A DNA stretch of 64,000 bases from Clostridium sp. Lineage in GTDB: Bacteria > Bacillota > Clostridia > Clostridiales > Clostridiaceae. Below the pieces are notes generated by a model. That model saw only the letters and a program-made list of their open reading frames with translations, was not told the DNA's origin and did not search any database. Positions 1 to 64,000 of the stretch are shown here, piece by piece. The stretch covers positions 21,581 through 85,580 of the forward strand of contig NZ_JAJFUC010000042.1 in NCBI RefSeq assembly GCF_021372645.1, written 5' to 3'. Made by a program: the position numbers and the translations under genes. Position 1 is the stretch's first letter. Each line of letters opens with the position of its first letter.

Positions 1-1395
1 TACATCTCTTATACATACTCTAGGAGCCATTGTACCAAAGGTTATTATTTGTGAAACATTGCTTGCTCCATATTTCTCTACTACATAGTCAATTACTTCT
101 TGTCTTCTTTCATAGCAGAAATCACTATCAATATCTGGCATAGATACTCTCTCTGGATTTAAAAAACGTTCAAATATTAAACTATATTTGATGGGATCTA
201 TCTTAGTAATTCCTAAAGTAAAAGCTACTATTGACCCAGCTGCAGAACCTCTACCTGGTCCTGTTGGAATTCCACTTTCATAAGAAAATCTAATGAAATC
301 CCAAACAATTAAAAAATAATCAACATAACCCATTTGTTTTATTATTTCAAGCTCATATTCTAATCTATCTATATATTCTTTTGCCTTTTCACTAACTTCC
401 ATTATCTTATCTATTTCTTCATAATTTAAAGGTTTGTCAATTAATCCTTCAAATACATCATACCTATCTATAAGGCCTTTATAACAAGTATCTCTAAGAT
501 ATTCATATGGTTCTTGCCCTTCTTCTAATGGAAATTTAGGCAACTTAGATTCATGAAACTTATATTCATAATTACACTCATCTGCAATTTTAATAGTATT
601 TTCCAAAGCTTCTGGCACATATGAAAATATATCCCACATTTCTTCTGCTGACTTTAAATAAAATTGATCTGAAGGATATCTTCTTCTATGGGGATCATCT
701 ATAGTTTTAGCTGTTTGTATACACATTAGAACATCATGTGACTTAGAATCTTCTTTATTTATATAATGGACATCATTAGTAGCTACTAATGGTATCCCTG
801 TTTCCTTAGATAATTTTATATTTTCTTCATTTACTTTTTTTTGTTCTTCCATTCCATGATTCTGTACTTCAAGATAAAAATCACCATTAAATATCTCTTT
901 ATATATTAAAGCTGTTTCTTTAGCTTTTTCATAATTTTCTTTAAGGTGATAAGATTGTACTTCTCCACCTAAACATGCACTTAAAGCAATTAATCCTTCA
1001 CTATGCTTTCTTAAATAATCATGGTCAACTCTTGGCTTATAATAAAAGCCTTCAATTGATGCCGCTGATACTATTTTCATTAAATTTTCATATCCAATTT
1101 GATTTTTAACTAGTAAAACTAAATGGTACGTTGAATTTTCTTTATCTGGTTGCTTAATATGCATAGATTTTGGTACTGCATATACTTCACAACCTAAAAT
1201 TGGCTTTATTTCATTTTCCTTTGCAGCCTTATAAAAATCTACAAGTCCATATAGAACTCCATGATCTGTTATAGCTACGCTCTTCATCCCTAATTCTTTA
1301 GCTTTTGCCATAAGCTTTCCAATTTTGCCTGACCCATCTAATAAACTATACTCTGTATGAAGATGTAGATGTACAAATTCCTTTTCTTTATCCAT
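1..1395 (-). CDS. dnaE: DNA polymerase III alpha subunit DnaE (5' part, runs off window)
   Basis: Replicative DNA polymerase catalytic subunit. Only the first 465 codons are present; the family is usually about 1,150-1,200 residues. I translated the minus strand from the ATG at 1395, which follows an AGGAGG ribosome site. The N-terminus HLHTEYSLLDG and the following ITDHG are the PHP domain. GRGSAAGS lies near residue 390, and PDIDSDF near residue 418 carries the two catalytic aspartates of the C-family palm. These motifs fit DnaE rather than PolC, which has an N-terminal exonuclease insertion. A strong terminator ends the gene upstream, so dnaE probably has its own promoter in the AT-rich 1396-1485 segment. 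Confidence 0.95.
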   Translation of the reverse strand, partial: MDKEKEFVHLHLHTEYSLLDGSGKIGKLMAKAKELGMKSVAITDHGVLYGLVDFYKAAKENEIKPILGCEVYAVPKSMHIKQPDKENSTYHLVLLVKNQIGYENLMKIVSAASIEGFYYKPRVDHDYLRKHSEGLIALSACLGGEVQSYHLKENYEKAKETALIYKEIFNGDFYLEVQNHGMEEQKKVNEENIKLSKETGIPLVATNDVHYINKEDSKSHDVLMCIQTAKTIDDPHRRRYPSDQFYLKSAEEMWDIFSYVPEALENTIKIADECNYEYKFHESKLPKFPLEEGQEPYEYLRDTCYKGLIDRYDVFEGLIDKPLNYEEIDKIMEVSEKAKEYIDRLEYELEIIKQMGYVDYFLIVWDFIRFSYESGIPTGPGRGSAAGSIVAFTLGITKIDPIKYSLIFERFLNPERVSMPDIDSDFCYERRQEVIDYVVEKYGASNVSQIITFGTMAPRVCIRDV

Positions 1396-1487
1396 ATAAA
1401 TCCTCCTTTCTTTATTATAATTATATCAATAAATTCTTTGAAATTATCTACTTTTTTATTATAACAATCTATGACTTTTTTTTATAT

Positions 1488-1531
1488 AAAAAAAACGAAA
1501 ATTCCAGTCCATTGTTTTGACTGGAATTTTC
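1488..1531 (-). terminator. Rho-independent terminator of the Dabb gene
   Basis: Perfect 13-bp stem GAAAATTCCAGTC/GACTGGAATTTTC (1497-1509 with 1519-1531), followed on the minus strand by about eight T. It separates the whiA/Dabb transcript from dnaE. Confidence 0.9.
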
Positions 1532-1554
1532 AGCAATCATCCTATTATTGCATC

Positions 1555-1839
1555 TTAGAAATCTATAGTTTTACTTTTTTCCAAATAAGGTCCTATAACC
1601 TTCTTAACATTTTCCACATGAAATTCATTAACATCATAAGCTAAGTAGTCTTCTTTAGAATCAAATCTTGTTATAATAGCCACATCATAGCTTCTATCAC
1701 TTCTTATAACATCTACTCCTACTTCTAATTCCTTTAATTCCTTTATGTTTCCTTTCATTGATAAAAGTGTCTTTCTTAAAAACTCTAAATTTTCACCTGT
1801 AGGTTCTTTTGCTTTAAATAATACAATATGTGTAAACAT
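1555..1839 (-). CDS. Dabb-domain (stress-responsive alpha/beta barrel) protein
   Basis: A 94-residue protein beginning MFTHIVLFK, the usual opening of Dabb (stress-responsive A/B barrel) proteins, which are dimeric ferredoxin-like folds of mostly unknown function. The later stretch SYDVAIITRFDSKEDYLAY and the closing HVENVKKVIGPYL fit the family pattern. The frame opens six codons earlier with TTG, but AGGAGG lies inside that extension, so the ATG at 1839 is the better start. The gene lies 31 bp after whiA and ends at a strong terminator, so it is probably the last gene of the rapZ-yvcK-whiA transcript. Its role is not known. Confidence 0.8.
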   Translation of the reverse strand: MFTHIVLFKAKEPTGENLEFLRKTLLSMKGNIKELKELEVGVDVIRSDRSYDVAIITRFDSKEDYLAYDVNEFHVENVKKVIGPYLEKSKTIDF

Positions 1840-1870
1840 AATATCCTCCTTTTTCAATTAACTAATTAAA

Positions 1871-2818
1871 CTATCTGCTACTTCTCAATTCTTCAGCTAT
1901 TTTCTCTATCTTTCTTAATCTATGATTTATCCCCGATTTTCCTACAGGAGGCTCTAACATTTCTCCTAATTCCTTTAGTGACTCATCTGGGTAATTCAAT
2001 CTTAATTCTGCAATTTCTCTTAAGTTATCTGGTAATCTTTGAAGACCTATTTGCGATTGTATTAGTTTTATGCTTTCAACTTGCCTTACAGCTGCATTTA
2101 CTGTCTTTGAAAGATTTGCAGTTTCACAATTAACAAGTCTATTTACATTGTTTCTCATTTCTTTCATTATTCTTATATTTTCAATTTCTAATAAAGATGA
2201 ATGAGCTCCTATTACATTAAGTAAATCTACAATTTGTTCTCCTTCTTTAAGGTATACTATAAAACTGTTCTTCCTTTGTATTACTTTTGAATTTAAATTA
2301 AAAGTATTAATAAGATTAGATAAGTCTATAGCATATTCCTCACTATGAGTTACAAATTCTAAATGGTAAGTTTTTTCCGGATTGCTTATGCTTCCCCCAC
2401 CAATAAAAGCTCCCCTAAGATATGCTTTTTTTATACCTTCATCTTTAAAAATGTGCTCCTCTATTCTGTAATCTAAACTCATTATTCCATCAACTTCTTT
2501 AAGTATACCAGTTTCACTTAGTAATCCTCTAACACCCATTTCTTCTGTAATCACTACCATATAAATGTTATTCTTTTTTAATGAGTTACTCTTTTTTACC
2601 ATTAATTTCGAATGAATATTAAAATACTCTTTTAAAAGTGTAAAAATCAACCTAGCACTAGCTGGATTTTCTGTGGTCATTTTAAAACTAAGTCCACTTC
2701 CACTAAAAGCTAATGTGCCACCAACTTTCATTATAGCTGATATTTCTGCCAACGCTTCTTTCTTAGAAATATCTATATATCTGCATATTTCTCCTTTAAC
2801 TTTTGATGAAAATGACAT
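1871..2818 (-). CDS. whiA: DNA-binding protein WhiA
   Basis: WhiA joins a degenerate LAGLIDADG homing-endonuclease-like N-terminal domain to a C-terminal helix-turn-helix. In Firmicutes it is linked to cell division and chromosome segregation. The start at 2818 (MSFSSKVKGEI) follows GGAAGG and gives 315 residues, the usual length. A longer frame opens 13 codons upstream at a TTG without a ribosome site and is rejected. YLRGAFIGGGSISNPEKTYH is the LAGLIDADG-like segment, and the C-terminal LRLNYPDESLKELGEML with GKSGINHRLRKI is the HTH. It follows yvcK by 45 bp in the conserved rapZ-yvcK-whiA order. Confidence 0.96.
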   Translation of the reverse strand: MSFSSKVKGEICRYIDISKKEALAEISAIMKVGGTLAFSGSGLSFKMTTENPASARLIFTLLKEYFNIHSKLMVKKSNSLKKNNIYMVVITEEMGVRGLLSETGILKEVDGIMSLDYRIEEHIFKDEGIKKAYLRGAFIGGGSISNPEKTYHLEFVTHSEEYAIDLSNLINTFNLNSKVIQRKNSFIVYLKEGEQIVDLLNVIGAHSSLLEIENIRIMKEMRNNVNRLVNCETANLSKTVNAAVRQVESIKLIQSQIGLQRLPDNLREIAELRLNYPDESLKELGEMLEPPVGKSGINHRLRKIEKIAEELRSSR

Positions 2819-2863
2819 CTTGTTTCCTTCCTTATCTATAAATATTGCAATGTACAATTAAAT

Positions 2864-4216
2864 TTAATCAATTTCTTTTCCTTTTTCTTCTCTCACTCTT
2901 TCTTTAATACGTTGTGATAAATACATATATTCAATAATCTTCTTTTTGTCATACAAAAGTTTCTTTTCCATTATTGTATCTACTAATACTTCTGCTAACT
3001 TATCTGCATCATGTTTTATTAATCCATTTTTAATTTTCACTAAATTTTCCCCAACTATTTTTACTCCTAAACTATTTATATCTTCTCTATCTAACTTAAC
3101 AAGTTCTGCACCATCTTGTTGATATTTTTCTTTTAACTCGTCTGTTATTTCTCCAGTATTGGCGATTACATAGTCAACAATATCTTTTCCACCATATTTA
3201 AACAAAACCTTTAAGTGATCCGATGCTTTAAAACCTGTAGTTTCACCGGGTTGGGTCATTATATTAGAAATATAAATTTTAATTGCGTTACTTTTTCCAA
3301 TTTCTTTTGCAATGTCTTTAACAAGTAAATTAGATGTTATGCTGGTATATAAACTTCCAGGTCCCATAACTATAGAATCAGCTTCTCTTAATGCATCTAG
3401 TGCTTCTTTTAATGCCTCTGCATTTTCTGGATTTATTTTGAGTTCTTCTATTCTCGAATTCTGCCTAATAGCTTCTTCCGGAATTTGAGATTCACCTTCC
3501 ACAATATTGCCATTTTGAAGCTTTGCTACTAATTGCATGTTATCTAAGGTAACTGGTATAACCTTACCTGTTACTGCAAGGACTGAGCTCATTTTTTGAA
3601 CTGCTTCTTCAAAATTATCTGATATTCCAGCCATAGCGGCTAAAAATAAATTTCCAAAACTTTGATTTTTCAATCGTCCATCTTTAAATCTATATTGGAG
3701 TAAATCTTCTAGTATAGGTTCAGTATCTGCAAGTGCTAAAATACAATTTCTTATATCTCCTGGTGGTAACATTCCTAAATCTTCTCTTAAATCTCCAGAG
3801 CCACCACCATCATCCCCTACTGTTACTATTGCAGTAATATTAGATGTATAGTATTTTAATCCTCTAAGCATTGTTGAAAGACCAGTTCCTCCGCCAATTA
3901 CAACTATTTTAGGACCTTTAACTAATAATCTTTTTTCATATATTAAACTCTCAATTTTTTTACTATCTAATGATACTTTAAGATATCCTCTATTAACTAG
4001 TGCAATTATAGACTTCATTATTTCTGTAACTGAAATATATAATACAAATATTCCTGTGATATTTAGAAATACATAAAAAATCTGATAGTATAAATCATAA
4101 ACTCTATGCGTTACTAATTCTGTGAAACCAAATGCTATTAATAATACTCCAAACACTCCAAATGCCAGCCATCGTTTTACTTTAATACCTACTTTAAGCC
4201 AATCTCGTATTCTCAT
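2864..4216 (-). CDS. yvcK: YvcK/CofD-like gluconeogenesis-morphogenesis factor
   Basis: Member of the CofD/YvcK family. B. subtilis YvcK binds UDP-sugars and is needed for normal shape on gluconeogenic carbon. Residues about 15-80 form two membrane segments, an N-terminal extension that the shorter B. subtilis protein lacks. The catalytic-like domain begins with [19 protein letters not shown] near residue 105, followed by [13 protein letters not shown] and [13 protein letters not shown]. The ATG at 4216 overlaps the rapZ stop by 4 bp (ATGA), and its ribosome site AAAGGGG lies within the rapZ 3' end, which indicates translational coupling. Confidence 0.95.
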
Positions 4217-5097
4217 AGCTTCTTTTCCCCTTTATGAAGATCTTCTGCTACATCTCTATGCTCTATTCTAGAATTATAGTTTTCCCTATTTAATCTTTCA
4301 TAAACTTCATTAGCAATTGCAACAGAGCGATGTCTTCCCCCTGTACATCCTATAGATATTATTAGCTGCCTTTTTCCTTCTTTAATGTAATTAGGAATCA
4401 AATACTTTAACATATCCACTAATTTTTCTATGAAATTAACAGTTTCTGTTTGCTTTAATACATATTCTTTAACTGGATCATCATTCCCTGAATACTGCTT
4501 TAATTCTGGAATATAAAATGGATTTGGTATAAATCTAACATCAAAAACCAAATCAGAATCTACAGGTATTCCATATTTAAATCCAAAGCTCAATATTGTC
4601 ACTGATAATTGCTTTTCTGGATAAGTATGATCTCCGTAAGCTTTATTTATCTTTTCTCTCAAATGTCTTATTTCATATTTAGATGTGTCAATTATAATAT
4701 CTGCCACATTTTTAATCTCTCTTAGCTTCTCTCTTTCTTGAATAATACCAGTTAAAACTCTGCCATCAGGTGATAATGGATGGCTTCGTCTTGTTTCTTT
4801 AAATCTTTTTATAAGAACTTCATCGGTTGCCTCTAAAAATAAAATTTCATATTTAAACTCATTTTGTTTTAGATAATTTAGAGTTTCAAAAAAATCATCA
4901 AAGAAAACTCCACCTCTAATATCTATAACTAATGCTACTTTTTCAATATTTCCGCCACTTTGCGTACACATTTCTGCGAACTTTGAAATTAACTTTGGTG
5001 GAAGATTATCTACACAAAAATACCCCAAATCTTCTAACGCTCTTGTTGCTTGTGTTTTTCCTGCTCCTGATAATCCTGTAACTATAACAAATCTCAT
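4213..5097 (-). CDS. rapZ: RNase adapter/nucleotide-binding protein RapZ (YvcJ)
   Basis: A 294-residue P-loop protein of the RapZ/YvcJ family. The start is [15 protein letters not shown] at 5097, behind GGGAGTG; the 14-codon upstream extension lacks a ribosome site. The Walker A motif GLSGAGKT is at residues 7-14. The C-terminal domain carries the family signature [15 protein letters not shown]. In E. coli the protein controls glucosamine-6-phosphate synthase mRNA decay; in B. subtilis YvcJ is a GTP-hydrolysing protein, so the Clostridium role is inferred only from family. It heads the rapZ-yvcK-whiA cluster. Confidence 0.95.
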
Positions 5098-5127
5098 ATT
5101 ACACACTCCCCTTTGCCAAAGATAGCT

Positions 5128-5163
5128 TTTTAGGCACATGTGCCTGTTTTCTTAAATGTGCCT
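5128..5163 (+). repeat. Family A repeat, degenerate copy (A11)
   Basis: AGGCACATGTGCC followed by TTTTCTTAAATGTGCCTTA. These are the two ends of the family A element almost joined, upstream of rapZ. Full copies have ends GGCACAT and ATGTGCC/ATATGCC around an inverted repeat. Confidence 0.55.
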
Positions 5164-5272
5164 TAACATTAGAATTATATCATACTATTATAATTAAATC
5201 ATAAAAAACCCAAAAGTCATAAACTTTTGAGTTTCAATATTCAACTTAACATTGGTATCTTTAAATACCTTT

Positions 5273-5338
5273 AGCATATAAAAAAATAACAAGTACGTAG
5301 CTAGATATTTGACTTGTTATTTTCTTTCACATGCCTTA
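5273..5338. repeat. Family A inverted-repeat element (A1), also the murB terminator
   Basis: About 66 bp. Arms AAATAACAAGT and ACTTGTTATTT enclose a 17-nt loop; outer ends resemble GCATATAA and CATGCCTTA. On the minus strand the hairpin is followed by seven T directly after the murB stop, so it should act as an intrinsic terminator. It is one of about eleven related elements in this window. Confidence 0.75.
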
Positions 5339-6250
5339 ATCTTCACCTAAGATTCTAACTTCCGGATGCAATTCTACACCAAACTGTTTTTTCACTTCAT
5401 TTTTAACATGATATATTACACTTAGCACATCTTTAGCAGTTCCATTTGCGCTGTTAATAACAAAACCAGCATGCTTATCTGAAACGCATGCCCCCCCTAT
5501 AGTAAAGCCTTTTAATCCTGCATCTTCAATTAATTTCCCTGCAAAATACCCTTCTGGTCTCTTAAAGGTACTTCCTGCTGAAGGAAATTCTAGTGGTTGT
5601 CTTTCTTCTCTTCTTTTAGTTAATGAATCAACCCTAGCTTGAATCATTTCTTTATCTCCAGAGATTAAATCAAAAGTTGCACTTAATACTACATATCCTT
5701 TTTGCATAACTAAAGATTGTCTATACCCTAAGTTTAATTCTTCTTTAGAAAGAACTCTAACTTCTTCATTATCATCTAATACTTCTGCCTTCTCAATAAC
5801 AAATGATATTTCTCCATCATAGGCTCCTGCATTCATGAATACAGCTCCACCTACGCTACCTGGAATTCCACAGGCAAATTGGAATCCTGATAAGGCCCCT
5901 TCTGTAGCTTCTGCTGAAACATCTTTAAGTAAGGCTCCACATTCTGCGGTAATTTTATTACCTACACGTTCTATCTTATTAAGTTCGCATAACTTTATAA
6001 CAACACCTCTAATACCACCATCCCTAACTAAAAGGTTAGATCCATTTCCTATAACATAAAAAGGGATTTTATTTTGTTTACAAATAGTGATAGTTTCTTT
6101 TAGTTGCTCTACATTATTGGGAGTTAAAAGTATATCTACTGTTCCTCCAACTTTAAAGTATATATGTTCACTCATTTTCGCATCTAACTGAATTTGTGAC
6201 TCTTCGTATATTTTATTAAACAAATTCTTATATTTTCCATACTGATTCAT
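5336..6250 (-). CDS. murB: UDP-N-acetylenolpyruvoylglucosamine reductase MurB
   Basis: FAD-dependent reductase making UDP-MurNAc from enolpyruvyl-UDP-GlcNAc in the cytoplasm. The start MNQYGKY at 6250 follows GAGGAG and gives 304 residues; a 5-codon longer frame is less likely. IGNGSNLLVRDGGIRGVVI (about 90-108) is the FAD-binding segment. CGIPGSVGGAVFMNAGAY and PSAGSTFKRPEGYFAGKLIE carry the active-site region, with the catalytic serine in GSTFKRP as in B. subtilis-type MurB. The gene is monocistronic by appearance, with a hairpin terminator (A1) immediately after the stop. Confidence 0.96.
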   Translation of the reverse strand: MNQYGKYKNLFNKIYEESQIQLDAKMSEHIYFKVGGTVDILLTPNNVEQLKETITICKQNKIPFYVIGNGSNLLVRDGGIRGVVIKLCELNKIERVGNKITAECGALLKDVSAEATEGALSGFQFACGIPGSVGGAVFMNAGAYDGEISFVIEKAEVLDDNEEVRVLSKEELNLGYRQSLVMQKGYVVLSATFDLISGDKEMIQARVDSLTKRREERQPLEFPSAGSTFKRPEGYFAGKLIEDAGLKGFTIGGACVSDKHAGFVINSANGTAKDVLSVIYHVKNEVKKQFGVELHPEVRILGED

Positions 6251-6523
6251 GCTAAAACTCCTCAAACACTTATATTGATATCATTTATTTACATCATATA
6301 GAATAATCTATATACCAAACTAACACAAGTAAAACTTTATTCATATTAGTTTTCAGTATATTTTTACATAAAATAATACAAGTAAAATTTTATTAATATT
6401 ATCTTATATGCAGTAAATTTTTATTCCGTATTATTATAGCATAATTTATTTATTTTGTTCATGTTTTTTGTTATATTCAAAAAAAATACCAAGTCAGTAT
6501 GCTAGTATATTTGACTCGTTATT
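6251..6523. other. Intergenic region with direct repeats and a family A copy
   Basis: AT-rich gap between uvrC and murB. An imperfect direct repeat, ACAAGTAAAACTTTATTCAT near 6328 and ACAAGTAAAATTTTATTAAT near 6380, is about 53 bp apart. Family A copy A2 occupies 6475-6536 and reaches into the uvrC stop codon. The murB promoter must lie here, but I could not fix it. Confidence 0.5.
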
Positions 6524-6536
6524 TTATTTCACATTC
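6475..6536. repeat. Family A inverted-repeat element (A2), uvrC terminator
   Basis: Contains ATACCAAGTCAGTATGCTA and, at the other end, TTGACTCGTTATTTTATTTC. The last codons and stop of uvrC lie inside the element, and on the minus strand the hairpin is followed by about eight T. Confidence 0.7.
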
Positions 6537-8389
6537 CTAAAATATGTGAAAATGCTATTTGCTGTCTTATTATCAATTGACTCAGTTTCAATGAGTTCCT
6601 CTAATGTAGCTTTTTTAATATTATCAATACTTCCAAATTTCATAAGAAGTGACATTCGCCTTTTCTGTCCAATATTTGGTATATCATCTAATATTGAATG
6701 CAATGTCCTCTTATCTCTTAAACTTCTATGATAAGTAATTGCAAATCTATGAGCTTCATCTTGAATTCTTCTTATTAATTGCATTAAATTAGAACTCCTA
6801 TTTATCACTAATTCTCTATTATTATATATTATTCCTCTTGTTGCATGATGATCATCTTTAACTAATCCACAAACTGGTATACTTATTCCTAATTTAGCTA
6901 AAACTTCAAGAGCTATATTCACTTGACCCTTTCCACCATCCATCATAATTAAATCTGGAAAATTAGAAAATTTTCCACTAGAAAATTTAATTTCTTTATC
7001 TTGGATTTCTTTAATTTCCTTTAATCCATGAGTAAATCTTCTTTCCAAAATCTCTCTCATACTCTCATAATCATTAGCATTTTTAACAGTTTTTATATGG
7101 AATCTTCTATAATCACTACTTTTAGCTTTTCCATCCTCAAATACAATCATAGAACCAACAGAATCTACTCCCTGTATATTAGATATATCATAAGCTTCTA
7201 TTCTTAATGGAATACTATCTAGTTCTAATAAATTTTGCATTTGTTCTAAACAAATTCTATTTATTTCTTTATCTCTTAAAATCTTATCCTTGAATTGGTC
7301 TAAAGTAACCTTTGCATTATTTTTCACCAATTCTAACATATCTTTTTTCTCACCTTTTATTGGAATTTTAACAAAAACTTTTGATCCCCTTTTTACACTT
7401 AGGAATTCTTCTAAAGCTTCTATTTCATCACTTTCTGGAATATAAATATTTTTAGGCACCTTCGGAGTGCCTCCATAAAATGATATTATAAACTGAGATA
7501 TAATAATACGATCTTCTTCATGAGAACTATTTTCGAGAATAAGATGTTCTCTTCCTGTGACTTTTCCATCTCTTAAGAAGAAAATTTGGATGCAACAGTC
7601 CTTTTCACCCTTATACATATTAATGAAATCCTCATCACTTTCTTGAGATTTAAATACTTTTTGTTTTTCAGCTATATTTTCTATAGCTAAAATCTTATCT
7701 CTTAGTGATGCGGCTTTTTCGAATTCTAACTTCGAAGAAGCTCCCTGCATTTCTTTTTTTAATTTATTTAATAAAGTTCTATCTCTACCGCTCAGAACAT
7801 CCATAATTTCATCTATCATATTTCTATAATTAACTTTTGAAATATGTCCTTCACATGGAGCTTTACATTTTTTTATGTGATAATTTAAACATGGCCTTGT
7901 TTGCTTTCCACCTTCTACAATAAATTTCTTGCACGTTCTTAACGGAAAAATTTTTCTTATTAAGCTTATTGTCTCATGTACAGCTCCAGCGTTAGGATAT
8001 GGTCCAAAATACCTATTCCCATCCTTTGCATAATTTCTAGTTATAAACACTTTCGGAAAATCCTCATTAACAGTTATTTTTATAAAAGGATAGAATTTGT
8101 CATCTTTTAAGGAAATATTGTATTTAGGACTATGTTTCTTTATTAAATTACATTCTAATATCAACGCTTCCATTTCAGAATCTGTAACTATATATTCAAA
8201 TTCGGAAATATTTTTAACCATTGCTTTTACTTTTTCTGAATGATTCTTTGAATTTTGAAAGTATTGTCTAACTCTATTTTTTAATACTTTTGCTTTTCCT
8301 ACATAAATAATTTCTCCAAGAGTGTTTTTCATTAAATACACTCCCGGTTTATCTGGTAAAATTTTTAATTGTGCCTTAAAATCAAACAT
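6524..8389 (-). CDS. uvrC: Excinuclease ABC subunit C
   Basis: Dual-incision nuclease of nucleotide excision repair, 621 residues from the ATG at 8389 (AGGAGGT 8 nt upstream; a GTG three codons earlier overlaps that site). The GIY-YIG domain is at about 13-50 (KPGVYLMK...IIYVGKAKVLKNRVRQYF). A UVR segment SKLEFEKAASLRDKI lies near 215. The RNase H-like C-terminal nuclease begins at EAYDISNIQGVDSVGSM, and the protein ends in a helix-hairpin-helix (DDIPNIGQKRRMSLLMKF). It follows the PBP gene by 30 bp, so it is probably cotranscribed with the FHA-FtsW-PBP genes and not with uvrBA. Its stop codon lies inside repeat A2. Confidence 0.97.
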   Translation of the reverse strand: MFDFKAQLKILPDKPGVYLMKNTLGEIIYVGKAKVLKNRVRQYFQNSKNHSEKVKAMVKNISEFEYIVTDSEMEALILECNLIKKHSPKYNISLKDDKFYPFIKITVNEDFPKVFITRNYAKDGNRYFGPYPNAGAVHETISLIRKIFPLRTCKKFIVEGGKQTRPCLNYHIKKCKAPCEGHISKVNYRNMIDEIMDVLSGRDRTLLNKLKKEMQGASSKLEFEKAASLRDKILAIENIAEKQKVFKSQESDEDFINMYKGEKDCCIQIFFLRDGKVTGREHLILENSSHEEDRIIISQFIISFYGGTPKVPKNIYIPESDEIEALEEFLSVKRGSKVFVKIPIKGEKKDMLELVKNNAKVTLDQFKDKILRDKEINRICLEQMQNLLELDSIPLRIEAYDISNIQGVDSVGSMIVFEDGKAKSSDYRRFHIKTVKNANDYESMREILERRFTHGLKEIKEIQDKEIKFSSGKFSNFPDLIMMDGGKGQVNIALEVLAKLGISIPVCGLVKDDHHATRGIIYNNRELVINRSSNLMQLIRRIQDEAHRFAITYHRSLRDKRTLHSILDDIPNIGQKRRMSLLMKFGSIDNIKKATLEELIETESIDNKTANSIFTYFRNVK

Positions 8390-8419
8390 AATATCCACCT
8401 CCTTTTACAATATACATTG

Positions 8420-9898
8420 CTATTTAGCCAGTTCTGCCTGAATAACTTTTCCTGCTATTGGAGCTGCTGCACTTGCTCCATATCCTCCATTTTCTACTAT
8501 TACTGCAACTGCGACCTTTGGATTATTTGCTGGTGCAAATCCAATAAACCACGAATGAGGTTTGGCACTTTGACCATTAGCAAGATTATAATCTGCTGTA
8601 CCTGTTTTACCAGCAGCATCAGTTCCCTGGAAAAAACCCCAAGAAGAATTAACTTTAGAATCAACTAGATTTTTCATATAATCTTTTATAGTAGCTGCAT
8701 TAGTTGTACTAAGAACTTGTTTATATACTTTTGAATCTATAGTTTTAACCACGTTTCCATCTTTATCAATTACTGAATTAACAAGTCTTGGTTCCATCAT
8801 CTTTCCATTATTAGCTATAGTACTTGAAATTAAAGCCATTTGCATTGGTGTTGCTAAAATGCTACTTTGCCCAATTCCTGTTTGTGCTATACTACCAACC
8901 TCTGCCTTAGTTAACTTTGGAAATTGACTTTGAGTTATATTAAATCCATCCCCCTCAATGGTACTATTAAAGCCATATTTTTCAGCAGTAGTTTTTAACT
9001 TATCATTTCCAAGTTCCATTGCTAATGTACCAAATACAAAGTTACTTGATAATCTAAATGCCTCTTTTAAATTTATAGTTCCATTAACTTCTCCATTATC
9101 ATTACTTAAAGATTGCTTTTCATTAAATACGATTTTCCCAGTATCATCAAATGTCCTTCTTGTAACATCTGGCATGTTTTCTAAAGCACTGCTAAGAGTA
9201 ACAGTTTTAAATGTTGACCCTGGAGGATAAAGTCCTGATGTTGCTCTATTTATAAGTGGACTATTATCTGCTGTACCTGCATTTGCTGCTTTCATTGAAC
9301 TTTCCAAATCATTAGGATTGTACGTTGGCTTTGAAACCATGGCAAGTACTTCTCCTGTTTTCGGATTTAGCGCAACTACAGCTCCCTTACTATTCCCAAG
9401 AGCATCATATGCTATCTTTTGAAGCGCAGGATCTAACGTAGTTATAACCCCATTACCAATCTTAATATCATCTTCTTTTCTGCTTTTAAAAATTTCTTTT
9501 AATTTATCCATGCTAAAGTCTTTAGCTAAGTTTAGAAAATTGTTTGTAAGCTTATTGTATGTTGTTAATTGACTATCATAATTTGCTTCTAAGCCTGTTA
9601 ATCCATACCTCGGATCTACATATCCTAAAGCATGAACATATAAATCTCCATTAACATAAGTTCTTTTTTGTGTAAGCGCATCTACTCTTTCACTTTTTGT
9701 CAATGAATTTTTATTTCTATCATATATAGTTCCTCTTAACACTTCATTTCTTCTTGCCCATAGCCTTTGATTTCCTTGTTGATCTGCTATATTAGGTGCT
9801 GAAAAAACTTGAAAATATGCAATATATGAGATGAGAGCTACAAAGCAAAATATAAAAACTACCATTACTTGTTTTATACTATTAGAAACATCTTTCAT
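8420..9898 (-). CDS. Class B penicillin-binding protein (PbpA/FtsI-type transpeptidase)
   Basis: Peptidoglycan transpeptidase, 492 residues, one N-terminal membrane anchor (about 12-32). The catalytic triad of motifs is visible: SxxK in PPGSTFKTVTLSSAL (about 226-240), SxN in RLSSNFVFG, and KTG in AGKTGTADY near residue 432. Its length and order after an FtsW/RodA gene match the short PbpA-type transpeptidases of the actinobacterial fhaB-rodA-pbpA operon rather than full-length SpoVD or PBP2. It begins 2 bp after the upstream gene's stop. It should form a polymerase-transpeptidase pair with that SEDS protein. Whether it serves elongation, division or sporulation cannot be read from sequence. 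Confidence 0.9.
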   Translation of the reverse strand: MKDVSNSIKQVMVVFIFCFVALISYIAYFQVFSAPNIADQQGNQRLWARRNEVLRGTIYDRNKNSLTKSERVDALTQKRTYVNGDLYVHALGYVDPRYGLTGLEANYDSQLTTYNKLTNNFLNLAKDFSMDKLKEIFKSRKEDDIKIGNGVITTLDPALQKIAYDALGNSKGAVVALNPKTGEVLAMVSKPTYNPNDLESSMKAANAGTADNSPLINRATSGLYPPGSTFKTVTLSSALENMPDVTRRTFDDTGKIVFNEKQSLSNDNGEVNGTINLKEAFRLSSNFVFGTLAMELGNDKLKTTAEKYGFNSTIEGDGFNITQSQFPKLTKAEVGSIAQTGIGQSSILATPMQMALISSTIANNGKMMEPRLVNSVIDKDGNVVKTIDSKVYKQVLSTTNAATIKDYMKNLVDSKVNSSWGFFQGTDAAGKTGTADYNLANGQSAKPHSWFIGFAPANNPKVAVAVIVENGGYGASAAAPIAGKVIQAELAK

Positions 9899-9900
9899 TT

Positions 9901-11121
9901 TTAGCCCTCCTCTGATATTTTTTGAAGTATTGCCAATGCAAAGAACATACTTAGTATGGAAGATCCGCCATAACTAACAAGCGGTAATGTAATTCCTGTA
10001 AGCGGTATTACTGCGAACACACCACCAATTATAACCAATACCTGGCAAGCTATCATAGCACTCATTCCTATTGTACTAAGTTGTGAAAACTTATCTTTAA
10101 CTCTAAATGATGCTCTCATACCTCTATAGAAAAATAAGAAATATATTATCATAATACCAAGACCAAATACCATTCCTAATTCTTCACAAATTACTGCAAA
10201 GATATAATCTGAAGTATTAACTGGCACAAATCCTGGATACCCTTCTCCAAGTCCTGATCCAAACATTCCACCTGAAGAAACTGCATATAATCCTTGGACT
10301 ATTTGGTACCCTTCTGTATTTGAATATTTCCATGGATTCCTCCAAATCAATATTCTTTCTCTTACATGCGGAAATAACTGGTATGCAAGAAATGAACCAA
10401 CTATAAATGATATAAAAGTAATTACTACATATTTTTTCTTTCCAGTAGCAACATAAAGCATTGTTATTGCAATACCAAAAAATATTAAAGCTGAACCTAA
10501 ATCTTTTTGCATAAACAAACATCCTAATGAATACATAACTACTAATGCAGGTTGCCAAAGCTGTTTAAGATCCTCTATAATATTATTTTTATCTTCGTAA
10601 TCTTTTAATACGGATGCAAGATAAATTACAAAACTGATTTTACCAAATTCAGATGGTTGAAATCCCATGCCTCCAATCATAACCCAGTTAGTTGCCCCAT
10701 AAACTTCTTTTCCAAAAATTAATGCCATAGGCATAAATATAATAGTTATAATCAAATAGATTTTCTTATATTTTGCAAAGTTTCTTAAGTCTGGGATTGC
10801 TACTACTAACGCAATAAATATAATAATGCCAGCAGTAAACCACATTAATTGCTTAATTGCAGTGCTAGTATCCAATCGATACAATACAGCCATACCTATA
10901 ACTGACAATATACATGCAAATATTATTAAAAATTTATCTCCATGTGGATAAAATTTTCTAATTAAAATCTGAGTAATTGTTAATAACACGCATACTATTA
11001 ACCCCATATATATTGCGCCCATATCCATAGGATCCTTTAATATAGCTATATTGGTAAAAAGAGCCATACACAAAAGATAAGTTAAGATTAATAACTTTAC
11101 CTCATCCTTTTTAATCTTCAA
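9901..11121 (-). CDS. SEDS-family peptidoglycan polymerase (FtsW/RodA/SpoVE)
   Basis: Integral membrane glycosyltransferase that polymerises lipid II; 406 residues with about ten hydrophobic helices. Family signatures include NWVMIGGMGFQPSEFGKISF, the loop with EGYQIVQGLYAVSSGGMFGSG, and the C-terminal GITLPLVSYGGSSILSMF. The partner PBP gene starts 2 bp downstream, an arrangement typical of cognate SEDS-bPBP pairs. FtsW and RodA cannot be separated confidently by eye; the FHA neighbour favours a RodA-like role, as in Actinobacteria. Confidence 0.93.
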   Translation of the reverse strand: MKIKKDEVKLLILTYLLCMALFTNIAILKDPMDMGAIYMGLIVCVLLTITQILIRKFYPHGDKFLIIFACILSVIGMAVLYRLDTSTAIKQLMWFTAGIIIFIALVVAIPDLRNFAKYKKIYLIITIIFMPMALIFGKEVYGATNWVMIGGMGFQPSEFGKISFVIYLASVLKDYEDKNNIIEDLKQLWQPALVVMYSLGCLFMQKDLGSALIFFGIAITMLYVATGKKKYVVITFISFIVGSFLAYQLFPHVRERILIWRNPWKYSNTEGYQIVQGLYAVSSGGMFGSGLGEGYPGFVPVNTSDYIFAVICEELGMVFGLGIMIIYFLFFYRGMRASFRVKDKFSQLSTIGMSAMIACQVLVIIGGVFAVIPLTGITLPLVSYGGSSILSMFFALAILQKISEEG

Positions 11122-11152
11122 TCCATATCACCTCTTACGTTTATTGCTTTTA

Positions 11153-11210
11153 GGCACATTCAAAAAAATAACAAGTCAGTATGCTAACTTATTTTCTTTG
11201 ATATGCCTTG
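11153..11210. repeat. Family A inverted-repeat element (A3)
   Basis: A well-preserved 58-bp copy: GGCACATTC, then AAAAAAATAACAAGTCAGTA, then TTATTTTCTTTGATATGCC. It lies between the FHA gene and the FtsW-type gene. The small reading frame at 11176-11301 ends inside it. Confidence 0.75.
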
Positions 11211-11301
11211 ATTTTTTTTGTAAAGCCCAGTAGAAGATATCCTGTACATAATCTTCTCCTGAGCCTAATTCATCTAAATTCTTTAATTTATACCTAGCCA
11301 A
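11176..11301 (-). pseudogene. Possible small ORF or gene fragment after the FHA gene
   Basis: A 41-codon frame opens at a TTG (11301) with no convincing ribosome site and ends inside repeat A3. Its translation looks coding (NLDELGSGEDYVQDIFYWAL in the middle), with balanced amphipathic composition unlike random AT-rich sequence. I do not recognise the family. It may be the tail of a decayed gene, or the 3' end of an ancestral gene cut by the repeat. Confidence 0.3.
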
Positions 11302-11338
11302 CTGTAATATCTCTTACTATCTACTGTACTTCCGATTC

Positions 11339-11782
11339 TTACCTTAAAATCTTAAAAACTGATGTTCCAATCTTTATTTCATCTTTATTCGCTAATTTCG
11401 CTTTACCACTTATCTTGTTTGCATTTAAATAGGTACCATTTGTGCTATTCAAATCTTCTATAAATAATGAATCATTTCTCACTATAATTTTTGCATGATT
11501 TCCAGAAACATGTTTATCGCATAAAACAATTGAATTATCATCTTTTCTCCCTATTGTTAAATCTGACCTTATAGGAATAATAGACCCATCTTTTAAATCT
11601 TTACTATTTCCTGAATTTATTATTTCTAATCCATAATTTCCTTTGACCATTGATGGTCGTTTCTTCTTACCCCCATTTTTAACATCCTTATACATTATCT
11701 TTAATGCATAGTATATTATTACGTATAGTATAACAATAAAAACTACTCCAAAAGCTCCAGCAATTATTTTTGAAAAACTCAT
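11339..11782 (-). CDS. Membrane-anchored FHA-domain protein
   Basis: 147 residues: one N-terminal membrane helix (about 5-28), a short basic linker (GGKKKRPSMVKG), then a complete FHA domain. Key FHA motifs are LTIGRKDDNSIVL (conserved GR), KHVSGNHAKI (S..H) and LEDLNSTNGTYLN (N-G at the phosphothreonine pocket). FHA domains bind phosphothreonine peptides, so this is likely a scaffold read by a PASTA-type Ser/Thr kinase; no kinase gene is in the window. It lies upstream of the SEDS and PBP genes, the same trio as actinobacterial fhaB-rodA-pbpA. Confidence 0.85.
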   Translation of the reverse strand: MSFSKIIAGAFGVVFIVILYVIIYYALKIMYKDVKNGGKKKRPSMVKGNYGLEIINSGNSKDLKDGSIIPIRSDLTIGRKDDNSIVLCDKHVSGNHAKIIVRNDSLFIEDLNSTNGTYLNANKISGKAKLANKDEIKIGTSVFKILR

Positions 11783-11813
11783 ATTTTCACCTCAATATCT
11801 ATTACTGTGTCAT

Positions 11814-11870
11814 AGGCCTCTAAAAAAATAACTATCCAAAGATATTATTCATATTTTACGTGTGCCCTAT
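11814..11870. repeat. Family A element, divergent copy (A4)
   Basis: Begins AGGCCTCTAAAAAAATAAC and ends ATATTTTACGTGTGCCC. It includes ATCCAAAGATAT, the variant centre shared with the copies at 48101 and 44755. Confidence 0.55.
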
Positions 11871-12003
11871 TAATGATTATACAACAAAAAGGCAAATATG
11901 CCATACTAAAAGTATTACTTTTCAATTAACAATGTACTTTCAATACACAATTAACAGTTAATACTGCTTAATTATAGTACAATTTCCTTTGAAAATTGAA
12001 TTA
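11871..12003. repeat. Family C short repeats downstream of uvrA
   Basis: Tandem-like decamers of the type CAATTAACAATGTAC, CAATACACAATTAACAGTTA, followed by a small dyad (ACAATTTCCTTTGAAAATTG). The same words recur at 14848-15067, 17105-17195, 40141-40338, 40943-40968 and 42325-42415. Confidence 0.5.
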
Positions 12004-14829
12004 CTAAAATAATATTTTTTTTAAATATTTTCCTGTATATGATGCTTCAACATTGCATAGTTCTTCTGGAGTTCCTGCTTTAATAAGAGTTCCGCCCTTA
12101 TCTCCACCTTCTGGTCCTAAATCAATTAAATAATCTGCACATTTTATCACATCTAGATTATGTTCAATTACAACTACAGTATTCCCTGATTCCACCAATC
12201 TTTGAAGTATTTTTATTAATCTACTAACATCACCTACATGTAATCCCGTTGTTGGCTCATCTAATATGTACAGTGTCTTTCCTGTACTTCTTTTTGACAA
12301 TTCAGATGCTAATTTTATTCTTTGAGCCTCTCCACCTGATAATTGAGTTGATGGCTGACCTAATCTAATATATCCAAGTCCTACATCATTTAATGTTCTT
12401 AATTTATTTTCTATCCTAGGTATATTTTCAAAAAATTTCACTGCTTCTTCAACTGTCATGTTTAATATATCGTCTATATTTTTACCTTTGTACTTAACCT
12501 CTAGTGTTTCCCTATTGTATCTCTTACCTTTGCAAACTTCACATGGTACATATACATCAGATAAAAATTGCATTTCTATTTTTATAATTCCATCTCCTGA
12601 ACAAGCCTCACATCTTCCACCTTTAACATTAAAACTAAATCTTCCTGGTTTATACCCTCTCATTTTAGCTTCTTGAGTTTGTGAAAAAAGTTCTCTTATT
12701 ATATCGAATGTACCTGTATAAGTGGCTGGATTAGAACGTGGTGTTCTTCCTATTGGGCTTTGATTTATATCTATTATTTTATCTATATTTTCATATCCAA
12801 TTATTTCTTTATGCCTTCCCACAGGATTTTTACTTTTATTTACCATTTTATTTAATCCCTTATAAAGAATTTCATTTACCAAAGTACTTTTCCCAGACCC
12901 TGAAACACCTGTAACTGCTGTTAATGTTCCAAGTGGAATTGATATATTTATGTTCTTTAAGTTATTTTCTTTCGCTCCTATGATTTTTATATTTTGTTCA
13001 TTACCTTTTCTTCTTATTTCAGGTACTTTAATTAATTTCTTTTCTGTTAAGTATTGACCTGTTATAGATTTTTCACAAGCCTTAACTTCATCAAGAGTTC
13101 CAGCAACAACAACTTCTCCTCCATGTTCACCTGCGCCAGGTCCAATATCAACAATATAGTCAGCTTCTTTTATAGTATCCTCATCATGTTCTACAACTAT
13201 TACTGTATTCCCAACATCTCTTAAATTTTTTAGAGTTTGTATTAGTCTATCATTATCTCTTTGGTGCAAACCAATACTCGGTTCATCTAAAATATATAAA
13301 ACACCCATAAGTGACGAACCTATTTGAGTTGCAAGTCTTATTCTTTGAGATTCTCCTCCTGATAAAGTTCCTGAATTCCTTGATAAACTTAAGTAATCAA
13401 GCCCTACATCCAATAAAAATTGTAGCCTGTTTTTAATCTCTTTTATAATTTGTTCACTAATAATTCCATTCTTTTCTGAAAATTCTATTCCATTTATAAA
13501 ATCTAATTCTTCTCTTATTGGCATACTCGTAAGTTCAAATACATTTTTCCCACCAACAGTAACTGCTAATGCATCATCCTTTAATCTTGAACCTTTACAT
13601 TTAGGGCAAAAATCATTACTCATATATTGCTCTATTTCACCCTTTATCATATCTGAATTAGTTTCTCTATATCTTCTATTCAAAGAATTTATTTCTCCAT
13701 CGAATGCATAATTATATATTGCCTTAACGCCCTCTTTTGTATATTCAACTTTAAGTTTATTTCCTTTTGTACCATATAAAAGTAAATCTACATTTTTCTT
13801 ATCTAAATCTTTTATAGGAGCATTTAAGTCTAGTCCATATTCTCTACTTAAAGCTTGAAGTATGGCATAAGTCCATGATTCTTCTTTAAGTCTTCCATTA
13901 CCCCAACTAGCTACAGCACCTTCCATAATACTTAATTCTTTATTTGGAATTACTAATTTCTCATCTATTTCAATTAATGTTCCAAGTCCATCACAATGAT
14001 CACACTTACCAAATGGAGAATTAAATGAAAATAACCTAGGTGCTAATTCATCAATGCTTATTCCACATTCTGCACAAGCAAATTTTTCACTAAATAAAGT
14101 ATCCTGTCCTCCAATAATACTTGCTATTGCTAAACCTTCTCCTATTTTTAATGATGCTTCTATAGACTCTGCAAGTCTTCCTTCAATTCCTTCTTTTATA
14201 ACAATTCTATCTATAACAGCTTCAATATTATGTTTTTTATTTTTATCTAATTTTACTTCTTCTTCAGTTAAATCATAAATTTCGCCATCAATCCTAGCTC
14301 TTACAAATCCATTTTTCTTTATATTTTCTAATACTTTTTCATGGGTTCCTTTTCTTCCTTTAATTATAGGCGCTAATATTTGAAGCTTTGTTTTATCCCT
14401 ATAATTCATAATCTTATCCACAATTTGATCAACAGATTGTTGAGTAATTTCTTTTCCACACTTTGGACAATGCGGAGTTCCAACTCTTGCATATAGTAAT
14501 CTTAAATAATCATAAATTTCTGTTATTGTTCCAACTGTAGATCTTGGATTTTTGCTTGTAGTCTTTTGATCTATTGATATAGCTGGTGATAGCCCTTCTA
14601 TGTACTCAACATCTGGCTTATCCATTTGACCTAAAAATTGTCTTGCATAGGAAGATAATGATTCTACATATCTTCTTTGTCCCTCTGCATACAAAGTATC
14701 AAAAGCTAATGACGACTTACCTGAACCTGATAAACCTGTAAATACAATTAACTTATCTCTTGGTATTTCTAAACTAACATTCTTTAAATTATTAACCTTG
14801 GCACCTTTGATTATTATCTTATCGTTCAT
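12004..14829 (-). CDS. uvrA: Excinuclease ABC subunit A
   Basis: Damage-recognition ATPase of nucleotide excision repair, 941 residues from the ATG at 14829 (GGGGGTTGTT upstream). It has two ABC ATPase modules: Walker [15 protein letters not shown] near residue 31 and [15 protein letters not shown] near 635. Both signature motifs are present ([16 protein letters not shown] and [16 protein letters not shown]). Zinc-binding cysteine sets are CPKCGKE, CAECGIS/CDHCDG and the C-terminal [14 protein letters not shown]. It lies 224 bp after uvrB; the gap is packed with family C repeats but shows no clear terminator, so uvrBA is probably one SOS-regulated operon. Confidence 0.98.
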
Positions 14830-14837
14830 AACAACCC

Positions 14838-15067
14838 CCACAATTCAGTTAACAGTTAACAAGTAACAGTTAACAATTAATGTTGAAATTCCTTGACGGA
14901 ATTTCTAAAAAAACTTCATATCAACATCCTATCTTAATATATAATTCTATTTAGCAATTGACAGTTAATACCTTTTAGAATACCTTATTGACAAGTAACA
15001 GTTAATAGTACGATTCTTTAAAGGAAATCTCCCGAAATTATAATTATTCACTGTTAACTCTTAACTG
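14838..15067. repeat. Family C repeat cluster between uvrB and uvrA
   Basis: Multiple copies of AACAGTTAACAAGTAACAGT-like words at both ends (14848-14882 and about 14950-15067), with a hairpin GAAATTCCTTGACGGAATTTC in between (14883-14904). The last codons of uvrB (NSVKS-stop) lie inside the terminal repeat word. Confidence 0.55.
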
Positions 15068-17021
15068 AGTTAATTATGTCTCTAAGTTCAGCTGCTCTCT
15101 CAAATTGCAGATTTTTTGCAGCTAATAACATTTCTTCTGTATATTCTTTAATTAACTTATCCTTTTCCTTCTTAGTAAGTTTCTTCTTGCCTTCTACCTT
15201 ATAGTCTGCTACTTCTTCAGCAATCTTTGTAGCTTCTATAATGTCTCTTACCTCTTTAATTATAGTTGTTGGAATTATTCCATTCTTGCTGTTGTATTCT
15301 TTTTGTATAGCTCTTCTTCTTTCTGTTTCCTTTAAGGCTTTATCCATGGATTTTGTTATATTATCTGCATACATTATAACTTTACTTTCTGAATTTCTAG
15401 CTGCTCTTCCAATTGTTTGCATCAAGGATGTTTCTGACCTTAGAAATCCTTCTTTATCAGCATCTAAAATTGCAACTAAAGCAACTTCTGGTATATCTAA
15501 ACCTTCTCTTAAAAGGTTTATTCCAACTAATACATCATATTCACCAAGCCTTAAATCTCTTATAATTTTCATTCTTTCCAGAGTATCAATATCTGAATGC
15601 ATATAAGTGGCTTTAACACCAAGCTCTATTAAATACTTAGTTAAATCTTCTGCCATACGTTTAGTCAAAGTTGTTATTAATGTTCTAAATCCACATTCTT
15701 TAGCTTTATTAACTTCTCCATATAAATCATCTATTTGTCCTTTGATTGGTCTTATAATGATTTCTGGATCTAATAATCCTGTAGGTCTTATAATTTGTTC
15801 AGCAATTTCTTCTGAATGATCTATTTCATAAGCAGCTGGAGTTGCACTCACAAAAACCACTTGATTAATTTTCTTTTCAAATTCTTCAAACTTTAGCGGC
15901 CTATTATCATATGCACATGGAAGTCTAAATCCATAATCAACTAAAGTATTTTTTCTAGATCTATCTCCAGCATACATTGCTCTGACTTGAGGCAATGTTA
16001 CATGACTTTCATCAACAAACATAAAAAAGTCTTTTGGAAAATAATCTATCAAAGTTTTAGGTGGTGTTCCAGAAGCTCTACCATCCAATATTCTTGAATA
16101 ATTCTCTATACCACTGCAATATCCCATCTCCTTTATCATCTCAATATCAAAGTTAGTTCTCTGTCTTAATCTTTGAGCTTCTAAAAGTTTATCTTGAGCA
16201 TTAAGTTCTCTCAATCTTTCCTCTAATTCACCTTCAATAATTCCAATTGATTTCTCAACAGTTTCTCTAGAAGTTGCAAAGTGGGAAGCAGGAGTTATTG
16301 CTACATGATTTCTTTCTCCAAGGATAGTTCCTGTTAAAACATCAAATTCTCTTATTCTATCAATTTCGTCTCCAAAGAATTCAATTCTAATTCCCTTGCC
16401 TGAATATGATGCTGGAATTATATCTAAAGAATCGCCTCTAACTCTGAAGGTTCCTCTTGAAAAATCTATATCATTTCGCTCATATTGAATTTCTATAAGC
16501 TTTTTTATAACTTCATTTCTTTCTTTTTCCATTCCAGTTCGAAGGCTTATGGTTAATTTTTTATATTCATCCGGATTACCCAGCCCATATATACAAGAAA
16601 CAGATGCCACAATTATTACATCTCTTCTTTCAAAAAGAGCTGATGTAGCTGAATGCCTTAATTTATCTATTTCATCATTTATAGATGCATCCTTTTCTAT
16701 AAAGGTATCTGTTTGGGGTACATATGCTTCTGGTTGATAATAGTCGTAGTAAGACACAAAATATTCAACTATATTATCTGGAAAAAACTCCTTAAATTCT
16801 GAGCATAACTGTGCTGCTAAAGTTTTATTATGAGCTAAAATTATAGTAGGTCTTTGCAACTTTTCTATAATATTTGCCATAGTAAATGTTTTTCCTGAAC
16901 CAGTCACCCCAAGCAAAGTTTGGCATCTATTATTATGCTTTATTGAATTCACTAACTTATTAATAGCTTGTGGCTGATCTCCTGTAGGTCTAAATTTAGA
17001 ATATATTTTAAATTCTCCCAT
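15054..17021 (-). CDS. uvrB: Excinuclease ABC subunit B
   Basis: Helicase-like damage-verification subunit, 655 residues. The start [10 protein letters not shown] at 17021 follows GGAGG by 8 nt; an 8-codon upstream extension would overlap the LexA box and is rejected. Walker [14 protein letters not shown] is near residue 38, the beta-hairpin region [15 protein letters not shown] near 92, and [19 protein letters not shown] and [18 protein letters not shown] follow. A C-terminal UVR motif ([18 protein letters not shown]) binds UvrC. The promoter and LexA operator lie immediately upstream. Confidence 0.98.
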
Positions 17022-17038
17022 TAAACTACCTCCGCGTT

Positions 17039-17052
17039 CGAACAAACATTCG
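17039..17052 (-). promoter_or_regulatory. LexA (SOS) box upstream of uvrB
   Basis: The plus-strand sequence CGAACAAACATTCG matches the Firmicute LexA consensus CGAAC-N4-GTTCG at nine of the ten defined positions. It lies 12 bp downstream of the -10 hexamer at 17065, over the predicted transcription start, which fits repression by LexA. Confidence 0.85.
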
Positions 17053-17064
17053 CATTATATATAT

Positions 17065-17093
17065 ATTTTACTTTTCCTTAGCTATTAAGTCAA
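17065..17093 (-). promoter_or_regulatory. Sigma-A promoter of uvrBA
   Basis: TTGACT (17088-17093), a 17-bp spacer and TAAAAT (17065-17070), read on the minus strand, just upstream of the LexA box. Confidence 0.75.
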
Positions 17094-17104
17094 CAACTTA
17101 TGTT

Positions 17105-17200
17105 ATTTATTTTTTTAATTTACAATGGACAATTGACAATTATGGTTCAATTTTCTTTAGGAATTGAATCATTAATTGTAAATTGTATAAATCCACATAC
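17105..17200. repeat. Family C inverted-repeat element
   Basis: Outer words AATTTACAATGGACAATTGA and TTAATTGTAAATTG are inverted relative to each other, around a dyad TTCAATTTTCTTTAGGAATTGAA. This is the compact form of the family C architecture. Confidence 0.5.
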
Positions 17201-17204
17201 ATTA

Positions 17205-17229
17205 AAGAAAAAGATGGCTAAGCCATCTT
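17205..17229 (-). terminator. Terminator after the PDZ membrane protein gene
   Basis: Stem AAGATGGCT/AGCCATCTT (17211-17229) with TTTTTCTTT following on the minus strand, 8 bp after the stop at 17237. Confidence 0.8.
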
Positions 17230-17236
17230 GTATAAA

Positions 17237-18604
17237 TTATAGTTTCTTATCTTTATTTTCTTCATATTGGTTAGTTTTATCCTCATTAATTTTATCTTCT
17301 ATCTTATATTTTTCTTTATGTTCTGAATTTTTACATTTGCTAAAAACACTTTTAAAGCTGCTATCACTAACTGGTATAATATCTTCTTTATCTACGTTTC
17401 TAGGTACTAATAATAAACCTAGTCGAGTATTTTTATTATGACTAAATTCAATATCTCTTATAATTCCCTTTGAATCTTTAATCTTCAAAATTGCATTATA
17501 CCAATTTGCTTTTAAAATGGAATAACTCTCTGCTTCCGAGTTAATATTTTTATTATTTATTGATAAAAGTTTACTTCCAACATCAACACCAAATTTTCTA
17601 ACTTGTGAATCTGCTGAGATCTCTAAAATCATTAATCCCTCTTCATCACTTACAAATTTAGGTTTTCTCTTTTCTTCACTTTTTACTTGAAGATTTAACA
17701 TAAATTCATGAGCAAATGGTGTGAAAATTAGAACTAGTATTTCACCCCAAACTCCAAACCTAGTGATTTGAGCTACAATAGTTAAAATGATTCCATAAAT
17801 TAATATATAACATCCTGACGATATTGCCTTTTCCCTTTTACTTCTCGTAAAAGTAATTGAGGAGTATCCCAAAATTGCATAAAATGGCAGTATTGAAATT
17901 ACACTGCTTGCTATTAATTTAAATCCTGAAGATGATTTGATTAATGGCCACCAATCTGGATTTTGTATAGATTCTGTCATATAATTTAGTGATGAATCAT
18001 TCATAGTTATCGCAATCATTATAGCTACAGGTAATGCCCAATACCTCTTTAGTGCATATCCCCCTAAAATTTTCCCATCCTTGTTTGTGAATACTGGAAC
18101 TGCACCTCTGTCACCATCAATCATTACCAATATACCTTCAATAATATGAAAAACACCTATAAAAATTATTAAATAAATGATATCAATGTTAAAGATTATA
18201 CCATTTGAAAGTCTTGGTAGAAATTGACTTGCTAATTTAATTAAAATACTTATAGCTCCTAAAATAGCACCCGAATAGGAGAAACATATTAATCTCAGTT
18301 TCATAAACATTAATAATATAGATATAATAAACAAATATTCGATTCCTGAATTTTCACTAAAAACCACACCTAAGCTAGTAAGGATTAGACTTCCTATACA
18401 TCCCCCTACAATTCCTAAAACAAGTTGAGATAGCGTAAGTTCAATAGATGAATTTACACTACCTCCTAAAATCATTTTTTGCATGATTACTATTTTCTTA
18501 TTTTTCAGATATAACATGATTATTAAAGTAATTAAGAGAAATACTAGTGGGGGAGCTATTATTGCACCAGCAACATTCCTTAATGTATATATTAATAAAC
18601 TCAT
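17237..18604 (-). CDS. Multi-pass membrane protein with C-terminal PDZ domain (MinJ-like)
   Basis: 455 residues: about eight to ten hydrophobic helices to roughly residue 310, then a PDZ-like domain (EGLMILEISADSQVRKFGVD, GSKLLSINNKNINSEAE) and a charged tail rich in K, E and N. It ends the ftsE-ftsX-ctp-PDZ cluster, the order seen in B. subtilis around ftsEX-ctpB-minJ. MinJ there links DivIVA to MinD at the division site. Shape and context support a MinJ-type protein, but overall sequence similarity cannot be judged here, so no symbol is given. The stop is followed by a clear terminator. Confidence 0.75.
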   Translation of the reverse strand: MSLLIYTLRNVAGAIIAPPLVFLLITLIIMLYLKNKKIVIMQKMILGGSVNSSIELTLSQLVLGIVGGCIGSLILTSLGVVFSENSGIEYLFIISILLMFMKLRLICFSYSGAILGAISILIKLASQFLPRLSNGIIFNIDIIYLIIFIGVFHIIEGILVMIDGDRGAVPVFTNKDGKILGGYALKRYWALPVAIMIAITMNDSSLNYMTESIQNPDWWPLIKSSSGFKLIASSVISILPFYAILGYSSITFTRSKREKAISSGCYILIYGIILTIVAQITRFGVWGEILVLIFTPFAHEFMLNLQVKSEEKRKPKFVSDEEGLMILEISADSQVRKFGVDVGSKLLSINNKNINSEAESYSILKANWYNAILKIKDSKGIIRDIEFSHNKNTRLGLLLVPRNVDKEDIIPVSDSSFKSVFSKCKNSEHKEKYKIEDKINEDKTNQYEENKDKKL

Positions 18605-18615
18605 TCTATTTCCCC

Positions 18616-19881
18616 CTACTGTATCTTTTCCTCTATTTTTTGCATTGCTGCTTTTAATTGTTCATCTGTATTTTTATCATATCCACTTTCATCTATTCCT
18701 ACTTTTGTTGTAACTTCAACATCTGGTGTTATTCCTTTTTTATGAATATTTTCACCATTTGGTGTGTAATATTTAGAAATAGTTACTTTAAGACCACCAA
18801 TATTATTATCAAATTTAATTGATTGCTGAACTATTCCCTTTCCAAAAGTAGTTTGACCTATAGTTTTTGCTACACCATAATCTCTCAAGGCTCCTGTAAC
18901 AACTTCCGAAGCACTAGCACTATTTCCATTAACTAATACAACTAATGGTGTACCCTCTGCCACTCCACCAATTGATAATGATTCATTTCTGTTATCATAC
19001 TTATCAATAGTATAAGTTATTATTTTACCTTTTGGTATAAACTGTGATGCAACTCCTACAGCTTCTGTTAATAATCCACCTGGATTTTCTCTTAAATCCA
19101 AGATTATTCCCTTCATACCTTTGGATTTCAATTCTTCAATAGTAGTTTTAAAGTCTTCTGTTGTATTTTCATTCATAAAAGTCTTTATACGAATATAACC
19201 TATAGATGAATTCAGCATAGCACCCTCGACAGATTTAATTTTTACCTCTTCTGGTACAACCTTAACATCAAATTCATCTGCATTAGCTCTTTTAATTGTT
19301 AATTTTATTTCTGAGTTATTAGCTTCTGCAATCATAGATACTGCCTTTTCCATATCATCTCCAGATATATCTACATCATTTATCTTTTCAATAATATCAT
19401 TTTCTGTGAGTTCAGCCCTATCAGCAGGTGAATCTTTGATTATAGATACAATTGTCAATTTATTATCTTTTGGGGTTATAGTAACACCTATTCCCTTAAT
19501 ACTGCCATTACTTTGTTTGATTAAATTATCAAATTCTTTTTGATTCATAAACACTGTATATTGATCATTTAATGAATTAGTCATACCCTTAATAGCTCCT
19601 TCTAAAAGAACATTATCATCAATTTCACCATCAAACTTTTCGATTAACTTATCCCTAACTGTAAAAAGCGCTGAGTATTTACTTTTATCATTAATTTGTT
19701 CTGCAGTGATTTCGACTTGTGGCGATGCTTTCACTAAAAATATTCCTTTAGTTGCCATATAATTTCCTGCTAAAAAAGATACACACATTAAAATTACCGA
19801 AAAACAAATTAGTGGTATTATTACAATTGATTTTCTTTTCCGTTTATTATTTGCAAACATATAATTTTTTGATCTTTTCAC
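18616..19881 (-). CDS. S41 carboxyl-terminal processing protease (CtpA/CtpB)
   Basis: 421-residue serine protease with an N-terminal membrane anchor (about 18-40), a PDZ domain (IKGIGVTITPKDNKLTIVSI onward, about 110-195) and the S41 protease domain. The catalytic serine is in GNSASASEVV and the catalytic lysine in GQTTFGKGIVQQ, as in CtpB. In Bacillus the orthologue cleaves SpoIVFA during spore formation; the substrate here is unknown. The assigned start is a GTG at 19881 behind GGAAG; an ATG seven codons later is an alternative. It lies 110 bp downstream of ftsX and 11 bp upstream of the PDZ membrane protein gene. Confidence 0.9.
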   Translation of the reverse strand: MKRSKNYMFANNKRKRKSIVIIPLICFSVILMCVSFLAGNYMATKGIFLVKASPQVEITAEQINDKSKYSALFTVRDKLIEKFDGEIDDNVLLEGAIKGMTNSLNDQYTVFMNQKEFDNLIKQSNGSIKGIGVTITPKDNKLTIVSIIKDSPADRAELTENDIIEKINDVDISGDDMEKAVSMIAEANNSEIKLTIKRANADEFDVKVVPEEVKIKSVEGAMLNSSIGYIRIKTFMNENTTEDFKTTIEELKSKGMKGIILDLRENPGGLLTEAVGVASQFIPKGKIITYTIDKYDNRNESLSIGGVAEGTPLVVLVNGNSASASEVVTGALRDYGVAKTIGQTTFGKGIVQQSIKFDNNIGGLKVTISKYYTPNGENIHKKGITPDVEVTTKVGIDESGYDKNTDEQLKAAMQKIEEKIQ

Positions 19882-20031
19882 CTATAAAGACTTCCTTTCC
19901 CATGCATTATACATATAACTCCAATAATATCTTTATAGATTTACATGTAGATTTCCCGTAAAGATTCTATGGTGTTAGATTTAATTTTGCTTTATTCTCA
20001 TTGTATTTATAATTATACTTATTTGCAAAAA

Positions 20032-20922
20032 TTATACTACCAAAAATTTTCTTAATGCAATTACACTAGCAATTGCTCCAACTACAATTCCACCAACCAT
20101 AAATTGCCATGATATTGTTGTTAAAATATAAGTTGTTGGTACAAGGCTTATAAATACTAATTGTGAAGAAATCCATTTAACTAGCCCATTATATGCAAAA
20201 AATAATACCCCACAAGCCAAAGTTGATCCAATTAAGCCTATAACCATACCTTCTATAACAAACGGCCATCTAATAAACCAATCAGTAGCACCTACAAATT
20301 TCATAATTCCAACTTCTCTTCTTCTTGAAAATACAGTTAGTTTTGTTGTATTCATTATTAAGAAAATAGAAACACCTATTAATATTGCAAATAATCCAAA
20401 TCCAACTACCTTTACACCATTTACAATTCCTATAATCTTATCAACTAATTCTTGTTGTGCTCCAATAGTTTCAATACCTTCAAAGTCTTTTATTCCTTGA
20501 GTTATAGCAGCTGCATATTCAGGAGACTCCAATTTTACAGTAAATGATGCATTGAATGGATTGTGTTGCAATGTATATCCCTTTAATAATCCTTCATTGC
20601 CATTTGTAGTATTTTGAAAGTTTGTAAATTCTTCTTCCTTTGATTGATATACTACATCTTTAACCCCATGAAATTCTCTTAACTTTATTTCAATTTCTCT
20701 TTGATCAATAAGTTTTATATCATCTTTAAGAAAAATTTTAAGTTCCACTTTATTTTGAACATTAGTAATTCCTTTGTTTATATTAGTAGCAACCAACATA
20801 AATATTCCTAAAACAAAAAAAGTTATAAGAACAGTAATTACTGAAGCAATACTAATAGTTTTATTTCTCTTTAAACTTATAAATGCATCTTTAATAAAGT
20901 GTATAATAGTATTAATTTTCAT
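20032..20922 (-). CDS. ftsX: Cell-division ABC transporter permease-like protein FtsX
   Basis: 296 residues with the FtsX plan: one N-terminal membrane helix (about 20-45), an extracellular domain (about 50-165), then three membrane helices including the signature SRRREVGIMKFVGATDWFIR. FtsEX transmits ATP hydrolysis to peptidoglycan hydrolases across the membrane. The ATG at 20922 overlaps the ftsE 3' end by 11 bp; a longer in-frame reading inside ftsE is rejected because FtsX families start at this position. The NlpC/P60 hydrolase at 48283, with its coiled coil, is the kind of partner FtsEX controls. Confidence 0.95.
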   Translation of the reverse strand: MKINTIIHFIKDAFISLKRNKTISIASVITVLITFFVLGIFMLVATNINKGITNVQNKVELKIFLKDDIKLIDQREIEIKLREFHGVKDVVYQSKEEEFTNFQNTTNGNEGLLKGYTLQHNPFNASFTVKLESPEYAAAITQGIKDFEGIETIGAQQELVDKIIGIVNGVKVVGFGLFAILIGVSIFLIMNTTKLTVFSRRREVGIMKFVGATDWFIRWPFVIEGMVIGLIGSTLACGVLFFAYNGLVKWISSQLVFISLVPTTYILTTISWQFMVGGIVVGAIASVIALRKFLVV

Positions 20923-21598
20923 CTTCGTACTTACCTCTTTTCTCATCTCTGACGATTTCGCCTTTTTCAATAGCTATAACTCTTTTTTTCATATAATCAA
21001 CAATTTCTTTAGCATGAGTAGCCATTAAAACAGTAGTTCCCGCCTTATTTATATCCTCAAGTAATGCCATTATTTCTCTTGCTGTATCTGGGTCTAAGTT
21101 ACCAGTAGGTTCATCAGCAATTAAAACAGATGGATTATTAACCAATGCTCTTGCTAGTGAAACTCTTTGCTGTTCTCCTCCAGATAGTTCATTTGGAAAC
21201 ATTTTATATTTATGAGATAGTCCAACTAAAGATAACACCATTGGAACTCTTCTTCTTATATCTTTCGGTGATGCCTCTACAACTCTCATTGCAAATGCAA
21301 CATTTTCATATATGTTAAGGTTTGGTATTAATCTAAAGTCTTGGAATACCATTCCTATTTTTCTTCTATAATAAGGTACTTGCTTTCTAGTAATAGTCGA
21401 CAAATCTTTATCTGCAACTATTACCTTTCCATTAGTAGGTTCAATTTCTTTTAAAATCATTTTTATAAAAGTAGATTTACCAGATCCACTTGGTCCAACT
21501 AAAAATACAAATTCTCCAGCTTCTATTTGAACGTTAAGATCTGATAAGGCTTTTACATTATTATTATAAATTTTAGATATTCCTCTAAATTCGATCAT
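20912..21598 (-). CDS. ftsE: Cell-division ATP-binding protein FtsE
   Basis: 228-residue ABC ATPase, the exact length of the B. subtilis protein when started at MIEFRGISKIY (21598; GGAG 9 nt upstream). Walker A GPSGSGKST, the signature LSGGEQQRVSLARAL, Walker B VLIADEPTGNLD and the switch histidine ATHAKEI are all present. It forms a complex with FtsX, encoded downstream with an overlap. Confidence 0.97.
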   Translation of the reverse strand: MIEFRGISKIYNNNVKALSDLNVQIEAGEFVFLVGPSGSGKSTFIKMILKEIEPTNGKVIVADKDLSTITRKQVPYYRRKIGMVFQDFRLIPNLNIYENVAFAMRVVEASPKDIRRRVPMVLSLVGLSHKYKMFPNELSGGEQQRVSLARALVNNPSVLIADEPTGNLDPDTAREIMALLEDINKAGTTVLMATHAKEIVDYMKKRVIAIEKGEIVRDEKRGKYEDEN

Positions 21599-21933
21599 AC
21601 TCAAACACTCCTTCTTTATCTCATGTCTAGCAATAACATTCTCATCGCTTTGAATTATATTAAGAATGGTACTACCCTAGATTAGGTACCTCTTGTGGGT
21701 ATTGTTTTAACTAAACTTATCTAGAATGTAAAATTCCAGCTAAAAAATTTCAATATATATATCCTCAAATTTATTGCAAAACCTACAAAATCAATTATAA
21801 CATAAGAATACTTTGTAATGTTATACAATTTTATTAAATATAAATGATAATTAGACTAAATTTGAGTTTGTTAATCTAACATTAAAGGACTTTTGGGATA
21901 ATCTCTTCTAAATATGATTTTCTTATACTGTTT
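21599..21933. repeat. Intergenic region with degenerate family B element (B5)
   Basis: 335 bp without a gene. Part of 21640-21760 recalls family B: on the minus strand AAATTTTTTAGCTGGAATTT, then AATACCCACAAGAGGTACC and GGTAGTACC. The rest is AT-rich, with no terminator I would trust. The ftsE promoter should be in this gap. Confidence 0.4.
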
Positions 21934-22782
21934 TTAACCTATGTCTTTAAATCCTTCACCCAATACTTCATGAACCTCTCCTACTGTTATAAAAGCTTCT
22001 GGATCTATCTCTTTTATAAATTTCTTTAATTTTATAAATTGATTTCTGCTTATAACTGCATATAGTATATTATTTGATTCACCTGAATAAGCTCCCGTTC
22101 CATTTAAAAATGTACATCCACGATCTAGAGTGTCTATTATAAACTTACTTATTTCATGATTGTGTCTGCTTATAATAAATATACTCTTACATATATTAAA
22201 TCCTTCTATAAGTCTATCAACTATTATTCCAAGCAATATCACACTTAGCATAGAATATAAAGCCAAATCTATTCCAAATGCTAATGCACTTGCAAAAGTT
22301 ATTACAAAATCAACCATTAATAGAGATTTGCCTATATCTAAATGAAAAAATTTATTTAGAATTTTAGCTAATATATCAGTCCCTCCAGTTGATGCATTTT
22401 CATTAAATACAAGTGCCATACCAATTGCTGAAATTAATGTTCCAAAAACAGTAGCCATTATTAAATCATTAGTTATGGCTACTGGATTCAAAAACTTTTC
22501 TATTATCCATAATAATATAGATAATCCTAAACTAGCATAAATTGTTTTTACTCCAAAATTCCCATCAATAAACGCAAATGCAAGTAAAAACAATACAACA
22601 TTTAAAACCAAAGTTACTATTCCTATTGATAAGTTAGGAATCATTGCATTTATAACTATAGCTGCTCCTGTTACTCCACCTGCTGCAATATTGTTAGGTG
22701 CAAAAAAATACTCTACTGATAGTGCAACTAGAATGATTCCTAATGTTATTATTATATATTCTTTAAATTTCTCTGCTTTCAT
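21934..22782 (-). CDS. YitT family membrane protein
   Basis: 282 residues: about five to six hydrophobic helices to residue 200 (opening IIITLGIILVALSVEYFFAP and NNIAAGGVTGAAIVIN), then a soluble C-terminal domain (DUF2179) with DRGCTFLNGTGAYSG and the closing DPEAFITVGEVHEVLGEGF. YitT proteins are widespread in Firmicutes; their transport or signalling role is not established. The start at 22782 follows AGGGGATA. It looks monocistronic, with a long hairpin upstream at 22928-22976. Confidence 0.88.
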   Translation of the reverse strand: MKAEKFKEYIIITLGIILVALSVEYFFAPNNIAAGGVTGAAIVINAMIPNLSIGIVTLVLNVVLFLLAFAFIDGNFGVKTIYASLGLSILLWIIEKFLNPVAITNDLIMATVFGTLISAIGMALVFNENASTGGTDILAKILNKFFHLDIGKSLLMVDFVITFASALAFGIDLALYSMLSVILLGIIVDRLIEGFNICKSIFIISRHNHEISKFIIDTLDRGCTFLNGTGAYSGESNNILYAVISRNQFIKLKKFIKEIDPEAFITVGEVHEVLGEGFKDIG

Positions 22783-22927
22783 CTTATATCCCCTTTTTTT
22801 ATTTGTATATGCTTTAAAACTGTGTTGATATTAAAACAGATACTTATATTTTTATTCGTAAGAAACTTCTTATGAAAAGTTTCACTTTATAGTTTTCCTT
22901 GTTTGTCTTTGATTATTCAAAGAACAG

Positions 22928-22976
22928 AAAAATACAGGATATGTGCTATTTCATAAGCTTTATATCCTGTATTTTT
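22928..22976. terminator. Bidirectional hairpin terminator
   Basis: Near-perfect arms AAAAATACAGGATAT and ATATCCTGTATTTTT around a 19-nt loop, with T runs on both strands. It most likely ends the transketolase transcript coming from the right. Confidence 0.7.
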
Positions 22977-23004
22977 AATATACTATATTTTATTATGCGA
23001 TAGT

Positions 23005-23160
23005 TAGCATCTGTAACACTCCCACTTCTTTATGTGGAAAATAACAGCTACATGCTCCTGGACATTATACCCCTCAAGGGTATAAGTCCTTCTAAGCTTC
23101 AGGCGGAGAACATTATATTCCTATTAGGAAAACTTCACCTGAAGCTAAGAATCACTTTAT
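23005..23160 (-). repeat. Family B structured repeat, best copy (B1)
   Basis: Three successive hairpins on the minus strand. The first has arms AGCTTCAGGTGAAG and CTCCGCCTGAAGCT (23095-23145). The second is GGACTTATACCC/GGGGTATAATGTCC with a TTGA loop (23060-23089). The third is AGCATGTAGCTGT with TACAGATGCT, enclosing a CCAC/GTGG stem (23005-23057). It follows tktC by about 45 bp in sense orientation. Related copies are at 38563, 50731, 58090 and, degenerate, 21640. Confidence 0.65.
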
Positions 23161-23206
23161 TTTTAATCTTGAATTATTTTACTTATTACGCAAATTTAGG
23201 ATTCAA

Positions 23207-24151
23207 TTATTTCTTTAATGAAATAGCCCTTTTACTATACTCTACTATAACTTGAGTTGTTAAACCATAAACTTTCAATAATTCATTTGGTTTACCACTT
23301 TCACCGAAAGTATCTTTTATTCCAACTTTTAATATTGGAACTGGACATTCTTCTGTCACAACTTCAGCAATCGCTGAACCTAAGCCACCAATCACACTAT
23401 GTTCCTCTGCTGTAACTATTGCTCCAGTTTCTTTAGCTGCTTTGATTAATAATTCTTTATCAATTGGCTTTATTGTATGTATATTTATTATTCTTGCATT
23501 AATTCCATCTTTAGCCAATTCATCTTTAGCCTCTAAAGCTAATTCAACCATCATTCCTGTTGCTACTATAGTAATATCATCACCTTGTGCTAATGTTATG
23601 CCTTTTCCAATTTCAAATTTATAGTTCTTTTCATCATTTATAACACTAACTGCTAATCTTCCTAATCTTACATAACAAGGACCATTATATTCTGCTACTG
23701 CTAATATTGCTGCTTCTGTTTCTACAGCATCTGCTGGATTAATTACTGTCATATTTGGAATACTTCTCATTAATGATATATCTTCAATTGATTGATGAGT
23801 AGCTCCATCTTCTCCAACTGTTAACCCTGCATGAGTTGCACACACTTTAACATTTAGCTTTGGGTAGCATATTGAATTTCTAATTTGTTCAAAAGCTCTT
23901 CCAGCTGCAAACATTGCAAAAGTACTAGCAAACGGAATCTTTCCACAAGTTGAAAGACCTGCTGCAACTCCCATCATATTTGACTCTGCTATTCCCATAT
24001 TTATAAATCTTTCTGGTGAAACAGCCTTAAAATCTGCTGTTTTAGTTGATTTTGATAAATCTGCGTCTAATACTACAACATTTTTATTTAAATTTGAAAG
24101 TTTTACTAAAGCTTTACCATAAGCCTCTCTAGTTGCTATTTTATTCCCCAT
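23207..24151 (-). CDS. Transketolase, C-terminal subunit
   Basis: 314 residues covering the Pyr and C-terminal domains of transketolase ([40 protein letters not shown]-terminal KETGAIVTAEEHSVIGGLGS). With the upstream subunit it makes a two-polypeptide transketolase for the non-oxidative pentose phosphate pathway, using thiamine diphosphate. The start overlaps the tktN stop by 1 base, so the genes are translationally linked. Split transketolases are common in Clostridia, so this is not a frameshift. A family B element begins about 45 bp after the stop. Confidence 0.93.
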   Translation of the reverse strand: MGNKIATREAYGKALVKLSNLNKNVVVLDADLSKSTKTADFKAVSPERFINMGIAESNMMGVAAGLSTCGKIPFASTFAMFAAGRAFEQIRNSICYPKLNVKVCATHAGLTVGEDGATHQSIEDISLMRSIPNMTVINPADAVETEAAILAVAEYNGPCYVRLGRLAVSVINDEKNYKFEIGKGITLAQGDDITIVATGMMVELALEAKDELAKDGINARIINIHTIKPIDKELLIKAAKETGAIVTAEEHSVIGGLGSAIAEVVTEECPVPILKVGIKDTFGESGKPNELLKVYGLTTQVIVEYSKRAISLKK

Positions 24152-24972
24152 TAGTTTTCCCCTCCAATTTCCTTTAGTGCTTGCTCACATTGTTCTTTAC
24201 TTGGAGCAGTTCCATGCCACGCTGCTTTATTTTCCATAAATGAAACACCCTTACCTTTAATTGTGTTACATATGATAGCAGTTGGTTTTCCTTTAAATTC
24301 TTTTGCTTTTGCAATTGCAGTTATAATTTCATCATAATCATGACCATTGATTTTTAAAACATTCCACCCAAAAGCTTCGAATTTCTTATCTATTGGACCT
24401 GGATTCATTACATCCTCTATATTTCCATCTATTTGTAATCCATTATTATCTATAAATGCAGTTAAATTATCTAATTTATAATGAGCTGCTGACATTGATG
24501 CTTCCCAAACTTGACCTTCTTCAAGTTCTCCATCACCCATGATTACATATACTCTATAATCCTTTTTATCAATTTTTCCTGCCAATGCCATTCCTACAGC
24601 TGCAGATATTCCTTGACCCAATGAACCTGTAGACATATCAATTCCTGGTAAATCATTCATATTAGGATGACCTTGTAATCTTGATCCTGTTTGTCTTAAT
24701 GTTTTCAATTCCTCTACTTCAAAGTATCCTTTTCTAGCTAAAGCACTATATAATGCTGGTGCTGCATGACCCTTTGATAAAACAAATCTATCTCTATTAG
24801 GATCATTTACTTTAGATGTATCTATATTCATTTCTTTAAAGAATAATACTGCCATAATATCAGTTATTGATAAAGATCCTCCTGGATGCCCCGATGCTGA
24901 TTCTGTAAGCATAGATACTATATCTTTTCTTATTAGCTTTGAAACTTCTTCAAGTTTGTATTCATTATTCAT
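24151..24972 (-). CDS. Transketolase, N-terminal subunit
   Basis: 273 residues forming the thiamine diphosphate-binding half of transketolase. [19 protein letters not shown] (about 25-43), [19 protein letters not shown], and the ThDP-binding motif [20 protein letters not shown] through [10 protein letters not shown] are present. The start at 24972 has a GGGG-type ribosome site. Together with the downstream gene it reconstitutes one full-length transketolase. Confidence 0.94.
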
Positions 24973-25125
24973 TATAGAACCCCCTATTATTAATTATTTA
25001 CTCATTTATAGTATGTTTATTTTTAACATATTTATTCTAACATAGAAGATATTATTTGTATACTCTATTTATTAATGTGATATACTTTTATCGTTCTACT
25101 TACTCTATATAGTAATTAATAGCAT

Positions 25126-25165
25126 AAAAAGAGTAGTATAAATATTATTCTACTTATACTACTCT
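25126..25165 (-). terminator. Terminator after mazF
   Basis: Arms AGAGTAGTATA and TATACTACTCT (25130-25140 with 25155-25165); the minus strand continues TTTTTATG. It lies 37 bp after the mazF stop. Confidence 0.8.
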
Positions 25166-25201
25166 GAAACAATTGCTAATTATACATTGAAATTCTTTTT
25201 G

Positions 25202-25555
25202 TCAATTTAAATTTAAACTAACTGCTAATGCCTTATCAACCTTTTTCATGTCTACTTCAGTCATATGTCCAATTTTTTCTTTTAGCCTTTTCTTATCTAA
25301 AGTTCTTATTTGCTCTAATAAGACAACAGAATCCCTATTTAATCCATATTCCTCTGAAGAAATCTCAACATGAATAGGCAATTTAGCTTTATTTATTTGA
25401 GATGTTATTGCTGCTACAATAACAGTAGGACTATATCTATTTCCAATATCATTTTGTATTATAATAACAGGTCTTATTCCACCTTGCTCAGATCCTATGA
25501 CTGGACTTAAATCCGCATAGAAAATTTCCCCTCTTTTTACCACAATGTTTGCCAT
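25202..25555 (-). CDS. mazF: MazF/EndoA (NdoA) mRNA endoribonuclease toxin
   Basis: 117 residues, canonical PemK/MazF fold: [19 protein letters not shown] at the N-terminus, the RPVIIIQND strand with catalytic-site residues, and [10 protein letters not shown]. The B. subtilis orthologue NdoA cleaves UACAU in mRNA; specificity here is inferred only from family. It lies 9 bp after its antitoxin gene and is the last gene of the acpS-nnr-ydcC-like-mazEF neighbourhood. Confidence 0.93.
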
Positions 25556-25564
25556 TTTAAATAA

Positions 25565-25798
25565 TCACACTCCGCAAATCCATGCCTCATACTCATTAAC
25601 ATCATCTAACATATATTCGAAACCTAAATTAGAATATTCTAAATTTATTTCAGCCATCTCTTGATAACCATTTTTCATTATTTTTTCAAAATCAGCTGAA
25701 AATCCTTCGTTAATATATTGTATTAACGATTTCTCCATTATTCCACTACTTTTTTTAATTTTCTTATTTTTCATATTACTTAGCTTAATTATTGACAT
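25565..25798 (-). CDS. mazE: MazE/EndoAI-type antitoxin
   Basis: 77 residues directly upstream of mazF, behind GGAGGCGAAG. The C-terminal half is acidic (EINLEYSNLGFEYMLDDVNE), as expected of the segment that wraps the toxin. The N-terminus is basic and resembles a short ribbon-helix-helix. Assignment rests largely on position and size, because antitoxins of this clostridial type are divergent. Confidence 0.78.
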   Translation of the reverse strand: MSIIKLSNMKNKKIKKSSGIMEKSLIQYINEGFSADFEKIMKNGYQEMAEINLEYSNLGFEYMLDDVNEYEAWICGV

Positions 25799-25840
25799 AT
25801 CTTCGCCTCCATAGCAGTAAAAAGTTCTTCTTAACTATGA

Positions 25841-25870
25841 TTATATTGCAAATTATGTCAATTTGTCAAA
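25841..25870 (-). promoter_or_regulatory. Probable sigma-A promoter of mazEF
   Basis: TTGACA (25865-25870), an 18-bp spacer and TATAAT (25841-25846) on the minus strand, with the mazE start 43 bp downstream of the -10. A second TTGACA overlaps the spacer. This would allow mazEF expression independent of the genes upstream. Confidence 0.65.
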
Positions 25871-26024
25871 GGCTTTGTATGACTTATTTGTCATTTATAA
25901 GATAATTTTTTGTTTTTATCATTTTTCACAACAATTTATATATGTACTTTCAGTATCTTATAATGTTAGTATATCTTTTTTTAATGATAATGTTGGCTTG
26001 ATTATTATTTAATAAATTTATTTT

Positions 26025-26654
26025 TTAAAATAAATTATTATTTAAATTCTTTTCTTTTTTAAAATCTTTATAAGTTATTATAACTCTTTCTTTATTGTTA
26101 TCATCTAAAATCTTCAATAACACGGGAACCCTTTTATCTTTATCTACATAAAATTCTGCCTTATTTAAATGTTTATTTTTACTATTATATTTCATATCTA
26201 CTTGTAAATAAGTTCCTTCACCCCACGCTGCTTTAACTTCTTTAATTTCACCGCTTTGTGGATTGGATAAAACATTCTCTATAAATGCTAATGGATATAT
26301 TATATCTATATTCTTATCTAGAATATATTCATCATCCTGGTTTCCTTCTACTTTAATCTCTTCACCCTTGTAAACCTTAACACCCTCATATCCATCATTA
26401 AACTCTATTCTCAATCCTCTATCAAAACTATAATACTGCATTGTACTTTCCTCAAATTGTGATTTTGAATTTTTAAATACATATTCAACTTTACTGCTAT
26501 AACATTTTGTATTCCTCAATTCATTTATTATATCTACATTTGAAGGTGTAATTACATGCCTAAACATAACAACTAGCAAAATTATAAATATTGGAATAGA
26601 AATTAATATACTAGTTATTAATATTTTATTAATGAAAATTTTTTTTGAATTCAT
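26025..26654 (-). CDS. Membrane-anchored LolA-fold protein (YdcC/GerS-like)
   Basis: 209 residues with one N-terminal membrane segment (about 10-30) and an extracellular beta-rich domain. The pattern CYSSKVEYVFKNSKSQ..YYSFDRGLRIEF and the later LQVDMKYNSKN..KAEFYVDKDKRVPV fit the LolA-like fold shared by B. subtilis YdcC and C. difficile GerS. Unlike those lipoproteins it has no cysteine lipobox after the hydrophobic stretch, so it is probably a transmembrane-anchored form. Start ATG follows GGAGGACTT. It lies between nnr and mazE; the alanine racemase gene usually found here is absent. Confidence 0.6.
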   Translation of the reverse strand: MNSKKIFINKILITSILISIPIFIILLVVMFRHVITPSNVDIINELRNTKCYSSKVEYVFKNSKSQFEESTMQYYSFDRGLRIEFNDGYEGVKVYKGEEIKVEGNQDDEYILDKNIDIIYPLAFIENVLSNPQSGEIKEVKAAWGEGTYLQVDMKYNSKNKHLNKAEFYVDKDKRVPVLLKILDDNNKERVIITYKDFKKEKNLNNNLF

Positions 26655-26719
26655 AAGTCCTCCAAAGATTTATTACTATGTACTACTATTTATGAAAATC
26701 TCCAGACTTTTATTCTTAA

Positions 26720-28225
26720 TTAATAAATTATACTATTAATTTCTTTAGGCAATTCATTTATAATATCCCTTGCATTTACTATGTAAGCTTGTTTCCTAAA
26801 TTTGTCAGCTATATTTCCATGAATATATGCACCTAGAAGTGCTGCTTGTACTAAATTAACACCTTGTGAAAGAAATGCATTTATTATTCCTGTTAATGCA
26901 TCTCCCATACCTCCTGATGCCATTTTACTATTTCCAGTTGGATTTATATAAATATCTTTCCCATTTGAAATTACAGTATTATACCCCTTTAATAAAACAA
27001 CTATTCCGTATTTCTTTGCAACCGCTCTTGTTATATTAGTTCTATCACATTCCACATCTTCAACAGTTATTCCTAAAAATCGTGCCATTTCACCTGGATG
27101 TGGAGTAATAATTGCTCTGCCTTTTAAATTATCTAGCAAAGACTTGTCTTTCCCGATTAAAGTTATTCCATCTGCATCAATTACTATTGGACATTTGCTA
27201 TTGTTTATAACTTGTTTCAATAATTTTTCTTGCCTGTCACCCGTTCCAATTCCAGGTCCAAAAGCAATAGAACTTGCATTTTTCATCAGCTCTATCACAT
27301 TATTATTATCCCAAGTTAATGTCATAGCTTCTATCAATCTGCTTGATAGGGCTATTTGAACCTCTTCGCTACATATCAATGTAGTTAATCCAGCACCTGA
27401 CCTAACTGTACATTCTGTAGTGATGAAAGCTGCTCCTGTAAATCCAATTCTCCCTGCTATAACTAATGCTCTACCATAACTTCCTTTGTGACCATAAATC
27501 TCTCTTTTACAAAGTAATTGTTTATATTCCTGCTTTTCTAAAATATAAAAATTTCCAGAGTTTATTTTTTTAATACATTCTGGTACCCCTATTTTTAACA
27601 TTTTCATATTTCCAACACAATTAATTGCTTTATAATTTAAAAATCCTTGTTTAATAACCTCAAATGTATAAGTAATATCAGCATGTACTGCAATTCCCCT
27701 CTCAATTCCCAAATCACAATCCAAACCTGATGGAATATCAATTGATACTATGAACTTTCCATAGATATTTACATATTCTATAACTTTCTTAAACATCCCT
27801 GTTAAATCTTTATTAAGTCCAACACCAAAAATCCCATCTATTACTACGTCATAATTTTTAAGGTCATTAATTATATTCCCATTTATATTATTTTCTGATT
27901 TTATAAAGAAAATTTCTCTTTTATTAATTAAGTTTTTTAATATATTGAAATTAATCTTAAAATCATCTGTATAATGTTCATCTTCATTTACTATATAAAC
28001 CTTTACTTTTTTCCCCTCTAGTATTAAATGCCTACATAATGCTAGGGCGTCCCCTCCATTGTTACCTTTTCCACATATTATTAAAAATGATTCGCCTTTA
28101 TCCACCAATTCTCTGAATATACCTATTGCAGCATTCTCCATAAGTATACTTCCTGGAATTCCGATATTATCAATAGTCTGTTTATCCATTTCTTTGCACT
28201 GATTAGCTGAAAAAATTTCAAACAT
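26720..28225 (-). CDS. nnr: Bifunctional NAD(P)HX epimerase/dehydratase
   Basis: 501-residue nicotinamide-repair enzyme. The N-terminal YjeF epimerase domain (about 1-210) has FLIICGKGNNGGDALALCRH; the C-terminal ADP/ATP-dependent dehydratase domain (about 225-495) has GHKGSYGRALVIAG, AIITPHPGEMARFLG and NSKMASGGMGDALTGII with the catalytic aspartate. It repairs hydrated NADH/NADPH in the cytoplasm. Its ATG overlaps the acpS stop by 1 base (TAATG), an arrangement of acpS and nnr common in Firmicutes. Confidence 0.95.
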   Translation of the reverse strand: MFEIFSANQCKEMDKQTIDNIGIPGSILMENAAIGIFRELVDKGESFLIICGKGNNGGDALALCRHLILEGKKVKVYIVNEDEHYTDDFKINFNILKNLINKREIFFIKSENNINGNIINDLKNYDVVIDGIFGVGLNKDLTGMFKKVIEYVNIYGKFIVSIDIPSGLDCDLGIERGIAVHADITYTFEVIKQGFLNYKAINCVGNMKMLKIGVPECIKKINSGNFYILEKQEYKQLLCKREIYGHKGSYGRALVIAGRIGFTGAAFITTECTVRSGAGLTTLICSEEVQIALSSRLIEAMTLTWDNNNVIELMKNASSIAFGPGIGTGDRQEKLLKQVINNSKCPIVIDADGITLIGKDKSLLDNLKGRAIITPHPGEMARFLGITVEDVECDRTNITRAVAKKYGIVVLLKGYNTVISNGKDIYINPTGNSKMASGGMGDALTGIINAFLSQGVNLVQAALLGAYIHGNIADKFRKQAYIVNARDIINELPKEINSIIY

Positions 28226-28596
28226 TATATCGCCTCCATCACTGCATAAGCTATTGCACTTTCTTTACTATGTGAAATACTGACATGTATATTAAATTCC
28301 TTTATATCTAATAACTTATAAATCTTATGACTCAAATTCACAATTGGCTTTCCTAACTCATCTCGAAGCACTTCAATGTCTTGCAATCCAAAACCTCTAA
28401 ATCCCGTTCCTAAGGCTTTACTAATTGCTTCTTTAGCCGCAAAATTTCCAGCTATTACATTACCCTTTAACCCTTTTAATTTAAAATATTCAATCTCATT
28501 ACTAGTAAATGATTTTTCAATAAAACTACTTGTTCTCATTATTACCTTTTCTATTCTATTAATTTCTATTATATCAGTACCAATTCCAATAATCAT
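28225..28596 (-). CDS. acpS: Holo-[acyl-carrier-protein] synthase
   Basis: 123 residues: MIIGIGTDIIEINRIEKVI at the start (catalytic aspartate), NFAAKEAISKALGTGF in the middle, and the C-terminal HVSISHSKESAIAYAV. It transfers 4'-phosphopantetheine from CoA to carrier-protein serines. Substrates would include fatty-acid ACP and probably DltC at 34164, whose LLDSLG serine needs this modification. It is coupled to nnr downstream. Confidence 0.96.
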   Translation of the reverse strand: MIIGIGTDIIEINRIEKVIMRTSSFIEKSFTSNEIEYFKLKGLKGNVIAGNFAAKEAISKALGTGFRGFGLQDIEVLRDELGKPIVNLSHKIYKLLDIKEFNIHVSISHSKESAIAYAVMEAI

Positions 28597-28668
28597 AATT
28601 TATCGCCTCTCTTAGTAATATATTACTACATATTAGCGTAAATATTTAATTATTGCTATCTTTTGCTA

Positions 28669-29001
28669 CTAATTTATAGCTTGTTCTTGTATTCCAATAT
28701 CAAATTCATAAATATGTTCATCTACATAACTCCCTATAATATCAATTAAATGGAGAGGCGATACTTGATTATTATATAACTTCATGAGTAATTGTTTTAC
28801 CTTATATCTATTAGGCGAAATTATATCTATCTTTTCTCTCTCCAAATTTATATTTATTAAATCTACATAATCTTTTCTTTCAATTTCAATTCCGTATGCT
28901 ATTATTCCCTTATAATCCTTTTTTATAAGTCTGTAAGCATACCTAAACTCCACATCATCATCATCCCCATTAATAGATGTGTATTCCTCAACTAAATTCA
29001 T
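28669..29001 (-). CDS. Conserved clostridial protein (DUF6514-like)
   Basis: About 110 residues, acidic, no membrane segment. FRYAYRLIKKDYKGIIAYGI, EIERKDYVDLININLEREKI and VKQLLMKLYNNQVSPLHLID look like the small clostridial DUF6514 proteins, whose function is unknown. Two ATGs sit two codons apart; I took 29001 (MNLVEEY), 10 nt after GGAG. A Spo0A-box-like site lies about 190 bp upstream. Confidence 0.6.
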   Translation of the reverse strand: MNLVEEYTSINGDDDDVEFRYAYRLIKKDYKGIIAYGIEIERKDYVDLININLEREKIDIISPNRYKVKQLLMKLYNNQVSPLHLIDIIGSYVDEHIYEFDIGIQEQAIN

Positions 29002-29186
29002 ACCCATTCAACTCCTTGATTAATAGTTCTTATTTACATATTAATACTATCACATGATATGTTAATAAATTGTCAAAGCATGTCCGCTATTTCAAAATTC
29101 ATATTTTTTTTTATTGACAATAAAACTTTTCTCGTTGGCTTTTACAACATATAGATGCTTCAAATCCTCATAATTATAATTTCATT

Positions 29187-29193
29187 TGTCGAA
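29187..29193 (+). promoter_or_regulatory. Spo0A-box-like site in the 29 kb intergenic region
   Basis: TTTGTCGAAAT contains TGTCGAA, the core of the Spo0A box. It sits upstream of the DUF6514-like gene and downstream of the small transcript at 29262. A 7-bp core can occur by chance in AT-rich DNA, so this is suggestive only. Confidence 0.4.
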
Positions 29194-29261
29194 ATTTGAT
29201 TGACATCATTTCCATAATTATTAATACAATACTTCTTTAACAATAAAAATATATATTGCAA

Positions 29262-29350
29262 ATAAAAAAAGAGCTAATAGCTCTTTCTTATCTCATAATC
29301 TCTTTTTTTATTTAACCATAATTGAAAAATATTTCGTAGATATCGTTTAC
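29262..29350 (-). ncRNA. Candidate small RNA gene
   Basis: A promoter with extended -10 (29357-29384) and a terminator (stem AAAGAGCT/AGCTCTTT, 29268-29286, followed by seven T) enclose about 90 nt with no credible reading frame (the only ATG gives three codons). ssb ends 340 bp upstream and the next gene starts about 260 bp downstream. This is inference from signals alone; I do not recognise an Rfam family, and it is too short for 6S RNA or tmRNA. Confidence 0.5.
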
Positions 29351-29356
29351 GCGTCT

Positions 29357-29384
29357 ATTATAACACACTACTTACTAAATGCAA
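29357..29384 (-). promoter_or_regulatory. Promoter of the candidate small RNA
   Basis: TTGCAT (29379-29384), a 16-bp spacer and TATAAT (29357-29362) preceded by TGT, which makes an extended -10. The region on to 29692 is AT-rich with no other recognisable signal. Confidence 0.65.
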
Positions 29385-29692
29385 CACTTTTTGTATAAAT
29401 ATTTTTTATATCCTGTTATTTTCAATATAATCCATATCTTTTATTTTTATCGCCACATATTTAGTATTATTAAATCAAAACAAATAGTATTATTAATAAT
29501 CATATTATTTGTTTTATATTAATATATCTATCTGTTGAAAGAGTTCATCCAAATATATTGCTTGTTTTGTATGTTAAAATATTTCTTAAAACATTTTTAT
29601 CCTTATCGATTTTATAATCCCATGATAGATAAATAAAAATTCGATCTTTCAGCTTTAAATTTTTCTTTAATCAAGTAATCAAATATAACTTA

Positions 29693-30040
29693 TTAATTCT
29701 CCAAAGCCTGTGTTTCAGTTCTCTTATTTTCAAGAAATTTAAAATCTTCTGCCACAACTTCTGCTATATATTTTCGGTTCCCATCCTTATCATCATAACT
29801 ACCTGTTCTAAGTCTTCCACTTAAAGTTATAAGGCTACCTTTTTTCATATACTTGACTATAGCTTCAGCTTTTTTACCCCAAACTATAATTGGTATAAAA
29901 TCTGCTTCTCTAACTCCATCAGGTAGTTTAAAATTTCTCTGTACAGCAATTGTAAATTTAGTATAAATCTTATCACTATTTTCAGTGTGTCTTAGTTCAG
30001 GGTCCTTAACCAATCTTCCTAATAATATTATTTTATTCAT
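29693..30040 (-). CDS. Short single-stranded DNA-binding protein (SsbB-like)
   Basis: 115 residues, one OB fold: MNKIILLGRLVKDPELRHTE at the start, YTKFTIAVQRNF, FIPIIVWGKKAEAIVKYMKK and GSLITLSGRLRTGSY. It ends soon after the OB fold (TETQALEN) and lacks the linker and acidic DDxIPF tip of housekeeping SSB. Length and missing tip match the secondary SSB type such as B. subtilis SsbB (competence). It is probably not the main replication SSB, which normally lies between rpsF and rpsR. It stands alone, with about 690 bp of non-coding DNA after it. Confidence 0.88.
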   Translation of the reverse strand: MNKIILLGRLVKDPELRHTENSDKIYTKFTIAVQRNFKLPDGVREADFIPIIVWGKKAEAIVKYMKKGSLITLSGRLRTGSYDDKDGNRKYIAEVVAEDFKFLENKRTETQALEN

Positions 30041-30231
30041 ATTTTACCTCCTGAATATTTTTCTTCTAAAGTTATATCCACTTCAGTGATTTATATTCAT
30101 TAAAAATAAAAATTAAATATAATAAAATCCACTTATGGAATTTGTATATCAATTTCCACTTGTGAATGTTCATTAAAAAACAAAATAAATATGCTATCTC
30201 AAAATACAATGTAGCATATTTACTCCTATGA
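30041..30231. other. Intergenic direct repeats and YihY terminator
   Basis: Imperfect direct repeats of about 40 bp start with TCCACTT and include TTCATTAAAAA (near 30076-30115 and 30155-30190); a third TCCACTT is at 30126. A hairpin AAATATGCTA/TAGCATATTT (30187-30221) serves as minus-strand terminator of the YihY gene. Confidence 0.5.
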
Positions 30232-31065
30232 TTATTTAATTTTTGATATGACAAAATTTATTTCTACTCCTAAAATAATTATTATTGATATGAGAAATAA
30301 CCAAGTCATAAGTATAAATACAGCACCAAGACTTCCATAAAATCTAGAATAATTATTAAAATTATCAATATAAAATGAGAAGGCAAAAGATACTAATATC
30401 CAACCTATTGTACTAAATATAGAACCTGGAATAACTTCTTTCCATGTAAGCCTTTTAGCTGGCACAAGCCTATAAATGATTGCAAATATGAATATCATAA
30501 TAATAAATATAAAAGCATATCGAAATATATTCCAAATAATAAATATAATCTTATAAAATCCAGCAGTGTTTTTAATATATTCCCCTATTACATTCCCAAA
30601 TACTAACATTGTTAAGGCTAATATAATAATTAATGCCAATGCCAATATTCCTAACATCGATATAATTGAGAGTTTAATAAACGATCTATCTTCTTCAAAG
30701 TTATAAGCCTTATTTACACTTTTAATTATAGCTTTAAAAGCAGAGGATGCTGTCCATATCATCAATACTATAGATAATCCTAATAATCCTGTATATTGAT
30801 TGTCAGATACCTCTTTAATCGTTGACTGTGTTAACTCCAGTATTTTCTGGGGTAAAATAAGACTTAACCCCTCTAATATTTCACTAGAACTTAAATCACT
30901 AAACCCAACTAATGTCATTAAAAATAACATAAATGGGAAAAAAGACAACATTAAATAATATGCTAATTGAGATGCTAATGCAAATACATCATCTTTCTCA
31001 ATTTTAGCTATAAGATGTGTCAATAAATTTAATTTATTCCTCAATTTTGAATTTATATCTCTCAT
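30232..31065 (-). CDS. YihY/virulence factor BrkB family membrane protein
   Basis: 277 residues with about six hydrophobic helices. LASQLAYYLMLSFFPFMLFL near the N-terminus, SAFKAIIKSVNKAYNFEE and the C-terminal FYGSLGAVFILMTWLFLISI are the family's conserved blocks. Members were once called ribonuclease BN, but that activity belongs to another protein; the true role is unknown. It looks monocistronic. Confidence 0.88.
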   Translation of the reverse strand: MRDINSKLRNKLNLLTHLIAKIEKDDVFALASQLAYYLMLSFFPFMLFLMTLVGFSDLSSSEILEGLSLILPQKILELTQSTIKEVSDNQYTGLLGLSIVLMIWTASSAFKAIIKSVNKAYNFEEDRSFIKLSIISMLGILALALIIILALTMLVFGNVIGEYIKNTAGFYKIIFIIWNIFRYAFIFIIMIFIFAIIYRLVPAKRLTWKEVIPGSIFSTIGWILVSFAFSFYIDNFNNYSRFYGSLGAVFILMTWLFLISIIIILGVEINFVISKIK

Positions 31066-31200
31066 TTAATCACCAATTCCTATTTCAATCTTTATATATA
31101 TTTATTTAGATTTCATAAATTCTATAATATTTATTTTACTCTGTTTTTATAAATTATATGTAGTCTCACAAATATAATATAAATAAAACCTTTTTACTAC

Positions 31201-31260
31201 AAATATATTTTTAAAGTGGTTATCTTGAAATTTCAAAGATAACCACTTTAAAAATATATT
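31201..31260. terminator. Long bidirectional terminator hairpin after dltB2
   Basis: Almost perfect 25-bp arms with core AAAGTGGTTATCTT/AAGATAACCACTTT around an 8-nt loop, flanked by A/T runs on both sides. It separates the second dlt module from the YihY gene. Confidence 0.75.
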
Positions 31261-31289
31261 GCAAAATTATATTGCAATTAAATTTTAGA

Positions 31290-31335
31290 CATATTCAAAA
31301 AAATATTAAATCAGTTAAAGTTTCCTCCTATTTTG
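31290..31335. repeat. Family A element, partial copy (A5)
   Basis: AGACATATTCAAAAAAATAT with TAAATCAGT, the left half of the family A consensus, at the 3' end of dltB2. Confidence 0.45.
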
Positions 31336-32473
31336 AATATAAATATCCCGAAAATAATAATAAGCCAAAACATGCTATATGAAATGTTACTACTATTTGA
31401 ATATACTGAAACCATTTTTCTTTTTTATGTTTTTTATAAAATTTTGAATTATGTTGATATATATCTGTACCTACTAATGCTAAACCTTGATAAAGTCCAT
31501 ATATAATATAATACCATTTTAAATCATGCCATACTCCCATAATGAACATTGTTAATAATTGTCCTATATGTGAAGCCTTAATCCTATTTTTAAATCTTTT
31601 ATTTCTCATACTATTTAATACAAATCTTGAATATATATAATCTCCAAACCATTTTGATAATGATATATGCCATCTAGTCCAAAATTCTTTCATGTCTTTA
31701 CTTAAAAATGGTTTATTAAAATTCTCTGGCATTCTTATACCTAATATATAACTTGTACCTACTGCAAAAGCTGTGTATCCTGCAAAATCAAAAAACAGAT
31801 ATAAGCTATATGCATACATATAATTTAATGAATTTATAAATGTTACCTCAGTAGGAATTTTAGTCATCCACAATGCATTAATTAAGTCAGCTATTACGAA
31901 TTTGTATATTATTCCTCTAATTATACGTTTTATACCAAAATATAAATAATCCTTAATATATTCTTCTCTATTTATACTTTTTTCTAAGTCATTTTCAAAT
32001 CTTCTTGATCTATCTATCGGCCCAGAAATTAATGTCGGAAAAAATAAAAAGAAATATAATGTTTTTAATATACTAACTTCTTTAATAGTTCCATCATATA
32101 TTTCAATAACCATCTGTATAGCTTTAAAATTAAGATATGAAAGCCCTATAAATCCTATACTTCTTACAGTTGTTATAGCACTTACTTTAAAAATAATTAC
32201 TGGTAACATAGAACAAAATAAAACAAAATAATATAAATATTTATTATCTGTCTTTTTTCTCAAGATAAAATATACTTTAATTAATGTAATTTCTGATAAT
32301 AGAAACAATGGAAATACTTTTCCTATTCCCATAATTGCCATTATCATTAAAATTGATAAAAAAACACCATAATACTTAATCTGTTTTTCTAATAATCCTA
32401 AAATAATAGCTGGTATTAAAGCAATCATTAATACATACAAATAAAAATAATCACCGTATTGAACTAATGTCAT
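31328..32473 (-). CDS. Second DltB-like MBOAT acyltransferase (DltB2)
   Basis: 381-residue membrane-bound O-acyltransferase very similar to DltB at 34409 (406 residues). The difference in length is one in-frame gap: after AIMGI about 25 residues of an early loop and helix are missing. The catalytic-site histidines remain: FWTRWHISLSKWFGDY, and MGVWHDL where DltB has MGFWHGF (glycine replaced by aspartate after the histidine). The ATG overlaps the stop of a tiny dltA remnant, exactly as dltB overlaps dltA. It is probably functional, passing an acyl group across the membrane, but the altered WHG motif and gap leave room for a different specificity or loss of function. Confidence 0.85.
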   Translation of the reverse strand: MTLVQYGDYFYLYVLMIALIPAIILGLLEKQIKYYGVFLSILMIMAIMGIGKVFPLFLLSEITLIKVYFILRKKTDNKYLYYFVLFCSMLPVIIFKVSAITTVRSIGFIGLSYLNFKAIQMVIEIYDGTIKEVSILKTLYFFLFFPTLISGPIDRSRRFENDLEKSINREEYIKDYLYFGIKRIIRGIIYKFVIADLINALWMTKIPTEVTFINSLNYMYAYSLYLFFDFAGYTAFAVGTSYILGIRMPENFNKPFLSKDMKEFWTRWHISLSKWFGDYIYSRFVLNSMRNKRFKNRIKASHIGQLLTMFIMGVWHDLKWYYIIYGLYQGLALVGTDIYQHNSKFYKKHKKEKWFQYIQIVVTFHIACFGLLLFSGYLYSK

Positions 32474-32525
32474 TTTGATTCCTCCATAAGTTTGTTTCTG
32501 GTAATATCAGTAATGCTGATGTGAA
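32474..32525 (-). pseudogene. Vestigial 3' end of a second dltA
   Basis: On the minus strand, just before dltB2, the codons read ITDITRNKLMEESK-stop. The intact dltA ends KIDRKKLMEDLR-stop. DNA of the two matches closely over AGAAA-AAACTTATGGAGGA, and both stops overlap the next ATG as ATGA. The only thing left of a second dltA is roughly its last dozen codons, which now supply the ribosome site GGAGGA for dltB2. Confidence 0.75.
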
Positions 32526-32565
32526 TTCTTAATTAAAATATTTGATAGAAGTTATATTTTTTCTA

Positions 32566-32706
32566 TTAAAATTGACTATACACAAATGGCAAATCAGATG
32601 ATGAATAAAAGAAATATACTACTAAAACTGCCACCAAAAATGCTGTTAACATTACTGTTCTATTAAACTCTTTATTATTTGTTAAAATGTTTATAAATTT
32701 CTTCAC
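32566..32706 (-). CDS. dltX: DltX-like microprotein 2
   Basis: A 46-residue single-span protein translated by hand from the GTG at 32706 (AAGGGTGG 10 nt upstream). It starts VKKFINILTNN, has one membrane helix (about 18-34) and ends LPFVYSQF-stop. DltX is the small membrane protein found with dlt operons; its C-terminal aromatic motif F-x-Y-x-x-F, with the tyrosine proposed as an acyl relay, is matched here as FVYSQF. The gene overlaps the dltD2 3' end by 32 bp in another frame, as dltX does with dltD. An upstream in-frame stop directly before the GTG fixes the start. Confidence 0.85.
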   Translation of the reverse strand: MKKFINILTNNKEFNRTVMLTAFLVAVLVVYFFYSSSDLPFVYSQF

Positions 32707-33868
32707 TTACTTTTAACCACCCTTCATTTCCTAAATGTTTTGGATCTGCTAGAAAACCTTCTTTGTTCTCATATTCTTGTAAATTAAGGACTTCAACTTT
32801 ATTATCTTCTGCTATTTTTTTTACCTTGTCATAATACTCATCTCTTTTATCTTTAGGAAGTTCTACATAATTATAATACCATCCATTGACTGGAAGCAAA
32901 ATAACATAGGGTTCTATATTAAGATCCTTGCAAACACTTAAGAAAAATTTATAATCATCTATCTCTTTTGACTCAATAGGATTTTCACCACTTGATATTC
33001 CTTTAGTTTTAGTCAATTCCGCTAAATTTTTTTTATAATATTTATCATCTAAATGGAATTCATTAGTATATGTGTTTTTATCATTTTCTTCTTTGACCTT
33101 CGCATATTCATCTGCCCAATTAATTTCTTTCAATTCTTGCTTATTACTTTTTAGGGGCAAATCCTTCAGCTCTTTATAAAGTAATGCTTTATCTTGAATA
33201 TCTAATAAATACTCTTTAATTTTATAATACGGTTCAAACATTAGCATTATAGCTTTTTTTAACATTGTTGGTTTATAATATAATCTAGCATAAAATGCTT
33301 CTGCTGGATACTTTTTAGCCTTATTTAACATTGTGTATATGCGTTCACAATAATACTGTTTATTTACTTCACTTATTTTAGGATTATTTAAAAATTTATA
33401 AAACTGCATATCTGAAAAGTTAACAGCAAAATTATATGGTAATATAGCATCCTTTTCTTCAAACCATTGCATTGAAAGTAAAAGAGTTACCTTTTGATTT
33501 TCTTGTATGTTTCCTGAACCCAGATAAGTGGCTTGTTGTAAGTCTTGAACAAATGCTCTTCCAAAACAGCTTGTTCTATATTCAGCCCCTTTAAATGGAA
33601 ACATATTTATTGAATTCTGTGGAACTTGCACTCCCATTTCAGATGATCCTAGTAAAAACAGAGTTCCTTCATTGGACAACAATGTCTTATCTAGTGCACT
33701 TTTATCTTTAACTACATCTCCATAGTTGTTACCAATTAAAGAAACATCTCTTTCTTGCATTAGACTAGCTAACTTATTATCTAATGTTGTATTTATAATA
33801 AATGTGACTATAATTGCAATCACAATTGATATTATTATTGGTATTAAAAAACTCATTATTTTTTTCAT
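32675..33868 (-). CDS. Second DltD-like protein (DltD2)
   Basis: 397 residues: N-terminal membrane anchor (about 5-27), then the extracellular SGNH-like DltD domain. The catalytic serine is in LLGSSEMGVQVPQNS, and the C-terminal LADPKHLGNEGWLKVS holds the Asp/His pair. It is a paralogue of the protein at 37266, similar along its whole length but clearly diverged. It starts the second module dltD2-dltX2-dltB2, about 295 bp after dltC. DltD is thought to complete D-alanine transfer to teichoic acid outside the membrane; the paralogue may act on another polymer. Confidence 0.9.
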   Translation of the reverse strand: MKKIMSFLIPIIISIVIAIIVTFIINTTLDNKLASLMQERDVSLIGNNYGDVVKDKSALDKTLLSNEGTLFLLGSSEMGVQVPQNSINMFPFKGAEYRTSCFGRAFVQDLQQATYLGSGNIQENQKVTLLLSMQWFEEKDAILPYNFAVNFSDMQFYKFLNNPKISEVNKQYYCERIYTMLNKAKKYPAEAFYARLYYKPTMLKKAIMLMFEPYYKIKEYLLDIQDKALLYKELKDLPLKSNKQELKEINWADEYAKVKEENDKNTYTNEFHLDDKYYKKNLAELTKTKGISSGENPIESKEIDDYKFFLSVCKDLNIEPYVILLPVNGWYYNYVELPKDKRDEYYDKVKKIAEDNKVEVLNLQEYENKEGFLADPKHLGNEGWLKVSEEIYKHFNK

Positions 33869-33973
33869 TTCTTTGTAACCTCTTTATATATTAAAAAAAT
33901 TTTTCTAGATTTATATTTAAAACTCAACAATGTACATAATTACCATATGTTTTAGTTATATAAATAGCAAAAA

Positions 33974-34080
33974 TCAAGATTTCTCTTCATAAATACCGCC
34001 TACTGATTTCGCATAATCAATAATCCCATATAATTCTGCACATGCTAATTAGTACAAACCACTTGCCTACCAAGTTTATT
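33974..34080 (-). pseudogene. Decayed coding fragment between dltC and dltD2
   Basis: Two minus-strand frames join through an apparent frameshift near 34050: NKLGRQVVCTN, then LACAELYGIIDYAKSVGG and a short end with stop at 33974. The composition is protein-like and unlike the neighbouring AT-rich DNA. I do not recognise the family. It lies exactly at the junction between the complete dlt operon and the second module, so it may be a relic of the rearrangement. Confidence 0.4.
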
Positions 34081-34100
34081 CAATTATTCTAATTCACAAT

Positions 34101-34131
34101 AAAAAATGGAATGTTTAGACATCCCATTTTA
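34101..34131 (-). terminator. Terminator of the dltDXABC operon
   Basis: Stem AAATGGGATG/CATTCCATTT (one G-T pair) with TTTTTT following on the minus strand, about 35 bp after the dltC stop. The second dlt module therefore probably has its own promoter or depends on read-through. Confidence 0.8.
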
Positions 34132-34163
34132 TTATAATATTCTACTATATACTTTTCAAGACT

Positions 34164-34397
34164 TTATGCAATTTTACTTTGTAAAAATGCTATTAAATTG
34201 TTAACTGTAGCCATATCTTTCTTTTCTAAATCTGTTGGTTGTAACTTTAATCCAAAAACTTCTTCAATTTTTAGTATCACTTCTATAATTCCTAAAGAAT
34301 CAAGTAGTCCTGCTTCAAATAAGTCTATGTCTTTTTCTTCAGCGATATCGTCACTTCCTGTAACTTCTATCAACATATCCAATACTTTTTCTTCCAT
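34164..34397 (-). CDS. dltC: D-alanyl carrier protein DltC
   Basis: 77-residue acyl-carrier-like protein. The phosphopantetheine attachment serine is in FEAGLLDSLGIIEVILKIEE (about residue 35). It carries D-alanine activated by DltA to DltB at the membrane. It starts 11 bp after dltB, behind GGAGGAG. It is the only dltC in the window, so the second module must share it or use another donor. AcpS at 28225 can convert it to the holo form. Confidence 0.95.
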   Translation of the reverse strand: MEEKVLDMLIEVTGSDDIAEEKDIDLFEAGLLDSLGIIEVILKIEEVFGLKLQPTDLEKKDMATVNNLIAFLQSKIA

Positions 34398-34408
34398 TTT
34401 AACTCCTC

Positions 34409-35629
34409 CTATTTAGTAAATAAATATCCTGAAAATATTAATAATCCAAAACATGCTATATGAAATGTTATTATTATTTGCACATATTGAAACCATTTTT
34501 CTTTTTTATGAGCTTTATAGAACTTTGATTTTCTTTGATACATATCAGTGAATACTAATGCTGCTCCTTGATATAAACCATATATAATATAAAACACTTC
34601 AAATCCATGCCAAAATCCCATAATACCCATTGTTATCATTTGCCCCACATGAGAAGCAATTATTCTATTTTTAAATCTTTTTTTTCTCATGCTATTTAAA
34701 ACAAATCTTGAATATATGTAATCTCCAAACCATTTTGATAATGATATGTGCCATCTATTCCAAAATTCTTTCATATCCTTACTTAAGAAAGGTTTATTAA
34801 AGTTTTCTGGTGCTCTAATTCCTAAAATATAGCTTGTTCCTACTGCAAAGGCACTATATCCTGCAAAATCAAAGAATAGATACAAACTATAAGCATACAT
34901 GTAGTTTAATGAATTAATAAATGTAACTTGTGTTGGAATTTTGTTCATCCACAATGTACTTATAATTACTGAAATTACAAATTTATATAAAAAGCCTCTA
35001 AATATATGTTCACATCCTGAAATTAAATAATCATTTACGTACTCTTTTCTACTTATCTTTTTTTCTATATCTTCATTGAATCTTCTTGATCTGTCTACTG
35101 GCCCAGAACTTAATGTTGGAAAAAACAAAAAAAAGTACAATGTGTTTAAAATGCTTAGTTCTGTTATAGTTTTATCATATATTTCAATAATCATTTGTAT
35201 GGCTTTGAAATTAAGATATGAAAGACCTATAAATCCTATTGTTCCTAGTTTAGTTAAAGGTGTTATTTTTAAAATTATTATTGGTAACATTGAGCTGAAT
35301 AAGACAGAATAATATAAGTACTTGTTATCAGTCTTTTTTCTTATCTCAAAATATCCTTTTATTAATATAATTTCCCCTATTAAAAATATAAGAAATAACA
35401 CAATTTGTATCTTATCATCTAATATAGCATGGTATATGCCTTTCATAGATAATGAAATATTATTTATATTATCAAATCTAACTCCCATAATAGCAACTAT
35501 CATTACTACTGATAAAAATAATCCATAATACTTAATAGGCTTTTGTAATAATCCCAAAATGATAGCTGGGATTAAAGAAATCATTAATATATATAAATAA
35601 AAATAATCTCCATATTGAGTTAACGTCAT
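34409..35629 (-). CDS. dltB: D-alanyl transfer protein DltB (MBOAT)
   Basis: 406-residue multi-pass MBOAT acyltransferase. Conserved blocks are NFNKPFLSKDMKEFWNRWHI (first active-site histidine) and MGIMGFWHGFEVFYIIYGLY (second histidine). It accepts D-alanine from DltC and passes it toward the outside, probably through DltX and DltD. The ATG overlaps the dltA stop (ATGA). Length matches characterised DltB proteins, in contrast to the shorter paralogue at 31328. Confidence 0.95.
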   Translation of the reverse strand: MTLTQYGDYFYLYILMISLIPAIILGLLQKPIKYYGLFLSVVMIVAIMGVRFDNINNISLSMKGIYHAILDDKIQIVLFLIFLIGEIILIKGYFEIRKKTDNKYLYYSVLFSSMLPIIILKITPLTKLGTIGFIGLSYLNFKAIQMIIEIYDKTITELSILNTLYFFLFFPTLSSGPVDRSRRFNEDIEKKISRKEYVNDYLISGCEHIFRGFLYKFVISVIISTLWMNKIPTQVTFINSLNYMYAYSLYLFFDFAGYSAFAVGTSYILGIRAPENFNKPFLSKDMKEFWNRWHISLSKWFGDYIYSRFVLNSMRKKRFKNRIIASHVGQMITMGIMGFWHGFEVFYIIYGLYQGAALVFTDMYQRKSKFYKAHKKEKWFQYVQIIITFHIACFGLLIFSGYLFTK

Positions 35630-37140
35630 CTCAAGTCCTCCATAAGTTTCTTTCTGTCAATCTTCCCATTAGTATTTAAAGGGAATCTCTTTAAAATCTT
35701 AATATTCCTTGGGATCATATATGCTGGTATAAACTTTTTCAATTCTTCTTTTATTATTATTGAATTTTTTAAATTTGATAAATCATTTTCTTTGTTAAGA
35801 ACTATAAATGCTGTTAAATGAGCAATCTTATTTTCATCATTATATACAGGAAGTACTGCTACATTATTTATATTTTCCACTTTTCTTAAATTATTTTCTA
35901 TATCCTCAATTTCAATTCTGAATCCATTTAACTTTATTTGAAAATCTTTTCTTCCAGAATAATATAATATCCCATTCTCATAATAAGCTAAATCTCCTGT
36001 TTTATAACCTTGTTTATCACCATTAGTTTTAAAGAAAACCTTGTTAGTCATTTCTTCATTATTAAGATATCCTATACTTACATTATCTCCTACTACAACA
36101 AGTTCTCCTTTTTCGCCATCTTTTAATTTATTTCCATCTTCATCTTCTATTCTTAATTCACAATTTGGAATAGGATATCCTATAGGTAGTGGATTTTTAT
36201 CCTCTAACATTTCCTTAGTTATATCAATTACAGAAATTGCTACAGTTGCTTCTGTTGGTCCATAAGCATTTATAATCTTAGCATCTGGAAATCTTTCCAT
36301 AAGAATTTTTGCTGTATTCTTAGTAAGTACTTCTCCTATAAATATAAACTTTGAGATTTTGCTCATAGATTTACTATTAAAATCATCAAACTTATTGCAA
36401 ATGTCAGCTAATGTAGGTGTTGATACCCAGCATTCTATATCTGATTCAATTAATTGAGTAAACATTTCACTTAAATCTTGTAATGTGCTCTTAGCTAAAC
36501 TAAATAAAGTTTTTCCATTGCATAATCCAAGATATAATGGTACTACAGATAAATCAAAAGAATATGCTGGTTGATTTAACATAACTGTTGAACTATCATC
36601 AACATAAGTATCTTTTTCAAACCAAGTTATAAATGAATCAAGATTTCTTTTATTAATTTGAACACCTTTAGGTTTTCCAGTACTACCAGATGTAAATAAG
36701 ATATAACAATTATCTTCATCTGTTACCCAATTCTTCTTTGTTACTGATATGGTATGATTACTATTAAAAATATCTTCTATTGCAATTAAATTCAACTCTA
36801 ATATATTATCTACATTTATGGGATTCTCTGTGCAATTAAATATAACCTTAGGCTTAACCTCTGTTATTATTTGATTTATTCTATCTGTTGGAAAAGATAT
36901 GTCTAGTGGTACATAAGCTCTTCCAGATTTTAATGCGCCCATCATTACAGGTAAGATTTCATTTTCCTTATTCCCATAGATAACTATAGGTTTTCTATCT
37001 TCTTTAAATTCTTCTAAAAGGTACGTTGCAACTTTATTTGAATAGTCTTTCAATTCCTTATATGTAAGTTCATTTCCTAAACATCTAACTGCTACTCTTT
37101 CTGTATTTGCAAATTTATCAATACTTTCTAATATCCTCAT
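35626..37140 (-). CDS. dltA: D-alanine--D-alanyl carrier protein ligase DltA
   Basis: 504-residue adenylation enzyme that activates D-alanine with ATP and loads DltC. The ATP motif YILFTSGSTGKPKG, the INAYGPTEATVA motif, YKTGDLAYYENGILYYSGR and the C-terminal lysine loop NGKIDRKKLM are all present. The start MRILESIDK at 37140 follows AGGGGGCAAAG and gives the standard length; a 17-codon longer frame would run into the dltX stop region. It is the single dltA in the window; only the last few codons of a second copy survive at 32474. Confidence 0.96.
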   Translation of the reverse strand: MRILESIDKFANTERVAVRCLGNELTYKELKDYSNKVATYLLEEFKEDRKPIVIYGNKENEILPVMMGALKSGRAYVPLDISFPTDRINQIITEVKPKVIFNCTENPINVDNILELNLIAIEDIFNSNHTISVTKKNWVTDEDNCYILFTSGSTGKPKGVQINKRNLDSFITWFEKDTYVDDSSTVMLNQPAYSFDLSVVPLYLGLCNGKTLFSLAKSTLQDLSEMFTQLIESDIECWVSTPTLADICNKFDDFNSKSMSKISKFIFIGEVLTKNTAKILMERFPDAKIINAYGPTEATVAISVIDITKEMLEDKNPLPIGYPIPNCELRIEDEDGNKLKDGEKGELVVVGDNVSIGYLNNEEMTNKVFFKTNGDKQGYKTGDLAYYENGILYYSGRKDFQIKLNGFRIEIEDIENNLRKVENINNVAVLPVYNDENKIAHLTAFIVLNKENDLSNLKNSIIIKEELKKFIPAYMIPRNIKILKRFPLNTNGKIDRKKLMEDLR

Positions 37141-37159
37141 AACTTTGCCCCCTATTATT

Positions 37160-37300
37160 TTAAAATTGACTGTATACAAATGGTATATCATTTAATGAAT
37201 AAAAAAAATAAATTACTAATGCTAACACTACCGTTATTGATACTACTATAGTCCTCTTAAAATCCTTATCGTTGATCAAAATGCTTATAAATTCCTTCAC
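37160..37300 (-). CDS. dltX: DltX microprotein
   Basis: 46 residues translated by hand from the GTG at 37300 (AAGGGTGG 10 nt upstream): VKEFISILINDKDF, one membrane helix (about 18-34), and the end IPFVYSQF-stop. The final FVYSQF fits the DltX motif F-x-Y-x-x-F. It overlaps dltD by 35 bp in a different frame and stops 19 bp before dltA. In Bacillus and Staphylococcus dltX precedes dltA in the same way. It is too short to be found by usual gene-length cut-offs. The paralogue at 32566 has the same length and an identical last eight residues apart from one substitution. Confidence 0.88.
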   Translation of the reverse strand: MKEFISILINDKDFKRTIVVSITVVLALVIYFFYSLNDIPFVYSQF

Positions 37301-38453
37301 TTACTTTCAACCACCCTTCTTTGCCTAAATGCATTATATCAATTAAGAAATATTGTTTATAGTCGTTTTCACTTAAATCAAGAACATCAATATCTTGTTC
37401 TTCTGCTAGCATTTTAATTTTATTGTAATACTCGTTCCTTTTTCCCTTATCAAGTCCCAAATAATCATTATACCAACCATTTACTGGAGGCATTATTATG
37501 TATGGCTTTATATTAAGTTCCTTACATACACTTAAAAGAAATTTATAATCATTCATTTCTTTTGAGTTTATTAAATCCTCACCTTTTGAATTGCCTTTGA
37601 TCTTATCTACTACATCTTTTAAATTCTTATTATAACAATCATCTTGAAGCTTAAATTGATTTGTAGATACTAATTCACTATTCTCTTTTTGGATTTTTTC
37701 ATACTCATCTTGCCAATTTACGCTTTTAAGTTCTGTATTACTTTGCTTATTGGGTAATGCCTTCAATTCTTTATAAATTAACGCTTTATCTTTAACATTT
37801 AATAAATACCCACTAATCTTATAATATGGATTCATTACTACCATTGCATATTTTTTTAATGGGCTTTTGCTATAATATAATCTTGCATAAAGAGCTTCTG
37901 CTGAATACTTTTTTGCCTCCACCAAGAAATTGTAAACCCTTTTAGCATAGTATTCCTTATTCTCCTCACTTATTTTAGGATTATTAAGAAAATTATAGAA
38001 TTGTATATCTGAAAAATTAACTGCAAAATTTTTAGCTTGCATTCCTTCTGGATCTTCAAACCATTGACTAGAAACTATAAGTGCTATATTTTGATTTTCT
38101 TTTAAATCACAGCCTCCGAGTACAGTTGCTTGCTGTAAATCTTGAGTATACGCTCGTCCAAAGCAGCTTACATTATAATCAGCTCCTTCAAACGGGAAAA
38201 ATTGTATTGCATTTTGAGGAGTATCCACTCCCATTTCAGAAGATCCCATTAAAAATAAATCTCCTTTGTCGGATATTATTTTTTTAATTATTGCACTTTT
38301 ATCTTTTGTTAAATCTCCATATTTAGCACCAATCTGAGAAACATTCTTTTCTTGAGTTAATTCTATTATTTGCTTATCTAAATAATTATTAATTGATACT
38401 GTAACTATAATTGCAAGTAATATAGGTATTAAAAAACTAATTATTTTTTTCAT
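37266..38453 (-). CDS. dltD: Teichoic acid D-alanylation protein DltD
   Basis: 395 residues: N-terminal membrane anchor (about 5-24) and an extracellular DltD domain with LMGSSEMGVDTPQNA (catalytic serine) and LIDIMHLGKEGWLKVS (Asp...His). It heads the operon dltD-dltX-dltA-dltB-dltC, a different order from the B. subtilis dltXABCD. Start ATG follows AAAGGAC. The family B element B3 and a terminator lie upstream, between it and the dehydrogenase gene. Confidence 0.95.
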   Translation of the reverse strand: MKKIISFLIPILLAIIVTVSINNYLDKQIIELTQEKNVSQIGAKYGDLTKDKSAIIKKIISDKGDLFLMGSSEMGVDTPQNAIQFFPFEGADYNVSCFGRAYTQDLQQATVLGGCDLKENQNIALIVSSQWFEDPEGMQAKNFAVNFSDIQFYNFLNNPKISEENKEYYAKRVYNFLVEAKKYSAEALYARLYYSKSPLKKYAMVVMNPYYKISGYLLNVKDKALIYKELKALPNKQSNTELKSVNWQDEYEKIQKENSELVSTNQFKLQDDCYNKNLKDVVDKIKGNSKGEDLINSKEMNDYKFLLSVCKELNIKPYIIMPPVNGWYNDYLGLDKGKRNEYYNKIKMLAEEQDIDVLDLSENDYKQYFLIDIMHLGKEGWLKVSEGIYKHFDQR

Positions 38454-38562
38454 TTATACTGTCCTTTCACTATACAATTTTTTAATTATATTTATTTAAA
38501 ACATAATCAGTATAAATCTAACATATACCCATAAGTTATATTATATGATATCTAGTCGTTCT

Positions 38563-38708
38563 AAAGCTGCCATTTTTAGAAAATGACAGCTAATGTGAAC
38601 CTTATGATTTAAGACAAGTATCTGATGGGTAATAAGTACCCCCTTAAGGTATAATTTCAACTTAATTGAGTTGGAATATAAAACTCCAACTGAAAAATTT
38701 CACTTTAT
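38563..38708 (-). repeat. Family B structured repeat (B3), upstream of dltD
   Basis: Minus-strand order: AAAGTGAAATTTTTCAGTTG, arms AGTTGGAGT/ATTCCAACT, TTATACC-TTAA-GGGGGTA, ending in a strong hairpin AGCTGTCATTTTC/AAAATGGCAGCT (38565-38591). It lies between the terminator at 38741 and the dltD start, so it could be a leader of the dlt operon or simply a mobile repeat. The rest of the 364-bp gap is AT-rich. Confidence 0.6.
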
Positions 38709-38740
38709 AGCTCATATTAAATAAAATAATTATAAAACAT

Positions 38741-38764
38741 GTGAAACTAATAAATTAGTTTCAC
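38741..38764 (-). terminator. Terminator after the sugar-nucleotide dehydrogenase gene
   Basis: Perfect stem GTGAAACTAA/TTAGTTTCAC with a TTTA loop, followed by ATGTTTTATAATT on the minus strand. Confidence 0.65.
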
Positions 38765-38817
38765 AATCTTTATACTTATTATGCAAAATAAATTGCCTTT
38801 ATACTATGTACTATATA

Positions 38818-40134
38818 TTACAATTTATGTATCTTCTCTCTGTTATTAACTACATTCTTAGTTGCATTTCTTGTATCATATACAACTTCTGCCCTAGCCA
38901 CAATTGATTCATAATCATAACAGCTATGATTAGTTGTTATGATTACAATATCAGAATCATCTATAACTTCTGTCCAATCCACTGAATTGTATACCTTGCC
39001 CTTATATTTAGATATTGGGCAATATGGATCATTTACCATAAGGTCAGCACCATTTTTCTCTAATAATTCTATTACCTTAAATGCTGGCGATTCTCTATAA
39101 TCATCAATATCATTTTTATATGCAACACCTAATAAAAGAACTTTAGCTCCATTTAATGCTTTCTTATTTTGATTTAAAATTTTCATTACATTATCTAAAA
39201 CAAATTCAGGCATTGAATCATTAATTTCTCCTGATGTTTCAATTAATCTTGTATGGTAATCATATTCTTTTGCCTTCCATTCTAAATAGAATGGATCAAG
39301 TGGTATACAGTGACCACCTAGTCCTGGACCTGGATAAAATGGCATAAACCCATAAGGCTTAGTTTTAGCTGCATCTATAACTTCCCATACGTCTATTCCC
39401 ATTCTATTACATAAAATAGCCATTTCATTAGCTAATCCAATATTTATATTTCTGAAAGTATTTTCTAATATCTTTTCCATTTCAGCTACAGCTGGTGATG
39501 ATACTGTATGTATATCTCCCTCTAATATATTTCTATATAATGCTGCCGCAACTTCAGTACAGTCTTCACTGCATCCTCCAACAACCTTTGGAGTATTTTT
39601 AGTATTAAAATCCTTATTACCCGGATCAACTCTCTCTGGTGAGAATGCTAAGAAAAAGTCTTTTCCACATTTAAGACCGCTTTCTTCTAAAATTGGCTTA
39701 AGAATTTCCTCTGTTGTTCCTGGATATGTAGTACTTTCAAGAATAACAAGCATGCCCTTATGCAAATACTCTGCAACACTTCTTGTTGAATCTACAACGT
39801 ATGATAAATCTGGTTGCTTATATAAGTCTAATGGCGTAGGTACGCAAATACAAATGGTATCTACATCCTTAACAAAACTAAAGTCTGTAGTAGCTTTCAA
39901 AGTCTTTGCTTCTACTATCTCTTTTAGATTTTCATCTACTACATCACCTATATAGTTCTTTCCTTCGTTGACCATATTCACTTTTTCTTCTTGGACATCA
40001 AATCCAATAGTTTGGTATCCAGCATTAGCCTTCTCTACAGCTAATGGTAATCCAACATAACCAAGTCCAACGACACCAACTTTTGCGGTTTTATTATTTA
40101 TCTTATCTAATAATTGTTGCTTTAACACTGACAT
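38818..40134 (-). CDS. UDP-N-acetyl-hexosamine 6-dehydrogenase (WbpA/WecC family)
   Basis: 438-residue NAD-dependent UDP-sugar dehydrogenase making a uronic acid by two-step oxidation at C6. VGVVGLGYVGLPLAVEKANA (about 18-37) is the NAD fold. ESTTYPGTTEE, FSPERVDPGN and the catalytic-cysteine motif GPGLGGHCIPLDPFYL follow, and the C-terminal VLLLGVAYKNDIDDYRESPA completes the family. With the WbpD-like and WbpE-like genes upstream it suggests UDP-GlcNAc to UDP-GlcNAcA chemistry rather than plain UDP-glucose oxidation. Start follows AGGAGG. Confidence 0.9.
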   Translation of the reverse strand: MSVLKQQLLDKINNKTAKVGVVGLGYVGLPLAVEKANAGYQTIGFDVQEEKVNMVNEGKNYIGDVVDENLKEIVEAKTLKATTDFSFVKDVDTICICVPTPLDLYKQPDLSYVVDSTRSVAEYLHKGMLVILESTTYPGTTEEILKPILEESGLKCGKDFFLAFSPERVDPGNKDFNTKNTPKVVGGCSEDCTEVAAALYRNILEGDIHTVSSPAVAEMEKILENTFRNINIGLANEMAILCNRMGIDVWEVIDAAKTKPYGFMPFYPGPGLGGHCIPLDPFYLEWKAKEYDYHTRLIETSGEINDSMPEFVLDNVMKILNQNKKALNGAKVLLLGVAYKNDIDDYRESPAFKVIELLEKNGADLMVNDPYCPISKYKGKVYNSVDWTEVIDDSDIVIITTNHSCYDYESIVARAEVVYDTRNATKNVVNNREKIHKL

Positions 40135-40140
40135 GTTATA

Positions 40141-40338
40141 CCTCCTGCAATATTACAATTTACAGTTTACAATGTACAATTAAGGACGAAAGATCTGCAG
40201 ATAAAGTTCAAGAAATCAAATATAAAATTTGGACTTTCACTTTTCCATAAGAATTCCTAAAATATATTTTTTCAAATCACATAGTGATTTGTTCCTTCAT
40301 TGTGTATTGTGCATTGCACATTGTGAATTGAATTATTT
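40141..40338. repeat. Family C inverted-repeat element, full copy
   Basis: About 200 bp filling the gap between the acetyltransferase and dehydrogenase genes. One end has AATTTACAGTTTACAATGTA, the other ATTGTGCATTGCACATTGTG, inverted relative to each other. Internal dyads such as AATCACATAGTGATT are present and there is no reading frame, which is the layout of a miniature inverted-repeat element. Confidence 0.6.
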
Positions 40339-40340
40339 AT

Positions 40341-40919
40341 TTATTTATTTATACACTCTACTTTTTCTTTATCTTTACTATATTTTTCTCCACAAGCATT
40401 ACAAGTTGCATGCTCATCTTTAAATCTTAATTTTTCTCCACATTTACATACATATCCTAACATACTTGCTGGATTTCCTACAACTAAGGCATAATCAGGT
40501 ATATGTTTAGTAACTACTGCGCCAGCACCTACTAATGCGTATTTGCCTATATTGTGGCCACATACAATTGTTACATTTGCACCAATAGATGCACCCGTGC
40601 CAATTATAGTATCTTTATATTCGTTCTTTCTTTCAATAAAACTTCTTGGGTTAACTACATTTGTAAATACACAAGATGGACCTAAAAACACATTATCTTC
40701 GCAAATAACACCTGTATAAACAGATACATTATTTTGTATTTTCACCCCATTTCCAAGCTTTACGCCTGGTGATATTACAACATTCTGCCCTATATTGCAC
40801 TTTTCCCCAATTTCGCAATTACTCATAATGTGAGAAAAATGCCATACCTTTGTTCCATCCCCTATTTTAACATTATCATCTACATAACTGGACTCATGTA
40901 CAAAATAATTATTATTCAT
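40341..40919 (-). CDS. Left-handed beta-helix acetyltransferase (WbpD-like)
   Basis: 192 residues, hexapeptide-repeat protein: repeated [LIV]-G-x-x units in DNVKIGDGTKVWHFSHIMSN, CEIGEKCNIGQNVVISPGVK and GVKIQNNVSVYTGVI. Family blocks include HIMSNCEIG, VFTNVVNPRS and the C-terminal VVGNPASMLGYVCKCGEKL with a CxC...CxxC zinc-like cluster. WbpD-type enzymes acetylate UDP-2-acetamido-3-amino-glucuronate. It sits between the aminotransferase and dehydrogenase genes. Confidence 0.88.
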   Translation of the reverse strand: MNNNYFVHESSYVDDNVKIGDGTKVWHFSHIMSNCEIGEKCNIGQNVVISPGVKLGNGVKIQNNVSVYTGVICEDNVFLGPSCVFTNVVNPRSFIERKNEYKDTIIGTGASIGANVTIVCGHNIGKYALVGAGAVVTKHIPDYALVVGNPASMLGYVCKCGEKLRFKDEHATCNACGEKYSKDKEKVECINK

Positions 40920-40942
40920 AACTTAATCCTCGCATACTTATA

Positions 40943-40968
40943 TTTTATCAATTGACCATTGACAATTA
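40943..40968. repeat. Family C short copy
   Basis: ATCAATTGACCATTGACAAT in the 128-bp gap between the aminotransferase and acetyltransferase genes; the same word occurs in the larger family C elements. Confidence 0.4.
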
Positions 40969-41047
40969 TCTCTTTGAATTCATAAAAAAACAATCTCTTT
41001 ATGTCTTTAATTTTATACCTTCAATTTGCACCTAGTCCGATGTCTAG

Positions 41048-42232
41048 TTAGTATACTTTTATGCTTTCAACTATATAATCTATTTCTTTCGCTGTTAATT
41101 CTGGATAAACTGGTATTGCAAAAGTTCTATGTGATAAATACTCTGCAACTGGCATATCGCCTTCTTTGTATCCAAGATCTTTATATACTTTTTGTAAGTG
41201 TAGTGGAATTGGATAATATACCCCTGTTGCTACCCCTTTTTCTTTAAGTTTATTTAACATAGCTTCTCTATTTTCTGATTGCAATACATATTGATGATAT
41301 ACGGATTCATTTTCTTCATCAATAATAGGAATTACTACATTTGAATTTTTTAATTTCTCATCATATATTTTAGCTATTTCTCTTCTTCGACTATTCCATT
41401 TATCTAATTGTGGTAATTTAACTCTTAAAATTGCTGCTTGAATTGCATCTAATCTTGAATTAAATCCAATTAAATAATTATAATATTTTAATGGATTGTA
41501 TACAGTATCGTCTCCATCCTTAAAGGTTTCTATTTCTTCTGTTATGTTATTTAATAAATTATAAGCCTTTTGACCAGTTTCTCCACTTCCATGAGTTCTT
41601 AGTGCTCTCGCTATAGTTGCTATATCATCATCAGAAGTTACTATCATCCCACCATCACCAGCACATGAAAGATTCTTTGTTGGAAAAAATGAGAAACAAG
41701 CTACATCACTTAATTTTCCTATCATTGTTCCTTTATACTTGGAACCTACTGCTTGGCAAGCATCTTCAATAACTTTTAAATTATGTTTTTTTGCTATTTG
41801 GTTAATTTCATCCATCCTAGCACTTTGACCAAATATATGAACTGGTATAATAGCCTTTGTTTTTTTGGTAATTTTTTCTTCTATCTTAGTTGGATCTATA
41901 TTAAAGGTTTCTTTTTCTACATCAACAAAAACAGGTGTTGCGCCAACAGCTGAAATAACTTCTGCTGAAGCAAAATAAGTAAATGGTGACGTTATTACTT
42001 CATCTCCATCTCTTATACCTAAAGATTTTAATGCAATAACTAACGCATCAGTACCATTACCTACTGATATTGCATGTTTAACTCCTATATATTCTGCAAA
42101 TTCTTTTTCGAATTCTGTTACATTCTTACCCATAATATAACTTGCAGAAGAAAGTACCTCTTTAGTTACTCTATCTAAATCTTCAGCAATAGACTTATAT
42201 TGAGCTTTTAAATCAATTAATGGAATATTCAT
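41048..42232 (-). CDS. DegT/DnrJ/EryC1/StrS-family sugar aminotransferase (WbpE-like)
   Basis: 394-residue PLP-dependent aminotransferase. IPLIDLKAQYKSI at the N-terminus, VGNGTDALVIALKSLGI, EVITSPFTYFASAEVISAVGATP, IIPVHIFGQSARMDEI and the PLP-lysine region FSFFPTKNLSCAGDGGMIVT mark the family. Together with the downstream acetyltransferase it would install a 3-acetamido group on a UDP-sugar uronic acid. The Gfo/Idh oxidase (WbpB) that makes its 3-keto substrate is not in the window. Confidence 0.9.
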   Translation of the reverse strand: MNIPLIDLKAQYKSIAEDLDRVTKEVLSSASYIMGKNVTEFEKEFAEYIGVKHAISVGNGTDALVIALKSLGIRDGDEVITSPFTYFASAEVISAVGATPVFVDVEKETFNIDPTKIEEKITKKTKAIIPVHIFGQSARMDEINQIAKKHNLKVIEDACQAVGSKYKGTMIGKLSDVACFSFFPTKNLSCAGDGGMIVTSDDDIATIARALRTHGSGETGQKAYNLLNNITEEIETFKDGDDTVYNPLKYYNYLIGFNSRLDAIQAAILRVKLPQLDKWNSRRREIAKIYDEKLKNSNVVIPIIDEENESVYHQYVLQSENREAMLNKLKEKGVATGVYYPIPLHLQKVYKDLGYKEGDMPVAEYLSHRTFAIPVYPELTAKEIDYIVESIKVY

Positions 42233-42324
42233 TTTCCTCGCTCCTTAATTCTACTTTAATATGTTATTTAAGTTCACTTTTTTCCATAAAACTAACATGA
42301 ATATTTTAACATACTTATATCTAA

Positions 42325-42415
42325 TTCACAATGCACAATGCGCAGTTCACAATTGAAGATGAAATTTCTCTTTGAGCTTGTTTTTTCATTGTAGATTGTG
42401 CATTGATTAAATTAT
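42325..42415. repeat. Family C inverted-repeat element
   Basis: Left end CACAATGCACAATGCGCAGT, right end TTGTAGATTGTGCATTG, with an AT-rich centre GAAATTTCTCTTTGAGC. It sits just after the helicase gene's 3' end and before the aminotransferase gene. Confidence 0.55.
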
Positions 42416-44700
42416 CAATATTTGTTTATAGGACTCCATTCATTGGGTAGTAACATTTTATATTTATTAGTTATATATCTATCATCAATAAGCAAAACTC
42501 TACCAGTATCAGTTTCAGTTCTTATTACCCTACCTACAGCTTGTTGTACCTTATTTATACCTGGAAATAAATAAGCATAATCATAACCATCTTCTTTATA
42601 AAATTCTTTTATAATTTCATTTTTCATATCTATCATAGGATATCCTACACCTATAATTATAGCTCCTATTAGCTGTTCTCCTGGTAAGTCTATACCCTCC
42701 GAAAACATACCTCCTAGAACACAAAACATTAGTAAATTATTATTGATTTTAAATTTTTTTAATAATTGACTCTTTTCCTCTTCATTCATATTTTGTTTTT
42801 GTTTTATAAGTTGAAATTCAGTTAAATTTAACTTACTCATTTCATCCCATAATAGTTCCATATATGCATATGAGGGTGAAAAAACTATGTAATTTCCAAT
42901 CTGCATTCTTATAAAATCACAAATTTTCTCTTTAACGAACTCTAATGTTCTTTTTCTATATGTATATCTAATATTAATTGGACTAACATGAACTTTTAGA
43001 TTTTCTTTTTTAAATGGTGATGGAAGTTTTAATCTATAAGTTGCATCATGTCCGCCAAGCATACTTATATAATATTTTATTGGAGATATAGTTGCTGAAA
43101 AGAAAATTACTGAATAACATTTCGATAAATATTCTTTTAAATTTTTAGCTGGATTTACACAGTGCAATGTTACTTTAAGTTCATGAGATTCTTTTTCTAT
43201 ACAAGTTATATAATTTTCATCATATAATTGCATTGTAGAAACAAAAGCATTTACATCAAAGTACAGTTGCAATATATCTTCATAACCATCAAACTTATTT
43301 CCTCTTACTAAAATTTCTTCACTTTCTTTTAAGTAGAGTTGTAAATACTTATTTAACTCTTTAGGCGATTCTCGTTCATAAAACCATTCCACCTCTTTAT
43401 GATCACATTCATTTCTTAAATCAATAAAATAATTATTGATTTTGCCTAATATAGAATGTAGTTTATTGAGTTTACCTTTAGCCATTTTTTTGCATTTCAA
43501 TATTTGATTTTTGCATAATGATGCTGAATACATATTCCTTGCTCTATCTATTAAATTATGTGCTTCATCAATTAAAACTATATTTCCTTTACTTTCTAAT
43601 ATTCTACCTAAGGACACTCTCGGATCAAAAATATAATTATAATCACCTATGATCCCGTCGCAATAAAGACTTAAATCCAAAGATAGCTCGAAAGGGCATA
43701 CTTTATATTTTTCAGCATATTTATGCAATATTTCCGAGGAAATTCTTTCTTCATTCTCAAGAATGCATGATATTGCATTTTTCACCTTGCTATAATAATC
43801 TTTTGCATATATACACTTTTCAAGGTTGCAATCAAAGGTTTCATTAATGCATACTTTTTCTTTTGCCATAATTATAATACTCTTAAATTTCAACCCTTCT
43901 TGCCTCAACCTTTCAAATGTATTTTCAGCAACCTCTCTATTTATAGTTTTAGCTGTCAAATATATAATTCTTTCTCCAAGTCCTTCCCCTAGTGCTTTTA
44001 CTGCTGGAAATATGGTTGATATCGTCTTACCTATTCCTGTTGGTGCTTGAGTAAATAACATTTCTTTTTCTTTTATAGTTTGATATGATATATTAATTAA
44101 TTTCCTTTGTCCTTCTCTATATTTTTCAAAGGGAAACTTAAGAACTTTTATTGAATTATCTCTAATACTTTTTTGTTGAAATATTAGAATATTAAATTTT
44201 TCATATTCCTCCAATATTCCTAAAGTAAACTCTTCTAATTCTTGTATATCAAATTTCTTCTCAAAACTTTTAATTTCGGCTGTCTCAAGTTGCATATAAG
44301 ATAATCTTATGTAAATTTCTTGAAATTTATTTTGCTTTCCATAAATAAACGCATATACTTTTGCTTGGGCCCAATGAACTTCATTTGAATCATCTATATA
44401 CGCAAAACTCTTATAAGTAGATTTAATCTCTTCAATTATGGTTCTATCTTCTTGTATTATAATTCCATCTGCTCGTCCTTCAATATTTATCAAACTTTTA
44501 TCCATTTCAAATTCATAAGTTAAATATACTTCTTTTTCAAAACTTTCATAAATCTTTGAATTATCATCTTGAATTTTTTGATGTGCTCTTATCCCCTCTG
44601 TAGCTCTAGCACCTCCTGAAAATCTATTATCTATATCACCCTTTTTTAAGCAAAATTCAACTAAATTTCTTACAGATTCTCTTATAATAATTTTATCCAT
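42415..44700 (-). CDS. PD-(D/E)XK nuclease - DinG/XPD-type helicase fusion
   Basis: 761 residues from the ATG at 44700 (AGAGGAATC upstream). Residues about 30-120 form a RecB/Cas4-like nuclease: G36-IRA-H40, GRAD78, E91-I-K93 and Q112-AKVYAF. From about 200 follows a superfamily 2 iron-sulfur helicase: Walker A APTGIGKT (219-226); four cysteines at C284, C291, C296 and C335 of the XPD/DinG 4Fe-4S site; CDGIIGDYNYIFDP; DEAH at 378-381; C-terminal motif VGRVIRTETDTGRVLLIDDR. The architecture is known in Firmicutes as a DinG-like helicase with a Cas4-like domain. A role in repair or recombination is likely; specific substrates are not known. Confidence 0.88.
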   Translation of the reverse strand: MDKIIIRESVRNLVEFCLKKGDIDNRFSGGARATEGIRAHQKIQDDNSKIYESFEKEVYLTYEFEMDKSLINIEGRADGIIIQEDRTIIEEIKSTYKSFAYIDDSNEVHWAQAKVYAFIYGKQNKFQEIYIRLSYMQLETAEIKSFEKKFDIQELEEFTLGILEEYEKFNILIFQQKSIRDNSIKVLKFPFEKYREGQRKLINISYQTIKEKEMLFTQAPTGIGKTISTIFPAVKALGEGLGERIIYLTAKTINREVAENTFERLRQEGLKFKSIIIMAKEKVCINETFDCNLEKCIYAKDYYSKVKNAISCILENEERISSEILHKYAEKYKVCPFELSLDLSLYCDGIIGDYNYIFDPRVSLGRILESKGNIVLIDEAHNLIDRARNMYSASLCKNQILKCKKMAKGKLNKLHSILGKINNYFIDLRNECDHKEVEWFYERESPKELNKYLQLYLKESEEILVRGNKFDGYEDILQLYFDVNAFVSTMQLYDENYITCIEKESHELKVTLHCVNPAKNLKEYLSKCYSVIFFSATISPIKYYISMLGGHDATYRLKLPSPFKKENLKVHVSPINIRYTYRKRTLEFVKEKICDFIRMQIGNYIVFSPSYAYMELLWDEMSKLNLTEFQLIKQKQNMNEEEKSQLLKKFKINNNLLMFCVLGGMFSEGIDLPGEQLIGAIIIGVGYPMIDMKNEIIKEFYKEDGYDYAYLFPGINKVQQAVGRVIRTETDTGRVLLIDDRYITNKYKMLLPNEWSPINKY

Positions 44701-44754
44701 AATTTGATTCCTCTCTGTAATTAAGCTTAACAACTTTCTAAATATTTATAAGGA

Positions 44755-44897
44755 ACATTCAAAAAAATAACAGACCAGTATGCTTGTCTATTTGACATTA
44801 TACTAGGTTGGTAAGTTTCACAAATAGCTTACTATAAGCAAAATTCACCTCCTTGTCTAGTACAAAATTCACAATACATCTTTGGTCTGTTATTTTA
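44755..44897. repeat. Family A element, long form (A6)
   Basis: Outer arms AATAACAGACCAGTATGC and CTTTGGTCTGTTATTTTATT are separated by about 95 bp. The centre is bounded by its own inverted repeat (ACTAGGTTG...CTTGTCTAGT), as if a second repeat were nested in a family A copy. It ends at the DUF1836 gene's stop codon. Confidence 0.6.
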
Positions 44898-44898
44898 T

Positions 44899-45489
44899 TT
44901 ACTCTGTTTCATATTCTTTTACTATTTTTTGGACTAACTTCTTAATAACACTTGCTTCTGCTATTAAAGATAAAACTAATAAGAAAATTTTTATTCTTTC
45001 TTCATCTTTATCCTTCAAATCAAAGTTTTTTATTATTTCTTCTAATTTATCTTCATGCGTTAAGGATGTAATTAAATAGTCATCTAAACTTTCTCTTTGT
45101 ATTTGTGTAAACGTCTTATAAGTTTCTTCCCAGGATAATATATCATCATTTCTATCATTAATTTCATTAAAAGCAAGTCTGAAAACTTTTTTAATTTCTT
45201 CTGTTGTCAAAAGTGGTCTCATATAACCCAGCAATACTAACTGTATTAAATGCGTTTTAGTATATCCTCTTTTTTTACCATCTTCTGGTTTAGTTATAAC
45301 TTCACTTTTAGTATAATTTTGAACTATATTATTAGTGAATTTTTCATCAACAAATTTGTCATTTAAATAATCTATGACTTGAGATAGAAATAAATCATAC
45401 TTTGGAAGATCTTCATATGAAATCGAACTCCCCTTCGATAATTCTTCTGCTAACTCTTTTATATAGTCTGAATCAAACTTTTTCCCCAT
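44899..45489 (-). CDS. DUF1836 domain protein
   Basis: 196 residues, no membrane segment. The middle part, SEVITKPEDGKKRGYTKTHL followed by IQLVLLGYMRPLLTTEEIKK, looks like the MerR-like helix-turn-helix of DUF1836 proteins, which are common in Clostridia and of unknown function. The C-terminus ends in hydrophobic helices (IFLLVLSLIAEASVIKKLVQ). The start has only a weak AGGTG ribosome site. Repeat A6 provides the hairpin directly after the stop. Confidence 0.7.
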   Translation of the reverse strand: MGKKFDSDYIKELAEELSKGSSISYEDLPKYDLFLSQVIDYLNDKFVDEKFTNNIVQNYTKSEVITKPEDGKKRGYTKTHLIQLVLLGYMRPLLTTEEIKKVFRLAFNEINDRNDDILSWEETYKTFTQIQRESLDDYLITSLTHEDKLEEIIKNFDLKDKDEERIKIFLLVLSLIAEASVIKKLVQKIVKEYETE

Positions 45490-45888
45490 TTTTATACACC
45501 TATGCTTTCATCTTTTATCTAGATATATTCGATAGTTTTTATATACATATATTATATAGTAGTCATCAACTGGCTACAAGTTATTTCAAACATTATAGCT
45601 CAAAACTTTATTTTCTTTTTTATTTTCTCTAACATTAATAATATTATACGACATACTTATACTAAAAAATATCTAATTTATGTAATTTATCGACATTATT
45701 ACGTATAGTATCTGTTTTTTTGATAAAGAATTTACTAATTACTTTCATGCTTTTTTTGTAATTTTTTAAATAAAATATCAGTATAATATAAAACTTAATC
45801 TTGTAAATAACCTTAAACCTATTGATATATCTATGTCTTCTTAATTTATTTTTTAAGACTAATATTATACTTTTACAAATAAATCCTC

Positions 45889-45917
45889 TTGACTTTTCTA
45901 AAATATGGTAGTATATT
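45889..45917 (+). promoter_or_regulatory. abrB distal promoter P1
   Basis: TTGACT (45889-45894), 17-bp spacer, TATATT (45912-45917). Confidence 0.65.
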
Positions 45918-45980
45918 TTATATAAGATGTTTATTAAAGTTGAAATTTGTAATTTCTTATAAAGTTAAGTAAAATTTTTA

Positions 45981-46009
45981 TTGACTTTATATTACATATC
46001 TGGTAATAT
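45981..46009 (+). promoter_or_regulatory. abrB proximal promoter P2
   Basis: TTGACT (45981-45986), 17-bp spacer, TAATAT (46004-46009). Transcription would start near 46016, just before the Spo0A box. Confidence 0.7.
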
Positions 46010-46021
46010 ATCGTGGCAGGG

Positions 46022-46028
46022 TGTCGAA
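46022..46028 (+). promoter_or_regulatory. Spo0A box in the abrB leader
   Basis: TGTCGAA, the exact Spo0A-box core, lies 12 bp downstream of the P2 -10 element and before AGGAGG. Spo0A represses abrB in Bacillus from sites just downstream of its promoter; position and sequence here fit the same circuit. Confidence 0.75.
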
Positions 46029-46052
46029 TCGTGAAATTAGGAGGAATTTTTT

Positions 46053-46304
46053 ATGAAATCAACAGGTGTAGTTAGAAGAGTGGACGAGTTAGGAAGAATA
46101 GTTATTCCTATAGAGCTTAGAAGAACTTTAGATATTGCAGAAAAGGATGCATTAGAAATTTATGTAGACGGAGAGCAAATAATATTAAAGAAATATGAAC
46201 CAGCTTGTATCTTCTGTGGAGATGCAAGAGACGTAATAAACTACAGAGGGAAAAACATTTGTACTAAGTGTCTGGAACAAATTAAAACTACTAATAATTT
46301 TTAA
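46053..46304 (+). CDS. abrB: Transition-state regulator AbrB
   Basis: 83 residues. The N-terminal swapped-hairpin DNA-binding domain reads STGVVRRVDELGRIVIPIEL, and the C-terminal half carries CIFC...CTKC, a likely zinc site typical of clostridial AbrB. It represses stationary-phase genes and, in solvent-forming clostridia, affects sporulation and solventogenesis. Start follows TTAGGAGG. It is controlled by two promoters and a Spo0A box and ended by its own terminator. It is the first plus-strand gene in the window. Confidence 0.93.
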   Translation: MKSTGVVRRVDELGRIVIPIELRRTLDIAEKDALEIYVDGEQIILKKYEPACIFCGDARDVINYRGKNICTKCLEQIKTTNNF

Positions 46305-46324
46305 TTCCACTATTATGGAATTTA

Positions 46325-46362
46325 AAAAATAGACTATCTCATTTTTTGAGGTAGTCTATTTT
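46325..46362 (+). terminator. abrB terminator
   Basis: Stem AAAATAGACTATCTCA/TGAGGTAGTCTATTTT (one G-T pair) followed by TTTTCTTAATTT. Confidence 0.85.
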
Positions 46363-46377
46363 CTTAATTTAGGAATA

Positions 46378-46442
46378 TAAAAGAAAATAACGTATCAGCA
46401 ATACAATATGTATTTTTATTTATTATTTTTTTGAATATACCT
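46378..46442. repeat. Family A element (A7), rsmI 3' end
   Basis: AAAAGAAAATAACGTATCAG on the left and TTATTTTTTTGAATATACC on the right; it acts as the hairpin after the rsmI stop. Confidence 0.55.
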
Positions 46443-46445
46443 TAA

Positions 46446-47291
46446 CTATATATTAGTTGAAAATTTATACACTTCACTTTTAGGTAGTTCTCTTTCTTTA
46501 GCTACAAGCTTTATTGCATCTTTTTTATTTATACCATCATTTATATATTTAAGTATATGTTCTTCAATAGATAAATTAATCCACACTTCTTTTTTTTCTT
46601 CTTTTATATCTTCAAGGTTTTTTCCCTCTAATACAAGCACAAATTCTCCTCGTGGCTTCTTCTCTATGAAATATTGTATTGCTTCTTTTATGCTGCCTCT
46701 ATATATTTCTTGATATATCTTAGTTAATTCCCTACATACTGCAATCTTTCTGTCTCCAAATGCATCTAATAAAAATGTCAACGTATCTATTAATCTATGT
46801 GGTGCTTCATAAAATATAAGTGTTTCTTGACTTTGTAAAAGTTCATCAGCTATGATTTTTCGATCTTTATTTTCTCTAGGTAAAAAACCTCTAAATAAAA
46901 ATTTTGTTGTATCTAGCCCTGAGTAAACCAGTGCTGTAGTTATAGCCGTTGCTCCTGGAAGCACTTCAAAATCAATCATTTTTTCTATACATCTTTCAAC
47001 TATAACACTTCCTGGATCTGATATTCCTGGTGTTCCAGCATCAGATACCAATGCAACATTCTTCCCTTCCATAAGTAATTCTATAATTTTATCACTTTTG
47101 TTCTGTTCATTAAATTTATGATAACTTATCATAGTTTTTTTTATTTCAAAATGATTTAATAATTTTAATGTTTGTCTAGTATCTTCTGCTGCTATAATAT
47201 CAGCCTCTTTTAATGTTTCTAATGCTCTTAATGTAATGTCCTTTAGATTTCCAATAGGAGTTGGTACTAAATATAGTTTTCCACTTTTCAT
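46446..47291 (-). CDS. rsmI: 16S rRNA (cytidine-1402-2'-O)-methyltransferase
   Basis: 281-residue SAM-dependent methyltransferase of the tetrapyrrole-methylase fold. LYLVPTPIGNLKDITLRALE at the start, AEDTRQTLKLLNHF, ALVSDAGTPGISDPGSVIVE, VLPGATAITTAL and FRGFLPRE are the family signatures. It methylates the ribose of C1402 in the decoding centre. It starts 2 bp after the upstream methyltransferase gene, behind GGAGG. Confidence 0.96.
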   Translation of the reverse strand: MKSGKLYLVPTPIGNLKDITLRALETLKEADIIAAEDTRQTLKLLNHFEIKKTMISYHKFNEQNKSDKIIELLMEGKNVALVSDAGTPGISDPGSVIVERCIEKMIDFEVLPGATAITTALVYSGLDTTKFLFRGFLPRENKDRKIIADELLQSQETLIFYEAPHRLIDTLTFLLDAFGDRKIAVCRELTKIYQEIYRGSIKEAIQYFIEKKPRGEFVLVLEGKNLEDIKEEKKEVWINLSIEEHILKYINDGINKKDAIKLVAKERELPKSEVYKFSTNI

Positions 47292-47292
47292 A

Positions 47293-48042
47293 TCATGTCC
47301 TCCAATATATTGCGTCTATTTCTTTAGTATATTTTCCATTATCATTATAAACATATAATGGTGCCTCCCACTTCAAATATGCTCCCCCATCTCTTTGTCC
47401 TTCAACTAATACAATATTAGGGGCTTTCCCTATTTTAGGATGTATCATTTTTACTCTTTTAGGTTCTATTTTATATTTTCTCATTAAAGTAAAAATATCT
47501 GCTAATCGTTCAGGTCTATGTATCATAAAAAGTCTTCCATTATCTTTTAACAATACTCTTGATGCAGAAATTACATCTTCTAAATTGCACAATATTTCAT
47601 GTCTAGCTATAGCCAATTTATCATTTGGATTAATAATTCCTGAATTATTTAGCTTATATGGCGGATTTACTGTAACAACATCAAATTTTTCAAGCTGTTT
47701 TAATAATTCTATGTTTTTTAAATCTTCATTTAAGAAAAAAACTTTTTCATCTAATGAATTTAATTTCACACTTCTTTTAGCCATATCAACCATATCTGCT
47801 TGAATTTCCAATCCATATACACTTTGAGGCTCATATTTACCATATATTAAAAATGGAATTATTCCTGTTCCTGTACATAAATCAATTACTCTATGCTTAT
47901 TTTTTATACACGCAAAATCTGATAATAAAACAGCATCTATTCCAAATTTAAATCCATCTTTTTTTTGAATTAAATTTAAATTTTTAAGTTGTAAATCATC
48001 TATTGTCTCATCTTCTTTTATGTATTTTAATTTGCTATCCAT
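47293..48042 (-). CDS. tRNA1(Val) A37 N6-methyltransferase-like protein (TrmN6)
   Basis: 249-residue class I methyltransferase. FKFGIDAVLLSDFA, VIDLCTGTGIIPFLI (SAM motif), and the catalytic NPPY in VVTVNPPYKLNNSG place it with E. coli TrmN6/YfiC, an adenine N6-methyltransferase. It pairs with rsmI, a common Firmicute arrangement (yabB-yazA-rsmI in Bacillus). Substrate is inferred from family. Confidence 0.88.
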   Translation of the reverse strand: MDSKLKYIKEDETIDDLQLKNLNLIQKKDGFKFGIDAVLLSDFACIKNKHRVIDLCTGTGIIPFLIYGKYEPQSVYGLEIQADMVDMAKRSVKLNSLDEKVFFLNEDLKNIELLKQLEKFDVVTVNPPYKLNNSGIINPNDKLAIARHEILCNLEDVISASRVLLKDNGRLFMIHRPERLADIFTLMRKYKIEPKRVKMIHPKIGKAPNIVLVEGQRDGGAYLKWEAPLYVYNDNGKYTKEIDAIYWRT

Positions 48043-48100
48043 ATCTTTCTTCCTTTACTTTATATATTAATCCTAATTTAATATATAATTTCATAATTAA

Positions 48101-48138
48101 GGCACATGAAAGAAAATAATAGACCAAAGATGTGCCTA
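48101..48138. repeat. Family A element, minimal copy (A8)
   Basis: Only 37 bp, GGCACATGAAAGAAAATAAT then AGACCAAAGATGTGCC: both ends with a short centre. It gives a clean view of the element termini GGCACAT/ATGTGCC. Confidence 0.6.
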
Positions 48139-48202
48139 AGTTTGTGTTTCTATGAAATTAATAACCATCACTTATATCTCTCACATTATAACATCACAAA
48201 TT

Positions 48203-48240
48203 AAAATACAAAAGCCCTTCTGTATCTAAACAGAAGGGCT
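48203..48240 (-). terminator. Terminator of the NlpC/P60 gene
   Basis: GC-rich stem AGCCCTTCTGT/ACAGAAGGGCT with a 6-nt loop, then TTTTGTATTTT on the minus strand. Confidence 0.92.
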
Positions 48241-48282
48241 ACAACTTAAAATCAGATATTAACAACTAATTTCTTATGTTTA

Positions 48283-49524
48283 CTACTTAAGGATTCTTCT
48301 TGCTGCATAAAAACTATATACTGGACTTACCTTAACTACATCACCTGTTTGTGGTGCATGAATCATTTGTCCGTTTCCAACATATATACCAACATGGCCA
48401 GCATGTGGAAATACTAAATCTCCTGGTTGAAGTTGATCTTGACTAACTGCTTGTCCTTCATTAATTTGTGAATATGTTGTTCTTGATATATCCCTTCCTG
48501 CTGCATGTTCATACACATATTGAGTAAATCCTGAACAATCAAAGTTTGCTGAACCTGTTGCACCCCATACATAAGGTTTTCCTAATTGTGCATATGCCTC
48601 ATTTAAAATTGCTTGAGCATTTCCTGCTGATGGTGCTTTAGCCGATGAACCTGAACTTCCTCTACTTGGTATTGCTACTTTCACCTCAGCTGCTTTCTTT
48701 ACAGCGTATGCTACTTTAGCTTTCTCTATTTTGTCATTTATTTCTGCAGTAACAATTTCACTCTTAATTTGATTATCTCTAATATTTCTTAATTGAGTAA
48801 TTGCTGCTTGAAGATCTGATGCTGAACTATTTGAGTTACTTATCACATCAAATTGAGATTTTACAGTATCTCTTTCTAATTGTGATAAATATTGTGAATC
48901 AAATTTACTTTTTTCATCCTTAGCTTGACTTACCAAAACTTCTTGATCTTTCTTCTTTACATCTAAATCACTCAATGTAGTCATTATCTCTTCATTAAGC
49001 TTATCTATCTCAGACTTTTTCTCTTCTAAAGATTGCATTTTAGTATTTAATTCTTCCTTTTTAGCAGTAATATCTTCTATAGCAGCTTTATCTTTTCCTA
49101 TAATTTTACCTACTGCCTCTGATCTAGAAAAGAAATCACTTGTTGATTCTGATTCAAGTATAAAATTTAAATAACTGAACTCTAAATCACCTGACATATA
49201 CATTGCTTTGACTCTTTGTCCTAAAGCTAAATCTAATGTGTTCATTTCTTTTTTGCATTGTTCAATATCTTTTGTAGTATTATCAATAACCTTATTAATG
49301 CTTATTATCTCTTTTTTATTTTTATCTACTGTTAATTGTAGCGGCTCTATTTGCATATCTAAATCGTAAATCTTACTCTGAATATCTGTTATTTTATTTT
49401 CAATTTCTGCATATTTCTGTCTTGAATCACTCAATTGTTGATTATCTGGCGTCGCAAACGCAGGTATTGAAGTACCTACAACTATTACGATTGCTAACAT
49501 AATAGCTCGAATTTTATTTTTCAT
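48283..49524 (-). CDS. Secreted NlpC/P60 peptidoglycan hydrolase with coiled coil
   Basis: 413 residues: signal peptide (about 1-25, cleavage after AFA), a long coiled coil (about 30-280, many E/K/Q heptads), a Ser/Gly/Ala linker, and a C-terminal NlpC/P60 endopeptidase domain. The catalytic cysteine is C330 in NFDCSGFTQYVY and the histidine H377 in HAGHVGIYVG. The layout matches CwlO/PcsB-type hydrolases, which FtsEX activates through the coiled coil; ftsEX lies at 20-21.6 kb. The ribosome site GGGGAGG is unusually far (about 25 nt) from the ATG, with a small hairpin between them. Confidence 0.9.
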   Translation of the reverse strand: MKNKIRAIMLAIVIVVGTSIPAFATPDNQQLSDSRQKYAEIENKITDIQSKIYDLDMQIEPLQLTVDKNKKEIISINKVIDNTTKDIEQCKKEMNTLDLALGQRVKAMYMSGDLEFSYLNFILESESTSDFFSRSEAVGKIIGKDKAAIEDITAKKEELNTKMQSLEEKKSEIDKLNEEIMTTLSDLDVKKKDQEVLVSQAKDEKSKFDSQYLSQLERDTVKSQFDVISNSNSSASDLQAAITQLRNIRDNQIKSEIVTAEINDKIEKAKVAYAVKKAAEVKVAIPSRGSSGSSAKAPSAGNAQAILNEAYAQLGKPYVWGATGSANFDCSGFTQYVYEHAAGRDISRTTYSQINEGQAVSQDQLQPGDLVFPHAGHVGIYVGNGQMIHAPQTGDVVKVSPVYSFYAARRILK

Positions 49525-49529
49525 TCATT

Positions 49530-49560
49530 ATCGGTCTTTAAAAACCTTCCCTCCCCATTA
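49530..49560 (-). promoter_or_regulatory. Unusual ribosome site-hairpin-start arrangement of the NlpC/P60 gene
   Basis: GGGGAGGGAAGG is about 20-25 nt upstream of the ATG. Between them GGTTTTTAAAGACC can fold into a 5-bp hairpin (one G-T pair) that would bring the ribosome site nearer. No better-placed start codon was found. Confidence 0.4.
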
Positions 49561-49577
49561 ATCTGTATTATTCTACA

Positions 49578-49606
49578 ATTATAACACTTTAAATAAAGAT
49601 GGACAA
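49578..49606 (-). promoter_or_regulatory. Promoter of the NlpC/P60 gene
   Basis: TTGTCC (49601-49606), 17-bp spacer, TATAAT (49578-49583) with TGT in front, giving an extended -10. The 5' leader would be about 45 nt. I looked for a c-di-AMP riboswitch here and found none. The rest of the 345-bp gap to tRNA-Pro is AT-rich. Confidence 0.7.
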
Positions 49607-49828
49607 TTCTTATATATGGCGAGAGATTCGTTTATTCTCCTATTCTATATATATCATCCATTTTCCCCACTTTTCCTAGCTTATTCTTTGTATACTTTAT
49701 TAATTAATATTTACATTAATTAAATTAATTAGCAATTATCATTCTAAGCACCTCTAATTTGGATCATTATTATATTCATAAATTACATTTTGTATTATAA
49801 TTTAGGTGTAATATATATGTTAAAATCC

Positions 49829-49857
49829 TTGACATAAAATCCACTTAAATATATAAT
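49829..49857 (+). promoter_or_regulatory. Consensus promoter of tRNA-Pro
   Basis: TTGACA (49829-49834), 17-bp spacer, TATAAT (49852-49857): a perfect sigma-A promoter, 12 bp before the tRNA. Confidence 0.92.
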
Positions 49858-49869
49858 TATATATGTCTT

Positions 49870-49945
49870 CGGGGTGTGGCGCAGCTGGGAGCGCGCGTGG
49901 TTTGGGACCATGAGGTCGCAGGTTCAATCCCTGTCACCCCGACCA
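49870..49945 (+). tRNA. tRNA-Pro (UGG)
   Basis: 76 nt with encoded CCA. Acceptor stem CGGGGTG/CACCCCG, T arm with GGTTCAATCC, anticodon loop TTTGGGA giving UGG. It is a monocistronic unit with its own consensus promoter and terminator. Confidence 0.97.
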
Positions 49946-49972
49946 AAAATATTATTAATTATATTTGTTTTG

Positions 49973-50000
49973 ACTTAAGGATTATTCCTTAAGTTTTTTT
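49973..50000 (+). terminator. tRNA-Pro terminator
   Basis: ACTTAAGGA/TCCTTAAGT stem followed by seven T. Confidence 0.88.
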
Positions 50001-50041
50001 ATTTAGAATTTTTATAATTAACAAGCTTTAGGAGGTATTTA

Positions 50042-50686
50042 ATGTTAACTGATATAAAAGGTGTAATATTCGACTTAGATGGCACTCTAGTTGATTCTAT
50101 GTGGGTTTGGTCTCAGATTGATGTTGACTATCTTAAAATGAAAGGATATTCGATGCCTAAAAACTTAAGAAATGAAATTTCACATTTGAGCTTTTCTCAA
50201 ACAGCTGTTTATTTTAAAGAGAAATTTAATCTTGATGATTCAATAAAAAAAATATTGGAAGATTGGCATAACATGGCATTTAATCACTACTCCAATAATG
50301 TTAAATTGAAATTAGGGGTAAAAGATTTTTTAAATATTCTAAAATCTTTCAAAATAAAAATTGCCTTAGCTACTAGTAACTCAATTCCTTTATTAGAAGC
50401 TTGTTTGAAAAACAATGGAATTTATGACTATTTTGATTCAATTACAACCACTGATGAAGCTTCTAATGGCAAGGATTGTCCTGATGTATATTTATTAGCC
50501 GCTAAGAAGCTAGGCATTAGCCCAAAGAATTGTTTAGTATTTGAAGATATATTACCTGCTGTACAAGGTGCAAAAGCAGCTAATATGAAGGTGATTGCAG
50601 TAGAAGATTATGAATGTGTAGATTCAAAAGAAGATCTGCTCAAATATGCAGATAAATATATTCACTCTTTCGTAGATCTATTATAA
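50042..50686 (+). CDS. HAD-family hydrolase (beta-phosphoglucomutase-like)
   Basis: 214-residue haloacid dehalogenase-type phosphatase. Motif I VIFDLDGTLVDSMWVW (nucleophile D10), motif II IALATSNS, and motif III/IV PDVYLLAAKKLGISPKNCLV with FEDILPAVQGAKAANMKVIA. A helical cap follows motif I, as in the phosphoglucomutase subfamily. Substrate cannot be predicted; many members hydrolyse sugar phosphates or nucleotides. Start follows AGGAGG. It ends facing the PpiC gene, with a family B element and a shared terminator between them. Confidence 0.88.
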   Translation: MLTDIKGVIFDLDGTLVDSMWVWSQIDVDYLKMKGYSMPKNLRNEISHLSFSQTAVYFKEKFNLDDSIKKILEDWHNMAFNHYSNNVKLKLGVKDFLNILKSFKIKIALATSNSIPLLEACLKNNGIYDYFDSITTTDEASNGKDCPDVYLLAAKKLGISPKNCLVFEDILPAVQGAKAANMKVIAVEDYECVDSKEDLLKYADKYIHSFVDLL

Positions 50687-50730
50687 ATACTCAAGGTTAA
50701 AACTAGAGTTATATGTAAACAACGTTAATA

Positions 50731-50901
50731 TGAAGCCGTCTGGCTAATAACAGCTACTAGTTCTTGGATGTGATCTCCCTTAATATTAGATTGTAATCCT
50801 TGAGGCTGCATTATCACCCTTGTTGGTATAAGTTTTTCTAAACTTCAAATAGAGAATTGTATTCCTATTAAGAACACTTCGCCTAAAGCTAAAAATCACT
50901 T
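50731..50901 (-). repeat. Family B structured repeat (B2)
   Basis: Minus strand: AAGTGATTTTTAGCTTTAGG, TTCTTAATAGGAATACAATT, ACTTATACC-AACA-AGGGTGATAAT, then TAGCTGTTATTAGCC with GACGGCT. Same order of blocks as B1, with the stems partly decayed. Confidence 0.6.
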
Positions 50902-50902
50902 C

Positions 50903-50940
50903 AAAAAGGCTGTTTCAAAAGAATTTTGAGACAGCCTTTT
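50903..50940. terminator. Bidirectional terminator between the HAD and PpiC genes
   Basis: Arms AAAAGGCTGTTTCAAAA and TTTTGAGACAGCCTTTT around a 3-nt loop; T runs on both strands suit the two convergent genes. Confidence 0.85.
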
Positions 50941-50980
50941 GGTTAATAACTAATATAAGTATAAATATAAGTATAAGAAA

Positions 50981-51727
50981 TTATTTTCTTTCTACTCCAT
51001 ATTTAGCTTCTAATTCTTTTAATATTTGATCATATTTAGTATGTTGATTTTGTTGTAATAATTGGTTTACAACACCATCTTTTACTTCATCAAAGCTTTT
51101 AACTGAAGCTTCATTTTTTGCATCTACTACTATTAAATGATATCCAAATTGTGTCTTAACCGGATCACTAAGTGCTCCTATTTCAGCTGTAAAAGCAGCA
51201 TCTTCAAATTCTGGAACCATCATTCCTCTTGAAAATTCGCCTAAATTTCCACCTTGTTGGTTTGATGGACATGTTGAGTATTTCATTGCAGCATCACCAA
51301 AAGATAAAGTTCCATTTACAATTTCTTCTTTTGCTTTTTTAGCTTCTTCTTCTGTTTCAACTAATATATGCTTAGCAGAAACCATTGCTGGTTGACCAAA
51401 AGTTTCTTTATTATCTTCATAATATTTCTTAACTTCTTCATCTGTAACAGTTACATCAGCTAATATTTTATTTATTGCCATTGAAGTTATAACTTCTTTT
51501 GATATATTTTCTATAGCATCTTTATATTCTTGTGTTTTGTCTAATTCTATTTCTTTTCCAAACTTATTCATTAATTCAAATGAAATTAATTGCTCTACTA
51601 ATTGTTTTCTTTTATCTTCGCTTTGTAATGCACCTCTTTGTTCTTGAGGATATCTTGTAATTATTGTATTTAAGTCCTTTTCTGTTATTTCATTTCCTGC
51701 AGCAATTGCTAATACCTTATTTTCCAT
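50981..51727 (-). CDS. Parvulin-type peptidyl-prolyl isomerase (cytoplasmic)
   Basis: 248 residues with no signal peptide or lipobox, unlike PrsA. N-terminal SurA/trigger-factor-like helices (about 1-110) are followed by a parvulin domain (about 113-205): VSAKHILVETEEEAKKAKEE, FGDAAMKYSTCPSNQQGGNL, GEFSRGMMVPEFEDAAF and FGYHLIVV. It is a chaperone or isomerase acting on nascent or folded proteins in the cytoplasm. Similar leaderless PpiC proteins are common in Clostridia. Confidence 0.9.
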   Translation of the reverse strand: MENKVLAIAAGNEITEKDLNTIITRYPQEQRGALQSEDKRKQLVEQLISFELMNKFGKEIELDKTQEYKDAIENISKEVITSMAINKILADVTVTDEEVKKYYEDNKETFGQPAMVSAKHILVETEEEAKKAKEEIVNGTLSFGDAAMKYSTCPSNQQGGNLGEFSRGMMVPEFEDAAFTAEIGALSDPVKTQFGYHLIVVDAKNEASVKSFDEVKDGVVNQLLQQNQHTKYDQILKELEAKYGVERK

Positions 51728-51916
51728 GTAAATTCTCCTTTATATAATTATTTTTGTGGTTATTTTTAATTTGATTTTTTTATACACCTTTCCATTTTAA
51801 CAGTCTCTATCGCTTCTAACAATAATATAATCCAATAAATTTAAAATTTATCAGCAATAAGATGACCTTATACATAACTTATTAACACATATGGTATACT
51901 AATCTTGGGTGATGTT

Positions 51917-52594
51917 ATGAGTGAAATATTAAAAAATGATTGGAAAATTTATTTAGAATCCGAATTCCAAAAAAATTATTATATTAAGTTAAGAAACTTT
52001 TTAACAAGCGAATATAAATCTACTACTGTTTATCCAAATATGTATGATCTTTTTAATGCCCTACATTTTACACCTTATGAAAATGTTAAAGTTGTAATCT
52101 TAGGTCAGGATCCTTATCATGGACCCAATCAATCACATGGACTAAGTTTTTCTGTTAATCATGGAATTAAAACGCCTCCATCTTTAGTAAATATTTATAA
52201 AGAATTAAATACTGACTTAGGTTGCTACATACCAAACAATGGTTACTTAAAGAAATGGGCTGATCAAGGGGTGCTCTTATTAAATACTGTACTTACGGTT
52301 AGAGCTGGAGAAGCTAATTCTCATAGAAATAAAGGCTGGGAAGAATTTACTACTAAAATAATTGAAGTACTTAATAAAAAAGAAACTCCTATAGTTTTTA
52401 TTCTTTGGGGTAATAATGCTATTTCAAAAACTAGCTTAATTACAAATCCAAAGCATCTTATTATAAAATCAGTTCATCCTAGCCCATTATCTGCATCAAG
52501 AGGCTTTTTTGGCAGTAAACCTTTTTCCAAAGCAAATGACTTTTTAACTTCTACAAATCAAGTACCAATTGATTGGCAAATTGAGAATATATAA
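51917..52594 (+). CDS. ung: Uracil-DNA glycosylase
   Basis: 225-residue family 1 UDG that removes uracil from DNA. The catalytic motif [20 protein letters not shown] (catalytic aspartate) and the leucine-intercalation motif [18 protein letters not shown] are intact, as is [10 protein letters not shown] longer frame opens with TTG four codons upstream; the ATG at 51917 is taken as the start, although its ribosome site (GGGTGAT) is weak. It stands alone on the plus strand. Confidence 0.97.
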
Positions 52595-52689
52595 CTAAGT
52601 CCTCTATAAATATACTAATCAAATTTCAACATATGAAAATTATACTTTTTTAACATTTGCTATTTATATTTAGTGTATAATATTTATAA

Positions 52690-52757
52690 GATATATTCTA
52701 AAATAAAAAATCAGTGCTTTAATGTATTGGATTAGTTATTTTCTTTCATATGTCTAA
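52690..52757. repeat. Family A element (A9), upstream of a small gene
   Basis: AAAATAAAAAATCAGTGC on the left and TTAGTTATTTTCTTTCATATG on the right. Unlike most copies it lies in a 5' region. Confidence 0.5.
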
Positions 52758-52776
52758 ACTATTTACGGAGGTTTTT

Positions 52777-53187
52777 ATGGATTATAAATTTGTCTATGAT
52801 GATAAAGAATACAAATTAACAGAAGAAAATTGTGAAGGAATATTTTTTGATGATGAAAATGAGGTTACAGGTTTATCTGTAGATACAATATTAAATGCTT
52901 TAAATAACGGTGAAGAAGTAAATTTCTCAAATGAATACTATGCTGGTAAATGTTATTGCAATACTCAAGAGCAAATAAATAAATCTTATCGTTACTTAGA
53001 ATATCATTTTTATGTTTATACAAAAAATAATGAATATGTATTAAACACTCTTGATGAAGAATATAAAAGCACATCTTTTAATAGACTTTTCAGTTTAGGT
53101 AAAATTGATAATAGTTATATTGTTAATGTAACTGTATGCCCTAATTGTGGTACTTATTCAATAGAAGTGAATCAATGTGACGTTTAA
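52777..53187 (+). CDS. Small conserved clostridial protein with CPNCG zinc knuckle (DUF3785-like)
   Basis: 136 residues, acidic, no membrane segment. MDYKFVYDDKEYKLTEENCE at the start and VTVCPNCGTYSIEVNQCDV at the end; an additional CYC lies mid-protein. It recalls the clostridial DUF3785 family, which has no known function; that name is from memory and uncertain. The start MDYKF at 52777 follows ACGGAGG; the frame extends nine codons upstream into repeat A9 without a ribosome site. Confidence 0.6.
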   Translation: MDYKFVYDDKEYKLTEENCEGIFFDDENEVTGLSVDTILNALNNGEEVNFSNEYYAGKCYCNTQEQINKSYRYLEYHFYVYTKNNEYVLNTLDEEYKSTSFNRLFSLGKIDNSYIVNVTVCPNCGTYSIEVNQCDV

Positions 53188-53198
53188 CAATTAATGAT

Positions 53199-53307
53199 GA
53201 GGCTGTTGCAAAACAAATATTTATAAGTCAAAAACCATGAATAAATATCATGTATTTATTCATGATTTTTGACTTATACAGTACTTTTCTGCATTTTTCA
53301 ACAGCCC
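53199..53307. mobile_element. Miniature inverted-repeat element (MITE-like)
   Basis: About 108 bp with ends GGCTGTTGCAAAA and TTTTTCAACAGCC (imperfect terminal inverted repeats). A long internal palindrome (53222-53277) has arms ATAAGTCAAAAA and TTTTTGACTTAT around CATGAATAAATA. No coding capacity. The end sequence resembles terminal repeats of some insertion sequences, but I cannot name the parent. Confidence 0.6.
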
Positions 53308-53363
53308 CTTAAGTTCTTGGTTGCGCTTCGCTCTTTTTTTATATGTGTATAATTTCCTAACAA

Positions 53364-53395
53364 GTAAAAAAGCACTAACATAAGTTAGTGCTTTT
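53364..53395 (-). terminator. Terminator of the 5S-tRNA-Phe unit
   Basis: AAAAGCACTAAC/GTTAGTGCTTTT with a 4-nt loop, then TTTTTTAC on the minus strand, directly after tRNA-Phe. Confidence 0.9.
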
Positions 53396-53396
53396 A

Positions 53397-53472
<76 letters not shown>

Positions 53473-53478
53473 ATCTTA

Positions 53479-53596
53479 CCTGGCAACGTCTTACTCTCCC
53501 ACACAGTCACCCGTGCAGTACCATCAGCGCTGTAGACCTTAACTGTCCTGTTCGGAATGGGAAGGAGTGTTACCTCTACGCCGTCATCACCAGATA
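53479..53596 (-). rRNA. rrf: 5S ribosomal RNA (orphan, no adjacent 23S)
   Basis: About 117 nt, full length. The 5' end TCTGGTGATGACGGCGTAGA, the central CATTCCGAACAGGACAGTTA and the 3' end GAGAGTAAGACGTTGCCAGG pair as in clostridial 5S. Upstream there is no 23S gene; instead a perfect promoter precedes it. tRNA-Phe and a terminator follow. Confidence 0.95.
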
Positions 53597-53604
53597 CAAG
53601 TAGT

Positions 53605-53633
53605 ATTATATCGAGATATTAGTATTATGTCAA
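53605..53633 (-). promoter_or_regulatory. Consensus promoter of the orphan 5S-tRNA-Phe unit
   Basis: TTGACA (53628-53633), 17-bp spacer, TATAAT (53605-53610), a perfect sigma-A promoter, with A/T tracts upstream resembling an UP element. Predicted start coincides with the 5S 5' end. Confidence 0.93.
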
Positions 53634-53806
53634 TAACTTTTTTAATTTTTTTTATTCATCTATTAAAGTTTTTTTATTTATTTGATTAAACTAAATTATT
53701 TATAAGTAAAAATTTATTTTTTATATGACTTATGCAATAATTAATATGAATAGTTTATAGATTACAGAATAATTTAAATATAATAAATTTTAGTTGGAGG
53801 CGTTTT

Positions 53807-54538
53807 ATGAATATTGAAAAATTATCAAAGATTTTAAAGGAAAGCAATAATATAGTTTTCTTTGGCGGTGCTGGTATAAGTACTGAATCAGGCATTCCAG
53901 ATTTCCGGTCTGAAACAGGATTATATAAAACTGATAGTGGTCACGGATATCCTCCTGAAGTTATGTTATCTCATACATTCTTTATAAAACATACAAAAGA
54001 TTTCTTTAAATTTTATAAAGAAAAAATGATTTATATTAATGCAAAACCTAATTCAGCACATTTAATTTTAGCTAGATTAGAAGAAATGAGTAAATTAAAA
54101 GCTGTTATAACTCAAAATATTGATGGTCTTCATCAAGCTGCTGGAAGCAAAAATGTTTATGAACTTCATGGATCAGTTCATAGAAATTATTGTGCTAAAT
54201 GCCATGCTTTTTATAACTTGGATTTTATATTAGAATCAAAAAATATTCCTAAATGTCCACACTGTAATGGAACAGTTAAGCCTGATGTTGTTTTATATGA
54301 GGAAGGATTAGATAATGATGTGATAAATGGAGCTGTTAATGCAATTGAACATGCAGATACATTAATTATTGGAGGTACTTCTCTTGCTGTTTATCCGGCT
54401 GCTGGTCTTGTAAATTATTTTAAAGGGAAAAATCTTATACTAATAAATAAGAGTTCTACCCCTTATGATTCTAATGCTGACTTAGTTATACATGATTCCA
54501 TTGGCAAAGTTTTAAGTGAGGCTTTAAATAATTTATAG
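53807..54538 (+). CDS. NAD-dependent protein deacylase (sirtuin)
   Basis: 243 residues, Sir2 fold. NAD motif FFGGAGISTESGIPDFRSET (about 19-38), ITQNIDGLHQAAGS, the catalytic histidine in YELHGSVHRNYC, and the structural zinc cysteines CAKC/CPHC. IIGGTSLAVYPAAGLV completes the NAD site. It removes acyl groups from lysines using NAD. Start follows TTGGAGG. It is monocistronic with a hairpin downstream. Confidence 0.95.
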   Translation: MNIEKLSKILKESNNIVFFGGAGISTESGIPDFRSETGLYKTDSGHGYPPEVMLSHTFFIKHTKDFFKFYKEKMIYINAKPNSAHLILARLEEMSKLKAVITQNIDGLHQAAGSKNVYELHGSVHRNYCAKCHAFYNLDFILESKNIPKCPHCNGTVKPDVVLYEEGLDNDVINGAVNAIEHADTLIIGGTSLAVYPAAGLVNYFKGKNLILINKSSTPYDSNADLVIHDSIGKVLSEALNNL

Positions 54539-54563
54539 TTTGCATTCTTATATATTGCTCATA

Positions 54564-54590
54564 CCACTTTTATATATACTATAAAGGTGG
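54564..54590 (+). terminator. Probable terminator after the sirtuin gene
   Basis: CCACTTTTATA/TATAAAGGTGG stem; the downstream T run is weak (ACATTTAAAATT). Confidence 0.5.
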
Positions 54591-54764
54591 AACATTTAAA
54601 ATTAACTTTGATTGAGATTTATTAAAATATTAATTTTATTAAAAAAATAAAATTTCTAATTTAATTTATGTATAAATGAATTGAATTTGGCAATAACTAA
54701 TAATGAAGTATTTAACTTCAATATTTAATCGCCTCTCCCCCATTTTTATTTATATACAATATTT

Positions 54765-54809
54765 AAGTGCCATAACTATATTTAATGATTTAAAATAGTT
54801 ATGGTACTT
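54765..54809. terminator. Hairpin after cinA, probably bidirectional
   Basis: AAGTGCCATAACTAT/ATAGTTATGGTACTT with a 15-nt loop. It lies just beyond the cinA stop; the plus strand continues TTTCGTTTTAT. Confidence 0.6.
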
Positions 54810-54814
54810 TCGTT

Positions 54815-56056
54815 TTATATATATTTTTTAATCAAAATTCTTCTAAGCATATCTAATCCAGTCATTGTTGCTTGAAGTCTTATTCTATTTCGATTTCCAT
54901 TAAAAATACATCTTTGAATTGTTACTTCACCTTGAACATAAACACCTACATAAACTAGTCCAACAGGCTTTTTTTCGGTTCCGCCCCCTGGTCCTGCAAT
55001 TCCTGTTGTAACAATACTTACATCAGTTTTAGCTGTCTTTGCAATACCAATTGCCATTTCCCTTGCTGTTTCTTCACTTACAGCTCCATATTTATCTAAA
55101 GTTTCATTCTTAACACCTAATCTATTATGTTTAGCTTCATTAGAATATGTCACAGCACCTTCTAAAAACACTTCAGATATTCCGGGGTAATTTATAAGGA
55201 TACTTGCTATCATCCCACCTGTGCATGATTCAGCAGTAGATATTGTAAGGTTTCTTTCAATTAAAAGCTTAGCTACCACATCTTCTATAGCAATATCTTC
55301 TATTGCATAAACATTATCACCTAATCTTTCTTTAATTTTTTCTTCAATAGGTGCTATTAATTTCATTGCTTCCTCTTCATTATCAGCCTTTGCTGTTACA
55401 CGAAGCATTACCCCTACTTCTTTTGCATAAGGTGCAATAGTAGGATTAGTTTGAGTATCAATCAAATCCTTAAGCTCATCTGCAACAGCACTTTCTCCAA
55501 TTCCTAATATTTTTATCATTTTTGATACTAATATTGAATCAGCCTTCTTTTGAAGATAAGGTTTAACTGTCTCTTCAAACATTGGCTTCATTTCCTTTGG
55601 TGGTCCAGGTAAAATAATCATTATCTTATTATTTTCTTCTATAATTACACCTGGTGCTGTACCATTATTGTTATTTATAATAATGGCTCCTTCTGGAATT
55701 AATCCCTGTTTTAAATTATTTTCAGTCATTTTTCTTTTTCTGAATTTGAAATAACCTTTTATTTTTTCAATTGACTCTTCATCTGGTAATAATTTCTTAT
55801 TAAAATACTTTGCAGCAACTTCTTTTGTAAGATCATCGTCTGTAGGCCCAAGACCTCCTGTTGTTATTATAATATCACTTCTGCTATATGCCTCATCAAA
55901 AGCATGGACAATTCTTTTTTCATTGTCTCCTACGACTTGTTGATAATACATATCTATACCTAAAGTTGCTAATTCCTGAGCTAAATACTGAGCATTAGAA
56001 TTAATTATGTCTCCTAATAAAATTTCTGTCCCTATAGCTATAATTTCTGCTTTCAT
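54815..56056 (-). CDS. cinA: CinA-like protein (competence/damage-inducible; PncC domain)
   Basis: 413 residues. N-terminal MoaB/MoeA-like domain (MKAEIIAIGTEILLGDIINS; TTGGLGPTDDDLTKEVAA; IILPGPPKEMKPMF), then the C-terminal nicotinamide-mononucleotide deamidase domain (TISTAESCTGGMIASILINY; GIAGPGGGTEKKPVGLVYVG). The C-terminal active site with SCTGG is intact, so NMN deamidase activity is likely. The start at 56056 follows AAGGGAA; the frame runs 35 codons upstream without family similarity. Confidence 0.94.
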   Translation of the reverse strand: MKAEIIAIGTEILLGDIINSNAQYLAQELATLGIDMYYQQVVGDNEKRIVHAFDEAYSRSDIIITTGGLGPTDDDLTKEVAAKYFNKKLLPDEESIEKIKGYFKFRKRKMTENNLKQGLIPEGAIIINNNNGTAPGVIIEENNKIMIILPGPPKEMKPMFEETVKPYLQKKADSILVSKMIKILGIGESAVADELKDLIDTQTNPTIAPYAKEVGVMLRVTAKADNEEEAMKLIAPIEEKIKERLGDNVYAIEDIAIEDVVAKLLIERNLTISTAESCTGGMIASILINYPGISEVFLEGAVTYSNEAKHNRLGVKNETLDKYGAVSEETAREMAIGIAKTAKTDVSIVTTGIAGPGGGTEKKPVGLVYVGVYVQGEVTIQRCIFNGNRNRIRLQATMTGLDMLRRILIKKYI

Positions 56057-56170
56057 ATTTATTCCCTTCTTCTTTTTATATTTATTTACAAAACAATCTA
56101 TTGGGGGGCTTTTTAACACTATTGTATTATTAATAATTAATTGTAAATTATTTAAATGCAATAAACACTT

Positions 56171-56260
56171 AAGACCTATCCCATAAAATATTGGATAGGT
56201 CTATAAAGCATATTTTCTTTTTTATAATATGCTATCTCTAAAATCTAATTTAGAGATAGC
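56171..56260. other. Three consecutive hairpins upstream of cinA
   Basis: Stems AGACCTATCC/GGATAGGTCT (56172-56202), AGCATATT/AATATGCT (56208-56233) and GCTATCTCTAAA/TTTAGAGATAGC (56231-56260). The second and third share three nucleotides, so they compete. They sit in the 470-bp gap after the ROK gene, followed on the plus strand by AAAATTTTTT. The rest of the gap, to 56527, shows nothing I recognise. Confidence 0.5.
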
Positions 56261-56527
56261 TTATATAAAAAATTTTTTCATCTCAATCTATTTTAGGCAA
56301 ATACTTAAATCATAAAAAAAACAAAAAGTTTCTTATATAAGCATTTACGCAAAATCAAATTAGCAATATGTATGAGAGGAAAAAATTCATTGCAAGAGAG
56401 CTTCTATACTTCTATTGTATGTATAACCATTCCTGCTTATTCATACTATTAAAAAATTATATATTAATATTATGAAATTCTTTTTGATATTTAAAAATTC
56501 ACTATCCAAAAATTATTTGAATAAATA

Positions 56528-57481
56528 CTATTTATCTTCTGTTTCAAGTAATGCTAATGCTACTGCTCCTATTACTCCTGCATCTATACCTAAACCTGCT
56601 GGAACAATTTTAACTGATTCAGCCATAGACTTAAAACATCTCTTATCAACAACTTTTCTTACTGTATCAAAAACAATCTCTCCTGCCATTGATACTCCAC
56701 CACCAATTATTATTATTTCTGGATCAAAAATAGATACTGCATTAGCAACAGCTATTCCTAAATAGTTTAATGCATTATCAATTATATCTTTGCAAACTAC
56801 ATCTCCTGCTGCAGCTTCTGTAAATACTTCATATGAAGTAACAGTTTCATATTTTCTTAATGAAGTTTCAACTTTACTATTTAATGCTTCTTGTCCTCTT
56901 TTTGCAATTGCAGTTCCTGATGATGTTGCTTCTACACAACCGATATTTCCACAGTTACATCTTGGACCGTCTGGTGCTACTGTCATATGCCCAATTTCTA
57001 ATGCATTTGAAGTGTGTCCTCTATATACCTTACCATTTAGAACAGCGCCTCCTCCTACGCCAGTACTTACAGTAAAAAATACTACATTTTTAGCACCTTT
57101 TCCGACTCCAAGCATATACTCCCCAATGGCTGCAACGTTTGCATCATTATCTAAAAATACAGGTACTCCAAATTTTTTATTTAATGGTTTAACTAAATTA
57201 AAGTTTTTAAATGGAAGATTTGGCGTATAAATTATTGTTCCTTTTTCAGCATCTAAAGGTCCTGGTGAACCAATACCAATTCCCTTTATTTCTTTATAAG
57301 TTGCTGAACCATCCTTGATTACTTTTTCTACAGATTCAATAATTCTATTTAATACAGGAATTTCTCCTTCATTAGCATTTGTTAGCACTGTTGTTTGACT
57401 TATTACGTCTCCATTTAAATTAGATAATGCAGCACTTATTTTAGTGCCTCCTAAATCTACTCCTACAACATACTTTTGCAT
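56528..57481 (-). CDS. ROK-family sugar kinase (glucokinase-like)
   Basis: 317 residues. ATP-binding VVGVDLGGTKISAALSN at the start, GIGSPGPLD, the substrate-site region VFLDNDANVAAIGEYMLG, TVSTGVGGGAVLNG, the ROK zinc motif CNCGNIGCVEA and IIIIGGGVSMAGE. No HTH, so it is a kinase rather than a ROK repressor; glucose is the likely substrate. The start MQKYVVGVD at 57481 is 9 nt after GGAG; a longer frame overlaps that site. Confidence 0.92.
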   Translation of the reverse strand: MQKYVVGVDLGGTKISAALSNLNGDVISQTTVLTNANEGEIPVLNRIIESVEKVIKDGSATYKEIKGIGIGSPGPLDAEKGTIIYTPNLPFKNFNLVKPLNKKFGVPVFLDNDANVAAIGEYMLGVGKGAKNVVFFTVSTGVGGGAVLNGKVYRGHTSNALEIGHMTVAPDGPRCNCGNIGCVEATSSGTAIAKRGQEALNSKVETSLRKYETVTSYEVFTEAAAGDVVCKDIIDNALNYLGIAVANAVSIFDPEIIIIGGGVSMAGEIVFDTVRKVVDKRCFKSMAESVKIVPAGLGIDAGVIGAVALALLETEDK

Positions 57482-57574
57482 AATATAGCTCTCCTTCATT
57501 TAATTTCCCAATAAAAAACAATTTGTTCTAATAAATATTATACTATATTATGTTATGTTAATAAAACCTGTATT

Positions 57575-57826
57575 TTAAATATTATTCTTTGAAACTACTT
57601 TATTTGCACTTATGTAATAGTTCCCAAAATCATCATATTGCGTATAATTAATAATAAATCTATTATCTTGAAGCATTGAATTGATTACATCTATATCTCC
57701 TTTATTGTCTTTATTTATCCTTATTACAAAATTATCATCTTTATCTATTATATTTAAATAATCAAATATATTACTATAATCACTTAATTCCATATTTCCA
57801 CTAATATCCATACTATAATCTGACAC
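57575..57826 (-). CDS. Small acidic hypothetical protein
   Basis: 83 residues, strongly acidic, no membrane segment or cysteine motif; contains DYSNIFDYLNIIDKDDNF and NRFIINYTQYDDFGNYYISA. I do not recognise the family. The start is a GTG at 57826, 7 nt after AAGGAGG; an ATG seven codons upstream would place that site inside the gene. It lies between the ROK kinase and EF-G-like genes, separated from the latter by repeats A10 and B4. Confidence 0.6.
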   Translation of the reverse strand: MSDYSMDISGNMELSDYSNIFDYLNIIDKDDNFVIRINKDNKGDIDVINSMLQDNRFIINYTQYDDFGNYYISANKVVSKNNI

Positions 57827-57874
57827 TGCTTCTTCCTCCTTATACATATAGGGTTAAAACTTTCTATATCATTA

Positions 57875-58014
57875 GGCATATTCTGAAAAATAATAAGTCA
57901 GTATACTAGCCTATTTCGTGTCATTAGGAACTCAACTCACATACGCTCGCTGAATAAGTGATTCCCACAAAATATACATCGCATCTTTGACTTATTACTT
58001 TCTTTATATGCCTT
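57875..58014. repeat. Family A element, long form (A10)
   Basis: Left end GGCATATTCTGAAAAATAAT then AAGTCAGTATACTAGCC; right end TTTGACTTATTACTTTC then TTTATATGCC. About 75 bp of extra sequence lies in the centre. Confidence 0.6.
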
Positions 58015-58089
58015 ATTAAGAATAGTATGCCTTCTACTAAGTGATTTTATCCTATTTAGTTCAATGTAAAATTTTCCTTATTTATTAAA

Positions 58090-58137
58090 GTGAGATAAGA
58101 ACTTATTTAACTCCATCTGAAACTAAAAATCACTTTA
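58090..58137 (-). repeat. Family B element, partial copy (B4) at the EF-G-like 3' end
   Basis: On the minus strand the stop codon runs straight into AAATAAAGTGATTTTTAGTT and TCAGATGGAGTT, the first block of B1-B3. More degenerate sequence extends to about 58030. Confidence 0.5.
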
Positions 58138-60216
58138 TTTTCTTGATTCATTTATACTTTCTATAGCTTTTGATAATTCTGCTTCTGGAACTTCCTCATA
58201 CCTTACAAGTTCTTTTGTGAATGTTCCCCTACCTTGCGTTAATGAACGTAATTCAGTAGCATATTTTCTAACTTCAGCAAGTGGAACTTCAGCTGTAATC
58301 TTTTGTTTCTCACCCTCTGATTCCATTCCAATTACTCTACCCCTCTTTTTATTTATATCTACTATTACATCTCCCATATATTCATTAGGTAGTATAACTT
58401 CTATTTTCATTATAGGTTCTAACAAAATCGAACTAGCTTGTTCAAGCCCCTTTTTGTAGGCTATAGATGTAGCAATCTTGAATGCCATTTCAGATGAATC
58501 CACAGCATGATATGATCCATCATGAAGAGTTGCTCTAAGTCCTATAACTGGACAACTTGCTAAAACACCATGTGCTATACATTCTCTTAAACCCTTTTCT
58601 ACTGCTGGAATAAAATTTCTTGGAACGGATCCCCCAACTACATTATCTATAAATTCTAAATCATCAGCTCCATCACTTCTAGGTTCAAACTTAATGACAA
58701 CATCCCCATATTGTCCATGTCCACCAGATTGTTTTTTATGTTTTCCTTGTACATCGGCAAACCCTTTTATAGCTTCTTTATAAGGAACCTTTTGCAAATT
58801 TAGTACTACGTCTACACCAAATTTACTCTTTATCTTACTTGCAATTATATTAATATGAGTTTCACCTAATCCTGAAATAATAATTTCTGCATTTTCTATA
58901 TCTCTAGATATTTCAAAAACAGGATCTTCTTCTTTTAATTTGTTTAAAGCTTGAGATATCTTTTCCTCATCACCTTTGGCCTGTGGTATTACAGCCATAG
59001 AGCAAACTGCTTTTGGAAAATTCATCTTATCATACATAATCTTAAAATCTGAGCTTGCTAATGTATCTCCTGTGTTTGTGTATTGTAATTTAGAAATTGC
59101 TCCTATATCTCCTGCAATAATCCTTTTAGTTGGTATCTGTGTCTTACCTCTAATAAAGCAAATATGAGAAAATTTTTCACTCTTATCTTTATTAACATTT
59201 AATACTGTCATATCATCCTTTGCTTCTCCTGTTATAACTCTAAAGAATGATATTTTACCTACAAACGGATCTGCAATAGTTTTAAATACTATTGCTGAAA
59301 AAGGTTTATCTTGGTCAAAATTTATGAAAACCTCTTCATTTTTTGAAATATCTAATGCTTTTTGAGAAATTGCATATTCTGGTGAAGGAAAACATTCTAC
59401 TATATCATCAATCAAAGAATCCATTCCTATCACCTTAGTTGCGCTACCACACATAACCGGTGCAATGTCTCCACTAGCACATCCACTTATTAATCCCTTA
59501 TATATTTCTTCATCACTTAATTCACCCTCATTAAAATATTTATCAAGTAAAGCTTCATCTGTTTCTGCTACAGCTTCCATAATCATTTTTTTGCATTTTT
59601 CAACTTCATCCATTAACTCTTTAGGTATGTCTAATATCTCTATCTTCTTTGTTTTAACATCATATATTCTAGCTTGTTTAGATATGATGTTTATTACTCC
59701 CTTAAAATTATCTTCTTCTCCTATTGGATATTGAATTGGAACTACACTTATTCCAAACTTTTCTTTAAGAGATTTTAATACCTTATCAAAGCTTGCATTT
59801 TCTCTATCTAATTTATTTATAAAAATTGTTCTAGGCAATTTAATCTTATTGCAATATTCCCATGCTCTTTCAGTTCCAGCCTTTATTCCTGAAACTCCAC
59901 TAACAACTATCATACCTACATCTACAGCTCTCATCCCTTCAATACATTCCCCTTGAAAATCAGCGTAGCCTGGAATATCTATAATATTTATTTTAACATG
60001 GTCTAATTCAATTGGAGCTACTGAAAGAGCAATGGAAAATTGTCTTTTCTTCTCTTCTGTATCAAAATCTAAAACAGTAGTCCCATCTTCAATCTTCCCT
60101 AATCTATCAGTTATCTTTGAATAATATAAAATACTTTCTGATAAAGAAGTTTTTCCTGTTCCATTATGCCCCATTAATCCTACATTTCTTAAATTTTTAA
60201 TACTATAATCTTTCAT
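58135..60216 (-). CDS. EF-G-like translational GTPase (non-canonical)
   Basis: 693 residues from the ATG at 60216, with the full five-domain EF-G plan. G1 GHNGTGKT (16-23) and G4 NKLD (134-137) are intact. G3 reads DIPGYADF (80-87) where canonical EF-G has DTPGHVDF: the catalytic histidine is replaced by tyrosine. Domain IV contains GGHGQYGDVVIKFEP, SVPRNFIPAVEKGLREC and HDGSYHAVDSSEMAFKIA. This fits the second EF-G class (EF-G2-like) found beside the main fusA; it may act in recycling or stress, not routine translocation. It stands apart from the str operon. The start has weak ribosome-site support (CAGAG). Confidence 0.88.
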   Translation of the reverse strand: MKDYSIKNLRNVGLMGHNGTGKTSLSESILYYSKITDRLGKIEDGTTVLDFDTEEKKRQFSIALSVAPIELDHVKINIIDIPGYADFQGECIEGMRAVDVGMIVVSGVSGIKAGTERAWEYCNKIKLPRTIFINKLDRENASFDKVLKSLKEKFGISVVPIQYPIGEEDNFKGVINIISKQARIYDVKTKKIEILDIPKELMDEVEKCKKMIMEAVAETDEALLDKYFNEGELSDEEIYKGLISGCASGDIAPVMCGSATKVIGMDSLIDDIVECFPSPEYAISQKALDISKNEEVFINFDQDKPFSAIVFKTIADPFVGKISFFRVITGEAKDDMTVLNVNKDKSEKFSHICFIRGKTQIPTKRIIAGDIGAISKLQYTNTGDTLASSDFKIMYDKMNFPKAVCSMAVIPQAKGDEEKISQALNKLKEEDPVFEISRDIENAEIIISGLGETHINIIASKIKSKFGVDVVLNLQKVPYKEAIKGFADVQGKHKKQSGGHGQYGDVVIKFEPRSDGADDLEFIDNVVGGSVPRNFIPAVEKGLRECIAHGVLASCPVIGLRATLHDGSYHAVDSSEMAFKIATSIAYKKGLEQASSILLEPIMKIEVILPNEYMGDVIVDINKKRGRVIGMESEGEKQKITAEVPLAEVRKYATELRSLTQGRGTFTKELVRYEEVPEAELSKAIESINESRK

Positions 60217-60589
60217 CAACTCTGCCAAACCCTTAAGTTACCTTAGAAGCTGGCTTTCACCTGCCTTTCATCTCATAATACTACGCTAGATATAAATCCT
60301 CTTCTAAAATTTAGAATACAGTTCTTCTGATTTTTATCTACGTTACTAATACATTATATGTACTGCTTAACAGTATAATTAATAATTCTATTTTTATTTC
60401 TAAAATCCTTTCCGTTTTCATAATTTTCTGAAAACTTATATTGAGTATATCTTTATTCTTAAATCTCTTAATTAATTTCGAGTTATATTGTAGTCTTAGT
60501 AAAAAAATACTATAATTTATTTATTGATATTCTAATTTACATTTATCATTTCAAAGTCTTAAATGTGCATCCAATGGAGGAATAATTTA
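60217..60589. other. Divergent intergenic region
   Basis: 373 bp between two divergent genes, AT-rich. I see no repeat family member and no RNA gene. Both promoters must be here, but no hexamer pair stands out. Confidence 0.4.
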
Positions 60590-62077
60590 ATGAAAATGAG
60601 AAAAAGTTCTAATAGTTATTATAAAATTTGGTTTACTATACTTGCAATTATCATAACTATCCGAGTTCTATTTATAACTCCCTCAGTAGGTATAGCTGAC
60701 CAAGGTGATTTCAATAGAATAATGACTATTTCTGGTCTATCATTATTAGATTCAGATACAAGTAATCCTAATTTTATTAGATTTTATAATTATATTGTTA
60801 CTGATTATAAAATATCTCATATAGATAATGTTTTTAAAACTATTGTTGGCTCTAGTTTAGGATATTTAGTTGTTTTTATTACTTATACCTGTAAGGTATT
60901 CGGACAAAATGTATTTAAAACTCAATATTTAGCTATTATCTATAGTACCTTATATATTATTACTCTTAGCATAATATTAAATTTTTTAAACATAAAAGAT
61001 AAGGTTAAATTTATATTAGTTTCGTCATTGACATTATTTATTTTTTTTGATGGCAATTACTTAATTTGGTTTAATAGTTTATATGGCGAACCAATGATGT
61101 TAGTTACATTATTACTATTCATTGCATCGGTTTTTAATTACATCCATTATAAATATGTAGTAAAAGGTACAAAAAAAATAATGTCAAAAATAGTGTATAT
61201 ACTACTTATAACATTCTTGTTTTTAGGTTCAAAACTACAAGCTTTTACAGCTTTGCCTTTTGTTATACTTCTTGTTGGTAAAATAATATGGGATAATAAG
61301 CGTACTTTGAATAAAGGCAGTCTAATTAGCTTATGTACACTACTTTGCCTAGTGATTGCTTATCCTGTTGGAATTAGTATGAATAGTGATAGTTTAAATC
61401 TTGATACTGAATATAACTCAGTTTTTTATGGTGTGCTAAATGGTTCGAAAACTCCCGAACAAGATTTAATAGACTTGGGTCTTAATCCAGATATGGCAGT
61501 TGAAGCAGGAAAACATGCTTATTTTCCTACAAACGAATATGTAAAGTATGCTCCTAGTACAAAGATAACAGATCAAGAATTTTACAGTAAGATAAACAAC
61601 GTAAAACTTGCTAAATTTTATTTAACTCATCCTACTAGATTACTAAAAGGCATGGAGTATACTGCAAGCAAATCATTTAATACTAGTACTGGATTAGGTA
61701 AAAACTATCAAAGTTATAGTGAAACTCCAGTTACAGACTTCTATAGATTTACGGGGTGGTCATATTTTAGAAAGAATATGTTACCAAAAAATTTATTCTT
61801 TATAATTTCAGTTTATCTTATAGTATTTTTATTTTCTATTTATAAATATGTTAGCAATAAATCTAATCCTGAAATAAAAATTAAACTACTTTTGCTTTGG
61901 ACTATTATGTTAATAGGCATAATTCAATTTCCAATGCCATTTGTAGGTAACGGCCAAGCCGATACTTCAAAACAATTATTTTTATTTAATTTTATTTTTG
62001 ATGGTTTACTTGTAATTATTTATAGTTATATTTTATTTAAAATTGATGATTTGATTAAACATAAGTTTAAAAAATAA
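60590..62077 (+). CDS. Multi-pass membrane protein, GT-C-like (WsfD-type glycan hexosyltransferase?)
   Basis: 495 residues with about ten to twelve hydrophobic helices. After the first helix an exposed loop has GIADQGDFNRIMTISGLSLL, whose acidic D-x-x-D resembles the catalytic loop of GT-C lipid-linked-sugar glycosyltransferases; DGNYLIWFNSLYGEPMMLVT follows in a later loop. I recall similar proteins being called WsfD-type hexose transferases, but the assignment is tentative. The start at 60590 follows GGAGG. The frame ends within a partial family A word (AAATAACAAGTCAGTATTAC). Confidence 0.6.
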   Translation: MKMRKSSNSYYKIWFTILAIIITIRVLFITPSVGIADQGDFNRIMTISGLSLLDSDTSNPNFIRFYNYIVTDYKISHIDNVFKTIVGSSLGYLVVFITYTCKVFGQNVFKTQYLAIIYSTLYIITLSIILNFLNIKDKVKFILVSSLTLFIFFDGNYLIWFNSLYGEPMMLVTLLLFIASVFNYIHYKYVVKGTKKIMSKIVYILLITFLFLGSKLQAFTALPFVILLVGKIIWDNKRTLNKGSLISLCTLLCLVIAYPVGISMNSDSLNLDTEYNSVFYGVLNGSKTPEQDLIDLGLNPDMAVEAGKHAYFPTNEYVKYAPSTKITDQEFYSKINNVKLAKFYLTHPTRLLKGMEYTASKSFNTSTGLGKNYQSYSETPVTDFYRFTGWSYFRKNMLPKNLFFIISVYLIVFLFSIYKYVSNKSNPEIKIKLLLLWTIMLIGIIQFPMPFVGNGQADTSKQLFLFNFIFDGLLVIIYSYILFKIDDLIKHKFKK

Positions 62078-62395
62078 CAAGTCAGTATTACTAAAGGTAA
62101 TATAAAATATACTCAATAAAAAAATCACTTATTAGATTCTTATGATGTTGGTAAAAATATAATTCAGAGTAACCTCTTTGGCAATGTTTAAGCTAGTTAA
62201 GTAATTCTTAATTAATAAACAAAAAAAATAGGAGTTATAATTACACATTACGCAGATGTAAATTATGCTATGTGTTAATTATAACTCTTATTTAAATTAA
62301 TTTAGATACTAAAAGTAAAAACTTATGAATCTAATCTACTAAAACTAGATACACATTGCTTCATAGAAGAGTGAAAATTCGTGTCAAAATATATA
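62078..62395. terminator. Intergenic region with long VanZ terminator hairpin
   Basis: 318 bp without a gene. 62221-62290 holds arms AGGAGTTATAATT and AATTATAACTCTT, extended by ACACAT/ATGTGT, with eight T on the minus strand, so it terminates the VanZ transcript about 100 nt after its stop. The left end has a family A half-element. Confidence 0.7.
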
Positions 62396-62851
62396 TTATT
62401 GGGAGTTATATCCTATATTGTTAAATAAATAATCTTTACCTACTTTGATGAATACTAAAGTAATGCCTCCAGAAGTGTCAATTATTACATCTCGAATGGC
62501 TCCTTCTCTTCCTTGAATAAACAATTGATGTGTTTCATCAGAGCAAGCATAAAGAAAAACAAATACTATGGTTATGATAATAACATGCTTCATATTAAAA
62601 TATAACTTTAACACATTTAAAACAAGTAATGCTAAAATCATATATTCAAAAAAATGTGCACATTTTCTAACAACAAAGTTAGCAAGATCTCCAAAAAAAC
62701 TATTTACATTTATACCCATATCAGAAAATAAATCTAATAACCCAATGCTTTGAGAATCAGATATTTTAGCTGACTGATTTGACATTACGCATATGACAAT
62801 CATCCAAACAATCAATAAACTCCAATAAATAATTTTTCTTTTGCTATTCAT
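62396..62851 (-). CDS. VanZ family protein
   Basis: 151 residues with about four membrane helices. WSLLIVWMIVICVMSNQSAK, KCAHFFEYMILALLVLNVL and YACSDETHQLFIQGREGAIR with DVIIDTSGG are the VanZ-like signature blocks. VanZ proteins are linked to teicoplanin resistance in one case; most family members have unknown roles. There are no vanA-type genes here, so no resistance claim is made. Start ATG at 62851 follows GAGGAAG. Confidence 0.88.
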   Translation of the reverse strand: MNSKRKIIYWSLLIVWMIVICVMSNQSAKISDSQSIGLLDLFSDMGINVNSFFGDLANFVVRKCAHFFEYMILALLVLNVLKLYFNMKHVIIITIVFVFLYACSDETHQLFIQGREGAIRDVIIDTSGGITLVFIKVGKDYLFNNIGYNSQ

Positions 62852-62909
62852 ATTCTTCCTCATCTACTTCATAATTCTATTAATAAATTTTAGTAACTTT
62901 ATATTTATT

Positions 62910-63347
62910 TTATTCTGACATATATCTATTTATATACGCAAGTGATTCTTCTAATAACTCTTGACCCTTTTCTAGTCCATCAACTTTCATCTCCAAATTA
63001 CAAATTCTTTGGTCAATTTTATACATAAGCTGCTTCATATCTTGCAGTAATTTTGCTTCATATGTCACTTGTATACCCTCATCATCAATGAATATCTTTT
63101 CTGGCGGATACCCACATTTAGTGCATTTTGCATATATACCTTGTTTTTCTAAATTATTAAATACTTTAAATGTATTATTATTACACTTCTTACAACTTGA
63201 TAACATGACAAATTCATAATAACTTACATCATAATAATAAATACTTCCACAATCATTACAGGTTAGCTTTAACTTATTATCTTCTGTTGCCATATGAAAT
63301 TCATTACCACTACATCCATCTTTTTTGCAGACAATAGTTTGTACCAT
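62910..63347 (-). CDS. Zinc-ribbon protein of unknown function
   Basis: 145 residues. Four cysteine pairs make two probable zinc ribbons: CKKDGC with CNDC (about 7-34), and CKKC with CTKC (about 52-78). A helical, probably coiled-coil tail follows (MKQLMYKIDQRICNLEMKVD onward). I do not recognise a named family. Start ATG follows GAGAGGG. It lies about 330 bp from the end of the 16S-tRNA-Ala unit. Confidence 0.7.
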   Translation of the reverse strand: MVQTIVCKKDGCSGNEFHMATEDNKLKLTCNDCGSIYYYDVSYYEFVMLSSCKKCNNNTFKVFNNLEKQGIYAKCTKCGYPPEKIFIDDEGIQVTYEAKLLQDMKQLMYKIDQRICNLEMKVDGLEKGQELLEESLAYINRYMSE

Positions 63348-63557
63348 AATCCTACCCTCTCATAATATAATTTTTTTCGTTATATATCTAACCATAGGCC
63401 AAAATATTAAAATTATATTTTTAAACATATTTTACATTTAAATTATATATTATAATTTCTCTATTGTACACTTTAATAGTTAGTATTTTTAATTCATTTT
63501 ATGAGGTAGTTCTACCATTTTCTCCATTGCTATAATGCAAAGTTCATTTAAATCTAA

Positions 63558-63610
63558 AAATAATTTATGATTAGATATAATTAAAAAATATATCTAATCA
63601 TAAATTATTT
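63558..63610. terminator. Large palindrome downstream of the 16S-tRNA-Ala unit
   Basis: Perfect 22-bp arms, core AATAATTTATGATTAGATAT and its complement, with a 9-nt loop. It lies behind the primary terminator and may be a backup terminator for the rRNA unit. The rest of 63348-63642 is AT-rich without recognisable features. Confidence 0.55.
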
Positions 63611-63642
63611 AAAAATTGTACTCAAATATTATAATTTTCAAA

Positions 63643-63673
63643 TAAAAAAAACTATGAATATAATTCATAGTTT
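63643..63673 (-). terminator. Terminator after tRNA-Ala
   Basis: AAACTATGAA/TTCATAGTTT stem with a 5-nt loop followed by TTTTTTTT... on the minus strand, 5 bp after tRNA-Ala. It closes the rRNA transcript before any 23S gene. Confidence 0.88.
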
Positions 63674-63677
63674 ATAA

Positions 63678-63753
63678 TGGTGGAGATTAAGGGATTCGAA
63701 CCCTTGACCCCCTGCGTGCAAGGCAGGTGCTCTCCCAACTGAGCTAAACCCCC
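63678..63753 (-). tRNA. tRNA-Ala (UGC)
   Basis: 76 nt with encoded CCA; acceptor GGGGGTT/AATCTCC (two G-T pairs), anticodon loop CTTGCAC giving UGC, T arm GGGTTCGAATCCC. It follows 16S by about 120 nt, as in a normal 16S-23S spacer, but no 23S follows. Confidence 0.97.
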
Positions 63754-63874
63754 ATAAGGTTTGAAGGAAAATCCCTCAAAATTGAACAGAATATAAATAT
63801 GATTTAAACAACCTTTGAGTAAGTATTATAATCTATATTACTAATTAGACATCATGCTAACTAGATTTCTCCAT

Positions 63875-64000
63875 AGAAAGGAGGTGATCCAGCCGCAGGT
63901 TCTCCTACGGCTACCTTGTTACGACTTCACCCCAATCGCTGACCCTACCTTAGGTCGCTGCCCCGCTTACGCGTTAGCTCACGAACTTTGGGTATTGCCA
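63875..64000 (-). rRNA. rrs: 16S ribosomal RNA, 3' end (runs off window)
   Basis: The 3' terminal 126 nt: anti-Shine-Dalgarno end GGATCACCTCCTTTCT, preceded by GTAGCCGTAGGAGAACCTGC and GAAGTCGTAACAAGGTAGCC as expected. Transcribed right to left, followed by tRNA-Ala and then a terminator. Confidence 0.98.

Follow-up and report, generated by a model that had tools for sequence, protein, structure and literature searches.

The window, the 64,000-nucleotide stretch of Clostridium DNA analysed here, contains two sets of dlt genes, and only one of them includes genes for a D-alanine ligase and a carrier. The locus raises the question of what supplies the other set, how it came to lack these genes, and what it does. 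The first set is a complete dltD1-X1-A1-B1-C1 operon on the minus strand (38453-34164). It consists of dltD1 (37266..38453; TIGR04092, 334 bits), dltX1 (37160..37300; assigned by position and by 59% identity to DltX2), dltA1 (35626..37191; TIGR01734, 573.5 bits), dltB1 (34409..35629; 406 aa; TIGR04091, 494.5 bits) and dltC1 (34164..34397; TIGR01688, 63.5 bits). Downstream on the same strand are dltD2, dltX2 and dltB2 (33868-31328). The dltD2 gene (32675..33868) encodes a 397-aa SGNH-type D-alanyl transferase. The dltX2 gene (32566..32706), recognized by its position, its similarity to dltX1 and its motif, has a GTG start and encodes a single-pass microprotein of 46 aa ending in PFVYSQF. The dltB2 gene (31328..32473) encodes a 381-aa MBOAT D-alanyl transfer protein. 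An earlier note on this DNA had described a complete set followed by a second one lacking ligase and carrier, and the genes and coordinates are as it claimed. Among the reading frames of the window, no dltA or dltC is found between or beside dltD2, dltX2 and dltB2; there is only a remnant of dltA. The second module therefore lacks the DltA and DltC that a complete Dlt system has of its own. The gene for holo-ACP synthase, acpS (28225..28596, minus strand; TIGR00516), belongs to the same conserved neighbourhood.

The products of the second module are members of the Dlt families. DltB2 scores 484.1 bits against the curated TIGR04091 cut-off of 375, and it matches the solved Streptococcus thermophilus DltB (E 8.7e-81) over residues 4-378. 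DltD2 scores 302.4 bits against the TIGR04092 cut-off of 150 and also matches PF04914. It keeps the GSSE (GSSEMG) and D..H (DPKHL) motifs, which we take to be catalytic in DltD. For the DltX proteins there was no match among Pfam and NCBIfam models; they are assigned by their location, their similarity to each other and the motif at their C-terminus. DltB1 and DltB2 are 76% identical over 381 aligned residues, DltD1 and DltD2 are 59% identical, as are DltX1 and DltX2.

The assembly (3.12 Mb, 105 contigs) encodes two DltB and two DltD proteins, one DltC (dltC1) and one DltA over the cut-off (dltA1), the second DltA match reaching only 30.8 bits; the assembly is 93.5% complete, so it may lack a further ligase or carrier gene. 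We consider it likely that dltD2-X2-B2 encodes a complete transfer complex for D-alanine, the second in this genome, which arose from a full operon by loss of dltA and dltC and is fed by DltA1 and DltC1.

D-X-B modules in related genomes

DltB homologs over the cut-off are present in 47 of the 206 genomes of the host's family, in 58 copies, and nine genomes have at least two. Neighbouring genes were classed in 57 stretches, which hold the 58 copies and one cut fragment. When dltD-dltX-dltB triplets without dltA, proposed in the earlier note as something to look for, were sought in these stretches, 12 modules lacking both dltA and dltC (D-X-B modules) were found in 10 Clostridium genomes. These are the window's genome (G000), G021 and G033 (two modules each), G023, G029, G031, G032, G048, G056 and G067, in the last of which dltX precedes dltD. 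In G037 the dltB gene is cut by a contig end. A second scan, with DltB2 against named genomes, returned 58 loci: 49 with dltA in the fetched flank, eight D-X-B modules and one cut locus. The eight are not independent, since they come from six of the 10 genomes already counted.

Other arrangements were also seen. G099 (another genus; L081) has dltB and dltD as a pair lacking dltA, in which the pattern search detected no dltX, while a complete dltA-B-C-D set is present elsewhere; this pair is possibly an independent case. An extra dltD lies by or near complete dlt operons at L087 (G037), L088 (G032), L066 (G024), L098 (G073) and L101 (G076), and the first dltD of L087 and of L088 lacks the GSSE motif. 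L140 (G048) and L141 (G031) have a divergent cluster encoding an SGNH-like protein, a small carrier protein and a DltA-like ligase (32-34% identical to DltA1); a 536-aa MBOAT protein is encoded nearby. The cluster seems to be another system for transferring aminoacyl or acyl groups, equipped with a carrier of its own.

All 10 genomes with D-X-B modules encode a DltA of 544-574 bits, which passes the strict cut-off of 559.85 in four genomes and falls just under it in the other six. Each has exactly one DltC over the cut-off, and G023 has one more below it. The distribution of these genes is most informative in G029, G031, G048 and G056, where the sole DltB over the cut-off is in a D-X-B module. 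In these four genomes dltA and dltC form a pair elsewhere, next to an ABC transporter, and the 4.5 kb fetched at each of these loci contain no dltB, dltX or dltD. G029 is a single contig, so its split arrangement is not an assembly gap. On the simplest reading, the D-X-B modules of these genomes would be fed by the unlinked dltA-dltC pair. This suggests that D-alanine activation and transfer need not be co-encoded and can evolve apart, transfer complexes being kept or moved while the adjoining ligase and carrier genes are lost. Such split-pathway genomes offer a natural test of whether the carrier is shared.

Docking and transfer residues of the second module

In S. thermophilus, DltB meets DltC through M302, V305, I306, M309, K312 and R317, and H336 is in the active site (PMC11035591). 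DltB1 and DltB2 are identical at all six DltC-contact positions (S, V, L, M, K, R); both differ from the S. thermophilus protein in having Ser for M302 and Leu for I306. By this residue comparison the DltC contact surface of DltB2 is kept, a point that the earlier note had left for checking. Its claim that DltB2 retains both active-site histidines is confirmed by alignment, as H289 and H336 are present in DltB1 and DltB2. V305, M309, K312, R317 and H336 are invariant in 13 DltB proteins of D-X-B modules, counting the contig-cut L099 (dltB only), and nearly invariant in 26 of complete operons; L120 and L121 gave no RWH match, and two G024 rows and L081 fall outside both groups. The C-terminus of DltX2, FVYSQF, fits FxYxxF, the DltX acyl-shuttle motif whose tyrosine carries D-alanine (PMC12148441). 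The motif is present in 39 of 39 DltX frames, a count that is partly by construction because the frames were picked with the motif pattern.

Two differences between the DltB proteins had been listed in the earlier note. DltB2 has MGVWHD where DltB1 has MGFWHG, and the substitution, G337D, adjoins the catalytic histidine. The difference is real. However, MGAWHD also appears in three complete operons (G004, G012, G007) whose genomes have a single DltB over the cut-off, so the motif does not mark an orphan module, and it was rejected as a sign of altered function. A D-X-B module with MGxWHD is present in G023 as well. The length difference of about 25 residues is likewise real, but it is not a loop missing from DltB2. 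DltB frames are 381-397 aa long in 54 of 59 cases, which indicates an extra segment in DltB1; the remaining five are four frames of 404-425 aa (window DltB1, G032, G037, G062) and one contig-cut fragment. A deletion in DltB2 was thus discarded, as DltB1 has the unusual length. The extra segment of DltB1 follows residue 50 and is absent in most relatives, and the DltB proteins of G032 and G037 have an insert of similar length there.

The best reading is that the second module draws D-alanyl-DltC from the first operon, as the earlier note had offered for one of two options. The shared contact residues, the DltX motif, the single DltA and DltC and the four split-locus genomes all favour it. AcpS would arm DltC1, which DltA1 would charge with D-alanine in the cytoplasm. 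D-alanyl-DltC1 would then dock on DltB2 in the same way as on DltB1, and DltB2 would hand the D-alanine to the DltX2 tyrosine, from which it would pass to the DltD2 serine and on to a teichoic-type polymer outside the cell. A single activation pair would in this way supply two membrane complexes. The sequences themselves show the gene content, the conserved contact and catalytic residues, purifying selection, the dltA remnant, the recurrence in relatives and the split arrangement; carrier sharing, the chemistry of transfer, the acceptor and separate expression of the second module are what we infer from them.

The other option, that the module has another donor and transfers some other acyl or aminoacyl group, could draw on the lack of an adjacent ligase or carrier and on the position of G337D beside the catalytic histidine. 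It is very improbable. The DltC-contact surface is unchanged and WHD is found in three complete single-DltB operons; DltX is present, without the fused C-terminal shuttle typical of acyl-CoA systems; and DltA and DltC co-occur with D-X-B modules in all 10 genomes. Nothing was found in support of another donor.

Origin and constraint

In the DltB phylogeny, DltB2 is in a clade of 14 sequences (type 2; support 100/98) in which complete operons (G004, G012, G007, G022, G065) are mixed with D-X-B modules. DltB1 falls together with DltB from the complete operons of G021 and G033 (97/84; type 1). From these groupings, both types of module are present side by side in three genomes, those of the window, G021 and G033. 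The dS between dltB1 and dltB2 (0.83) exceeds that between dltB2 and its counterparts in G004 (0.50) and G012 (0.42), indicating that the dltB1/dltB2 pair is old. The presence or absence of dltA changed at least six times on the DltB tree (58 rows, 13 without dltA including G099; the contig-cut L099, dltB only, omitted), a count that gives no direction.

A scar supplies the direction. The end of dltA in complete operons reads KIDRKKLMEELK; it includes the dltB ribosome-binding site, and the dltA TGA overlaps with the ATG of dltB. Before dltB2 (32470..32508, minus strand), 35 nt and a TGA in the same frame, DITRNKLMEESK, show the same TGA/ATG overlap and contain the dltB2 ribosome-binding site. 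Outside that site, 17 of 22 nt are identical to the dltA 3' end. None of 3000 random stretches matched as well, nor did any of 1000 in a repeat; in an unanchored gapped search the match is weaker, with 63 of 1000 random stretches reaching it. The scar is clear in three of the 12 modules (the window, G056 with 21/22 and G029 with 20/22), weaker in three others (G031, G048 and one G033 module) and unconvincing in the remaining six. No dltC remnant was detected downstream of dltB2 at E 0.1. Because a dltA remnant survives before dltB2, the second module is a reduced operon and not a separate kind of system. Two type-2 D-X-B modules, L111 (G033) and L113 (G021), are outside the usual neighbourhood, which indicates that the module has moved; their flanks have a phosphoribosyltransferase-like gene and a peptidase-like gene (named by eye).

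A reduced operon with a deletion scar, next to a complete operon and with few fixed differences from type 1, might be a redundant leftover heading for loss, with no role of its own. We regard this as quite improbable. The dltD2, dltX2 and dltB2 frames are all open. For dltB2, dN/dS is 0.09-0.15 in comparison with nine type-2 relatives and 0.09-0.20 when all 12 sequences compared are counted; for dltD2 it is 0.22-0.31 against 12 relatives. Being well below 1, these values place both genes under constraint, and decay was rejected on this ground. Values for dltX2, with 46 codons, are 0.11-0.63 and too noisy to show constraint. Both kinds of module are kept in three genomes, and the age of the dltB pair also speaks against a leftover. 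According to the earlier note, a module confined to this strain, with decaying frames and dN/dS near 1, would have told against it; the module type is instead found in 10 genomes, and the dltB2 and dltD2 values are far lower.

Acceptor, expression and known systems

A second transfer complex on a shared D-alanyl-DltC supply could modify a different acceptor, such as a wall polymer or one built with the amino-sugar acids that the neighbouring genes make. Coexistence of the two types in three genomes argues against pure redundancy and would fit this possibility. So would the surroundings: genes for a nucleotide-sugar dehydrogenase, an acetyltransferase and an aminotransferase adjoin the locus in the window and, in relatives, seven D-X-B modules and as many full operons. 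Complete single operons share this neighbourhood, however, so the amino-sugar genes do not mark the second module, and two type-2 modules (L111, L113) are located elsewhere. Fixed differences between type 1 (n=3) and type 2 (n=14) number two in DltB, one in DltD and none in DltX, although the test was strict and its power low. The number of LTA-synthase-like sulfatases does not follow the module either: the window's genome has one, the 10 D-X-B genomes have 1-4, and nine genomes selected as having just one, complete operon have 2-3. A second LTA synthase as partner of the module was therefore rejected, the sulfatase matches being putative LTA synthases. A different acceptor is unlikely; nothing found points to another polymer, and it is somewhat more probable that the module adds capacity or is regulated separately. 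In Clostridium difficile, D-alanine is reported on lipoteichoic acid only (PMC10642750).

The second module is probably its own transcription unit. A terminator-like hairpin lies between dltC1 and dltD2 (34103..34130, minus strand). Downstream of dltB2 (31202..31260) is a possible terminator, an inverted repeat with perfect 25-bp arms around a 9-nt loop. Together these fit separate transcription, although the hairpin is weak on its own (three terminator-like sites in the region against 1.1 expected from shuffles). The dltD2 leader appears by eye closer to those of type-2 relatives than to that of dltD1. The best promoter match before dltD2, TTGAAA-17-TATAAT, was discarded: it runs straight into the terminator-like hairpin, and because of this overlap and of promoter-like sites being fewer than in shuffles (53 against 65.7, no excess), it proves nothing.

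More generally, the Dlt pathway might consist of one diffusible D-alanyl-carrier supply and several competing transfer complexes, each with its own polymer or condition. This wider view is rather doubtful; if it were true, the window would represent a cell with two transfer complexes on one supply. It is debated whether DltD or DltB sets the modified polymer, and two complexes with one supply could show which does. Surface D-alanine affects charge and sensitivity to lysozyme and antimicrobial peptides, so it also matters in practice when each module is active.

In the titles and abstract beginnings returned by searches of the open literature, no description of a dltD-X-B module without dltA, or of a split dlt pathway, was found; the words dltD1/dltD2 or dltB2 occur once each in PMC11813365 and PMC12404037. 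The closest relative of the second module is the Dlt system itself (dltD-X-A-B-C in clostridia, dltXABCD in bacilli). They share the DltB, DltD and DltX families, the gene order once dltA and dltC are removed, and the contact and shuttle residues. The module differs in having no ligase or carrier of its own, a supply that would come in trans, and dltA reduced to a remnant. Lactobacillus plantarum, with DltC1 and DltC2, likewise has a Dlt pathway with a duplicated, commonly working component, but it duplicates the carrier, whereas this Clostridium duplicates the transfer complex (PMC9338922). Acyl-CoA MBOAT/SGNH pairs such as PatA/PatB also combine an MBOAT and an SGNH protein without a linked ligase or carrier; as described in PMC12148441, they use an acyl-CoA donor and lack DltX, the shuttle motif being located at the C-terminal end of the MBOAT protein. 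The second module has no such fused shuttle; it has a separate DltX2 and a short DltB2 that ends at 381 aa.
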